Both the position numbers and the translations under genes were made by a program. Below, piece by piece: positions 1 through 40,419 of a stretch of DNA of 40,419 nt. Positions within the stretch are counted from its first letter, which is position 1. Each line of letters starts with the position of its first letter. Source of the DNA: Minisyncoccota bacterium (GTDB lineage: Bacteria > Patescibacteriota > Microgenomatia > UBA1400 > PJMF01); NCBI GenBank assembly GCA_009991965.1, contig JAACWQ010000003.1, positions 79,274-119,692 on the forward strand. The letters are read 5' to 3'. The notes under the pieces are model-generated. The model ran no database searches and was not told the origin of the DNA. It saw only the letters and a list, made by a program, of their open reading frames with translations.

Positions 1-381
1 CTCACCGGTTTTCTTGTAGCCTAAAAATTTATAAAATTCATTCGCCTCCCAACCTTTGCCAGTGTTCAGAAAAATCTTATGCGCACCTATTAACCGCGCA
101 TGCTCTTCAGCCTTTTCCATCAAAAGCTTACCAATTCCCTTGCCTCGCTCAGATGGTGAAACAACAATTCTCTCAATAAATAAAACACCTGCGATTGTAT
201 GTCCTCCAATTACTCCCACAGTCTTACCATTGTTTTCTGCTTTGAAAATAAAAAAGTCTGGCTTCCATTCTTCCCAAGATACCTCTCGGCCATAGTGGGC
301 AATATCCTCAGGCTTCCAAATTTGTGCCTCGTATGCTTCTACGTCTTTTTCTGTTACTTGGGATACTAGAATTTTATCCAT
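1..381 (-). CDS. GNAT family N-acetyltransferase (C-terminus cut by window edge)
   Basis: An uninterrupted frame of 127 codons runs from an ATG at 381 to the window edge, so the C-terminal end is missing. Residues 53-88 carry the acetyl-CoA binding core of the GNAT fold: a beta strand reading ERIVVSP followed by the pyrophosphate loop R79-G-K-G-I-G84 and helix LLMEKAEEHA. The later segment GKGWEANEFYKFLGYKK is the usual GNAT beta5-alpha5 end. GNAT enzymes move an acetyl group from acetyl-CoA to an amine; the substrate cannot be read from the sequence. No convincing promoter or Shine-Dalgarno precedes the ATG. Confidence 0.88.
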   Translation of the reverse strand, partial: MDKILVSQVTEKDVEAYEAQIWKPEDIAHYGREVSWEEWKPDFFIFKAENNGKTVGVIGGHTIAGVLFIERIVVSPSERGKGIGKLLMEKAEEHARLIGAHKIFLNTGKGWEANEFYKFLGYKKTGE

Positions 382-556
382 TTTATCTCGCTTAATTCAT
401 CCCTATAGATTGCAGTTTCATTATACCCGCACTTCCAACTAGCAACCTCATCTGATAAATTGCACTATTATTCAGCATCGGCTTGACTTTCAATCCAAAC
501 AGATACGCAGGTTATATACTTCCTTAAATTGTTGGAGTTCTTTGATAACGTAAGGA

Positions 557-599
557 GTCGAATTCGACCCCTTTAAACCCATCAAATTCGATGGGTTTA
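557..599. repeat. Adjacent palindrome and 10-bp hairpin in an intergenic spacer
   Basis: The spacer 382-769 holds no gene that I can support. Inside it, 557-568 is a perfect 12-base palindrome, GTCGAATTCGAC. Five bases later a 10-bp inverted repeat (574-583 with 590-599, arms TAAACCCATC and GATGGGTTTA) encloses a 6-base loop. Neither strand has a run of T directly after the stem, so it is a poor intrinsic terminator. It may be a recombination or protein binding site, or the trace of a lost element; the function is unknown. Confidence 0.5.
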
Positions 600-769
600 G
601 GATTTTGCTCTCTATTAATAGCAACTTTCAATTATGGCAAATTCGCCACTATTAAAACCTTGTGCATTTATTTTCTTCATCCCCAAAGGATCCCACCAAA
701 TTGTGAACTGAACTGTAGCGCGCTACTCCGCAACTGAGGTTTTTAGTTTTACAACAATGGGAAAGTAAT

Positions 770-1291
770 CTACTTCTTCACCGAGCGAATGAGTACTCGA
801 TGCTTCTCAAGGACTTCCTGCGAAAACTTGACCGCCTCATCATGCAAAAATCCCCAAGGACTAAAGCCTTCGTGTGACTCTGTAGTAATCGCCACGGATG
901 CTATGCCAAATATTCTCTGATAAAAAGACTGATTCACAGTAATACCCGCTAAGTTCTCGAAACTAATTGGCGCACTCAACGAGTGCTTAATAGATTTTGA
1001 CGTGACAGTAACTCCATTGTCGGATAGCTCGATCTGGGTAGATTTCGCGTACATTTTGAGATCAATAAAGTTATAAACAAGATACCAAAATCCAGGTGCA
1101 AACCAGAGCATGAGTTGAAAAAGAAATTGGCCGTTTGATAAATCTGCAGGCGCACCAAGGATTACAGCATAGCTAAGAAAAGTCAGGAAAGATCCAAGAA
1201 GCAGATTGAGTACAAACGCAGTTGTGAGCAAACCTGGTCTGGTGATGCCAACGAAAACTACTTTGCCTGAATTTTGGATGGTAAGTTTCAT
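770..1291 (-). CDS. Membrane protein with bacterial PH-like domain
   Basis: 173 residues. Two hydrophobic segments (about 19-48 and 57-75) are followed by a soluble C-terminal half whose pattern (IELSDNGVTV, then QRIFGIASVAITTES) matches the bacterial PH / DUF304 (YdbS-like) fold, in which short-range strands end in a FGIxxVxI motif. These domains sit on the cytoplasmic face of the membrane and their biochemical role is mostly unknown. The gene starts 6 bases after the stop of the membrane protein encoded at 1298-1741, so the two are probably cotranscribed. Confidence 0.6.
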   Translation of the reverse strand: MKLTIQNSGKVVFVGITRPGLLTTAFVLNLLLGSFLTFLSYAVILGAPADLSNGQFLFQLMLWFAPGFWYLVYNFIDLKMYAKSTQIELSDNGVTVTSKSIKHSLSAPISFENLAGITVNQSFYQRIFGIASVAITTESHEGFSPWGFLHDEAVKFSQEVLEKHRVLIRSVKK

Positions 1292-1297
1292 GAGATC

Positions 1298-1741
1298 TTA
1301 CAAATTCTCGGTTAAATTATAAATTGGCAAAATTACTGATGCAGTCAGAATTGCAATCATCGCGAATGCTATCGCCATTGCAACATACGCCATCCGCATG
1401 TCTAAAACTTTATTAGATAAAATCATTTCTCTTGGTTTATATGCGCGCAACTTCTTGCTTAATTCTGATTTATCAACTTTTTTTCCAAACGATTGAAGAC
1501 CAAAGAATACAAGTACCACTATTGAGAGTACTGCTATATATAGCAAAGCTTTGGTGAAGGGATGTGGCGCAATAGAAAAATTAGCGTAGAGCCGCATCAT
1601 TTTTGGTGCAACAGAAAAATATAACAACCCAAGTACAAAAGCCAAAGTGAAGAAAATCACTCCAGTTAACTTATACTGCTGTCTTACAAAGTAAGCTGCG
1701 TCCTCTTTTTTAATATATCTTACCGGATTTATGTAAACCAT
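1298..1741 (-). CDS. Hypothetical three-helix membrane protein
   Basis: 147 residues from the ATG at 1741 (MVYINPVRYIKK). An in-frame TTG at 1759 could extend it, but a perfect -10 hexamer TATAAT lies between the two, 6 bases before the ATG, which favours the shorter form. Three hydrophobic stretches are visible (about residues 27-45, 64-84 and 115-138) with a Lys-rich cytoplasmic linker (KKVDKSELSKKLRAYKPRE) between the second and third. I do not recognise the family. It is the first gene of a two-gene unit with the PH-like protein. Confidence 0.6.
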   Translation of the reverse strand: MVYINPVRYIKKEDAAYFVRQQYKLTGVIFFTLAFVLGLLYFSVAPKMMRLYANFSIAPHPFTKALLYIAVLSIVVLVFFGLQSFGKKVDKSELSKKLRAYKPREMILSNKVLDMRMAYVAMAIAFAMIAILTASVILPIYNLTENL

Positions 1742-1747
1742 GAATAA

Positions 1748-1753
1748 ATTATA
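1748..1753 (-). promoter_or_regulatory. -10 box TATAAT, 6 bases before start codon
   Basis: On the minus strand TATAAT is followed by ttattc and then the ATG at 1741. A transcript starting the usual 6-8 bases downstream of the hexamer would begin at or next to the start codon, giving a leaderless mRNA. No good -35 box is visible. Confidence 0.6.
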
Positions 1754-1792
1754 CAACAATTTTTTGCTAAATCGGTGAAACTAAGCTTTGCC

Positions 1793-3157
1793 CTACCACC
1801 CAAACACCGTAACAGCGAGCAAGATCAAGAAAAATACGACGCCAAACAGCAGGACAAACTTGCGGAAGTTGCCAATTCGCTGTGCAGGCTGTAGTGAACG
1901 ACGATTGAGGAAAAATAGCAAACCAAACGAAACCATCATAGCGGCAGCATTGAGTATCGCAGACAAAGTGATGAGCGCTCTCGGCTCGGTCATGCCACTG
2001 AGGTACACAATAATCCCCACTGCGATCTGGAACCAAACGAGTGCGGCAAAACCACGCGTCGGATCGGTCGCGTTCTTGCGCCAATTGGTCATCAGAGAAA
2101 TGTTTTCAGAGATGATGCGAGAGGATGATTCCAGTACACCAAGTTGTGTAGAAAACAGCATGAAGGCAGCGATCACTAAAAATAAAACGCCTAGGCCGGA
2201 CCCTAGTTGTGAGCCTATCACTGCAGACTCCGCATGCAAAAATGAGAGCCCAGAACTAACTTCCTGACCAAAAACCGTGCTGTAGGACAAAATGGCAAGC
2301 AGAATAATCGTGGCCAAACCAAGAAACCAAAAAATCAGTGCATGCTCCAAATTGGTAAAGTGCCACCAATGCTTCCAACGCTGTATGTTGCCCGCTGTTT
2401 GCGGAAAGGTGCTACCGCGGATTTTGCTTGATTGTGATTTGCTCAATAAGCCAGTGATCTTGGAGGCAAATGCGCCCATGCCAAAACCTTTTTCCCTGAT
2501 GTAGTACGTCTGTGCTAAATTGAGATTGCCGCCTGCGCCGGCGTAAGCAAAAGCTGCCAAAAATGCTGATGCCTTCACACCCGCGGGGAAAAACCACCAG
2601 CCATCACCGTGACCAACTAAGCCGAGAGCTGCTTGAGACCAGGCGGCGCCATCGCTGAGACGAGCAACCAAGTAAACAATGGTCGCCAAACTCACAACAA
2701 TAATAATTGTCTGGAAGCGAACCATCGTCTTGTAGAGTGATTTACCAAATGAAAGTAAGAAGCCGACGAGCAACAACAATCCGATCGCGAAAATTTTGGC
2801 AGATACAGCGGGAAAAAGTGAATGCATGATCTCCGCTGTGGCAGATGAAAACCCTGGCAATGACCAGGGAATCACTGTTGAGAGAATAAACCATACGGGC
2901 AAGATTGGTGAAAGTTTGCGAAAGCCAACAAACACACTTTCGCTCCAACTCAGGCTGTAACGGATGACCTCGGTGTTAAGAAAAAACTGTAGCGTGATGC
3001 CAAGGAGCGCACCCCACAAGAGACCAAGTCCCCAGTTTGCTGTCAAAAATGGCCACAAAATCAACTCGCCGCTGCCAAGCGCGAGGCCGAGCAAAATAAA
3101 TGATGGACCGAGTGTTTTCCAGACTACAGGTGGTTTGGAGAGAGTAATTGGTTTCAT
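1793..3157 (-). CDS. Divergent Nramp-fold membrane transporter
   Basis: 454 residues with about eleven hydrophobic helices. The start (GPSFILLGLALGSGELILWP) and the layout of TM1 and TM6 match the Nramp/SLC11 superfamily. However, the TM1 metal motif DPGN of true Mn2+/Fe2+ transporters is replaced by LGSGE, and the TM6 MPHN motif by a Gly/Ala-rich AYAGAGGNLN stretch. Known divergent clades of this superfamily carry other substrates, so the substrate here is uncertain. A long loop (about 225-265) is polar and rich in Lys/Ser. The ATG overlaps the TGA of the upstream exchanger gene (ATGA), showing tight translational coupling. Confidence 0.75.
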   Translation of the reverse strand: MKPITLSKPPVVWKTLGPSFILLGLALGSGELILWPFLTANWGLGLLWGALLGITLQFFLNTEVIRYSLSWSESVFVGFRKLSPILPVWFILSTVIPWSLPGFSSATAEIMHSLFPAVSAKIFAIGLLLLVGFLLSFGKSLYKTMVRFQTIIIVVSLATIVYLVARLSDGAAWSQAALGLVGHGDGWWFFPAGVKASAFLAAFAYAGAGGNLNLAQTYYIREKGFGMGAFASKITGLLSKSQSSKIRGSTFPQTAGNIQRWKHWWHFTNLEHALIFWFLGLATIILLAILSYSTVFGQEVSSGLSFLHAESAVIGSQLGSGLGVLFLVIAAFMLFSTQLGVLESSSRIISENISLMTNWRKNATDPTRGFAALVWFQIAVGIIVYLSGMTEPRALITLSAILNAAAMMVSFGLLFFLNRRSLQPAQRIGNFRKFVLLFGVVFFLILLAVTVFGW

Positions 3158-4128
3158 AGATTAGTTTGAAAGTGCGTAGAAACAAACAGAAAACAGAAGT
3201 AGGCACTCAGAAATATGAGGCCAAAATATCTTGGAATCGGTCGTCCACGAAACTGCACAAGCGTCCCTACAAACAAGAGAGTGACCGCGAGCAGAATAGC
3301 TGCTATCCGAGGATTAATATACCAAGTTCCGACAGTTCCAAATACAATTGCTGGGAAGAGCGTGAGATTGAAAATATTGCTTCCGAGTACGGTTCCTATC
3401 GCTACTTTATTCTGATGCTGAAAACTCGCAGTGAGAGTCGTGAGCAACTCTGGCAAAGTGGTCGCAATACCAGCGAGTGTCAAACCGAGTACTGTCGTGC
3501 TAATGCCGAGTTCGGTAGAAAATACTGTGAGAGATGCCACAACCTGATTACCTCCAATCCAAACGAGCGCAATGGCTATAATCAATAAAAAAACGTATTT
3601 TGTAATCCCAAGTGGTCCTAATTTTTTCGACTTTACTCGCCTCAGACTTGCTTTATCTTCTTTGCGTCTACCTCGAATACCTAGTAAAAATTGGTAGGAA
3701 ACAACAGCCAACATAGCAGCAAGTAGATATAGCGCCTGCAGTTTGTGACCCAAATGTAACAATGACATACTCGTAAACAATAGCGTGATGCTCAGCAGCA
3801 TCCAGGCGTTAATTTGTGTTTTAACTGTGCCTGGTTTTATGAGACCAAACAATATGCTGACTCCGAAAATTAAACTTAAGTTAGTCACACTACTGCCAAT
3901 GAGATTGCCGAGCGCAAGACCTGGATCATTGCGAACAATTGAGCCAATACTGACGGCAAATTCAGGCACATTGGTACCCAAGGCCACAATGATAAGTGAC
4001 GTAATAAGTGGAGAAATACGCCAGATTTGTGCGAGCCTGGTACTAACCCAAACAAATAGTTCGGCGGCAACTAAAAGTAATAGTAAACTCAAGCCACCGA
4101 CAAGACTGGCAGAGACAAATGGCGTCAT
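3154..4128 (-). CDS. Sodium/calcium exchanger family (CaCA, YrbG-like) membrane protein
   Basis: 324 residues, about ten membrane helices in two inverted halves. Each half carries the ion-binding alpha repeat: alpha-1 reads GTNVPEFAVS followed by GNLIGSSVTN, alpha-2 reads LAGIATTLPELLTTL followed by GTVLGSNIFN. The paired Glu residues in PE are the expected cation ligands of this superfamily, which exchanges Ca2+ for Na+, K+ or H+. I chose the ATG at 4128 because it overlaps the ruvX stop as ATGA; an upstream in-frame start would lie deep inside ruvX. The gene overlaps the Nramp-like gene at its other end. Confidence 0.88.
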   Translation of the reverse strand: MTPFVSASLVGGLSLLLLLVAAELFVWVSTRLAQIWRISPLITSLIIVALGTNVPEFAVSIGSIVRNDPGLALGNLIGSSVTNLSLIFGVSILFGLIKPGTVKTQINAWMLLSITLLFTSMSLLHLGHKLQALYLLAAMLAVVSYQFLLGIRGRRKEDKASLRRVKSKKLGPLGITKYVFLLIIAIALVWIGGNQVVASLTVFSTELGISTTVLGLTLAGIATTLPELLTTLTASFQHQNKVAIGTVLGSNIFNLTLFPAIVFGTVGTWYINPRIAAILLAVTLLFVGTLVQFRGRPIPRYFGLIFLSAYFCFLFVSTHFQTNL

Positions 4129-4517
4129 GCGTATACTTTCGCCGGCTGCATATCGAGCCACTCTTGCAAAATTTCGGCCGCAGCGAAGTGATCAACAGGT
4201 TTGTGACTATTTGACGAACGCTTTGTCTGTGTCTTTGCTCGCACCACCTGAGAAGAAAGTGTCTCATCGACATACTCAATTGGCAATTTAGTGAAGAGCG
4301 CAAGTTCGGTCGCAAATTGTTTTGTCTTAACTGCCATCTCTCCTTCGGAGATACCGCACACCAGTTGTCCTACTTTTTCTTTTGTAATAATTTGTTGGAT
4401 GTTGGCAAAAACTGTGGCGTCATTTTCTACGATAGTGAGCGGCTCAGCAAGTGAAGCAAATGAAAGAGCCAAGCCGATTCGCTTGGTGCCAAAATCTATT
4501 CCTAGTACCTTTGTCAT
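4125..4517 (-). CDS. ruvX: Putative Holliday junction resolvase RuvX/YqgF
   Basis: 130 residues, the normal size. The RNase H-like fold is marked by GIDFGTKRIGLA at residues 6-17 (catalytic Asp8), the strand VCGIS, VDETLSS (second acidic residue) and the C-terminal DHFAAAEILQ (third Asp). In E. coli YqgF acts in pre-16S rRNA 5' end maturation, and family members cleave branched DNA; the role here is inferred from homology. It lies between the sortase gene (10 bases upstream) and the exchanger gene (ATGA overlap). Confidence 0.92.
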   Translation of the reverse strand: MTKVLGIDFGTKRIGLALSFASLAEPLTIVENDATVFANIQQIITKEKVGQLVCGISEGEMAVKTKQFATELALFTKLPIEYVDETLSSQVVRAKTQTKRSSNSHKPVDHFAAAEILQEWLDMQPAKVYA

Positions 4518-4527
4518 AAACGCTTCC

Positions 4528-5496
4528 TTAGGTTTGCGACACTAACTGCGCAGTTACGACACCTCTGCGTAAGTACGTTCCCTCTGGAGTGCAGGTGACT
4601 AACTTGAGGCTTTTTGTATCGTACTTCTGGGTAAGAATCTGGACATCACTCGGTTTGACCTCCGTCTTTTCTTGCACAATATATGTATAGGTCACACCGT
4701 CGGGGGTTTTGACGATGATTTCATCACCTTTGGTAAGGGTCATGATGTAGCTGAAAATTGAGTTATAGCGACGAGGATTTTTTTCGCTGGGATTATAAAA
4801 CTGACGTAAAACTGAGTGTCCAAAAATGACAGGCGCACCAAACTCACCGGGATTGGCTGTGCCAGGATAGGCGATTAAACTTTCGTTCAAGTTGGTGCCA
4901 CCAACTGCTATTTTCGCGTTGAAAATATCAATTTTAGGGATAGTAATGGTGTACTCGGTGAGTTCTGAAGTATTTTGCGCATCAGCCAACTCCGGCAGTG
5001 CGCTGTCTGCAAACCAATTGAGCAAATTGGTGTAATCAAGTTCTGTATCAATGATTTCTGGCTGAAATGCAAAACCGCGTTTTTTTGGAACAACTTCTGC
5101 CATTTCCGAAACCATGACTGGGGTCAAAGCCATAACTTGCTCTTGCGGCACAGGTGAGGTGAGCTCGGCTGCCTGTAGTTGCGGAATTGTCGTGACATAG
5201 CTACCAAGAATTGGCAACACTGCGCTCCCCACCAAAAAGAGTCCCACAAATAACATAACTATGGGAACAAGTGCGGCGCCAACCCGGACGGCGAGGGGCA
5301 GACGTTTTTTTATTACACTAATTTCCTGATCACTTGCTTCTGTTTCGATTTCATCGGCTGCAACCAAACGCTCTAGATGGCGCTCTACCTTTGACTCGAG
5401 TGCGGCCATTGTCATGCCACCAAGCAATGCTTTTCTATACAGTGCGATTAAATCTGACTGATTGACTGGTGCGACCACTTTTTGCTTTTTACTCAC
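4528..5496 (-). CDS. Sortase family transpeptidase, membrane anchored
   Basis: 322 residues. A cytoplasmic N-terminal stretch (1-65) precedes one transmembrane helix (about 72-97) and the extracellular sortase barrel. Catalytic residues are in place: His227 in FGHSVLR, Cys302 in LVTCTPEGTY and Arg310/311. The TCTPxGxxxxR pattern resembles class D/E-type sortases. The start is a GTG at 5496 preceded by GGGAG about 6 bases away, and it overlaps the TAA of the upstream baseplate-J-like gene (GTGAGTAA). This coupling suggests that the two proteins work together at the cell surface. No LPXTG-type substrate is seen in the window. Confidence 0.9.
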   Translation of the reverse strand: MSKKQKVVAPVNQSDLIALYRKALLGGMTMAALESKVERHLERLVAADEIETEASDQEISVIKKRLPLAVRVGAALVPIVMLFVGLFLVGSAVLPILGSYVTTIPQLQAAELTSPVPQEQVMALTPVMVSEMAEVVPKKRGFAFQPEIIDTELDYTNLLNWFADSALPELADAQNTSELTEYTITIPKIDIFNAKIAVGGTNLNESLIAYPGTANPGEFGAPVIFGHSVLRQFYNPSEKNPRRYNSIFSYIMTLTKGDEIIVKTPDGVTYTYIVQEKTEVKPSDVQILTQKYDTKSLKLVTCTPEGTYLRRGVVTAQLVSQT

Positions 5497-7591
5497 TGGC
5501 GTCTCCCAAAATCTCCATAGTTACTCGATCTGCATGTCTCGGAACTCTGTGCCAAATTACTGCAAGACCTGCAGGACGAAGCTCTATCGTGGCAGTATGA
5601 ATCTTGGAGTTTGCAACCAATATGTTTTTCGCTGCCTCAAAACTCTCGCCGAGTATTTTGGAGCGCAACTCTTCTTTGTCAAACTGCGCAATTGCCTGAG
5701 CTGAAATATTGACGTCCAGCGTGATTTTCTTTGACAAATCTGCTTCCTCATTTGCCGTCGATAAAATCTCTGGTTCTTGATCTTTGAGCACGAAACCCTC
5801 TGGAATTTCTGATTGCAAGGCTGCAGTTGCGATCGGGAGCAAATCTTCTGTTTTGTAGGTTAAAGTCTTAACAGAAGCAACTATGGTTGCAGTTACAGAG
5901 TCTGTCTCGGTGCCTTCTTTACTCGTCGTTGTCGAACTAACTATTTCGAGCTGCTGTGGAGGTAGAAAATGCAGCCCCGAACCAGATTTTTCGGAAAATT
6001 GCTGCTCTGCTTGTGCAAGAATATCCTTTTTCGCATCACTGACCAACAACTCTATATCTGTGTTGGAAACAACTCGAACCTCTCGACTTGCCCCACCAGT
6101 AAAATCTTGTTCACCTGTAGCTACATAAGAACTACTTGCAAATGACTCTATGGTCATCTCTGTATCTTTGGCTAGGTTACTTTCTGCTCCAATTGCGGCT
6201 GCGGTTATTGTCGCAGTTTTTTTACCAGACGTAATAACTGAGGTTTCATTTCCAGAACTATTTACTGTCGCTGCAGGCACAGTCGTATCTTCATCGAGTG
6301 TAAAAACCAATTCATTTGTACTAAATTTGGTTCCAGCAGCAAAGGCTTTTTCTTCCTGCGTCTTGTTAAATATGGTCACGGTACCGCTCGCCTTTTCACC
6401 AACAAGCGCGACACCACTCGACTCGGTAGTTTGTGACGATGTGAACTCAGCGGCAAATTGCTCTGCCTTGATAACACGTGCTTCTGGATCGGACGCAGCG
6501 ATTGATGCGTCTAAACTTAATTCCATTTCCTGAGAAATGGTTTTGCTTTCTGGGGTGAGATACACAACTGCGCTGCTCCAAAAATATACGCCAATAACTC
6601 CGAGAGTCAGTAAAACGAGGAGGCCAATACCCACACCAATGCCAATAAATTTGTGCGGTTTGTGATGTACTATTGGCGTACTTTCATTATTTTCGTTGCT
6701 CAATATTTTTGCCTCTTCGACAAATCCGAAATCTGTCTCGACTGCTCTTTCCATCGGCATAGGAACACCAAATGATTTTGCCGACGCTGGTTCAAAATTA
6801 TCCCCGCCCAGTTCTTTTTTTGACTCTTCTTTGACAACCGACGCCTGCGTGGTCACGTGTGCCGCCACACCCGCCTGCTGAGCGAGCAGTGAGAGCAATG
6901 CCTCTTCCTGCATGAGCTCAATACTGGGCTGTTGTAGAAAGAAGTCTGTATTCTGCCAATCCGCAGCCAGCAGCTCTTGCTGGGCAGTCTCGAGCTCTTC
7001 ATCGGTCAAAAGAGCGGAGAGACAAAGTAGTTTGGTTGGTAATGTGCCAGCTTGTTGGTGTAATCGGGCCAGGGCTTCGGTTACATCTGCAACGGTATCG
7101 CCAGATTTTCCGATATTTTGCTCACCCGACATCTTTCCCTGATTGATCAAAATTGCACTAATTGTGGTCTGTGAAAACAATAATAAAATTATTCCACCAG
7201 CCGGCTGTTGTAGTGTGATCGCGTGTGCCAGCGCCTCTGATTGCTCAATGAATCCAACTGGGTTTAGCGACAAGTCCTTGACCAGCGTGTCGAGTAGTTG
7301 CTGCTGTTTGGCAATAATAGCGCCGTCCTCGATCCAACTTTTTTCGAGCGCGAACACAACAGTATTTACTTGTTCTGAATCTGATCCGAGCTCTTGCAAC
7401 CCCTCGTCTGTTTTGACCACTAAGCTTTTTGCATCAAGGTAGTGATAACGTTTCGACTTCGAGACAATGACGCTCTGTAAACCATGCAGTCTGAGCAATA
7501 AAGTCTGCGTACTTGCATCTGTGACTACCACGCACAAGATGAAGACTGGCTCTTCTTGTTTACTAGCGGAAAAAATATTTGACAACTGCAT
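5489..7591 (-). CDS. Large single-pass membrane protein with baseplate-J-like extracellular region
   Basis: 700 residues. Residues 1-240 form a soluble cytoplasmic region with alternating strands and helices; it recalls actin-like PilM/FtsA-type folds, but I cannot confirm this. An acidic linker leads to one transmembrane helix (about 314-338). The external part contains a segment (about 400-500) with GTVTIFNKT, AGTKF, FTLDED and ATITAAAIGAESNL, the pattern of phage baseplate-J/gp47-like domains. Similar anchored proteins are frequent in Patescibacteria, with unknown role. The gene overlaps the sortase gene. A TATACA at 7614-7619 and AGGTG before the ATG suggest its own promoter and ribosome site. 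Confidence 0.72.
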   Translation of the reverse strand: MQLSNIFSASKQEEPVFILCVVVTDASTQTLLLRLHGLQSVIVSKSKRYHYLDAKSLVVKTDEGLQELGSDSEQVNTVVFALEKSWIEDGAIIAKQQQLLDTLVKDLSLNPVGFIEQSEALAHAITLQQPAGGIILLLFSQTTISAILINQGKMSGEQNIGKSGDTVADVTEALARLHQQAGTLPTKLLCLSALLTDEELETAQQELLAADWQNTDFFLQQPSIELMQEEALLSLLAQQAGVAAHVTTQASVVKEESKKELGGDNFEPASAKSFGVPMPMERAVETDFGFVEEAKILSNENNESTPIVHHKPHKFIGIGVGIGLLVLLTLGVIGVYFWSSAVVYLTPESKTISQEMELSLDASIAASDPEARVIKAEQFAAEFTSSQTTESSGVALVGEKASGTVTIFNKTQEEKAFAAGTKFSTNELVFTLDEDTTVPAATVNSSGNETSVITSGKKTATITAAAIGAESNLAKDTEMTIESFASSSYVATGEQDFTGGASREVRVVSNTDIELLVSDAKKDILAQAEQQFSEKSGSGLHFLPPQQLEIVSSTTTSKEGTETDSVTATIVASVKTLTYKTEDLLPIATAALQSEIPEGFVLKDQEPEILSTANEEADLSKKITLDVNISAQAIAQFDKEELRSKILGESFEAAKNILVANSKIHTATIELRPAGLAVIWHRVPRHADRVTMEILGDASE

Positions 7592-7652
7592 AGACTGTTA
7601 CACCTACGAGAAGTGTATACAGCTCTATTAAAGCAAATATATGAGCAGAAGA

Positions 7653-9521
7653 CTAGGGTGACTCGACTTGTAGGTAAATGCGACGAACGCCGGCGGCAAC
7701 AGCTTGCTGTTTTATAAACTGCAGTTGACCAATCTCAGACGTATGCGTCACATGAGGACCGCCACACAACTCTCGAGAGATCCAGTCTTGCTCACCACCA
7801 ATAGTATAGACAGATACTTCATCTGGATATTGTTCACTAAAAAATGCGAGCGCACCCGACTTGAGGGCTACTTCTTTCTTTTGTATTTTTTTGGTAACGG
7901 GTAAATCTGCGGTCACCCACTCGTTTATTTGGGCGAGGACCTTGGAAATTTCTGACTCTGTCAACGCGCGATCGAATGAAAAGTCAAATCGAAGACGTTT
8001 GTCTGTGATATTAGAACCTTTTTGTTGTACCGCTTTGCCGAGCAAATTACGTAGTTCAGCGTGGAGTAAATGTGTCGCGGTGTGATACCGAGTGGCAATT
8101 TCACTCGTATCTTGCAGACCACCGCGAAACTTGCCAGCCGAGGCGGTGCGGGATGCTACGGCATGTGCCTGACGAGCCTTGTCAAACGCCGCCGCATCAA
8201 GTGTTTGTCCTCGCTCTTGCGCGAGTTCTTGTGTCAATTCAAAAGGAAAGCCATATGTCTCATAGAGTCGAAAAGCACTTTCCCCATCAACTTCTTTTAA
8301 GCTGGAAAAATGTCGCAACCCCTTTTCAAGTACTTTTTGAAATTTTTGTTCTTCTAGAACGAGTGCTGCTTGAATTTTTTCTGCCTGTTCGCTTACCTGA
8401 GGATATGCATTTGCATATATTTTTGCGACCACTGGCACGAGTTGTGACAAAAATGGCTTGTTGATTCCGAGATCATGTGCATAACGGATCGCTCGACGCA
8501 GTAAACGGCGAACAAAGTAGCCCTGCTCCTTATTTGCCGGATAGACGCCATCGCTTGCAAGCATAACTGCCGCGCGGACATGATCAGCGATGACTCGAAA
8601 TGCATACCGAGACTTTTCGTCCTGTTTGTACAAAACACCTGACATTGTTTCTAATTCAGAAATAATGGGGATAAACAGTTCGGTTGTAAATACATCAGGA
8701 TCATTGATTGCAGCGGCTGCCAGGCGCTCGAGTCCACCACCAAAATCGACGTTCATTTGGGGCAATTCTGAAAAAGATCCATCAGCCTGCTTTTGGTACT
8801 GCATAAACACAGAATTGCCAATTTCCAAAAATCTTCCGCAGTCGCAGTTGACATGGCAAGGTTCAGCTGCAAATGGCGAGCTCTCGTGCAATTGTAATGT
8901 AACGCCAAAATCATAAAACACTTCACTATCAGGACCACCTGGCTCTCCCACCGGCATATTGTCTGGAATGCCTGCGCGCGACCACCAGTTTTTTTTCTCG
9001 TCAAAGAAAAATATTCTCCCGTCTTTAGTCATGCCTTCTTTTTCTGGCTGCTTCACTACGCCTGTGCTACAACCTGCCTCAGCAAAAAGCCCTTGCCAGA
9101 TTTCTACAGACTCTTGATCGTACGAAATATTGAGTTTCTTGCTGCCACTAAAAACAGTAACAAACAATTTTTGTGGATCAAGCTTAAGCTCTTTTGTCAG
9201 AAAGGTAAAAACCCACCGCAACTGTTCCTGTTTAAAGTAATCACCAAGCGACCAGTTGCCAAGCATCTCAAAGTATGTGGTATGACGATTGTCACCCACC
9301 TCTTCGATATCTTGCGAACGAAAGCAACGCTGGCTATCCACAATTCGACTACCTTTGGGATGCGGCGCTCCCAACAAGTATGTGATCATAGGCTGCATGC
9401 CAGAACCAGTGAATAAGGTCGTAGGATCATTTTCTGGCACGAGTGGCGCCGAAGGCAAAACTGCGTGCTGTTGTTTACGAAAAAATTCCAGATATTTTTG
9501 GCGAACTTCGTCTGGGTGCAT
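7653..9521 (-). CDS. alaS: Alanyl-tRNA synthetase, short form
   Basis: 622 residues against roughly 870 for a standard bacterial enzyme. The class II catalytic core is complete: motif 2 region RCFRSQDIEEVGDNRHTTYFEM and GNWSLGDYF. The editing domain keeps its zinc ligands H480-x3-H484 (HTATH) and C586-x3-H590 (CGGPH). The protein ends about 30 residues after the second zinc motif, so the coiled-coil/DHHA1 C-Ala domain that normally helps tRNA binding and dimerisation is absent. No downstream frame supplies it. The enzyme charges tRNA-Ala and should still deacylate Ser-tRNA-Ala. The start lies 9 bases after a TACAAT hexamer. Confidence 0.95.
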   Translation of the reverse strand: MHPDEVRQKYLEFFRKQQHAVLPSAPLVPENDPTTLFTGSGMQPMITYLLGAPHPKGSRIVDSQRCFRSQDIEEVGDNRHTTYFEMLGNWSLGDYFKQEQLRWVFTFLTKELKLDPQKLFVTVFSGSKKLNISYDQESVEIWQGLFAEAGCSTGVVKQPEKEGMTKDGRIFFFDEKKNWWSRAGIPDNMPVGEPGGPDSEVFYDFGVTLQLHESSPFAAEPCHVNCDCGRFLEIGNSVFMQYQKQADGSFSELPQMNVDFGGGLERLAAAAINDPDVFTTELFIPIISELETMSGVLYKQDEKSRYAFRVIADHVRAAVMLASDGVYPANKEQGYFVRRLLRRAIRYAHDLGINKPFLSQLVPVVAKIYANAYPQVSEQAEKIQAALVLEEQKFQKVLEKGLRHFSSLKEVDGESAFRLYETYGFPFELTQELAQERGQTLDAAAFDKARQAHAVASRTASAGKFRGGLQDTSEIATRYHTATHLLHAELRNLLGKAVQQKGSNITDKRLRFDFSFDRALTESEISKVLAQINEWVTADLPVTKKIQKKEVALKSGALAFFSEQYPDEVSVYTIGGEQDWISRELCGGPHVTHTSEIGQLQFIKQQAVAAGVRRIYLQVESP

Positions 9522-9530
9522 AGGTATCCG

Positions 9531-9536
9531 ATTGTA
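9531..9536 (-). promoter_or_regulatory. -10-like box TACAAT before alaS
   Basis: TACAAT on the minus strand matches the -10 consensus at five of six positions and ends 9 bases before the alaS ATG at 9521, leaving room for at most a few bases of leader. No Shine-Dalgarno is present in the gap. Confidence 0.5.
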
Positions 9537-9539
9537 CCA

Positions 9540-9830
9540 TCAAGTGCCCGAAAAAGTTTGTTTCTTTTCTCGAGGTTTGGCTGGCTTTTTCTTCTTCTTT
9601 GGTGTCTCGCCGAGCGCGGCTGCAACTACTGTATTGTAAGCTTCACGGAGTGACGGAACGAGAGCGTCGGGGTCTTTTGCCATAGATTTGTGAGCATCAT
9701 GCCATTGCTTGGAAAACTGCACCCGCGCTTTCTTGCCTCGCTCCGTTCCAAAAACGAAAAAACCCGCAGCTCCAGCTAGGAGTCCAAAAGTGAACCCAAG
9801 TGAAAACGAACCATGTTCTTCGTTAGGCAT
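9540..9830 (-). CDS. YtxH-like small membrane protein
   Basis: 96 residues from MPNEEHG at 9830. One Gly/Ala-rich helix (about residues 11-28, GFTFGLLAGAAGFFVFG) is followed directly by TERGKKAR, the short signature of YtxH-domain proteins, and then a Lys-rich tail (PKKKKKPAKPREKK). A start at 9857 is possible but would lie further inside the preceding gene. It overlaps the YtxG-like gene by 8 bases. In Bacillus ytxG and ytxH are neighbouring general-stress genes; the same order here supports a linked role, though the molecular function is unknown. Confidence 0.6.
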   Translation of the reverse strand: MPNEEHGSFSLGFTFGLLAGAAGFFVFGTERGKKARVQFSKQWHDAHKSMAKDPDALVPSLREAYNTVVAAALGETPKKKKKPAKPREKKQTFSGT

Positions 9831-10089
9831 TTTTATCTTTTTGCAACCAGCCAACAAATGTTTCGAATACTTTGAGACCAGTTTTAATGCCTGAAACCGT
9901 GCCAGAAAATTGTTTGAGTGGCTCGGTCAGTGACGCGACTTTTGCCTCTGCAATCGACAAAGCAGTATTTACTCGCTGCAGCGTTTGACGCAGTTGCATC
10001 AGCACCATCACCATCTGGACGCCGACGACACTCAGCACGACAGCCAAGATCACTAAAACGACCGCAAATACTATTGGCAATATATCCAT
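9823..10089 (-). CDS. YtxG/DUF948-like membrane protein
   Basis: 88 residues. One N-terminal transmembrane helix (about 4-28) leads into an amphipathic helical tail (MQLRQTLQRVNTALSIAEAKVASLTEPL) typical of DUF948 proteins. A clear Shine-Dalgarno GAGGAG lies 6 bases before the ATG, and TATAGT at 10119-10124 could serve as a -10 box, so this gene pair may have its own promoter below rodZ. Function unknown. Confidence 0.55.
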   Translation of the reverse strand: MDILPIVFAVVLVILAVVLSVVGVQMVMVLMQLRQTLQRVNTALSIAEAKVASLTEPLKQFSGTVSGIKTGLKVFETFVGWLQKDKNA

Positions 10090-10133
10090 ACTATCTCCTC
10101 ACTTTTTCTACCTCTACTATACCGCAGGCTGTC

Positions 10134-10778
10134 TCAAAATTGTACCTGTACCTGTCGGACCTGCGTGCTCGACCTACCATTTTGATCTGTCGCCTCGATC
10201 ACAAGAGAAACGACGCCTTCGGTGAAAAATTCAAGCGTTTTCTCAAAACTCCCGTCGGGGCGCAACGCCACTGGCTGATTATTGATCGTCAGGAGTGCGG
10301 TCACATCTGTTTGCCCGCGCACTACGACCGAAGGACTAGACACAATATTTTCTGCAGGATCAGTAACGCGAAGCATGGGCGGTTGCTGCAACTGATACCA
10401 CTGCACAAACACATAACTACTCACTGTCATAAAAACGATCGCAAGACCCATCAGGGCAACTGTCACCCGCGCAGAGCGCACTCTCCGCTTGAGCACGGGA
10501 GTAAGAAACTCTCGAGGAACCAGAGTGCCTCGCGCACTCAGTTTGAAATCTCTGCGCAGCAATGCAAGCACTGGGGCGCTATCGAAACCAAGGATACGCG
10601 CATACATTTTGACGTAGCCTTTGACAAATACGGCCGGGGGTAAATCATCATAGTGATCGCTCTCGAGCGCAAGCACATAGCTTTCTCGAATCCGTGCTCG
10701 CTTCGCAAAATCGGCAGTAGAAAGTCGTCGTTTTTGTCGCTCTTCGGAAAGAATTGTGCCAACAGTTTTTTGGTGCAT
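10134..10778 (-). CDS. RodZ-like HTH membrane protein
   Basis: 214 residues. An N-terminal helix-turn-helix of the RodZ type (residues 5-70: GTILSEERQKRRLS, FAKRARIRESYVLALES, DLPPAVFVKGYVKMYA) is followed by a basic juxtamembrane stretch, one helix (about 112-131) and an external beta-rich domain ending in VQVQF. RodZ links the MreB cytoskeleton to the membrane in rod-shaped cells; the external part here has Big-like repeats (VRGQTDVTALLTINNQPV). It follows yqeY by 6 bases. Confidence 0.82.
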   Translation of the reverse strand: MHQKTVGTILSEERQKRRLSTADFAKRARIRESYVLALESDHYDDLPPAVFVKGYVKMYARILGFDSAPVLALLRRDFKLSARGTLVPREFLTPVLKRRVRSARVTVALMGLAIVFMTVSSYVFVQWYQLQQPPMLRVTDPAENIVSSPSVVVRGQTDVTALLTINNQPVALRPDGSFEKTLEFFTEGVVSLVIEATDQNGRSSTQVRQVQVQF

Positions 10779-10784
10779 GCGTGT

Positions 10785-11222
10785 CTACTGGGCGAGCGCT
10801 GCTTGAATGAGTCTGGATACGCGCGCTCCATCTGCAGTCGCACCCAATTGTCGCATCACCAAACCAGTTAGCTTGCCAGGATGAGACTCGCCACTCTCTG
10901 CTCGCGCAGTTGCGATTGCACTCTGAATTTCCTCGTCACTCGCCTGTTGTGGCAAATATGACTCAACAAATTTTCTTTTCTCTTGTTCTTCTGGAACCAA
11001 CTCTGTTCTACCCGCTTGCTCCAAGCCCGCGATTGTTTCATCAAACTGCTTGAGTTGCTGCTTTAGGATAGTAAAAATCCGCTCGTCAGACAGCTCGCCT
11101 GCGTCAATTTCTTCATTTTGAATTTGTGCGAGCAAAAAACGGATGGCACCAAGTCTACTCACTTCGCGCGCCTTCATTGCCAACTTAAGATCATCTCGTA
11201 ATTGTTGCTTGAGTTTTGACAT
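10785..11222 (-). CDS. yqeY: GatB/YqeY domain protein
   Basis: 145 residues, the full YqeY length. The all-helical fold is recognisable from LKLAMKAREVSRLGAIRFLLAQIQ, ELSDERIFTILKQQLKQFDETI and the tail GKLTGLVMRQLGATADGARVSRLIQ, which match YqeY proteins and the tail domain of GatB. GatB tail domains bind tRNA; free-standing YqeY proteins have no settled function. The gene begins 2 bases after the DsbA-like gene ends. Confidence 0.9.
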   Translation of the reverse strand: MSKLKQQLRDDLKLAMKAREVSRLGAIRFLLAQIQNEEIDAGELSDERIFTILKQQLKQFDETIAGLEQAGRTELVPEEQEKRKFVESYLPQQASDEEIQSAIATARAESGESHPGKLTGLVMRQLGATADGARVSRLIQAALAQ

Positions 11223-11224
11223 GG

Positions 11225-12022
11225 TTACAAATACTTTTCGATAATTGCTTCGACCTGCGCCTGCGGTTGCGCACCATTGATCAATTCCACATCGCCATTT
11301 GAGCTCACCACGACCGTGGATGGCGTAGATGAAATACCGATACCTTGAGCACCACTACTCATAGCCGATACAACTGCGGTCATTGCACCGGAATCAAGAC
11401 ACGTGCTCATTTCCGATTTCGAAACACCGAGCGACTCTGCAACTCCAAGCATTGCCTCTCTGCTACTTGCGTCTGGCGTGCCAGCGACTGTTGCGAAGTA
11501 TGTATCTACAAATCCCCAGAATGCTTGTTCGCCACCAAGTTTGGCCGCACACTCAGCTGCTTCTGCCTCTGTTTGTGATCCCAGAATTGGATGATGGCGG
11601 TAAACCCAAGCGACGTCATCACCATATTTTTGTACTACAGCTTGCATCGTTACATGAAACTGCTGGCAGAAGTGACAGTTAAGGTCTGAGTATTCAAACA
11701 ATGTTACTTTGGCTTTTTTTGGATTACCAATCACGTGATCAGCATCAGTGATGTCTCCGACAGATTTAAGCTGATCTGCCGTTGGACCACCTGGAGCAGC
11801 CTGTGGTGCGGTTGGGGCTGTTGGTGCAGCAATAGTTCCGATGCGACCACTCTTGGCAACTTTATTTTCTGTCCAAAGAGAGCCAAAAAAGAAGCCACCG
11901 ATGAAAATAAGAATCAGTACAAATAAAATAACAAAGTTATTCTGCACAAAGGTCAAAAATGCATCGAGCGAAAGTTTAGATGTTTTAGCTGGCTGATCGG
12001 GCGTTTTTTTCTTTGTTGGCAT
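11225..12022 (-). CDS. DsbA-family thiol-disulfide oxidoreductase, membrane anchored
   Basis: 265 residues. A Lys-rich cytoplasmic tail and one transmembrane helix (about 28-50) are followed by an Ala/Pro linker and a DsbA/Thioredoxin_4 domain. The active site is C116-H-F-C119, and the cis-Pro loop appears as SSTPSTVVVSSNG. It should catalyse disulfide formation or isomerisation outside the membrane. A Shine-Dalgarno AAAGGA lies 6 bases before the ATG, and CATAAT at 12034-12039 is a possible -10 box. It has the same layout as the DsbA-like protein at 32576-33355, including the GGFFFGSLWTEN-type membrane exit, so the two are paralogues. Confidence 0.9.
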   Translation of the reverse strand: MPTKKKTPDQPAKTSKLSLDAFLTFVQNNFVILFVLILIFIGGFFFGSLWTENKVAKSGRIGTIAAPTAPTAPQAAPGGPTADQLKSVGDITDADHVIGNPKKAKVTLFEYSDLNCHFCQQFHVTMQAVVQKYGDDVAWVYRHHPILGSQTEAEAAECAAKLGGEQAFWGFVDTYFATVAGTPDASSREAMLGVAESLGVSKSEMSTCLDSGAMTAVVSAMSSGAQGIGISSTPSTVVVSSNGDVELINGAQPQAQVEAIIEKYL

Positions 12023-12100
12023 GGTTTCCTTTTAAATTATGACGTGTTGGCCTATCTTGATGTATATCGGGTAAAAAAACAAGACATGGTTTTCGGGACG

Positions 12101-12106
12101 TATACT
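12101..12106 (+). promoter_or_regulatory. -10 box TATACT before prmC
   Basis: TATACT ends 6 bases before the ATG at 12113 and directly abuts an alternative ATG at 12107. Transcription starting 7 bases after the hexamer would put the second ATG at the mRNA 5' end. Confidence 0.55.
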
Positions 12107-12112
12107 ATGCAT

Positions 12113-12880
12113 ATGATACAACAGCCACTGCGCCAATTTTCCCCACGCGAGCAAACACACCTCGCTCGCTACGCGGCTGACCCGCTACAAAAAACTACTA
12201 CGACTGCGCCAGTCGAATATTTGACTGGCAGAGCAGAATTTTGCGATTTTGTTTTGGCAGTGAATAAGACCGTGCTCATTCCAAGAATTGAGACAGAAGA
12301 ATTGGTTGCCTTAGTAGCGAGTGCTATTAGCGAAAAACTATCGAGTGAATCAGCAAAACTTAGAATTCTCGAAGTCGGCACCGGCAGTGGTGCTATTACC
12401 ATTGCGCTGGCAAGACAATTTGAAACGAAGTGGTCGAAGTTGGAATTCACCGCCAGCGATATTAGCCAGTCAGCGTTAGTTCTAGCTCAAAAAAATGCAA
12501 AACAAATGCTTGGCACTGATGTTCCTATTACCTTTATACAAAGTGATTTGTTGGAAAATCTTGGATCGCAAACATTTGACATTGTCGTAGCCAACTTGCC
12601 GTATATTCCAAGCGCTCGCATTGCCACGCTCGACGAAAGCGTGCGGGACCACGAGCCACACGCTGCGCTTGATGGCGGACCAGATGGTTTTAGTCTAATT
12701 ACTCGCTTGCTCGACACAGTACTTCCGATACTCAAACCAAACGCTTCTGTATTTCTAGAAATTGACCACACTCATACCAAAAGTTATTTTGCAAACTTTG
12801 TAAAAAATGGCTGGAGTTTGCAACTTTCCAAAGATTTTGCCAACAAGACTCGATTTGCCCAACTTTCTCCGCCCGTGTAG
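12113..12880 (+). CDS. prmC: Peptide chain release factor N5-glutamine methyltransferase
   Basis: 255 residues. The motif PVEYLTGRAEF and the following LIPRIETEELV are diagnostic of PrmC, which methylates the GGQ glutamine of release factors using SAM. The SAM loop is EVGTGSGAI (87-95). The catalytic NPPY motif reads NLPY (161-164). Most of the usual N-terminal helical domain that docks onto the release factor is missing, leaving about 33 residues before the PVEYLTG motif. In-frame starts at 12107, 12086 and upstream exist; I prefer 12113 because of the -10 box at 12101-12106. The stop overlaps nothing but lies 10 bases before the GTPase start. Confidence 0.88.
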   Translation: MIQQPLRQFSPREQTHLARYAADPLQKTTTTAPVEYLTGRAEFCDFVLAVNKTVLIPRIETEELVALVASAISEKLSSESAKLRILEVGTGSGAITIALARQFETKWSKLEFTASDISQSALVLAQKNAKQMLGTDVPITFIQSDLLENLGSQTFDIVVANLPYIPSARIATLDESVRDHEPHAALDGGPDGFSLITRLLDTVLPILKPNASVFLEIDHTHTKSYFANFVKNGWSLQLSKDFANKTRFAQLSPPV

Positions 12881-12890
12881 GATGCAAGCT

Positions 12891-13829
12891 ATGCAATCAA
12901 CGACTATTCCCACAACAGTTTTCACCGGCTTTCTTGGTTCTGGCAAAACAACAATCATTGCCAACATGATTGGCCAACTCCAACAATCTGGTACGCAGGT
13001 TATTTACATCAAAAATGAAATTGGGGCAGAAAATATTGATGCAGAAATTATGCGCGGTAAGAGTATTATCTCTCGAGAACTGTTAAACGGTTGCATTTGT
13101 TGCACACTGGTCGGACCATTTATCACTTCTATTAATGAGGTGATTGAGCAGTACGCTCCTGATCGAATTATTATCGAAGCCTCTGGTGCTGCCGATCCAG
13201 CAGCGATTGCACTCATGATCGACGGGCATCCAAAACTCGAACGCGATGGTGTCATTTCAATTATTGATGTGATCAATTTTTCTGGGTACAAAGACCTCAG
13301 CACGACAGCAAGAAATCAAACAAAATTTACAGACCTGATCGTGTTTAACAAAGTTGAGCAAGTCGATCTCGAACAGAAACGTCGCGTGGTCGGCTATGTA
13401 CGAGAACTCAATGCAACCAGTCCGATTATCGAAGCACCAAATGGAACGCTCGATCCCAACCTTGTGTTTGGCGTCACAAGTACGGAACTGACCACGCTTT
13501 TAGCAAGACCACATGATCACTCTCACCACCTCATGCAAGATTGCTTAGAATCAATTACGCTCACCTTTCCGGGACAAATTTCTGAAGAAGAACTTTTGTC
13601 TTGGATCGCAACGTTACCAAATGGTGTTTTTCGTATTAAGGGCATTGTAAAAACATCAAATGATGAAACACAGATGCTCAATACTGTAGGTACAAGAACT
13701 ACCTTCTCGCCCTGTCCACCAAATACCGAACGAGACAAAAATTCACTCGTACTCATTGGTTTCAAACTGGAAGCAATCGGCATTGATGCCGTAGCACTCA
13801 CTGCGCAATTAGATGAGCTTACTCAGTAA
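12891..13829 (+). CDS. CobW/COG0523 family GTPase, putative metal chaperone
   Basis: 312 residues. The N-terminal G domain has Walker A GFLGSGKT (13-20), the hallmark metal site C68-I-C-C71 in the GCICC motif, Walker B-like IIIEASG and the guanine motif NKVE. A His cluster HDHSHH follows in the linker before the C-terminal CobW domain. These proteins insert or deliver Zn2+, Co2+ or related metals at the cost of GTP. Two ATGs are close: 12882 and 12891; the second has AGGA 8 bases upstream and is preferred. It follows prmC in one transcription unit. Its 3' end overlaps the DUF368 remnant on the other strand by 11 bases. Confidence 0.92.
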   Translation: MQSTTIPTTVFTGFLGSGKTTIIANMIGQLQQSGTQVIYIKNEIGAENIDAEIMRGKSIISRELLNGCICCTLVGPFITSINEVIEQYAPDRIIIEASGAADPAAIALMIDGHPKLERDGVISIIDVINFSGYKDLSTTARNQTKFTDLIVFNKVEQVDLEQKRRVVGYVRELNATSPIIEAPNGTLDPNLVFGVTSTELTTLLARPHDHSHHLMQDCLESITLTFPGQISEEELLSWIATLPNGVFRIKGIVKTSNDETQMLNTVGTRTTFSPCPPNTERDKNSLVLIGFKLEAIGIDAVALTAQLDELTQ

Positions 13830-14162
13830 CAATCGTGCGCTTGCCACGCTCCAAGTGACTAATGCCCAAAACAAGCAATGCTCCGGCTATAGCACAGATA
13901 TAAGCAAATACTTGAGCAAGCGAGAAAAAATACTCAAACCAACAAGTGCTCCCGGTGCAACATATACCAGCGTAAGAATATCTCTGTCTGAAACAGCATG
14001 CAGAACCTGTGAATACCTTCCGAGCAAGACCAAAATAAACGAGCCAGAAATCCCGGGCAAAATCATGGCACAAATAGCCACAATACCGCTAAAGAAAAAT
14101 GCGAGCGGAGTAGCCAGAGTCTCGAGCGGCACCGCCCCAACCAGCCAGTACGTTTTTGCATC
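13819..14162 (-). pseudogene. DUF368 membrane protein remnant
   Basis: The minus-strand frame directly after the S41 gene stop reads the C-terminal half of a DUF368 protein: KTYWLVGAVPLETL, a membrane helix, the family motif ILPGISGSFILVLLGRY, then GALVGLSIFSRLLKYLL, and stops at 13887. The expected last helix (FAYICAIAGALLVLGISHLERGK) continues in another frame and ends at a TAA at 13819. The N-terminal half with the first PGxSGG motif is missing, and the segment between FSRLL and the last helix is deleted with a frame change. There is no proper start codon besides a GTG at 14132. I read this as a decayed gene. Confidence 0.7.
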
Positions 14163-15461
14163 CTATTGTTTTGCCATCTTCTCTACAGCTGCCACAAGTG
14201 ACGAAGAGTTAAAATATGCCAGCAATTCTTGTTGCCAACCAGGTTCAGTAATATTCACATCGGGTGTAATGCCACTGCCTTCAATCGGGATGCCGTCTTC
14301 ACGCAGAGTCAAATTCTGCACGAGTAAAACTGAAAATATCTGCCCTGACTCAAACTGGTGCGTGACCGAAAAAAGCCGTTCCATCGTGCCCCAACCACGA
14401 GAAGGTACACCTACTAAGACGCCAACATTATATTTCTTGAGGGACGCTGCCATAGCCTCGGCTGACGAACCAGTCACCTGATCAATCAACACGACTACTT
14501 TTTTGAATTGTGCCAATCCTGCAAGCTTATCTGTTCGAGTCTCGAGATCTGTTTTCTGCCCCTGTTTCAGCATTTGATATGCCTTTGTCCCTGGACCATA
14601 AAATGCTCCCAAGACATTGGGCAAACCATCAATATATCCGCCTGGGTTGCCGCGAAGATCGATAATCAAACTGGTTTGCTTGGGCTGTGGTGGTACTGCC
14701 TTGAGAGCAAAAGCTATATCTTCATACGTCGTTGGCGCAAAAGAATTGAGTTGTAAGTAGTAGATATCGGTCGTAAGATTTTCGCTTGAAAGAGATGACT
14801 CCACGCCGGTTTGTGCATAACGAGATCGCTCTGCATCAGAGTCCAGCGCCTGGTATGCGCGCTCCAATGCTTGTTGCGCGTGTTTCTTTTCTTCTGGAGT
14901 TTGCTGTGACTTAGCCACCTCTTGTTGTTTTTGTTTGAAATTCTGAGCCACAACAGCAGAAGAAGCGGTTGCGTCTAACCCCAGTGTTTCGAAATAATTA
15001 GCATCTGGGTTGCGACTGGTGACGGAGTCGAGAATCTCCTGTGAATCTGATTGGCTCAATAAACGACTGCGACCAAATGGTTGGAGGTTAACTAACACTA
15101 CATTAACCACATCTGCTACCAACTTGTTTTTGCCCTCATCGTCTTCTTGCTTGACAAGTACTTCTTGCAGTGCGGTTTTTACTCCCGATAAATCTGTTGT
15201 AACTAGCTCAATCTTTTCGTTTGTAACTTTCTCGATTGCCTTTTGAAATAGCATCGCCAGTTGTTCATCAAAAAGCAATTCCCAGTGCTCTTTTTTAATC
15301 AAGGCATACACTTCATCAATAAATGCCATGCGTTCGTCTATAACAACTTGCTTTTCTGGCAGCAGACGAACAAGTAGGTTCTGCTGTATGACGACACCGC
15401 CCACCAATGAGCCGATCAAAAATATGACTAAAACGATAAAAAGACGCTTCACATGAGACAT
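14163..15461 (-). CDS. S41-like protease with an internal J-like domain
   Basis: 432 residues from MSHVKR at 15461; an upstream in-frame start would overlap mscL. One N-terminal membrane helix (about 7-25) is followed by a helical region. Residues 155-219 match a DnaJ J domain in layout (NYFETLGLDATAS, a long helix, then ALERAYQALDSDAERSRYAQTG) but lack the HPD motif. Residues 233-405 form the S41/C-terminal processing protease core with DLRGNPGG (269-276) and the nucleophile region GSSAEAMA (331-338). The catalytic Lys expected in GKG is a Trp (RGWGT, W357). No PDZ domain is visible. Probably an extracytoplasmic protease or an inactive relative. Confidence 0.75.
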   Translation of the reverse strand: MSHVKRLFIVLVIFLIGSLVGGVVIQQNLLVRLLPEKQVVIDERMAFIDEVYALIKKEHWELLFDEQLAMLFQKAIEKVTNEKIELVTTDLSGVKTALQEVLVKQEDDEGKNKLVADVVNVVLVNLQPFGRSRLLSQSDSQEILDSVTSRNPDANYFETLGLDATASSAVVAQNFKQKQQEVAKSQQTPEEKKHAQQALERAYQALDSDAERSRYAQTGVESSLSSENLTTDIYYLQLNSFAPTTYEDIAFALKAVPPQPKQTSLIIDLRGNPGGYIDGLPNVLGAFYGPGTKAYQMLKQGQKTDLETRTDKLAGLAQFKKVVVLIDQVTGSSAEAMAASLKKYNVGVLVGVPSRGWGTMERLFSVTHQFESGQIFSVLLVQNLTLREDGIPIEGSGITPDVNITEPGWQQELLAYFNSSSLVAAVEKMAKQ

Positions 15462-15492
15462 GATCTCATATGCGCAAGTGATTGACGAGCGG

Positions 15493-15792
15493 TTATTTCT
15501 TCTTGTCGAGCTTGTCGAGACCAAGACCGCGCACGCCAAAATATACAACAAATGCAATAACTATAAAGTTGATGAGCACAGACAAAAAGCTTCCCCACAT
15601 AATTTTGACTGGCCCAAATACCAAGGCAGCACCAGCTAAGTCTCCCGCAGCACCAAGCACAACACCCAAAACTGGGTTAATTATGTCAGTAACAAGTGAA
15701 GTAACTACTTTTGAAACCGCACCGCCCAACACAAAACCCACTGCCAATCCGACAACTCCCTGCTCGCGGGTAAAATTTAAAAAACCTTTCAT
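15493..15792 (-). CDS. mscL: Large-conductance mechanosensitive channel
   Basis: 99 residues, shorter than the 120-150 of typical MscL because the cytoplasmic C-terminal helix is reduced to LDKLDKKK. The N-terminal amphipathic helix and TM1 are clear (MKGFLNFTREQGVVGLAVGFVLGGAVSKVV), as is the TM1-TM2 stretch TDIINPVLG and TM2 (SFLSVLINFIVIAFVVYFGV). MscL forms a pentameric pore that opens at high membrane tension and releases solutes in hypo-osmotic shock. GATATT lies 8 bases upstream of the ATG and could serve as an internal -10 box overlapping the end of the nuclease gene. Confidence 0.92.
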   Translation of the reverse strand: MKGFLNFTREQGVVGLAVGFVLGGAVSKVVTSLVTDIINPVLGVVLGAAGDLAGAALVFGPVKIMWGSFLSVLINFIVIAFVVYFGVRGLGLDKLDKKK

Positions 15793-15796
15793 AGTA

Positions 15797-16663
15797 TTAT
15801 AATATCACGCTGTCTCTATTGTCTTTTTCCTCTTCTATCAATGTAAAAATGTCTTGCTTATATCCGCCCACGCCAACGTAGTGTGCTTTGCCGAGCAGAA
15901 TTTGCTCAAATGGTTGGCATAACCGACAACCCTGTTTGCCTTGTGGACAGATAAAACGCTCAAGCTTGCGCGCCACTTTGATCTTTTTTGCTATCGCAAA
16001 TACTCGCTCATGCGCTGCATCAATATCTGGCAGTACTTGTACTTCTGGTTCATCCTCCGAGTCCAAGTACCAATAACTCGCACCTGCGACTGCACGCTTT
16101 TGTGTGTACGTTGTTAAAAGTAAATAAATCGGCAACTGCAGTGAATCTGCTTTTTCTTTGTGCTTGCCCGTCTTAAAATCAAGAATTGAAACCGCGTCTT
16201 GCTCTGGCAAGTACTGCAACCAATCAATTTTGCCACACAAAATAATTTCATCTTCTTCCGACAACCAGTAGTACGGCAAATCTGCTTGCAGCTTGACCGC
16301 TTTTTCCTTGAGGGGACCAGGATTTCGCTGGACACGTTGGAGCATTTTCCTGCCACGTTCTTTATATCGTTCTTCGTCTTGATCGCTACGAAAGCCACCA
16401 TGTTCTCCAGAAATACCTTTCCAGGCATCCTCATACTGTTCGAGTAATGTGGAAGTAAAACGCTCACTCACGGGCAAAACCGACAGACTCTCTAGCACTT
16501 GATGAACCGCTTGTCCCAAGGCAAGCGAAGGTGACATGATTTGAACCTTGTGACCAGATTGTGGACTACGATACATGTTTTTGAGAAAGTACGATCGTGG
16601 GCAACTTATAAAATCGCCAATTGAACTATGTGAAACCCATGTAGCAGCAAATTTATCTGGCAT
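15797..16663 (-). CDS. PD-(D/E)XK family nuclease with four-Cys (probable Fe-S) site
   Basis: 288 residues. The PD-(D/E)XK_1 (RecB/AddB-like) nuclease core includes GQAVHQVLESL (conserved His), GKIDWL (Asp147) and LDFKTG (Asp162, Lys164) followed by SLQLPIYLLL. A single Cys21 in SCPRSYF and three Cys near the C-terminus (C239, C246, C249 in FICPQGKQGCRLC) give the arrangement that holds a [4Fe-4S] cluster in AddB and Cas4. A single-domain protein of this size without a helicase is common in reduced genomes. AAAGGG precedes the ATG. It follows the Y-family polymerase by 9 bases, suggesting a DNA-repair unit. Confidence 0.85.
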   Translation of the reverse strand: MPDKFAATWVSHSSIGDFISCPRSYFLKNMYRSPQSGHKVQIMSPSLALGQAVHQVLESLSVLPVSERFTSTLLEQYEDAWKGISGEHGGFRSDQDEERYKERGRKMLQRVQRNPGPLKEKAVKLQADLPYYWLSEEDEIILCGKIDWLQYLPEQDAVSILDFKTGKHKEKADSLQLPIYLLLTTYTQKRAVAGASYWYLDSEDEPEVQVLPDIDAAHERVFAIAKKIKVARKLERFICPQGKQGCRLCQPFEQILLGKAHYVGVGGYKQDIFTLIEEEKDNRDSVIL

Positions 16664-16672
16664 ATACCCTTT

Positions 16673-17911
16673 TTACAAGAATTGGTACTGTTTGTCACCT
16701 AAGAAGCCGGTAACTTCTGGACGAATTTTGTGTCCACCCGCAAGTATACCAGCGGTAACCGCAAACAAGCCGTAGCGCGCGGAAATCTCGTCGCAAGCTT
16801 CGGCTACCAGCTCGTCTTTTTGCCAAGCTGGTAAAAGTGGCTGCGGTATTACGCTCCATGACTGGAGCAAACTGAGGCGCACTGCCAATTTGATAACGGG
16901 AAAACGCTCACTCCACTGTTGGTACAAATGTGTATAAATCCAATAAAATAATTCTTTGGTATGCCAAATATGATGTGGCAGTGTAACGAAATTGTTCCAG
17001 TGCCTGTCACCACCAGATACGAATAAACTCACCTGCCGACCAGCCAAGTGCATGCGACGAATCTTGTGCGCCACCTCTGCTACCAGATTGTAGAGTGTGC
17101 GCTTGATCATCGCTTCATTACTACACAACCGCCAACCAGTGATAGAACGCCCAACACTTTTCATAGCCTGCGGCGGCAGCGACAATCGACGTAAAAAAAG
17201 AGGCTCATTGCCTTGTGCCATCAAACGCAGTTGGTGTGTCCAAAACAGACCGACCGCTCGCTCAAGATCAGCTTGTGGGATAAAGTTTATTTGGTAGGGC
17301 ACACTCACTCCCAAAGCTGCCAATTTTTTACCCAACCGGTGGCCAATGCCACAAGCATCGGAACACGTCGTGTTTGCCAACAGCACTGTCTCCTGCTCTA
17401 TAGACACTTCCGTAATGCTATCTGGCAAAGCTGTTTCGCTAGCCAACTTTGCCAAAAAACGCGTCCGAGCAATTCCAATGTTGCATGTTACCCACTCACC
17501 CAACGCTGCAAATATTTCCGCTCGTATTTTTTGTGCAAATTCTAATGGCGAAGCATACAACCTATTGAGCGGCGTAAAGTGAATGAACGACTCATCGAGC
17601 GAAAACAACTCCGACGTCGGAGTAAACGATTCGAATAACGTCTTTAATTTACTCGTAGCCGACCAACACAGTGCAAAGTCAACTGGTACTACTACTATCT
17701 GCGGCACTGTTTTTTGAACCATAGGCAAAGAACTCCCCGTGCGAATACCCAATGCTTTTGCTTCCTTGGAAGCGGCAATAATACAAGTACGACCGACGTC
17801 CTTGACCACCGCCAACGGCCTACCCCGCAGCGCCGGTGTCTCTTGCTGGAGCAGCGTTGCAAAGTATGAATTGATATCAATGTGCAAATAAACGTCTGAC
17901 TGATTACTCAC
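16673..17911 (-). CDS. Y-family DNA polymerase (DinB/UmuC/ImuB-like)
   Basis: 412 residues from a GTG at 17911, which overlaps the stop of the preceding small gene (GTGAGTAA). Palm motifs are intact: HIDINSYFATL (Asp12; Tyr16 as probable steric gate) and SLDESF (Asp106, Glu107). The helix-hairpin-helix region appears as DACGIGHRLGKKLAALGV. The little-finger domain follows and the C-terminal tail (TAGILAGGHKIRPEVTGFLG) is specific to this form. The protein should copy damaged DNA. The adjacent DUF6504-like protein and the downstream nuclease suggest a small lesion-bypass cassette. I leave the symbol blank because DinB and ImuB-type assignments cannot be separated here. Confidence 0.88.
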   Translation of the reverse strand: MSNQSDVYLHIDINSYFATLLQQETPALRGRPLAVVKDVGRTCIIAASKEAKALGIRTGSSLPMVQKTVPQIVVVPVDFALCWSATSKLKTLFESFTPTSELFSLDESFIHFTPLNRLYASPLEFAQKIRAEIFAALGEWVTCNIGIARTRFLAKLASETALPDSITEVSIEQETVLLANTTCSDACGIGHRLGKKLAALGVSVPYQINFIPQADLERAVGLFWTHQLRLMAQGNEPLFLRRLSLPPQAMKSVGRSITGWRLCSNEAMIKRTLYNLVAEVAHKIRRMHLAGRQVSLFVSGGDRHWNNFVTLPHHIWHTKELFYWIYTHLYQQWSERFPVIKLAVRLSLLQSWSVIPQPLLPAWQKDELVAEACDEISARYGLFAVTAGILAGGHKIRPEVTGFLGDKQYQFL

Positions 17912-18149
17912 ACCACACCTCTTCCAGCAACCAAGTTTCCTCTGTGCGATCAAAGACTAATCGATATGAATTGCTATCGGCAACACAAGAATAGCGGCGC
18001 TCTCGCACCTGACCATCACGAATATCAGTCACGCTCGTGATATCTGCTATCTGGTGAACGCGATCCTTCCACAAAAATTTCTTGGGGGTAAAACAAGCAT
18101 GATTATAGACACCGACGACCGCTACAGCTTCGTGTATTGTTTGGTACAT
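17904..18149 (-). CDS. Small protein, DUF6504-like, coupled to Y-family polymerase
   Basis: 81 residues. The pattern FTPKKFLWKDRVHQIADI, RRYSCVADSNSYRLVFD and WLLEEVW resembles DUF6504 proteins, which in actinobacteria are encoded beside the ImuB/DnaE2 mutasome genes (my recollection of the family, not a search result). Its stop codon overlaps the polymerase GTG start, so both should be translated from one mRNA. TACAGT at 18157-18162, 7 bases before the ATG, would make the mRNA leaderless. Confidence 0.55.
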   Translation of the reverse strand: MYQTIHEAVAVVGVYNHACFTPKKFLWKDRVHQIADITSVTDIRDGQVRERRYSCVADSNSYRLVFDRTEETWLLEEVWCE

Positions 18150-18156
18150 ACAGAGT

Positions 18157-18162
18157 ACTGTA
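18157..18162 (-). promoter_or_regulatory. -10-like box TACAGT at head of the polymerase operon
   Basis: TACAGT on the minus strand ends 7 bases before the ATG at 18149. It matches the -10 consensus at four positions including the essential first TA and last T. No Shine-Dalgarno occupies the gap. Confidence 0.4.
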
Positions 18163-18217
18163 CAAAATAAAACCCGAAGCTAGCAAGCTGACAAAAAAGA
18201 TCAAAACCGGTCAAAAA

Positions 18218-18598
18218 TTATTGAGCTAACTCACCAATATAAAAGTTTGGCAAGAATGAGCGTGCTTGTTCAGAGTGTGGCGTACCATCGTTTGGTCGCT
18301 TATTGAACATACTAGTCGCATCTTTGCCACAACCAGCGATAATTGCCTTTCCACCGGGATGTTTCTCTGAAGCAATAAACTCCGTCACATCATAAACTTT
18401 GCCTTCGATAGCGAGATAACAATCTTCTGGAGTCGCGTGCATGGCGACTTCTTCGAGCGTAAAAGTTTTTTGCATCGCGGCAGAATCACTAGCTGGCTGA
18501 GCAACAGCCGGCGTATCTTTTTGTGGCAAGAGTGAACAACCACTAACTACAACAGCTATTGCTGCGATTGACCCGAGGAGGGAGAGACGAGATGGCAT
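18218..18598 (-). CDS. Lipoprotein with cytochrome b5 heme-binding domain
   Basis: 126 residues. The signal peptide ends in the lipobox VSGC (Cys21), so the mature protein should be anchored to the outer face of the membrane. A Pro/Ala/Ser linker leads to a cytochrome b5-like domain: FTLEEVAMHATPEDCYLAIEGKVYDVTEFI with the heme ligand in H80-P-G-G and a second candidate ligand His108. The domain end FYIGEL is typical. It would carry one electron on a b-type heme outside the cell. No heme synthesis gene is seen here, so heme is probably acquired from outside. Confidence 0.9.
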   Translation of the reverse strand: MPSRLSLLGSIAAIAVVVSGCSLLPQKDTPAVAQPASDSAAMQKTFTLEEVAMHATPEDCYLAIEGKVYDVTEFIASEKHPGGKAIIAGCGKDATSMFNKRPNDGTPHSEQARSFLPNFYIGELAQ

Positions 18599-18673
18599 GG
18601 AACTTTCAAGTACTAGCTACTATCGGGAAAAAGATAACGTATTTTGGGGGAAAAAGCTAGGGCAGAGAAAAGG

Positions 18674-19354
18674 TTAATGGTGCTGACTATTTAGTTCAAA
18701 TGCATAGGCGACAATATTTCCACGCAACTTAGCCAACTCTTCCTTTGAAACTCCTGTAACTCTCCTAGGGTTTTGCGTCTTAGATTTGACCACAGGCTTT
18801 GTCGATGGTTTTCCAACAGGAATTTCGCTTGTTGCAACATTAGCAGCCCTTGCCTCAAAGTCAAAAATACTAAGTTGTTGAACTCTAAATCGCCGTTCTT
18901 GTGTAGCACTTTTCCTCTTTTGAGCCTTTTCTTCTCTCTTCCTTTGTTTATCTTTCTGATCATGCCACTGCTTGCAACGCGCTAATTCTTTAGAGTATCT
19001 GTCGCTCGCAAACTCAATGGCCTCTACAGTCCAAACTTCATCGTTAGTAACTCTGCCATTGCTACAGTAATGAAAAGCAACCCGATAACATGTTTTATCT
19101 ACAGCAGAACCACCGATGAAAATTACTCTAGTTTTCCTGCCTTCCTTATCTTCTTCGTGTTCTCCAAGTATCTCTAAATCAGAACCTTTGAGTCCTCTAA
19201 AAAGTATTTCTAGCGTAAAAAACTCATTGATATTTGGCTTAGATGGATCTAAACCCAAGACCAAGCAAACAATCCCAAAATCTAAATATGTTGGTTTTCC
19301 ACCCTCTGGATTATTTTGGGCCAATAATGCCAATCTCTCCCTTGTAACTGCCAT
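18674..19354 (-). CDS. Hypothetical protein with charged coiled middle
   Basis: 226 residues, family not recognised. Residues 1-120 look globular and include a possible beta sheet (TRVIFIGGS, CYRVAFHYC, DEVWTVEAIEF). Residues 125-150 are a strongly basic helix (KDKQRKREEKAQKRKSAT). The tail is Lys/Thr-rich and ends NSQHH. No signal peptide or membrane helix is seen, so it is probably cytoplasmic. It starts 17 bases after the terminator of the SDR gene and stands alone. Confidence 0.55.
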   Translation of the reverse strand: MAVTRERLALLAQNNPEGGKPTYLDFGIVCLVLGLDPSKPNINEFFTLEILFRGLKGSDLEILGEHEEDKEGRKTRVIFIGGSAVDKTCYRVAFHYCSNGRVTNDEVWTVEAIEFASDRYSKELARCKQWHDQKDKQRKREEKAQKRKSATQERRFRVQQLSIFDFEARAANVATSEIPVGKPSTKPVVKSKTQNPRRVTGVSKEELAKLRGNIVAYAFELNSQHH

Positions 19355-19370
19355 AGTGCTCTATCCATAC

Positions 19371-19391
19371 AAAAAAAGCGAAGCTTTCGCT
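19371..19391 (-). terminator. Intrinsic terminator after the SDR gene
   Basis: On the minus strand the stem AGCGAA / TTCGCT (19386-19391 with 19377-19382) closes over a 3-base loop and runs straight into seven T residues. It lies 15 bases past the stop of the SDR gene and is the clearest intrinsic terminator in the window. Confidence 0.75.
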
Positions 19392-19405
19392 CCGCTGACT
19401 TTCTA

Positions 19406-20197
19406 TCAAAATTCGTGCAGATCTGCGATCATTTTACCACCGTCGACTACAATTGATTGACCATTTATATACGAGGCTTTGTCACTCACCAGGAATGAAA
19501 CGACATTGGCGATTTCTTCCACCTCACAAACGCGCTGCATGGGGTACTGTTTAGCAATGCTGGCGTACCACTTTTTTAGCTCTGCTGGTGTGCGATTATT
19601 TTCTGAGTTAGCAATTTTCACAAAGCCTGGCAAGACCGCGTTCGTGCGAATTGTTGGGGCAAAATCAACCGCCAGTGAGCGCGTGAGTGCATCTATCGCA
19701 GCCTTAGAAACAGAGTAGACGCCAAAGTTTGGCAACACTGTGTGCGATTCTATCGAAGAAATATTAACGATCGCCCCACCACTAGATTTCTGCATGAGCG
19801 GAACAGCGTACTTTGCCATCAGAAAGTAGCCATTCAAATTGACATTGAGTGTTATTTGCCATTCTTCTTCGGAAATTTCCGCTACATTTTTTGCCATGCC
19901 GGGACTGTAGCGAGCCACACAATTGACGAGACAGTGCAAACCGCCAAACTGGGATTTTGCCGTCTCTACAATCTTTTGTACGTCTTTTGTCTTGGTGACA
20001 TCCAGCTGGAGAAAAACTGCCTCACCACCGTCTTTTACAATCTGATCTGCTGTGGCTTGTCCCATTTCGCCAAGGTCAACCACAACTACTTTATAGCCGT
20101 CTCTAGCCAACTCAAGCGCGACCGCCCCACCAATTGATTTACCGGCAGATTTGTAGCCGAGGGCAGCTCCGGTGACGATGGCGACTTTTTTTTGCAT
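19406..20197 (-). CDS. Short-chain dehydrogenase/reductase (SDR)
   Basis: 263 residues, classical SDR size. The Rossmann entry is VAIVTGAALGYKSAGKSIGGAVAL, with an insertion compared with the usual TGxxxGIG, followed by VVVVDLG (acidic Asp favours NAD over NADP) and LDVTK. The active site has NISSIES (Ser) and Y-SVSK (Tyr/Lys), and the C-terminus has INGQSIVVDGG. It should oxidise or reduce an alcohol/ketone; the substrate cannot be read. TATACT at 20210-20215 lies 12 bases before the ATG. A terminator follows. Confidence 0.9.
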   Translation of the reverse strand: MQKKVAIVTGAALGYKSAGKSIGGAVALELARDGYKVVVVDLGEMGQATADQIVKDGGEAVFLQLDVTKTKDVQKIVETAKSQFGGLHCLVNCVARYSPGMAKNVAEISEEEWQITLNVNLNGYFLMAKYAVPLMQKSSGGAIVNISSIESHTVLPNFGVYSVSKAAIDALTRSLAVDFAPTIRTNAVLPGFVKIANSENNRTPAELKKWYASIAKQYPMQRVCEVEEIANVVSFLVSDKASYINGQSIVVDGGKMIADLHEF

Positions 20198-20244
20198 ATA
20201 TACTCAAGTAGTATACTCTAGAATTCTTCTGCTACACTAATCCT
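20198..20244. promoter_or_regulatory. Divergent promoter region between SDR gene and a small gene
   Basis: This 47-base gap holds a minus-strand TATACT (20210-20215) facing the SDR gene and a plus-strand TACACT (20233-20238) that ends 6 bases before the ATG at 20245. Both are candidate -10 boxes; neither has a good -35 partner. Confidence 0.45.
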
Positions 20245-20487
20245 ATGCAACGCGGAGTCATCATATTTACCAAAGAAGAATCGCTGGAGCTTAACCAATT
20301 GACGCAAGCAAATGAAGCTGCGCCCGCACTTCTCCAACAAAAATTTGCAAACGAAACACAAGACGCAGCGAACTATGAGCTCTCAGTCGAAGAGGTTAAT
20401 TGGCTACTCGATCAACTCCCAACTCCCCAAAATTCTACAGAAATTCAAAATAACATTCGCACAAAATTATACGCGTTTCTTGCCTAA
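20245..20487 (+). CDS. Small hypothetical helical protein
   Basis: 80 residues, family not recognised. Sequence is mainly polar and helical (KEESLELNQLTQANEAAPALLQQKFANE, YELSVEEVNWLLDQLP) with no membrane segment. The ATG sits 6 bases after TACACT, and its last 21 bases overlap the end of the converging signal peptidase gene. It could be a small regulatory or adaptor protein, but nothing proves this. Confidence 0.5.
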   Translation: MQRGVIIFTKEESLELNQLTQANEAAPALLQQKFANETQDAANYELSVEEVNWLLDQLPTPQNSTEIQNNIRTKLYAFLA

Positions 20488-20997
20488 GCTCGAACGCAAG
20501 CTACCGAGTTCGTCTGAAACAATAATTGTGGCCGGTACAATTACCAGTAAAATAATTCCAGCTGTACTTTTGGCAAAGCTAACAAAAAAACCAAGTTTTG
20601 GCACCACAAACTGCACCTTACCCACCACATTTTCGAGCGGTACGAACTCAATATCTATTGAACGGTTTGCATCCCCTTTGGTGAGAAAAATTGTTTTGCC
20701 ACTTTGAGCTTGAACGTCGGTAATTCTGTGTGTGATGACACGCTTCTTTTGGTCCCGAAAAGTAATAACATCATTGAGAGAGTACTGCATTTCTGGACGA
20801 ATCAAAATAATATCGCCCGTCATGATACTCGGCTCCATAGAACCAGACTGTACGACATATGATGCAAGCGGCGGCTGAAAACCAGATTTTAAGACCAAAC
20901 GAAAGATAAGCAACACTATGCCAACACCCAATATGACCCACACTGTCGTGAGCAGGATTTTTGAAAATGAGAGTTTTTGTTTTCTTCTGCTGCGCAT
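20467..20997 (-). CDS. Signal peptidase I, SipW/archaeal type (second copy)
   Basis: 176 residues. One N-terminal membrane helix (about 13-34) precedes the catalytic SGSMEPSI (nucleophile Ser53) and GDIILIR. The base is His90 in VITHRI rather than the Lys of classical bacterial LepB, which marks the ER/archaeal SipW type. A C-terminal helix (about 147-165) closes the protein. In Bacillus SipW processes TasA-type fibre proteins. It lies 12 bases downstream of a TasA-like gene, and is the last gene of the cluster. Confidence 0.9.
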   Translation of the reverse strand: MRSRRKQKLSFSKILLTTVWVILGVGIVLLIFRLVLKSGFQPPLASYVVQSGSMEPSIMTGDIILIRPEMQYSLNDVITFRDQKKRVITHRITDVQAQSGKTIFLTKGDANRSIDIEFVPLENVVGKVQFVVPKLGFFVSFAKSTAGIILLVIVPATIIVSDELGSLRSSLGKKRV

Positions 20998-21009
20998 GTA
21001 CTTCTCGCT

Positions 21010-21642
21010 CTAGACCGGCACTTGCTCCAGGTCAAAGACGACGTCAAAAATAATACTATCGGATTGAATTCCGTTTTCAAATGAGCTTGCGTCACTCGAC
21101 CAAGTAAGTTGCACTTCAACACTATCGCCTGCAGGCAAGCTAACTGTTCCCGCATTGGTCAGCCACTGGAGTGCAAAATTATCTTGCGAGCCTGGTCCCA
21201 ACGTAGTAACGATAACTGGATCGGGGTGCACACCGTCGTCAAGTAAAACCTTCGCAGTAATAACCACTCCGAGCTCTCCCTGGTCGGTTCCAGGATTTTC
21301 ACAGGTGACGTCGACCAAGGCCTCTGGCTCATTACATCCATTTTCGTTATTAACCAAATTCACTACACTCATCGAGAGTTCTCCGGGCAGAGAACCAACA
21401 TTGGTAATTTTCCACGTTTTGCCACCCTCCAGCGAATTAGGCGAACCGAAGTTGGTGACACTAATACTCTCGGCCACCGAGCCATTGCGCGCTGTCAGAT
21501 CCATGTCGAGCGTACCGACAACAAATTGGCTTGTGTCGGAGGTCTCAGTGTCGCGAAATAAACTCTGTGTTAGCGTATATCCGACAATTGCCAAGGTAAA
21601 AGAAATTACAAAGATGCTTTGGATAACCTTGTGTTCTTTCAT
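21010..21642 (-). CDS. TasA/camelysin-like secreted fibre protein
   Basis: 210 residues. The signal region ends in LTQSLFRDTETSDTSQFVVGTLDM, the SipW-dependent pattern also seen in TasA and CalY. The mature part is beta-rich. It shares a block with the protein at 22819-23445: GGKTW.I.N.G..PGELS, then NGCNEPEA.VD.TC and a late ADSVEVQLTW-like strand, so the two are paralogues, each with a Cys pair. A strong Shine-Dalgarno AGGAGG lies before the ATG, inside the end of the upstream gene. It should be cleaved by SipW and assembled on the surface. Confidence 0.82.
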   Translation of the reverse strand: MKEHKVIQSIFVISFTLAIVGYTLTQSLFRDTETSDTSQFVVGTLDMDLTARNGSVAESISVTNFGSPNSLEGGKTWKITNVGSLPGELSMSVVNLVNNENGCNEPEALVDVTCENPGTDQGELGVVITAKVLLDDGVHPDPVIVTTLGPGSQDNFALQWLTNAGTVSLPAGDSVEVQLTWSSDASSFENGIQSDSIIFDVVFDLEQVPV

Positions 21643-21645
21643 ATT

Positions 21646-22236
21646 TTAACCTCCTGTGCTCCATGTGCCTGCAGTCACTTGGTTTTGCAGGATTTCTTCA
21701 TCCGAAAATCGTACAACCGCACCGCCCGCCACTTGTTTTGACGCCACTCGTATATTGAACGCGCAGGTGTCATTGGTCAAGCTATTACTCGTATCATCTA
21801 AACTGACCACAAACACGAGATCACCTTTTTGACCCTCCAGCACAGTCGCATCAAAACTCAGGCCGAGCAAAGAACCAGAATACTCAGTTTGCCAATCCGA
21901 CATGACCCGCAACTGCAACGCATTACAAAAGTCTGTATCACCTGCTGTCTGAGTTGCTGACAGTTCATAGGAAACTGCAAGCTCTCCTTCGTTCTTTATC
22001 CGTACAGACTCAACTTGAAATCCAGTTGGGATAAGACCCTGCACCGAGAAAAATAATGACTTGCCTGTTTCATTTGCGGTGTCACGATTGCTAAAATCGA
22101 GCGTGGTGGCACGAACAATATTGGCAGTCACTTCCTCGCGATCGAGTAAGTCTGCATCTGTAACTTGACTAAAAAGAAGTATCACAGCGGTTGCGAGGAG
22201 TAGTCGAGCTGCTTGTTTGATTTTAGAAAATAGCAC
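21646..22236 (-). CDS. Secreted TasA-cluster protein, more divergent
   Basis: 196 residues. One hydrophobic N-terminal helix (about 10-24) is followed by a beta-rich exported part beginning DADLLDREEVTANIVRATTLDF, whose spacing resembles a SipW-dependent leader, though weaker than in the two paralogues. Cys residues (FCNAL and NDTCAF) could form a disulfide. It lies 6 bases after sipW copy 1 and 3 bases before the next TasA-like gene, whose ribosome site it contains. Probably a minor or anchoring subunit; the function is inferred from position. Confidence 0.6.
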   Translation of the reverse strand: MLFSKIKQAARLLLATAVILLFSQVTDADLLDREEVTANIVRATTLDFSNRDTANETGKSLFFSVQGLIPTGFQVESVRIKNEGELAVSYELSATQTAGDTDFCNALQLRVMSDWQTEYSGSLLGLSFDATVLEGQKGDLVFVVSLDDTSNSLTNDTCAFNIRVASKQVAGGAVVRFSDEEILQNQVTAGTWSTGG

Positions 22237-22242
22237 ATCTGT

Positions 22243-22752
22243 CTACTCTTTTTTTTGTAGCTTCTGCCATACGAAGTCACTTATAAACCAAGCGGCAAAT
22301 AAACTCACAATAATTGTTATGCCCATGAACGAGCGCATATAAACAAGAATGTAACCAAGTTTGGGAATGGTAAACCAATGCGTGCCAAACACTCGCTTGG
22401 GTGGTGTCGTGTATTGGTCTGGATCTTCGTTATTATCTCCCTTGGTAATAAATTCGAGAGAACCATTGGGTTGTTGCTCTGTCCTAATAATTCTGTGGGT
22501 GACGATGTGCCCCTTTGGATCTTGAAATGTAATGATCGTATTGGGTCCAAAACCACGATTGGTGCGATCAAAAATAAGATCTCCAGTCATGATGGTAGGC
22601 TCCATCGAACCAGATATCACAATGAACGTGCGAAAGGGCAGTTTGGAGTCGGGTCGCTCTGAGAACGAATTGACTACCGAAAACGCAATGACGATGACAA
22701 GTACCGTCCAAAAAATAAAATTCCAAATTGCTTTGAGTATTGTCAAGATCAT
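22243..22752 (-). CDS. Signal peptidase I, SipW/archaeal type (first copy)
   Basis: 169 residues. An N-terminal helix (about 8-28) is followed by SGSMEPTI (Ser49) and GDLIFDR, with His86 in IVTHRI as the expected general base. The later motif TKGDNNEDPD is the conserved box D/E of this family. A C-terminal membrane helix precedes WQKLQKKE. It is separated from the upstream TasA gene by a long hairpin. It is only modestly similar to the second copy, so the two may have different substrates. Confidence 0.9.
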   Translation of the reverse strand: MILTILKAIWNFIFWTVLVIVIAFSVVNSFSERPDSKLPFRTFIVISGSMEPTIMTGDLIFDRTNRGFGPNTIITFQDPKGHIVTHRIIRTEQQPNGSLEFITKGDNNEDPDQYTTPPKRVFGTHWFTIPKLGYILVYMRSFMGITIIVSLFAAWFISDFVWQKLQKKE

Positions 22753-22766
22753 CTGTTTTTTCTACC

Positions 22767-22798
22767 AATGAGGGGAGAACAATCGCCCTCCCCTCATT
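22767..22798 (-). promoter_or_regulatory. 11-bp perfect hairpin between tasA-like gene and sipW
   Basis: Arms 22767-22777 (AATGAGGGGAG) and 22788-22798 (CTCCCCTCATT) pair perfectly around a 10-base loop. In the operon mRNA the stem is followed by TGGTAG and A residues, not by a U run, so it is not a standard terminator in that direction; the plus strand has five T after it. Likely roles are 3' end protection of the tasA part of the mRNA or partial attenuation, so that the fibre subunit is made in excess over the peptidase. Confidence 0.6.
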
Positions 22799-22818
22799 TT
22801 TACAAACTAGCTACTCAT

Positions 22819-23445
22819 CTATACAGATGGGATCACTTGCACCAAGTCGAACTGCAGCTGAAAGGTCAGTCCGTCGCTCTGGATCTCATTCCCGTAGGTA
22901 CTAGGATCAGTTGCCCAATTCATCGTGACATCTACGCTGCCGCCAGCAGGGATGGTTACGGTACCCGCATTGCTCACCCATTGCGAGGCATACAGCGCCT
23001 GACTTGCTGTTGCTAGGTTTGCACTCACAACTGGTACATCACCAGCACCGGTATCAAGCAAAATGGTGGTGGTTGTTGCTGCACCGAGATCACCCTCACC
23101 AGCACCGCATGTATTATCTACAATTGCCTCTGGTTCATTACAACCATTGTCATCATTGACAAGATTATTCATAGAAAGTGTCAATTCTCCAGGAACAGTG
23201 CCGGTATTGACGATCGTCCATGTTTTACCACCACTCACTTGACCATCAACTCCAAGGTTGGTAAAACTAAACTCTTCAAAGGCTGTGCCATCTGCGCCAC
23301 CCACAGTCATATTGAGCGTGCCAGCTGTAAATACGTTCGATGCACTCTGTTCTACGTCAGAGAACAGTGCCCGGGTAGCAACAACACCCGTTGCTCCAAT
23401 TGCTCCAACGCCAAGAATGGCGAGTAGGACTTTTTTATTATTCAT
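22819..23445 (-). CDS. TasA-like major secreted fibre protein
   Basis: 208 residues from MNNKKV at 23445, with AAGGGG as ribosome site 7 bases upstream; an extended start at 23511 is unlikely. The leader (1-25) is followed by RALFSDVEQSASNVFTAGTLNM, a close match to the SipW-dependent signature in TasA and CalY. The mature part is a beta-rich, acidic, Gly/Thr-rich domain with a Cys pair (NGCNEPEA and DNTC). As the first gene, before the hairpin, it is probably the most abundant product of the cluster. The likely role is a surface fibre or pseudopilus-like coat. Confidence 0.85.
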   Translation of the reverse strand: MNNKKVLLAILGVGAIGATGVVATRALFSDVEQSASNVFTAGTLNMTVGGADGTAFEEFSFTNLGVDGQVSGGKTWTIVNTGTVPGELTLSMNNLVNDDNGCNEPEAIVDNTCGAGEGDLGAATTTTILLDTGAGDVPVVSANLATASQALYASQWVSNAGTVTIPAGGSVDVTMNWATDPSTYGNEIQSDGLTFQLQFDLVQVIPSV

Positions 23446-23752
23446 TGGGGTTACCCCTTCTTCAGCTATATTCTTATATTCTAGGTCAATATACTTTTGA
23501 TATATCAGCACAACCTAGGATGTAAGAACTTACTTATTACATATTCAATCATTATTTAATGCGTACACAGTTAATATCAAATACGTAATAAAGGTTGATT
23601 TAGTAGCGTATTGATGCTGTTACAGACAATAATAATTGATTTATACTCTGTGCAAGTAATAGGGTATGCTTTTCGAGATTAAGATGTCAACTACTTCATA
23701 CTATAACAAATAATATAAGATACTTTATATTCTTTGTTGTAGCAAGAAAAAA
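23446..23752. promoter_or_regulatory. AT-rich regulatory spacer before the TasA cluster
   Basis: Three hundred bases without a supported gene and much richer in A/T than the flanks. It contains the 10-base palindrome TGATATATCA (23498-23507) enclosed by the inverted repeat CTAGGT (23481-23486) / ACCTAG (23513-23518). This nested symmetry close to the start of tasA looks like an operator. I cannot assign -35/-10 boxes with confidence because several TATA-like strings overlap. Confidence 0.45.
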
Positions 23753-24847
23753 TTACTTCTTACGGATAACCAACATCCAAAAGGAAAACAACGATACTAT
23801 GACTAAAAGGTGCGGGGTGAAATCTTGGCTACTTGGTTGATTTGTCATACCTGCCGATTCTTGAACAGCGTCATTCACCTCTCTCTCTTGCGACCCAAGC
23901 ACTTGTGGCTCTTCGACCAGTTCAGAGGCGATTGGTTTTTTGTCTTGTTTGCCAGAAACTTCTGCAGAATTTGAGTACTGCCCACGCGCACAATCTGCTA
24001 CGGGCAGCACACGATAGAACAGGTCGGTCTGCATATCTACCGCAAGTATGGTGTAGTTTGTAGCTGTGATGCCACGATGGCGAAATTGTTCCGAGTTTTC
24101 TTCCGAGCCAAACTCTAGCCAATACTCGCTTGCGCCAGTAATCGGTGACCAAGAAAAAGAGACTAAACCTCTGCTTTCATCAATCCTTGTTAGCACAAGC
24201 TTTGGCCTTTCCTGAGAGATATTTATAGAACACCCTTCAAGTGGAACCTCTACAATTTCCTGGGTGGGATTTGGCAACACTACGGCCGTTTCAGAAATTG
24301 GGAACAGCTCATCTTCTTGTAAACAGGTGATGGCAATAGCAATATCTGTTTGAGCATTGGTTCCCTGATATTGATTGTCAGCTCGCGGATCAAACGTGAT
24401 GGCAAGATCAAATTTTTCTATAGCCTTTGGTGGAAGCGACCAAAAATAACGGGCAAATGTTTCTGTTTGCAGCTGTAGGATATTCAGCGAAGTATTGTTT
24501 ACGACAGGAGATCCTAGCAACAATGCCCCATTATGAAAGACCTGTACTAAAAGCTTGTCAGCCAATACATTTTCCTGCGCACCAACTGTTTCTGTGAGAC
24601 GCAAATGCAATTGGCAAGCATGCAATTTATTCTCGTTCTTCACTTGTACGACGCGCGTAAATGACTGCCCTGGCACAATATTCTGCTCGGTAAATATTGG
24701 CACATTTTGTGTACCAAGCTGTTTGCAGATGCTTTGATTTTGACAAATAATTGCAAAATCTGGAGTAGCTGCGGCCACTGACGTACTGGTAAAAAACGAA
24801 CAAACAAAGAAAAACATTATCCAGAAAATAATTCGTTTGGTTTGCAT
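23753..24847 (-). CDS. Exported protein with Fn3-like domain and C-terminal membrane anchor
   Basis: 364 residues from MQTKRIIF at 24847, chosen because CATAGT lies 6 bases upstream and because a signal peptide (FWIMFFFVCSFFTSTSVAAA) follows directly; an ATG at 24865 is an alternative. The external region begins with beta strands containing several Cys. A fibronectin-III-like stretch appears at about residues 215-310 (PKLVLTRIDESRGLVSFSW, ASEYWLEFG, TDLFYRVLPV). An acidic linker leads to a C-terminal helix and RKK. There is no LPXTG motif. Probably a surface protein of unknown role, divergent from the LCP gene. Confidence 0.6.
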   Translation of the reverse strand: MQTKRIIFWIMFFFVCSFFTSTSVAAATPDFAIICQNQSICKQLGTQNVPIFTEQNIVPGQSFTRVVQVKNENKLHACQLHLRLTETVGAQENVLADKLLVQVFHNGALLLGSPVVNNTSLNILQLQTETFARYFWSLPPKAIEKFDLAITFDPRADNQYQGTNAQTDIAIAITCLQEDELFPISETAVVLPNPTQEIVEVPLEGCSINISQERPKLVLTRIDESRGLVSFSWSPITGASEYWLEFGSEENSEQFRHRGITATNYTILAVDMQTDLFYRVLPVADCARGQYSNSAEVSGKQDKKPIASELVEEPQVLGSQEREVNDAVQESAGMTNQPSSQDFTPHLLVIVSLFSFWMLVIRKK

Positions 24848-24879
24848 AGAAAAACTATGAGGCATGGTACCATAAGCAG

Positions 24880-25959
24880 GTGAAATCATGGTTGCATAAC
24901 CCCTTTTTCTTGAGCTTACCAATAGTTTTTATTGTAACTATTGCAGGTACCATTTTTTTATCTACGCACCGCACAAGTTTGGGACAAAGTAACTCGCTCA
25001 CGGGAACTGCGCCACAGGTGCGGGATCTAGGAGATATTGGTGATCTGGCAGAAACAAAAAGTCTTGGGATTCTTTTGCTTGGCTACGGCGGACCAGGACA
25101 CTCTGGTGGCTTTTTGACCGACGTGATTCAGGTCCTACACATAGATTTTGCCAACCAAAAAGTTTCCCTCATCTCAATTCCGCGCGATCTCTGGGTCACA
25201 ACGCAAAGTGACAACACCGGTAAAATCAATGAAGCATTTGCAAAAGGCATAAGCGCTGGCAACTTTGGTTCCCAGCCAGGAGTTACAACCGTTAAACAGA
25301 TGGCGTCACAGGTCACGGGAGTTCCGATTGACTACTTTATCGGAATTGACTTTGTCGGACTGCAACGAGTGATTGGTGAAAAACTCCACGGCATCGACGT
25401 GATCGCTTCTGAAACACTCGATGATCTTTGGTATCCCGTGCGCGGACTAGAACTTGAGACGTGTGGCATGACCGCCGAAGAAGTAGCAGAAGTAAGCCAA
25501 AAATTTTCTGGCTTTGAGCTCGAGAAGCAATTTCCCTGTCGCTATGAGCATGTCTACTTTGCCGCAGGTCTCAACCACATGGAAGGTGGTGATGTTCTTG
25601 CCTTTGTCCGCTCTCGTCATGGCTCTGGTTCGGGTGACTTTTCTCGCAGCAAGCGGCAGCATGCAGTGCTGCAAGCAGTTGTCGAAAAGTTGCTTAAGCT
25701 CGATGCATTCGGCGACGCTGCAGCTTTTTTTGACTCAATCGCTAGTAATATCACGACAGACATCTCTGTAGAAGTTGCAACACAGTTTGCACCTCGGGCA
25801 TTAGCGGCTACGCAATTTCCAAGAAAGACCGTGATTCTGAGTACTGAAAATGTTTTAACCACAAGTAAATCGGCAACCGGACAATTTATTTTACTCCCAA
25901 AAACAGGCACAAATGACTGGCAATCTACACAAAATTTTGTTGAGGAACAAAGTAAGTAG
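24880..25959 (+). CDS. LytR-CpsA-Psr (LCP) family protein
   Basis: 359 residues from a GTG at 24880. A membrane helix (about 9-28) precedes the LCP domain: LGILLLGYGG, GFLTDVIQVLHI, VSLISIPRDLWV (conserved Arg and Asp), KINEAFAKG and later VLAFVRSRHGSGSGDFSRSKRQHAVLQAV, whose Arg residues bind pyrophosphate lipids. LCP enzymes move polyprenyl-linked glycopolymers onto peptidoglycan or proteins. TACCAT ends 6 bases before the start (weak -10). It converges with the ZIP gene with a gap of one base. Confidence 0.92.
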   Translation: MKSWLHNPFFLSLPIVFIVTIAGTIFLSTHRTSLGQSNSLTGTAPQVRDLGDIGDLAETKSLGILLLGYGGPGHSGGFLTDVIQVLHIDFANQKVSLISIPRDLWVTTQSDNTGKINEAFAKGISAGNFGSQPGVTTVKQMASQVTGVPIDYFIGIDFVGLQRVIGEKLHGIDVIASETLDDLWYPVRGLELETCGMTAEEVAEVSQKFSGFELEKQFPCRYEHVYFAAGLNHMEGGDVLAFVRSRHGSGSGDFSRSKRQHAVLQAVVEKLLKLDAFGDAAAFFDSIASNITTDISVEVATQFAPRALAATQFPRKTVILSTENVLTTSKSATGQFILLPKTGTNDWQSTQNFVEEQSK

Positions 25960-25960
25960 T

Positions 25961-26701
25961 TTAGTGGTGTGGAGTCAGGCTAATTACAACAAACATTACA
26001 AGAACACCAAGCAAAAGTGCAACAATTGATTCTTTTTTGTTAGTATTTTTTTGTGTTTGTGGCAAAAAATCTACTGCGCACAGATATAAAAATATTCCTG
26101 CTGTAGCCCCCAAAAGATGACCCTGCAATAGCTCGCTGGGATTAAATACAAAAATTAGAATGGCTCCCAAGAAAGTTGCGCAAGCTGATACGAGATTAAC
26201 CCAAATAATATGTTTTTTCTGCCAGCCTGCTTTGAGCAAAATACCAAAATCTCCAATCTCATGTGGGACTTCATGAAAAAAAGTTGAAAGCGCAGTAACA
26301 ACGCCCAAACCTGGATTAGCTAGATACGCTGCAGAAATTGCAACCCCATCAAGCAAATTGTGAATCGTGTCCCCAACTACTACCAACTTTGCAGAACTTT
26401 TATGCAGGTGGTTGTGTCCAGGATCATCATGATGATGCACATCCACTACAAAGACTTCCAAAACATACGCAGCCAAAAATGCGAGCAGTGTCGTCAATAA
26501 AACATCTGGACTCGCTAGCTCTAATGCCTCCGGAAGAACCCCAAGCAAGGCTACTGTCAAAAAAACTCCAGCTGCAAACGGGATTGAGTAGCGATTGAGA
26601 AACGCAGTCCACGATTTGATATACAGAAACGCAATACCACCAATCAAACCAGCAATGCTGCCCAAAGTTGTGAGTGCTACAAGTGGCCAAAATCCAGACA
26701 T
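25961..26701 (-). CDS. ZIP family metal transporter
   Basis: 246 residues with about eight helices. A His-rich loop (HHHDDPGHNHLH) lies between the third and fourth helices. The metal path motifs are DTIHNLLDGVAIS in TM4 and FFHEVPHEIGDFGILLKAGW in TM5, matching the HNxxD and HExPHExGD signatures of ZIPs. It should import Zn2+ or a related divalent metal. GATAAT lies 6 bases before the ATG. Confidence 0.93.
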   Translation of the reverse strand: MSGFWPLVALTTLGSIAGLIGGIAFLYIKSWTAFLNRYSIPFAAGVFLTVALLGVLPEALELASPDVLLTTLLAFLAAYVLEVFVVDVHHHDDPGHNHLHKSSAKLVVVGDTIHNLLDGVAISAAYLANPGLGVVTALSTFFHEVPHEIGDFGILLKAGWQKKHIIWVNLVSACATFLGAILIFVFNPSELLQGHLLGATAGIFLYLCAVDFLPQTQKNTNKKESIVALLLGVLVMFVVISLTPHH

Positions 26702-26707
26702 GTGGCT

Positions 26708-26713
26708 ATTATC
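26708..26713 (-). promoter_or_regulatory. -10 box GATAAT before the ZIP gene
   Basis: GATAAT (five of six matches) on the minus strand ends 6 bases before the ATG at 26701, again leaving no room for a ribosome site. Confidence 0.55.
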
Positions 26714-26729
26714 TCACATCTCGAGAAAC

Positions 26730-28145
26730 TTATTCTTTTGACGGAAGCAAGACAGCAATATCGCCGCTAACAAAATCAATTTCATCTTGGTAAACACGAT
26801 CTTTGGGTACCACGATCGTGTAAATCAAACCTCTGCCTACAGGCTCGTGACCAGCTACGCGGAACAATGAGTGAAAACCAAAATTCCAACCCAATGGAGT
26901 CATAAACGACAAACCAAATTCCCTGCCCGCTGCCTGTTCGACGATGTACTGCACCGCTCGTTCTTTATGAACCAAGGTTGCCATTTGCTCTGCATTTTGC
27001 CATCGATTATTTACTATGCCTATGTTGCGCACAAGTGAGTGCGATAGCACTGCAATAAGTATCAACCAACCAAGACGTCCATAAACTTTTGGTAATTGAA
27101 CCAGCAGTACAGGAATATAGAGAAAGAGCATAGCTCGAACTGCACCGAGATAGTACTCTGGGACTTGGGTTGGAAACGCAGAGTAATATAAAATCATTGT
27201 GATCAGCAACGTACTTAGAGTGGTAAAGTGAAAAACACCATCAGTAATAAGTTTTTTTCGAACTAATATATATGCAAATGTAACCGATACACCCAATGCA
27301 AAAAATCCAAGCAATTGCGGTTGGACGGGTATATCAAGCACACCTTCAAAAAAATCTATGATGATGTTTGTCATTATTGGCAACCTTGTCAAAAACTGAG
27401 ACTCATGCGGCTCTCCTCCAAAAAAAATAGCGAAAAGTTGCTTGGTCATCGCCCATTTACGCCAATACTCAAATAAAAACAGCGGAGTAGATGGAGCTAG
27501 AAATGCGAACAAACTTACTAATGAAATTTTTAATGAATACTGCATTTTTTTTCTCCAAATAAAGAGAAGTGCGACTACCATAAACCAAAGCGGAAAATGG
27601 GAAGGGTGCATGCTGGTAAACATCCCGAGGATAGCAGCTGATGGTAGCAGATACCACTGCTTTCGCTTCCAAAGTTTATATAAGCAGTACCAGAGCAATA
27701 CAATTAAACCATCGCTGCCAACTGTCGGCACCATCTGCCAATCGCCGGCCAATGAATAGTAGTTGATTGCACGCAAAGCAACTGCAAACAAAGCAACTCT
27801 CTGTGAGAACAGTTTATTACCAACAAAGTAATACGCCGCAATGGTTGCTAATCCCAAAACAACTGATCCAACAAATCCACCAATAGGTTGCCATTGAAAA
27901 GCAGCATAAAACGGTACCAACAAATAAAAATACAATGGGCCCATGAATAAACCCATTACAGAGAGTCCTTGCCCAACAAGACGAACTGGGTACTCCCGTA
28001 CGTCATAGACAAAATTTGTTACAAACTCTTGGTCAAAATCATAACTTGCCATATAGGGTAACTTATAAAAGCGAAGTGCCGCTGCAATTAGAAAAAAAAC
28101 AATAAATAACCAGTGTTTTTTGAGTGCTGTGAGCATGATTTTCAT
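26730..28145 (-). CDS. GT-C fold membrane glycosyltransferase-like protein
   Basis: 471 residues with about eleven helices. The first external loop (LPYMASYDFDQEFVTNFVYD) has the acidic pair expected for GT-C/ArnT/PMT-type enzymes, which move a sugar from a polyprenyl-phosphate carrier. The C-terminal part from about residue 400 is a soluble external domain. Family assignment below GT-C is not possible by eye. The ATG is 21 bases from the divergent FkbM start, with overlapping minus-strand GATTAT and plus-strand TATAAT candidates. It may act in surface glycan synthesis with the LCP and FkbM proteins. Confidence 0.7.
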   Translation of the reverse strand: MKIMLTALKKHWLFIVFFLIAAALRFYKLPYMASYDFDQEFVTNFVYDVREYPVRLVGQGLSVMGLFMGPLYFYLLVPFYAAFQWQPIGGFVGSVVLGLATIAAYYFVGNKLFSQRVALFAVALRAINYYSLAGDWQMVPTVGSDGLIVLLWYCLYKLWKRKQWYLLPSAAILGMFTSMHPSHFPLWFMVVALLFIWRKKMQYSLKISLVSLFAFLAPSTPLFLFEYWRKWAMTKQLFAIFFGGEPHESQFLTRLPIMTNIIIDFFEGVLDIPVQPQLLGFFALGVSVTFAYILVRKKLITDGVFHFTTLSTLLITMILYYSAFPTQVPEYYLGAVRAMLFLYIPVLLVQLPKVYGRLGWLILIAVLSHSLVRNIGIVNNRWQNAEQMATLVHKERAVQYIVEQAAGREFGLSFMTPLGWNFGFHSLFRVAGHEPVGRGLIYTIVVPKDRVYQDEIDFVSGDIAVLLPSKE

Positions 28146-28152
28146 TCTAACG

Positions 28153-28158
28153 TATAAT
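28153..28158 (+). promoter_or_regulatory. -10 box TATAAT before the FkbM gene
   Basis: A perfect TATAAT ends 8 bases before the GTG start at 28167. The implied transcript would begin at or within two bases of the start codon. Confidence 0.6.
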
Positions 28159-28166
28159 CAGATACC

Positions 28167-28841
28167 GTGCAAAACTCTCGCCTCGGCTCCTACACCGTGT
28201 ACTACAACAATTCGGAAGAATTTCATGAGCTCAAACGAGAAATTTTTACTACCCAAGTGTATTATCTTGAACTAGCAAATACCAAACCTACCATTTTGGA
28301 CGGCGGTGCACACATTGGACTTTCTACCCTCTACTTTAAACAACTTTATCCACAAGCGAAAATAGTTGCTCTCGAGCCTCTAGCAGAAAATGCCGTTTGC
28401 CTTGAAAAAAATATATATGAAAATCAACTGCAGGACGTGCAAACAATCCACGCTGTACTTGCTGAGCATGCTGGCACTATACAACTCAACTACGACAGCA
28501 GCGACGAACAATGGTTCTCTTCTGCAAGTGTCCGTGTTGGGGCTTGGAATGGTGCACAAAAAACTGCCGCCCGCACTGTGCCCGCAGTAACGCTCAATGC
28601 TTTTCTAGAAAAACAGCATTTTGATGTAGTCAAACTTGACATTGAAGGCGCAGAACTTGCCGTATTTAACGCAGCTAAAAACATGCTTACGGCTGCAGAT
28701 AACTACATCATTGAAGTACACGAAAGCAAACAAAACGAGCTACAACAACTTGAAAAATTGTTTATCAACCAACATTTTTCAATTTCGAAACAGCGCCTAA
28801 CTAAAGACGGCTTGTGGCTCTTGCAGGCAAGTAAAACGTAA
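28167..28841 (+). CDS. FkbM family SAM-dependent methyltransferase
   Basis: 224 residues from a GTG. The SAM-binding motif is ILDGGAHIGLSTLYF (motif I) followed by IVALEPLAENAVCLEKNI. Motif VVKLDIEGAELAVFNAA is the signature of FkbM enzymes, which methylate hydroxyls on sugars or polyketides. Beside a GT-C enzyme and an LCP protein, the target is probably a surface glycan. It ends 3 bases before the converging DipZ gene. Confidence 0.9.
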   Translation: MQNSRLGSYTVYYNNSEEFHELKREIFTTQVYYLELANTKPTILDGGAHIGLSTLYFKQLYPQAKIVALEPLAENAVCLEKNIYENQLQDVQTIHAVLAEHAGTIQLNYDSSDEQWFSSASVRVGAWNGAQKTAARTVPAVTLNAFLEKQHFDVVKLDIEGAELAVFNAAKNMLTAADNYIIEVHESKQNELQQLEKLFINQHFSISKQRLTKDGLWLLQASKT

Positions 28842-28844
28842 AAA

Positions 28845-30551
28845 TTACCCAAACGTAAACGCATATAGCTCGATCTCACCTTCGGGAAATGTCAACTCAA
28901 GTGTATGTCTTCCTGGCTCTGATAACTCGACAACCGAGTACAGCCTATCACTCGTGACCTGCACCGTGCCTTCAACAACGTCAGCACCAAAAAACTGTGG
29001 CTTGCCATCAACATGAACTTGGATTTTTGCAGTACCTGCAGTCTTTGGACGAGCAACTAAAAACACTGATTTGCTTGAAAAATTGAGTTGCAACTTGGCT
29101 CCCACGCTTGCAGCTGCATACTCAGGAGTGATCTGCCATGTGCCTGCAAGCGCAAACTGATCTCTTGGCATTATGGCGGGAGTCGTATACAAAGTTGTTA
29201 CATCTTGCAATACTTTTTCTGGTGACGCCAACGACTCCATGCGCGCATATCCCAAATAGGTCTCACGCGTTTGGGCATACGTTTGATAGGTAGGGTTTTC
29301 AACCACCTTTTCTGTGGTTAAACTACCCGCTTCTGTAAGCAACTCTTGGATAGCTGCTTCACTCTCATCGTACTTTCCCTCACCAAAGTGGGTATAACGA
29401 ATCTTACCTTCTGCATCAATGAGATATTTTGCAGGCCAATATCGATTGCTGTATGCACGCCAAATCGTAAACTCATTGTCTTGCACCACTGGATATGTCA
29501 AACCAAAATCTGAGATCGCCTTGGCAACATTGTTGGCATTCTTTTCAAACTCAAACTCAGGTGAGTGGATACCGATAACTACCAATCCATCATCTTGATA
29601 TTTCTCCCACCAATTTTGTATATACGGTAGGGTGCGCTGGCAGTTAATACATGAGTATGTCCAGAAATCCAATAAGACAACCTTACCGCGCAGATCAGCT
29701 AGCTGCAGTGCATCTATTGGTATTACAGCATTTGGCAAATTAAACCATGCCTGGCCTCCAAGTATTTCTGGCGCAACCTCACCTGTCGTTTTGACTTGTC
29801 TTTTGGAAAGACTTTTTTCGAGCTGCGTCTGAATTTGTGGAATATCTTCAAACTTTGTCAAGCCAACGCCATACTGCGGAAAAGCTTGTAATATATAAGT
29901 TTGGAATTTTCTATCTAGATTAAAGAATATTGCGATTGCTGTAGCCAGCATGAGTACCCCAAACGATTGTTGAATTGCAGCAGCGTTTTGCACCAACCAG
30001 GGAATTCGCTGCCGTGCAGTTGAGCCTGCCTGCAAAATTGTAAACATCGGTAGGGCAGTACCAAGTGCGTAGGCAAGCGTGATTAAAAAAGCCTGTGCAG
30101 TAACTGAGCCAACCAAAGCCAGACTGATGACGGCAGCCAAAATAGGACCAACACACGGTGTCCACAACACTCCAAGCGAAAGGCCAACAAGTATTCCACC
30201 GCCAAACCCTTGCTTATTGCTCACCGGAAATTTTGTCGTCAATCTACTCGCAACACGTTCAAGTGCCTCTTGCATCTTGTGCACCACGAGTGACAACCCA
30301 AAGAGCGCAAGCACTACAACTGAAAAGAGGCGCAGTGCATTTGCTCCAATCCCCAAAGCATTCACAAGACCGGAAAGAAAAAGGGTAAAGAAAGTGAAGC
30401 TAGCGATAAAGCCGATGACTATACCAACCGGTCGGCGCTTGCCCGACGTATCTGCAGTCGATGACAACAGGATTGGCAAAATTGGCAAGATACACGGCGA
30501 GAGTATTGTGACGAGTCCAGCAAAAAATGCGAACAACGTAAGTATCAACAT
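28845..30551 (-). CDS. DipZ-like protein: CcdA/DsbD membrane domain fused to thioredoxin-like domain
   Basis: 568 residues. Residues 1-220 form a CcdA-type membrane domain of six helices with the redox cysteines C20 (SPCILP) and C133 (TPCVGP). A linker leads to a TlpA/Thioredoxin-like domain (about 262-400) with active site C301-I-N-C304 and cis-Pro in YWPAKYLID. The C-terminal 150 residues are a beta-sandwich as in DipZ (Mycobacterium). The protein should carry electrons from cytoplasmic thioredoxin to extracellular partners. Start and the upstream stop touch without a gap, so it is in an operon with the thioredoxin gene. Confidence 0.92.
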   Translation of the reverse strand: MLILTLFAFFAGLVTILSPCILPILPILLSSTADTSGKRRPVGIVIGFIASFTFFTLFLSGLVNALGIGANALRLFSVVVLALFGLSLVVHKMQEALERVASRLTTKFPVSNKQGFGGGILVGLSLGVLWTPCVGPILAAVISLALVGSVTAQAFLITLAYALGTALPMFTILQAGSTARQRIPWLVQNAAAIQQSFGVLMLATAIAIFFNLDRKFQTYILQAFPQYGVGLTKFEDIPQIQTQLEKSLSKRQVKTTGEVAPEILGGQAWFNLPNAVIPIDALQLADLRGKVVLLDFWTYSCINCQRTLPYIQNWWEKYQDDGLVVIGIHSPEFEFEKNANNVAKAISDFGLTYPVVQDNEFTIWRAYSNRYWPAKYLIDAEGKIRYTHFGEGKYDESEAAIQELLTEAGSLTTEKVVENPTYQTYAQTRETYLGYARMESLASPEKVLQDVTTLYTTPAIMPRDQFALAGTWQITPEYAAASVGAKLQLNFSSKSVFLVARPKTAGTAKIQVHVDGKPQFFGADVVEGTVQVTSDRLYSVVELSEPGRHTLELTFPEGEIELYAFTFG

Positions 30552-31064
30552 TTACTGTAAATTCTCGAGTAGCTCTGCTACTTTACCACCATTCCACACT
30601 GCGACTTTATTGCCTTGAGCATCAATTTGCACATAGGTGTGCTGGTACGTCACGCCGTATTCTTCTACCAAAGCATTTTCTGCCTCATCTGTGTCACTGT
30701 CATTGTAATTGACGCGTAAAACAACTACATCTTTTGGAAGAGAATTTATATTTTCTTGGAAATCTTCGTCTGCTGGAACACAGGTCGGGCACCAATTTGC
30801 ATAGAAAAAGAGTACTCTGCGTTTGTCTACTGCTGCAACAAATTGTTCTGGCGAATATGCAATATATTGCTCACTCTTTGTCATGCTTTCTTTTTCCATA
30901 GCTGCATCTTCTTCCATCATTGCTTCCGTGTCTGCTGCCATGCTTTCCTGCTCCATCGCAGCTTGCTCCATGGCCACTTCTTTTTTTTGCGAAGTAAAAA
31001 GTATCCCGCCGATAAGGGCGCCCACCAACAATAAAACTACGAACGCCAGTGTTGAGTTTTTCAT
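30552..31064 (-). CDS. Membrane-anchored thioredoxin-like protein with Met/Glu-rich linker
   Basis: 170 residues from MKNSTLAF at 31064, with AAGGA 9 bases upstream; an extended start would overrun the promoter. A membrane helix (5-23) is followed by a linker (29-62) with seven Met and many Glu in a loose five-residue rhythm (AMEQA, AMEQE, SMAAD). The thioredoxin domain has W-C-P-T-C at 91-95. It would act outside the membrane as a partner of DipZ. The Met cluster may bind Cu(I) or absorb oxidants; this is a guess. Confidence 0.85.
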   Translation of the reverse strand: MKNSTLAFVVLLLVGALIGGILFTSQKKEVAMEQAAMEQESMAADTEAMMEEDAAMEKESMTKSEQYIAYSPEQFVAAVDKRRVLFFYANWCPTCVPADEDFQENINSLPKDVVVLRVNYNDSDTDEAENALVEEYGVTYQHTYVQIDAQGNKVAVWNGGKVAELLENLQ

Positions 31065-31087
31065 ATTCTGTAATTCCTTCTTGGAAC

Positions 31088-31117
31088 ATCCTACGCAATC
31101 AAGTAACAAAATGTCAA
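31088..31117 (-). promoter_or_regulatory. Promoter TTGACA-18-TAGGAT before the thioredoxin-dipZ operon
   Basis: A perfect -35 box (31112-31117, read on minus) and TAGGAT (31088-31093) are 18 bases apart, with the start codon 23 bases further. Here a real leader with a Shine-Dalgarno (AAGGA) is present, in contrast to most operon heads in the window. Confidence 0.7.
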
Positions 31118-31130
31118 GCCCACTTTACAT

Positions 31131-31490
31131 TTAGCTTGTGTAGTGTTGATATAACCGGGAAATTAGTTTTGCCAATACCATGCTCGCCAAACCGGCCAAT
31201 AACCAAGGATCAACTTCATGCATCGTAATTTGTGTGCCAATACCTGTTACTAATACCAGCGAACCAACAAAGAAAGACAATCTTCCTGCTTTATTGATGT
31301 GGATAGCTTCTCGCTCATCCTCCGCTCGTTCTCGCCACACAAAACTTAAAAATACTAAAAACAGACTAGCAAGCACAACTACGAGCACAGCTGTCATAGA
31401 CTTAGGCATCAAAAAGTGCATTGGATTTGCTGCAACAACAAGCACGAGCAGTAATACCAAACCAATAGCTAGTTCAAAACGCTGTTGCAT
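31131..31490 (-). CDS. DUF2178-like membrane protein paired with XRE regulator
   Basis: 119 residues, four probable helices (about 7-22, 33-51, 69-85 and 91-108) with a charged linker RERAEDEREAIHINKAGR. The charged sequence between helices and the companion HTH gene fit the DUF2178-HTH gene pair found in many bacteria and archaea. Function unknown; the pair is thought to be regulatory. It starts 2 bases after the regulator stop. Confidence 0.6.
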   Translation of the reverse strand: MQQRFELAIGLVLLLVLVVAANPMHFLMPKSMTAVLVVVLASLFLVFLSFVWRERAEDEREAIHINKAGRLSFFVGSLVLVTGIGTQITMHEVDPWLLAGLASMVLAKLISRLYQHYTS

Positions 31491-31492
31491 AA

Positions 31493-31696
31493 TTACTCCA
31501 ATTTGAATATACGCTCCACAGGGAGCTGAAAATACTGGGCAATTTTGAGTGCCAACAAAACTGATGGCGTGTAGTTGCCTTTTTCAATCGCAATAATGGT
31601 TTGTCGAGTTACTCCAACCGTGCGTGCTAGTGCTTCTTGTGTTAATTGTTTTTCTTGCCGCAAGACCTGTAGTGAATTATCCACCGACTCTGTCAT
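31493..31696 (-). CDS. XRE family HTH transcriptional regulator (YozG-like)
   Basis: 67 residues from the ATG at 31696; a TTG two codons earlier is less likely. Nearly the whole protein is a Cro/CI-type HTH: LRQEKQLTQEALARTVGVTRQTIIAIEKGNYTPSVLLALKIAQYF. These single-domain regulators normally control their own operon. TATACT ends 8 bases before the ATG. It is the first gene of the pair with the membrane protein. Confidence 0.92.
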   Translation of the reverse strand: MTESVDNSLQVLRQEKQLTQEALARTVGVTRQTIIAIEKGNYTPSVLLALKIAQYFQLPVERIFKLE

Positions 31697-31704
31697 ATCC
31701 AACT

Positions 31705-31710
31705 AGTATA
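31705..31710 (-). promoter_or_regulatory. -10 box TATACT before the XRE regulator
   Basis: TATACT on minus ends 8 bases before the ATG at 31696. No Shine-Dalgarno and no good -35 box are seen. Confidence 0.5.
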
Positions 31711-31731
31711 GCGTACAAAAAAAATGAGCTG

Positions 31732-31977
31732 CTAATTCCAAATGTTTCGAATTTGTCCTTGCACTTTACAGACACACTGGTCACCACTCAAAATATTGTG
31801 GTTATATCTGCGGAAGCTTCCATCTGCCTCTGAACAATCGGCCATACATGCAAGTTGCCCCGGCTCATACAATCGAGTTTGATACTTTTTGAGCATAAGA
31901 AGTGCGGCAGCGATAACAACAAAACCGGCTACTATGATCAGCTCTTGACCATGTCTGCTTGAGGTGAATAATTTCAT
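31732..31977 (-). CDS. Small membrane protein with Cys-rich tail
   Basis: 81 residues from MKLFTSSR at 31977. One helix (about 12-29, LIIVAGFVVIAAALLML) is followed by a short tail with four Cys in two pairs, LACMADCSE and QCVCKV. The Cys pairs could form disulfides or bind a metal. I do not recognise the family. It lies between a regulator and the redox genes, which is suggestive but not proof of a thiol role. Confidence 0.55.
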   Translation of the reverse strand: MKLFTSSRHGQELIIVAGFVVIAAALLMLKKYQTRLYEPGQLACMADCSEADGSFRRYNHNILSGDQCVCKVQGQIRNIWN

Positions 31978-31983
31978 ATACTC

Positions 31984-32012
31984 AGTATATAGAAAAATAA
32001 CATTCTTGTAAA
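31984..32012 (-). promoter_or_regulatory. Promoter TTTACA-17-TATACT, leaderless
   Basis: Read on minus, TTTACA (32007-32012), a 17-base spacer and TATACT (31984-31989) form a near-consensus sigma-70 type promoter, with only 6 bases between the -10 box and the ATG at 31977. It is one of the three best examples of the leaderless layout. Confidence 0.72.
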
Positions 32013-32037
32013 ACAATGGTATACGGCGGAAATTTAT

Positions 32038-32571
32038 TTAGATTTCACAGACACTCGGTTGCTCAATTTTCCTTACCAACCAGATATTGGCAAACAACAA
32101 GAGTCCAACACCAATGAAACCAAATTCTTGACCCTTAAAAGGCAGAATAGCCAAGACCGTTGCAGCTGACCCCAATCCAAATAAACTAGTTAAGACCACT
32201 GAGCCACAAGAAGCACAACCTATGCCAAGCATGCTGCTGATTACACCGACAAATGACATGCCCATAGCTTTTTGGGCCTTGGCACGTTTGCCCAAATAAT
32301 AGGCGAGTAAACTGACTTGCATGCCAGACAAGATCGCAGTCATAAACGTAATAAACAATGATGGGAGTGTAAAATTGGTTTGGAGCGAACCAAATAGACT
32401 CAACAACAATTTAGTCTTCTGTGGAAAGGTGAGCGTGTGACTCACAACTGCAGTTGTTACCAGATGCAAATTTGGTAACCAAGCCGAAAAAACTACTATC
32501 AGACTTGCTACAAATAACATGAGCAAAAAATACTGCGGTCGCAAAAGTATTTTTAGAACAGTGCGCATCAA
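32038..32571 (-). CDS. Membrane protein with GCASCG motif, in thiol-redox operon
   Basis: 177 residues, four probable helices. The motif G-C-A-S-C-G (IGCASCGSVVLT) lies at the beginning of the third helix, with a CxxC spacing able to form a disulfide inside the membrane. The protein ends SVCEI. Family not recognised. It follows the DsbA-like gene by 4 bases, so it may be a redox partner (for example a DsbB/VKOR-like role), but there is no sequence proof of that. Confidence 0.55.
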   Translation of the reverse strand: MMRTVLKILLRPQYFLLMLFVASLIVVFSAWLPNLHLVTTAVVSHTLTFPQKTKLLLSLFGSLQTNFTLPSLFITFMTAILSGMQVSLLAYYLGKRAKAQKAMGMSFVGVISSMLGIGCASCGSVVLTSLFGLGSAATVLAILPFKGQEFGFIGVGLLLFANIWLVRKIEQPSVCEI

Positions 32572-32575
32572 AGAA

Positions 32576-33355
32576 TTACAGCAAAGCGTCTATCAGTGTC
32601 TCAAAGGTTACAAGTGGCTGTGCGCCGACAACAAGATCACCTTCGATCACACCATCTTTGGTAGATTTACCAATGATGAATGAAGGAGTACCCGATGCAC
32701 CTGCGGCTGCGCCATCTGCGAGATCTTTCTGCACTTCCTCTGCCATCTTCGGATTGGAGAGACACGAGGTAAATGCGCCAATGTTTAGTCCAAGATCTGA
32801 TGCAATTGTTTGAATCTTTGCGTCGTCTAAACCAGTCCCATTGGAGGTTGTCCGTTTGAATATCTCATCATGAAATGCATAGTAACCTGAATCACCACCT
32901 TGCTCTTTGGCACAATTGGCAGCAATTGCTTCCTTTGTTGCCATAGGATCATGAAAAGAGAGCGGAAAGTCGCGGAAAACGAGTTTTGCTTTGCCCGTAT
33001 CAATGTACTTCTCGACCAACTTAACATGTGTTTCGTCGTAGTGTCGTTTACAAAATGGGCATTCGTAGTCTGAGAACTCAATGATAGTAACCGGAGCATT
33101 CTTATCACCGAGAACCGCATCGTCATCAACAGAGGCAGTGCCAGTTGTTGCTTGCACAGGTGCTGCAGCAGGTGCCGCTGGATCAGTAGCACCGAGCACA
33201 GTTTTTGAACCACCGGCACGAAGCAATTGATTTTCTGTCCAGAGTGAACCACCGAAAAAACCTACGCCAGTAATAAGCAGCGCAAGCAAAACAAGAACAA
33301 AATTCTCACTTAAGAAATTCTTGAATGAGTCGAATGAGTAGGGTGATTCTTTCAT
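32576..33355 (-). CDS. DsbA-family thiol-disulfide oxidoreductase, membrane anchored
   Basis: 259 residues. One membrane helix (about 19-37) ends in GGSLWTENQL, the same exit sequence as in the paralogue at 11225-12022. An Ala/Pro linker leads to the DsbA/Thioredoxin_4 domain: FSDYECPFCKRHY with C99-P-F-C102, and cis-Pro in SGTPSFIIG. It should oxidise thiols of exported proteins. AGGAAG precedes the ATG and a TTGACA/TAGTAT promoter lies upstream. It heads the operon with the GCASCG membrane protein. Confidence 0.92.
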   Translation of the reverse strand: MKESPYSFDSFKNFLSENFVLVLLALLITGVGFFGGSLWTENQLLRAGGSKTVLGATDPAAPAAAPVQATTGTASVDDDAVLGDKNAPVTIIEFSDYECPFCKRHYDETHVKLVEKYIDTGKAKLVFRDFPLSFHDPMATKEAIAANCAKEQGGDSGYYAFHDEIFKRTTSNGTGLDDAKIQTIASDLGLNIGAFTSCLSNPKMAEEVQKDLADGAAAGASGTPSFIIGKSTKDGVIEGDLVVGAQPLVTFETLIDALL

Positions 33356-33391
33356 ATACGTTGCTTCCTGAGTACAAAACTATACATCTGG

Positions 33392-33420
33392 ATACTAGGT
33401 GAGAGTTTCATTCTTGTCAA
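33392..33420 (-). promoter_or_regulatory. Promoter TTGACA-17-TAGTAT before dsbA-like gene
   Basis: Read on minus, TTGACA (33415-33420) and TAGTAT (33392-33397) are 17 bases apart. The -35 box overlaps the last codons of the HMA chaperone gene, so the redox genes can be transcribed apart from the copper operon. A leader of about 30 bases with a Shine-Dalgarno follows. Confidence 0.68.
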
Positions 33421-33674
33421 TGAGAAGACGAGGTACTTTTTACTGCCGTGTAGCCTAATGAATCGATAACAGATTTTATTTTTTCACTTGAAACTTTCTG
33501 AGAATCAAAAATGACAACAGATTTTCCAGCAGCGTAACTAGTCTCTGCACTCACCACTCCAGGCAAGTCTTCTAACTCTCCATCTATATTCATACTACAA
33601 CTCACACAATGCATACCAGAAATGGTAAATGTGACTTGCTCACCAACTTGCTTTTTTTTCAATAAATTAAACAT
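33417..33674 (-). CDS. HMA-domain copper chaperone (CopZ-like)
   Basis: 85 residues from MFNLLKKK at 33674, with a strong GGAGGTGG ribosome site 7 bases upstream. A single HMA domain carries ISGMHCVSC with Cu(I) ligands C23 and C26, and the fold continues VSAETSYAAGKSVVIFD and IDSLGYTA. It should carry Cu(I) to CopA. A basic N-terminal KKK and a Ser/His tail are present. It is the last gene of the copper operon. Confidence 0.9.
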   Translation of the reverse strand: MFNLLKKKQVGEQVTFTISGMHCVSCSMNIDGELEDLPGVVSAETSYAAGKSVVIFDSQKVSSEKIKSVIDSLGYTAVKSTSSSH

Positions 33675-33676
33675 AG

Positions 33677-34807
33677 CTATACCACCTCCAATACTCCTGT
33701 ATACATACCCATCGAACAAGAAAATGTGTAGTTACCTTTTTTGGTAGGCGTAAACTCTACCATCTGTGAATCAGTCGGTCCCAACTGTAAACGAATATTA
33801 AATGCTTTGAAGACGAAGGAGCTAGCGCAACTGTATACATCCTTAGTTTGCAAAGTCAGTTGTACTGGCGTACCAGCCTGCACACGAACTCTATTTGGCG
33901 CGTATCCGTTATTTTGTACCTGAATAGTAACTTGCTGTACACCATCCTGGACTGCAATTTTTGAGCCACCACTAGAATTTGAAAATCGCTCGTCAGAGAA
34001 GAAGTAAGTGATGGGTCGAGTAACTTTCGAAAACGTTATTGGCGCATCGAGTACGGTCGCAATGCCGTTGAGACTACTCAAGCCTAAGAATACAAGTGTT
34101 ATCGCAGCAAACTTCATAAAACGTTGATTGAATGTCTCGGACAACTTGGCGGTTGCAACACCAAGGATGGCAAATAATGGTGACGTACCCAACACAAAGA
34201 AAAACATAATGGCCGCTCCCAACACTGGATTACCAGAAGTTATTGCAAGCACTCCCATAGCTTGTGTGACACCGCAAGGCATAAAGATTGTCAAAAATCC
34301 AAAAGCTGCGGGGGTAAAGACAGCCTTACTTTTTGTTGAATTGCGGATCATGCGTTGTAAAAACTTTGGCGGTTGAATAACTACATACCGAAAGATTGGA
34401 TGTAAGTTCAGTAAATTACCAGCTGTGGCCAACATAAAAAGTGCTGCGAATCCTTGAAAAATAAGGCGAACAGTGAGGCTTAATTCTATCTTTGAACCTA
34501 ACCAACCGAGCAAAAATCCCAGAATTGTGTGCGAAATTATCTTGGCGATCAGAAAAAAACTAACTGGCAACCAGTCGAGCTGATCAAATGATTTTGCCGC
34601 AGTGTTTTTGCGCTGCAAAGATTGTAAATACTTTGCTTTTTTTCTATCTTTCCTGCGAATTTTCGCAACTTCTGTAGTTTCTTGTGTCTCATCTAACTCA
34701 TCATCTTTTTGATTTGCGATAATACTCGCCAATAATCCGCCTTGCATAGCAAGACATGAGAGACCCCCGGTGGTCAAACCCGTCAGAAAAATTACCCATA
34801 AGTTCAT
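33677..34807 (-). CDS. TauE/SafE-like (COG2836) membrane protein fused to a cupredoxin domain
   Basis: 376 residues. An N-terminal helix with GLTTGGLSCLAMQGGLLAS, a long charged cytoplasmic loop (KIRRKDRKKAKYLQSLQRK) and five or six more helices form a COG2836/SafE-DsbD-like unit with FMPCGVTQAM. The C-terminal 100 residues are a cupredoxin-like domain: NGYAPNRVRVQAGTPV, VYSCASSF and FSCSMGMYTG, in which two Cys and the MGM Met are candidate Cu ligands. Related proteins occur in copper or cbb3-oxidase assembly loci. A strong AAGGAG precedes the ATG. Placed between copA and the HMA chaperone, its likely role is copper handling at the outer face. Confidence 0.82.
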   Translation of the reverse strand: MNLWVIFLTGLTTGGLSCLAMQGGLLASIIANQKDDELDETQETTEVAKIRRKDRKKAKYLQSLQRKNTAAKSFDQLDWLPVSFFLIAKIISHTILGFLLGWLGSKIELSLTVRLIFQGFAALFMLATAGNLLNLHPIFRYVVIQPPKFLQRMIRNSTKSKAVFTPAAFGFLTIFMPCGVTQAMGVLAITSGNPVLGAAIMFFFVLGTSPLFAILGVATAKLSETFNQRFMKFAAITLVFLGLSSLNGIATVLDAPITFSKVTRPITYFFSDERFSNSSGGSKIAVQDGVQQVTIQVQNNGYAPNRVRVQAGTPVQLTLQTKDVYSCASSFVFKAFNIRLQLGPTDSQMVEFTPTKKGNYTFSCSMGMYTGVLEVV

Positions 34808-34820
34808 ATATCTCCTTAAG

Positions 34821-37118
34821 CTATAACTTCACTCGTTTGAGTCGCAATGCATTGACTACTACCGATACACTCGAAAACGCCATAGCAGCACCCGCAATTG
34901 CAGGGTTGAGCAGGATGCCAAATGAAGGATAGAGCACGCCAGCCGCAATGGGAATACCAACAATATTATAGAAAAATGCCCAGAATAAGTTTTGCTTGAC
35001 TGTCTGCATTGTTGCCCGTGAGAGCTTCACCGCTTTTGGCAATTTTGCAATTTGTCCACCCAACAATGTAATACCGGCAGATTCTATTGCAACATCTGTA
35101 CCCGTACCCATCGCAATCCCTACATCAGCTGTTGCAAGGGCTGGCGCGTCGTTTATCCCGTCACCAACCATGGCTACTTTGTAGCCTTCAGACTGGAGCT
35201 GCTGAACTTGTTTCGCTTTATCACCTGGCAATACCTCGGCAATAACTCTATCAATACCTACTTGATCAGCTATATGCTTTGCAGTTTTTTTGTTATCACC
35301 GGTCAGCAATGCAACTTGTATTCCTTGTTTGTGTAATTGTGCAATTGTGGCTGGTGCGTCGTCTTTTATAGTGTCTGCAATTGCCACATATCCCAACACT
35401 TTTTTTTCAGAAATAATGATGACAGGTGTTTTTCCTTGCGCTGCCAATGTGTTAATAACTTTTTCATCAACCGTCACTGCCAAATCTGCAGCCAGTTTCA
35501 AATTGCCAGCGTAATATTGCTTGTTGCCAATCGTACCTTTCAAACCCTTGCCTTCAATTGCAGAAAACGCCCCAACTTTTTCCAGTGCAATTTTTTCTGT
35601 CACTGCTCGCTCTACCACTGCCTGGGCCAATGGATGCTCTGAGTACTGCTCCAAAGATGCAAGCAAACGAAGAACTTCGTCGCTAGAATTCTTGCCAACA
35701 GGTAAAATATCGGTAACTTGCGGTAGGCCTTTGGTAATTGTGCCAGTTTTGTCCAAGACCATAAAATTTACAGCCTGCAATTTTTCGAGACTCTCTGCAT
35801 TTTTTATCAAAATGCCGTTTTGTGCAGCCTTGCCCACACCGACTATAACTGCCGTCGGCGTCGCAAGACCCATCGCGCAAGGGCACGCGATCACGAGCAC
35901 GCCAACAAAACTGACAATTCCAAGCGGCAACGCTTGTGAAAATGGTATAAATTGCGAACCGATACCAAGCCATGCTGCGAGCACTACAAATGCAAACACC
36001 AACACGATTGGCACAAACACAGCCGAAATCTGATCTGCCAATTTCTCAATTGGAGCTTTTGATCCCTGCGCATTTTCGACCATAGTTATAATCTGGGCTA
36101 ATAAAGTAGCACTCCCCACCTGCGTCGTTCGAACTTGCAGAGAACCCTGCTTATTTATCGTTGCCCCGATAACCGTGTCACCCACTTTTTTATCAACAGG
36201 CAACGACTCTCCAGTAATCATCGACTCGTCTATGGCAGACGCGCCCGAGATTATTTCGCCATCTGTTGGAATCTTTTGACCTGGTTTGATAATAACTACA
36301 TCACCAACCACAACCTGTTCAATTGGAATTTCCACTTGTTTGCCGTCGCGTAAAACAACAGCGCTTTTTGCCTGGAGATTGAGGAGTTTTTCAATAGCCT
36401 CACCTGTTTTAAGCTTCGATCTTGCCTCGAGATACTTGCCCAGGGTAATAAATCCAATCACTACAATGGTCACGTCATAATATGAATGCGTGGTAACAAT
36501 ATATGGGGCCAATGAAGACTCAAAAGCCGTAAGGATAAAACTATAAGAAAATGCCACAAGTGTCCCAATCCCAACCAGCGTATCCATATTTGCGACTCGA
36601 AATTTGAGGAAGCGCACCACACCTTGCAAAAATGGGAGGCCAATGACAAAAAGCGTATAGGTCGCAAAAATGGGCAAGAGATGATGTAAAAACTCTGCAA
36701 CAGTCGCTGGCATCATTGGCAAAATCTGTAGCTGTTCTGCGCCAACTTCCCAGATCATGACCAAAATACTAACCGCGATAAATGGCAAAACTATTTGTAC
36801 GTGTCGTCGAAGTTTGCCGAGCTCCTGTAGTTTTTGTGTTTGAACTGTTTTGTCTGAACTTACTCCGGACGACATATCATGACCGGCATGAGGAGAAGTA
36901 TCAGCAAGTGCATAACCAAGTTTGCCAATTTCAGTATTCATTTGGGCGACAGTGACTTTTCCTTCGTCAAAAACAAGCTTAGCTTTTTCAGTACCATAAT
37001 TGACTTCTGCAGACAACACTCCCGGCATTTTTTGTAACTTACGCGAGATAATATTTGCACACGAGGCACAGTGCATACCTGTTATTGGAAATGATTTTGT
37101 TTGTGTACTAACTGACAT
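34821..37118 (-). CDS. copA: P1B-type Cu+-exporting ATPase
   Basis: 765 residues from MSVSTQTK at 37118. An N-terminal HMA domain has GMHC17-A-S-C20. A linker with HAGHDM follows. Then six to eight helices, the actuator motif TGES (303-306), the ion path C-P-C (412-414), DKTGT (456-460, phosphorylated Asp), a GDGINDAP hinge and two C-terminal helices. CPC is the Cu(I)/Ag(I) signature. The start overlaps the end of the ArsR-YHS gene by 11 bases. It should export Cu(I) from the cytoplasm. Confidence 0.95.
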
Positions 37119-37590
37119 ATTGCTGCGGCCTTTCGGTAAATTTTTTGACGCAACCACTTGCACAAAAGTAGTAGGTGTTTCTATCATATTTGTACGCAAA
37201 ACTTGCTGTTTTTGGTGACACACGCATTTGACAAACTGGATCATGAACAATTGGCACAAGCTCTTGCATGCTCAACTGCAGCTCCTTTGCCAACAGAGAG
37301 TTGTCAGTTTGATTCGCCAATACATCTCGTAGCAGATCACAAGCTTTAAGTATTTTTTTATTACCAATCGAGTAAAAAACCTGCTTACCAACTTTTTTTG
37401 CATCAAGAATTTTTGCGTCTCGCAAAATGGTCAGGTGCTGACTAATATTTGCCTGGGGTAAATCAAGCATCTCATAAATATCTGAGACGCAAAGCTCTTG
37501 ATCTCGCAACAAACGAATAATTTCCAGCCTGCGTGGATGTGCAATTGCTTTCAAAAGCTCTGCTTGTAACTCAAAAATCTCTGAATACAT
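37108..37590 (-). CDS. ArsR-family repressor fused to a YHS metal-binding domain
   Basis: 160 residues from MYSEIF at 37590. The ArsR winged helix spans 1-95: [48 protein letters not shown] and VGKQVFYSI. Only one Cys (C34) is found at the classic ELCVCDL site. Residues 116-160 form a YHS domain (DPVCQMRV with C120; YYFCASGC with C143 and C147), a fold found in metal ATPases and chaperones. The combination suggests a copper sensor with a separate metal site. It is the first gene of the copper operon; its own promoter carries a palindrome at 37587-37610. Confidence 0.88.
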
Positions 37591-37625
37591 ATTCGAATAA
37601 TAGAATATGTGTCTCAATCTGTCAA
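37587..37625 (-). promoter_or_regulatory. Leaderless promoter with overlapping ArsR-type operator
   Basis: Read on minus: TTGACA (37620-37625), a 17-base spacer, TATTAT (37597-37602), 6 bases, then the ATG at 37590. A perfect 8-bp inverted repeat, ACATATTC (37587-37594) and GAATATGT (37603-37610), surrounds the -10 box and includes the start codon. A repressor bound here would block RNA polymerase, which fits ArsR-type autoregulation with release by copper. Confidence 0.75.
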
Positions 37626-37630
37626 GACCT

Positions 37631-38266
37631 TCACTTATGCAACCGTGCTTTGATGAACTCAACAGCAATTGGCAGTACTGACAAACCAATAATTGCGAGC
37701 ACTACCACAGAAAAGTTCTCTTTGACCACTGGTATGTTCCCAAAAAAGTAACCAACCAAAGTGACTCCAAACACCCAGAGTAATCCGCCCAGCACGTTGA
37801 AGTATAGAAACTTGCTATATTTCATTCGGCCGATACCAGCAACAAACGGCGCAAAGGTACGAATAATGGGAATAAATCTGGCAAGAATAATAGTTTTTCC
37901 ACCATGTAAATCATAAAATGCTTGTGTCTTGTCTATGTGCTCCTGGTTGATAGGAATTCTGGGATGTGCGATCAGTTTTCTCCCAAAAAAATGTCCGATC
38001 CAGTAGTTAATCGTATCACCCAAAAAAGCCGCTAACCAAAGTATTACAAGTAAAATCACAATGTTGAATGACCCGATTGCAGCAAACGCACCGGCGGCAA
38101 ACAGTAGTGAGTCGCCTGGTAAAAAAGGAGTAAACACAAAACCCGTTTCTGCAAAAATGATCAAAAACAAGATTGCATACGAAATAACTCCGTACGTCGA
38201 AATTATTTGTCCTAAATGCGTATCAATGTGCAAAATGAATTCGATGATGGCCGTGAGAATTTGCAT
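37631..38266 (-). CDS. DedA family membrane protein
   Basis: 211 residues from MQILTAII at 38266; a start ten codons earlier would lie upstream of the -10 box. The DedA/VTT signature is clear: FAETGFVFTPFLPGDSLLFAAGAFAA (E and FLPGD), GDTINYWIGHFFGR and RFIPIIRTFAPFVAGIGRM (conserved Arg). DedA proteins help move polyprenyl-phosphate or phospholipids across the membrane and support proton-motive force. TATATT ends 8 bases before the ATG. Confidence 0.93.
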   Translation of the reverse strand: MQILTAIIEFILHIDTHLGQIISTYGVISYAILFLIIFAETGFVFTPFLPGDSLLFAAGAFAAIGSFNIVILLVILWLAAFLGDTINYWIGHFFGRKLIAHPRIPINQEHIDKTQAFYDLHGGKTIILARFIPIIRTFAPFVAGIGRMKYSKFLYFNVLGGLLWVFGVTLVGYFFGNIPVVKENFSVVVLAIIGLSVLPIAVEFIKARLHK

Positions 38267-38274
38267 AGACTTCG

Positions 38275-38280
38275 AATATA
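38275..38280 (-). promoter_or_regulatory. -10 box TATATT before dedA
   Basis: TATATT (five of six) on minus ends 8 bases before the dedA ATG at 38266. No -35 box with normal spacing is seen. Confidence 0.48.
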
Positions 38281-38289
38281 GTAAGTTTG

Positions 38290-39014
38290 TTGCCAATTAA
38301 AAATAAAAACTCTCCTGCAGCGTGTCTGTTTTTACCTTCATATGGAAAGTGATGGATGTCAAATCCTGGTGAATCATTGATCTCAATAATAACATATGAA
38401 TCTTCAGTTTGTTTTTTTGTGATATCTGTACATAAGAAATCAATTCCCGCAAATGATAATCCTGGGATTGCATTAATCGCCTTAATTACGATCTCTTTAA
38501 TACTCTAATGTACTCTGTCTGTAACATCAATAGCATCTCCGACCTGAGATATATTAGAAACTCTTCTCAAATATACCCTAGCTCCCTTTTCAGGAATTGA
38601 AGAAAAGTCTAAATCACTTTCTTTCAAGAGAGCTTTCACTCGGTCATCCATTCTGATTTTCAGATGAGAAACTGTTCCGCTCTTTTCAGATCGGATAGGT
38701 TGCTTATTTTTTTCTTGAACTAATTTTTTTATCTGTTAGCAAAACTCTATATTCGGTTCCTTCAAACATTTCTTCAATAATAACTGCTCCAGTTTTCTTT
38801 CCCGTATACTCAAATCAGAAATCAACTGCAACATACCAACCTTTCAAAAAAAAATATTACACTAGCTCTACCCAGTGAGCGTCATCTTAAGTTATTTTTT
38901 TGAAAGTAGACAGCTTAATGCATTTTTCGGTACGCTTCTGCAATATCTTGAGCATAGGTATCATTATCGATTGGTTTATCAAGAGAGACGTCGTCTGGAC
39001 ATCAATTACCGAAC
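38290..39014 (-). pseudogene. Decayed GshF/cyanophycin-synthetase-like ATP-grasp gene
   Basis: No intact frame fills this stretch, but translated pieces on minus give one ATP-grasp family in order. DVSLDKPIDNDTYAQDIAEA (about 38992-38930) is followed by IIEEMFEGTEYRVLLTDKKI (about 38800-38740). After a frame change come QPIRSEKSG and ARVYLRRVSNISQVGDAIDVTDRV. Across an in-frame TAG comes SFAGIDFL, then VIIEINDSPGFDIHHFPYEGKNR. These blocks match the C-terminal part of GshF or cyanophycin synthetase. At least three stops and one frameshift are visible, and the 5' part ends exactly at the fic stop. Confidence 0.78.
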
Positions 39015-40100
39015 TCATTCTAGCAACTTCAAGAACTTGTCAAAATAATAAACCTTTTCCTTAGTTTTACTTTCTGCTATCTTTAATATCCCTTCATTCT
39101 CTAAAGCGTTCATATACTCTAGTGCAGTTTTATTGCTTCGTATCTGAGTGGATTCCATCAATTTATTTTGGGTATAAAAAGCGTTTGAAAATATATACGA
39201 CAAAAGTTCTTGAGAGTAGGTGAAATTAAATTTTGGCAAAACCTCACCTTTAAACCATTCTCGGAGTTCTAATATTTTCAAAATAGTACTGTTCGTCTCA
39301 GTTGCTTGTGTTTCGGCTGCATCAAGAATAAACAAAATCCATTCCTTCCAGTTATCATTGTACGTAACTTCTCTTAAGAGTCTGTAATACTCGCTTCTAT
39401 TTTGATTTATATACCTACTAATAAATAATGTCGGAGATACTAAACAATTATGGACTACGAGATGTAATACCATCAAAATTCTGCCCGTTCTCCCATTTCC
39501 ATCGAAAAATGGGTGAATAGCTTCAAATTGATAATGAAGTACTGCCATCTTAATCAAGTAGTCAGGATCATTTGACTGATCATTATAATAATCTTCGAAA
39601 TTTTTAAGCAGATTTCTTAAAAGTTGATTTCCCTCTGGAGGTGTGTAATAAACCTCTCCCGTTTGACGATTTCCTATTTTGGTTCCTGGTAAATTTCTGA
39701 CACCTGGGTGTTGTAAGCCTAATTCTCTCTGAATTTCAATAAAATCGTTAGTTGTCAGAAAACTTCTTTTTTGCACCTGGTTAAACCCAAAAAGAAGGGC
39801 CTTCTTATAGTTTTTAGTTTCTTTCTGCTCTGGGCTAAGTTTCTCTGCTGAAAATAGTTCCGCCTGTAAAGCTTCTGAGACAGTAGTATTGATATTCTCA
39901 ATTCCAGAACTTTCTACAGCTTCTTTAACTTTTAAAGGTTCCAAGATCATTTCTGGATTTTCCAATGATCTAATCAAGCCATTTAATTGAGAAATAGCTT
40001 TATTAGCAGTAATAACTTTTTTTAGAATATCTATATCATCAAGATTTGACTGTGGTGGTAATTTGGGAAGTTGATTGTGGGGTAAAGTTTTGTCTAACAT
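39015..40100 (-). CDS. Fic family protein (AMPylator type) with winged-helix C-terminus
   Basis: 361 residues. The Fic core contains H196-P-F-F-D-G-N-G-R-T-G-R, the full catalytic motif for transfer of AMP. The N-terminal inhibitory helix motif (S/T)xxxE(G/N) is S64-S-G-I-E-N69, placing it in class II Fic proteins that are self-inhibited until Glu68 is displaced. The last 80 residues look like a winged helix (LLSYIFSNAFYTQNKLMES, RSNKTALEYMNALENEGILKI), suggesting DNA binding. TATACT with TTTACA upstream precedes the ATG by 8 bases. Its targets are unknown. Confidence 0.93.
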   Translation of the reverse strand: MLDKTLPHNQLPKLPPQSNLDDIDILKKVITANKAISQLNGLIRSLENPEMILEPLKVKEAVESSGIENINTTVSEALQAELFSAEKLSPEQKETKNYKKALLFGFNQVQKRSFLTTNDFIEIQRELGLQHPGVRNLPGTKIGNRQTGEVYYTPPEGNQLLRNLLKNFEDYYNDQSNDPDYLIKMAVLHYQFEAIHPFFDGNGRTGRILMVLHLVVHNCLVSPTLFISRYINQNRSEYYRLLREVTYNDNWKEWILFILDAAETQATETNSTILKILELREWFKGEVLPKFNFTYSQELLSYIFSNAFYTQNKLMESTQIRSNKTALEYMNALENEGILKIAESKTKEKVYYFDKFLKLLE

Positions 40101-40108
40101 TTGGATAA

Positions 40109-40175
40109 AGTATATTAACTATGTAAAAAATGTAAAGTATTACATAGAAAATCGGTTATTTGTGTAATGATTACA
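40109..40175 (-). promoter_or_regulatory. fic promoter with paired TGTAA/TTACA palindromes
   Basis: Read on minus: TTTACA (40131-40136), 16 bases, TATACT (40109-40114) and 8 bases to the fic ATG. The inverted repeat CTATGTAA (40119-40126) / TTACATAG (40140-40147) flanks the -35 box, and a second palindrome TGTAATGATTACA (40163-40175) lies just upstream. Both contain TGTAA/TTACA half sites, which is the layout of an operator, possibly for the winged helix of Fic itself. Confidence 0.6.
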
Positions 40176-40179
40176 TGGC

Positions 40180-40196
40180 ATATTCTAACAGAATAT
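40180..40196. repeat. ATATTC/GAATAT inverted repeat, 5-base spacer
   Basis: A 6-bp inverted repeat (40180-40185 and 40191-40196) whose arms equal the core of the ArsR-YHS operator arms (ATATTC/GAATAT), but with spacing 5 instead of 8. It lies in the 166-base spacer 40101-40266, which otherwise contains only the fic promoter. Probably chance or an unrelated site. Confidence 0.3.
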
Positions 40197-40266
40197 ATCC
40201 CCAGTGGGTCGCTGCACGAACTAAGAGATGACTAAATAAATTTCTTGCCCTACAAAATACCTGTTG

Positions 40267-40419
40267 CTACTCAGCTAGCGATGGAACTCCGAGTAACTCT
40301 GCAATTCTTTGTCTATTTTGAGATAAATCAGCTACTAATTCTTCTTGCCCGAAATACATTCCGCCATCAACCACAAAATAAGCAACCCCGATGCAGAGCA
40401 TACGGGGTATGGTGCACTT
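40267..40419 (-). CDS. C-terminal end of an unidentified protein (partial)
   Basis: A frame without stops runs from the window edge to a TAG at 40267-40269 (50 codons). It contains GVAYFVVDGGMYFGQEELVADLSQNRQRIAELLGVP, which resembles the end of a DsbA/2-hydroxychromene-2-carboxylate isomerase-like thioredoxin fold (VPxFxVDG, FGQ), but the piece is too short to be sure. It could also begin at the ATG at 40401 as a 44-residue protein. The assignment is weak. Confidence 0.4.
   Translation of the reverse strand, partial: KCTIPRMLCIGVAYFVVDGGMYFGQEELVADLSQNRQRIAELLGVPSLAE

Follow-up and report, generated by a model that had tools for sequence, protein, structure and literature searches.

The window, the whole stretch of 40,419 nucleotides analysed here, encodes a protein in which a J fold occupies the slot of a PDZ domain, on what is predicted to be the outer side of the membrane, and in which the S41 active site has been rewritten in a coordinated manner, without variation among some 50 Patescibacteria-type genomes. 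Carboxyl-terminal processing proteases (CTPs) are as a standard regulated by a PDZ module, and J domains are regarded as recruiters of Hsp70. The architecture, the homology, and the substitutions together with their invariance are established at the level of sequence, and on this basis the task of the family is probably one different from ordinary proteolysis. The protein may well be an extracytoplasmic CTP paralogue in which J has taken the place of PDZ and serves as a lid or for docking, and which has a rebuilt, non-cutting site for binding a ligand, that is, a pseudo-protease. The family thus makes two matters testable, the regulation of a protease fold by a J domain lacking HPD and the role of an S41 site substituted with Trp and Glu. 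No description of a fusion of J domain and S41 was found in the literature searched, the coverage of which excluded most subscription journals.

Gene and domain organization

The features of the gene are as follows.

15461..14163, minus strand: J-domain/S41 protein gene, ATG start, 432 aa, stop included (translation, PF03572, about 50 homologues)
15378..15443, minus strand: transmembrane helix at the N-terminus, residues 7-28 approximately, with a predicted N-in/C-out topology (Kyte-Doolittle 3.04 over 19 residues)
15015..15329, minus strand: helical region, residues 45-149, with a CtpB_N-like start and then the family motif
14790..14999, minus strand: J domain without HPD, residues 155-224 (PF00226 in homologues, PDB profile match, AF2, Foldseek)
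14253..14765, minus strand: S41 protease-like core, residues 233-403 (PF03572, CTP structures 7rpq and CtpB)
14457..14468, minus strand: nucleophile loop S332-S333-A334-E335, Ser332 being at the position of CtpB Ser309 by alignment
14379..14399, minus strand: altered lysine loop R355-G-W357-G-T-M-E361 (Lys to Trp, Gln to Glu, Phe to Arg/Lys)

The S41 core that the original prediction assigned to this open reading frame, with correct residue numbering and the strand unstated, was recovered by the Pfam Peptidase_S41 model (PF03572) with E=5.7e-27 and 94.8 bits against a cut-off of 24; the best NCBIfam model was prc (TIGR00225), far under its cut-off. The genome from which the window comes (0.85 Mb, 94% complete, with genes for bL9 and uL30 not found) has a second S41 gene, which encodes an ordinary CTP with a PDZ domain and the GKG motif. 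The lack of bL9 and uL30 agrees with the Patescibacteria named in the original prediction and with a Microgenomates-like lineage. This CTP is arranged as CtpB_N-like region, PDZ and core, and the family as N-terminal helix, CtpB_N-like helices, J and core, so that the J domain occupies the PDZ slot, between membrane helix and S41 core, as had been proposed from the window sequence. The CtpB_N-like start was recognized by PF22694 weakly in the family (7.9e-5 in L006) and with 3.2e-8 in the CTP of the same genome. Residues 125-134 form a family motif, N-L-x-P-x-G-R-S-(R/G)-L, in which R131 and S132 are each conserved in 50 of 51 rows. When the N-terminal helices were aligned with those of CTPs profile to profile, the result was ambiguous, and the GRS motif was not equated with the DPYT/DPH motif of CTPs.

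An N-terminal membrane helix preceded by basic residues was present in 48 of the 52 family rows, the other four being mostly cut by contig ends, and a hydropathy scan of the family found no second membrane helix. From a helix with a basic N side, the J and S41 parts are predicted to be located outside the cytoplasm.

Distribution and ancestry

A search with a profile covering the N-terminal part, the J domain and the beginning of the core, corresponding to the survey of other Patescibacteria for the same architecture that was suggested at the outset, detected family members in 49 of the 374 genomes of the class and in three genomes of other classes within the phylum (G525, G546 and G657). The 49 comprise 48 genomes matching at E of 8e-24 or lower and G089, the member of which lacks the J domain and matched at 3e-17. 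Among the 88 genomes of the order, the full-length members numbered five with the window protein, at E of at most 1e-83 compared with at least 1e-15 for CTPs. Three members (L047, L062 and L049) are split into two overlapping frames near the nucleophile/oxyanion region, which may reflect assembly frameshifts or pseudogenes. In the contig scan the only copy was one of 84% identity in MAG casp150-mb.307, and no relatives were found in the viral collection.

Regarding ancestry, structures of CTPs are matched by the family profile (7rpq, 1.1e-17; CtpB 4c2h, 2.2e-17), and in a maximum-likelihood tree the family forms one side of a branch with support of 100/100 against five CTPs. The two nearest outsiders that were read, L084 and L085, are CTPs with GKG and have HMM scores far under those of family members, and the family searches yielded no intermediate, whether a PDZ protein with GWG or a J protein with GKG. 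By these matches and this tree, the 432-aa protein is an S41 protein of CTP ancestry belonging to a family separate from the CTP of its own genome.

Active site

Conservation was counted over the rows of the family alignment and over 23 ordinary CTPs of the same class. Ser332 and E335 are each present in 51/51 family rows and 23/23 CTPs, in agreement with the nucleophile loop GSSAEA first read in the window protein (G331-S332-S333-A334-E335), and the oxyanion loop is retained with N272, G274 and G275 invariant and D278 in 52/52 rows. Four other positions differ between the two groups. The Lys of GKG, found in all 23 CTPs, is Trp357 in all 49 readings of the family, as had been noticed in the RGWGT of the window protein; the Gln four residues further on (23/23 CTPs) is Glu361 (49/49); the Phe of all 23 CTPs at position 355 is Lys in 34 rows, Arg in 14, one of them that of the window protein, and Met in one (L007); and the helix Asp at position 343 (21 of the 23 CTPs) is Lys in 43 rows, Arg in six and Asn in one. 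According to the alignment, the active site is rebuilt by four coordinated replacements with Ser and the oxyanion glycines kept, and a site that had simply decayed would not show such strong conservation of its nucleophile and oxyanion loops.

CtpB has the triad Ser309-Lys334-Gln338 and loses all activity on the substitution Q338E (PMC3808539); in CtpA of P. aeruginosa K327A likewise kills activity and Phe325, two residues before the Lys, lies on the substrate path (PMC11021448). Given these mutants, the replacement of Lys by Trp and of Gln by Glu indicates that CTP chemistry could not operate as known.

The family may still be a hydrolase with new chemistry, in which Ser332 would be activated by the carboxylate of Glu361, perhaps together with Arg131 or Lys/Arg355, and the J domain would gate access; this is unlikely on present evidence yet stays well alive, because Ser332 (51/51), the GG oxyanion loop, Glu361 (49/49) and R131 (50/51) are unchanged across homologues of 30-40% identity. 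The invariance of Ser332, the GG loop and Glu361, which would be unneeded in a pure binding protein, fits some catalysis and counts against a pseudo-protease. Sedolisins use Ser-Glu catalysis and offer a precedent. Against such a mechanism, Glu at the position of Glu361 inactivates CtpB, although Lys is present in that enzyme, and the available models of the site are too poor for geometry. The more specific form, an active S41 hydrolase with a new catalytic center in which Glu361 is the base for Ser332, tuned by Arg131 and Trp357, and with the HPD-less J domain gating access, is somewhat less probable. If the new-catalysis reading were true, a J fold would have been recruited as an extracytoplasmic protease regulator.

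A lysine that has moved two residues, from xFGKG to xKGWG, with the basic residue 355 as base, has little probability. Position 355 is predominantly basic, and in an extended strand, side chains two positions apart can point to the same side; however, Arg, a poor general base, stands there in 14 rows, the window protein among them, and Met in L007. The universal ionizable residues of the family are R131 (with one Lys), E361, E335, D268, D278 and nearly K342, and the alignment contains no universal Lys or His that could serve as base. K342, the sole nearly universal lysine of the nucleophile region, was also considered as a relocated catalytic Lys, which is unlikely since K/R occurs there in 19 of the 23 ordinary CTPs as well. 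The alignment of the lysine position across homologues, put forward in advance as a means of refutation, thus revealed no conserved active-site Lys elsewhere, the position two before Trp being K, R or M.

Slightly less probable again is a triad Ser332-His382-Glu394 in most members, resembling the Ser-His-Glu of other S41 enzymes, with the His lost in the genus of the window. His stands at position 382 in 42 of the 49 rows, E394, a position inferred from the alignment, is present in 47 of 48 readable rows, and the CPAF model matches residues 320-412. In seven rows from several branches, however, H382 is replaced by Q, E, N or S, with Gln in the window protein, and Ser332 remains invariant; furthermore, in known Ser-His-Glu S41 enzymes the catalytic His is supplied by the N-terminal part.

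J domain

The J-like segment of the window protein (residues 155-215) matches PF00226 with 15.5 bits and E=0.019, below the cut-off of 27.8 bits. In the first family set all five members gave a match, one of them above the cut-off, and of nine family members scanned singly six passed it (L041, 37.4 bits; L007, 36.9; L087, 35.6; L089, 32.6; L065, 31.8; L091, 29.2), so that chance resemblance is rejected. The same family-profile search that matched CTP structures also matches J-domain structures (2och, 1.1e-11 at profile positions 155-220). In genome searches, the J segment of the family profile brings in real proteins of DnaJ size, about 290 aa long. The genome encodes one true HPD-bearing DnaJ above the cut-off, which the J-segment profile matched with 57 bits, and the window segment is its only other PF00226 match.

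Structure prediction gave a whole AlphaFold model, built on a two-sequence alignment, with a mean pLDDT of 45, the J part being best with values up to 85 and containing helices at 154-159, 168-184, 189-205 and 209-218. Credible Foldseek matches of the whole model, a long and poor query, were J domains (probability 1.00, E at least 0.05). Modelled alone, the J segment had a mean pLDDT of 70 and again matched J domains (probability up to 0.99, E at least 0.14). The original prediction had set the absence of J-domain helices as a ground for refutation, and these helices are present. The HPD motif was absent from every family member examined. Helices II and III are joined in the family by a shortened loop, which is shorter still in several members. 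On these profile and model matches the segment is a true J-domain homologue, and its early description as J-like at residues 155-219 without HPD extends to the family as a whole.

In L083 (G089:C17, ORF 1563-2591 minus) the whole J domain is missing cleanly, with NRNPETGIVEPTI joining both flanks, while GRS, Ser, GWG and Glu are kept; this clean loss points to a module at a domain boundary that was dispensable at least once and is not required in every member.

True J-domain homology could suggest a functional co-chaperone able to recruit Hsp70, a very improbable role considering that HPD is absent in all members, that the II-III loop is shortened, and that the domain comes after the membrane helix and is predicted to lie outside. 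A reading of the segment as diverged PDZ, or as helices that resemble a J domain by chance, which the sub-threshold Pfam score of the window copy by itself might suggest, is scarcely credible in view of homologues above the cut-off, J structures at 1e-11, Foldseek matches to J domains and the lack of a PDZ match in any family member scanned.

Constraint and gene neighborhood

When the window gene was compared with its 84% relative, pN was 0.05 in the core, 0.09 in the J domain and 0.14 in the N-terminal part, and synonymous sites were saturated (pS about 0.8), which indicates purifying selection on all parts and most on the core.

No widely shared neighbor genes were found outside one taxonomic family, and the neighborhoods gave no pointer to a ligand or pathway. 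In that family the neighbors are a divergent TerC-like gene, Fic and a membrane glycosyltransferase-like gene. A TerC/Alx-like membrane protein gene, identified by eye, is divergent at a distance of about 20-120 bases in L116, L117, L119-L122, L124-L128 and L132, and a Fic-like protein, also identified by eye, is encoded close to J-S41 in one taxonomic family other than that of the window (L116-L121, L123-L128 and L132). The window likewise has a gene for a Fic-domain protein (39015-40100, minus strand), and the occurrence of Fic genes both here and beside J-S41 elsewhere is probably a coincidence. In L103 and related loci, from a few related genomes, the J-S41 gene is adjoined by genes for GroEL and GroES (by eye), which are on the opposite strand.

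In the window, the stop of the MscL gene (15493-15792) is 31 bases ahead of the S41 gene. Just upstream of these two genes, a gene for a PD-(D/E)XK (Cas4-like) nuclease lies beside one for a Y-family DNA polymerase (15797-16663 and 16673-17953, minus strand). Further on (20467-23511, minus strand), two signal-peptidase-I-like genes, one with a weak Peptidase_S26 match (20467-20997) and one recognized by eye only (22243-22752), alternate with genes for small secreted proteins, the N-termini of which resemble TasA/CalY with SipW-type signals, with no Pfam match.

Proposed function

The pseudo-protease that we favor would be a paralogue of the CTPs that is itself anchored by a single N-terminal membrane helix, with the remainder outside the cytoplasm, and in which the ancestral PDZ module was exchanged for a J-fold module. 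That module has kept its packing residues and lost HPD and the basic face of helix II, so that recruitment of cytosolic Hsp70 should fail; most likely it would flank the substrate cleft as a structural lid or a surface for docking, like PDZ in CtpB. The Ser-Lys-Gln machinery has been rebuilt (Lys to Trp357, Gln to Glu361, Phe to Lys/Arg, helix Asp to Lys/Arg) with Ser332 and the oxyanion glycines staying in place. CTP-type proteolysis should be impossible in such a site, and we infer that the conserved pocket most likely holds a peptide end or other ligand uncut, as in RBP3. The full-length AF2 model is too poor for the geometry of the pocket or the position of the lid.

Comparison with known systems

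With the S41A CTPs (B. subtilis CtpB, P. aeruginosa CtpA and E. coli Prc/Tsp) the family shares the S41 core, the CtpB_N-like helical start, the Ser nucleophile loop, the GG oxyanion loop and, as predicted, the extracytoplasmic place. It differs from them in having J for PDZ, a domain said to be present in all CTPs (PMC11021448), in the replacements of Lys by Trp, Gln by Glu, Phe by Lys/Arg and Asp by Lys/Arg, and in the GRS motif, which is specific to the family. The S41 members with Ser-His-Glu (tricorn and CPAF) have in common with it a Glu in the corresponding part of the C-terminal region (E394) and no Lys at the GKG position, whereas the family is without a universal His and no tricorn or CPAF N-terminal domains were recognized in it. 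Compared with J-domain proteins of the DnaJ/CbpA type (PF00226), the J fold, the packing residues and the pattern A-Y-x-x-L...Y-D are shared, but the family J domain is without HPD, has a shorter II-III loop, is predicted to lie outside the cytoplasm and forms an internal part of a protease-like fusion protein. Retinol-binding protein 3 (IRBP), an S41 fold with lost catalytic residues that serves as a ligand carrier (PMC11750400), is matched by the family profile and likewise exemplifies the fold unused as a protease; RBP3, however, consists of four modules and carries retinoids, while the family has an invariant Ser332, a J domain and a membrane anchor.
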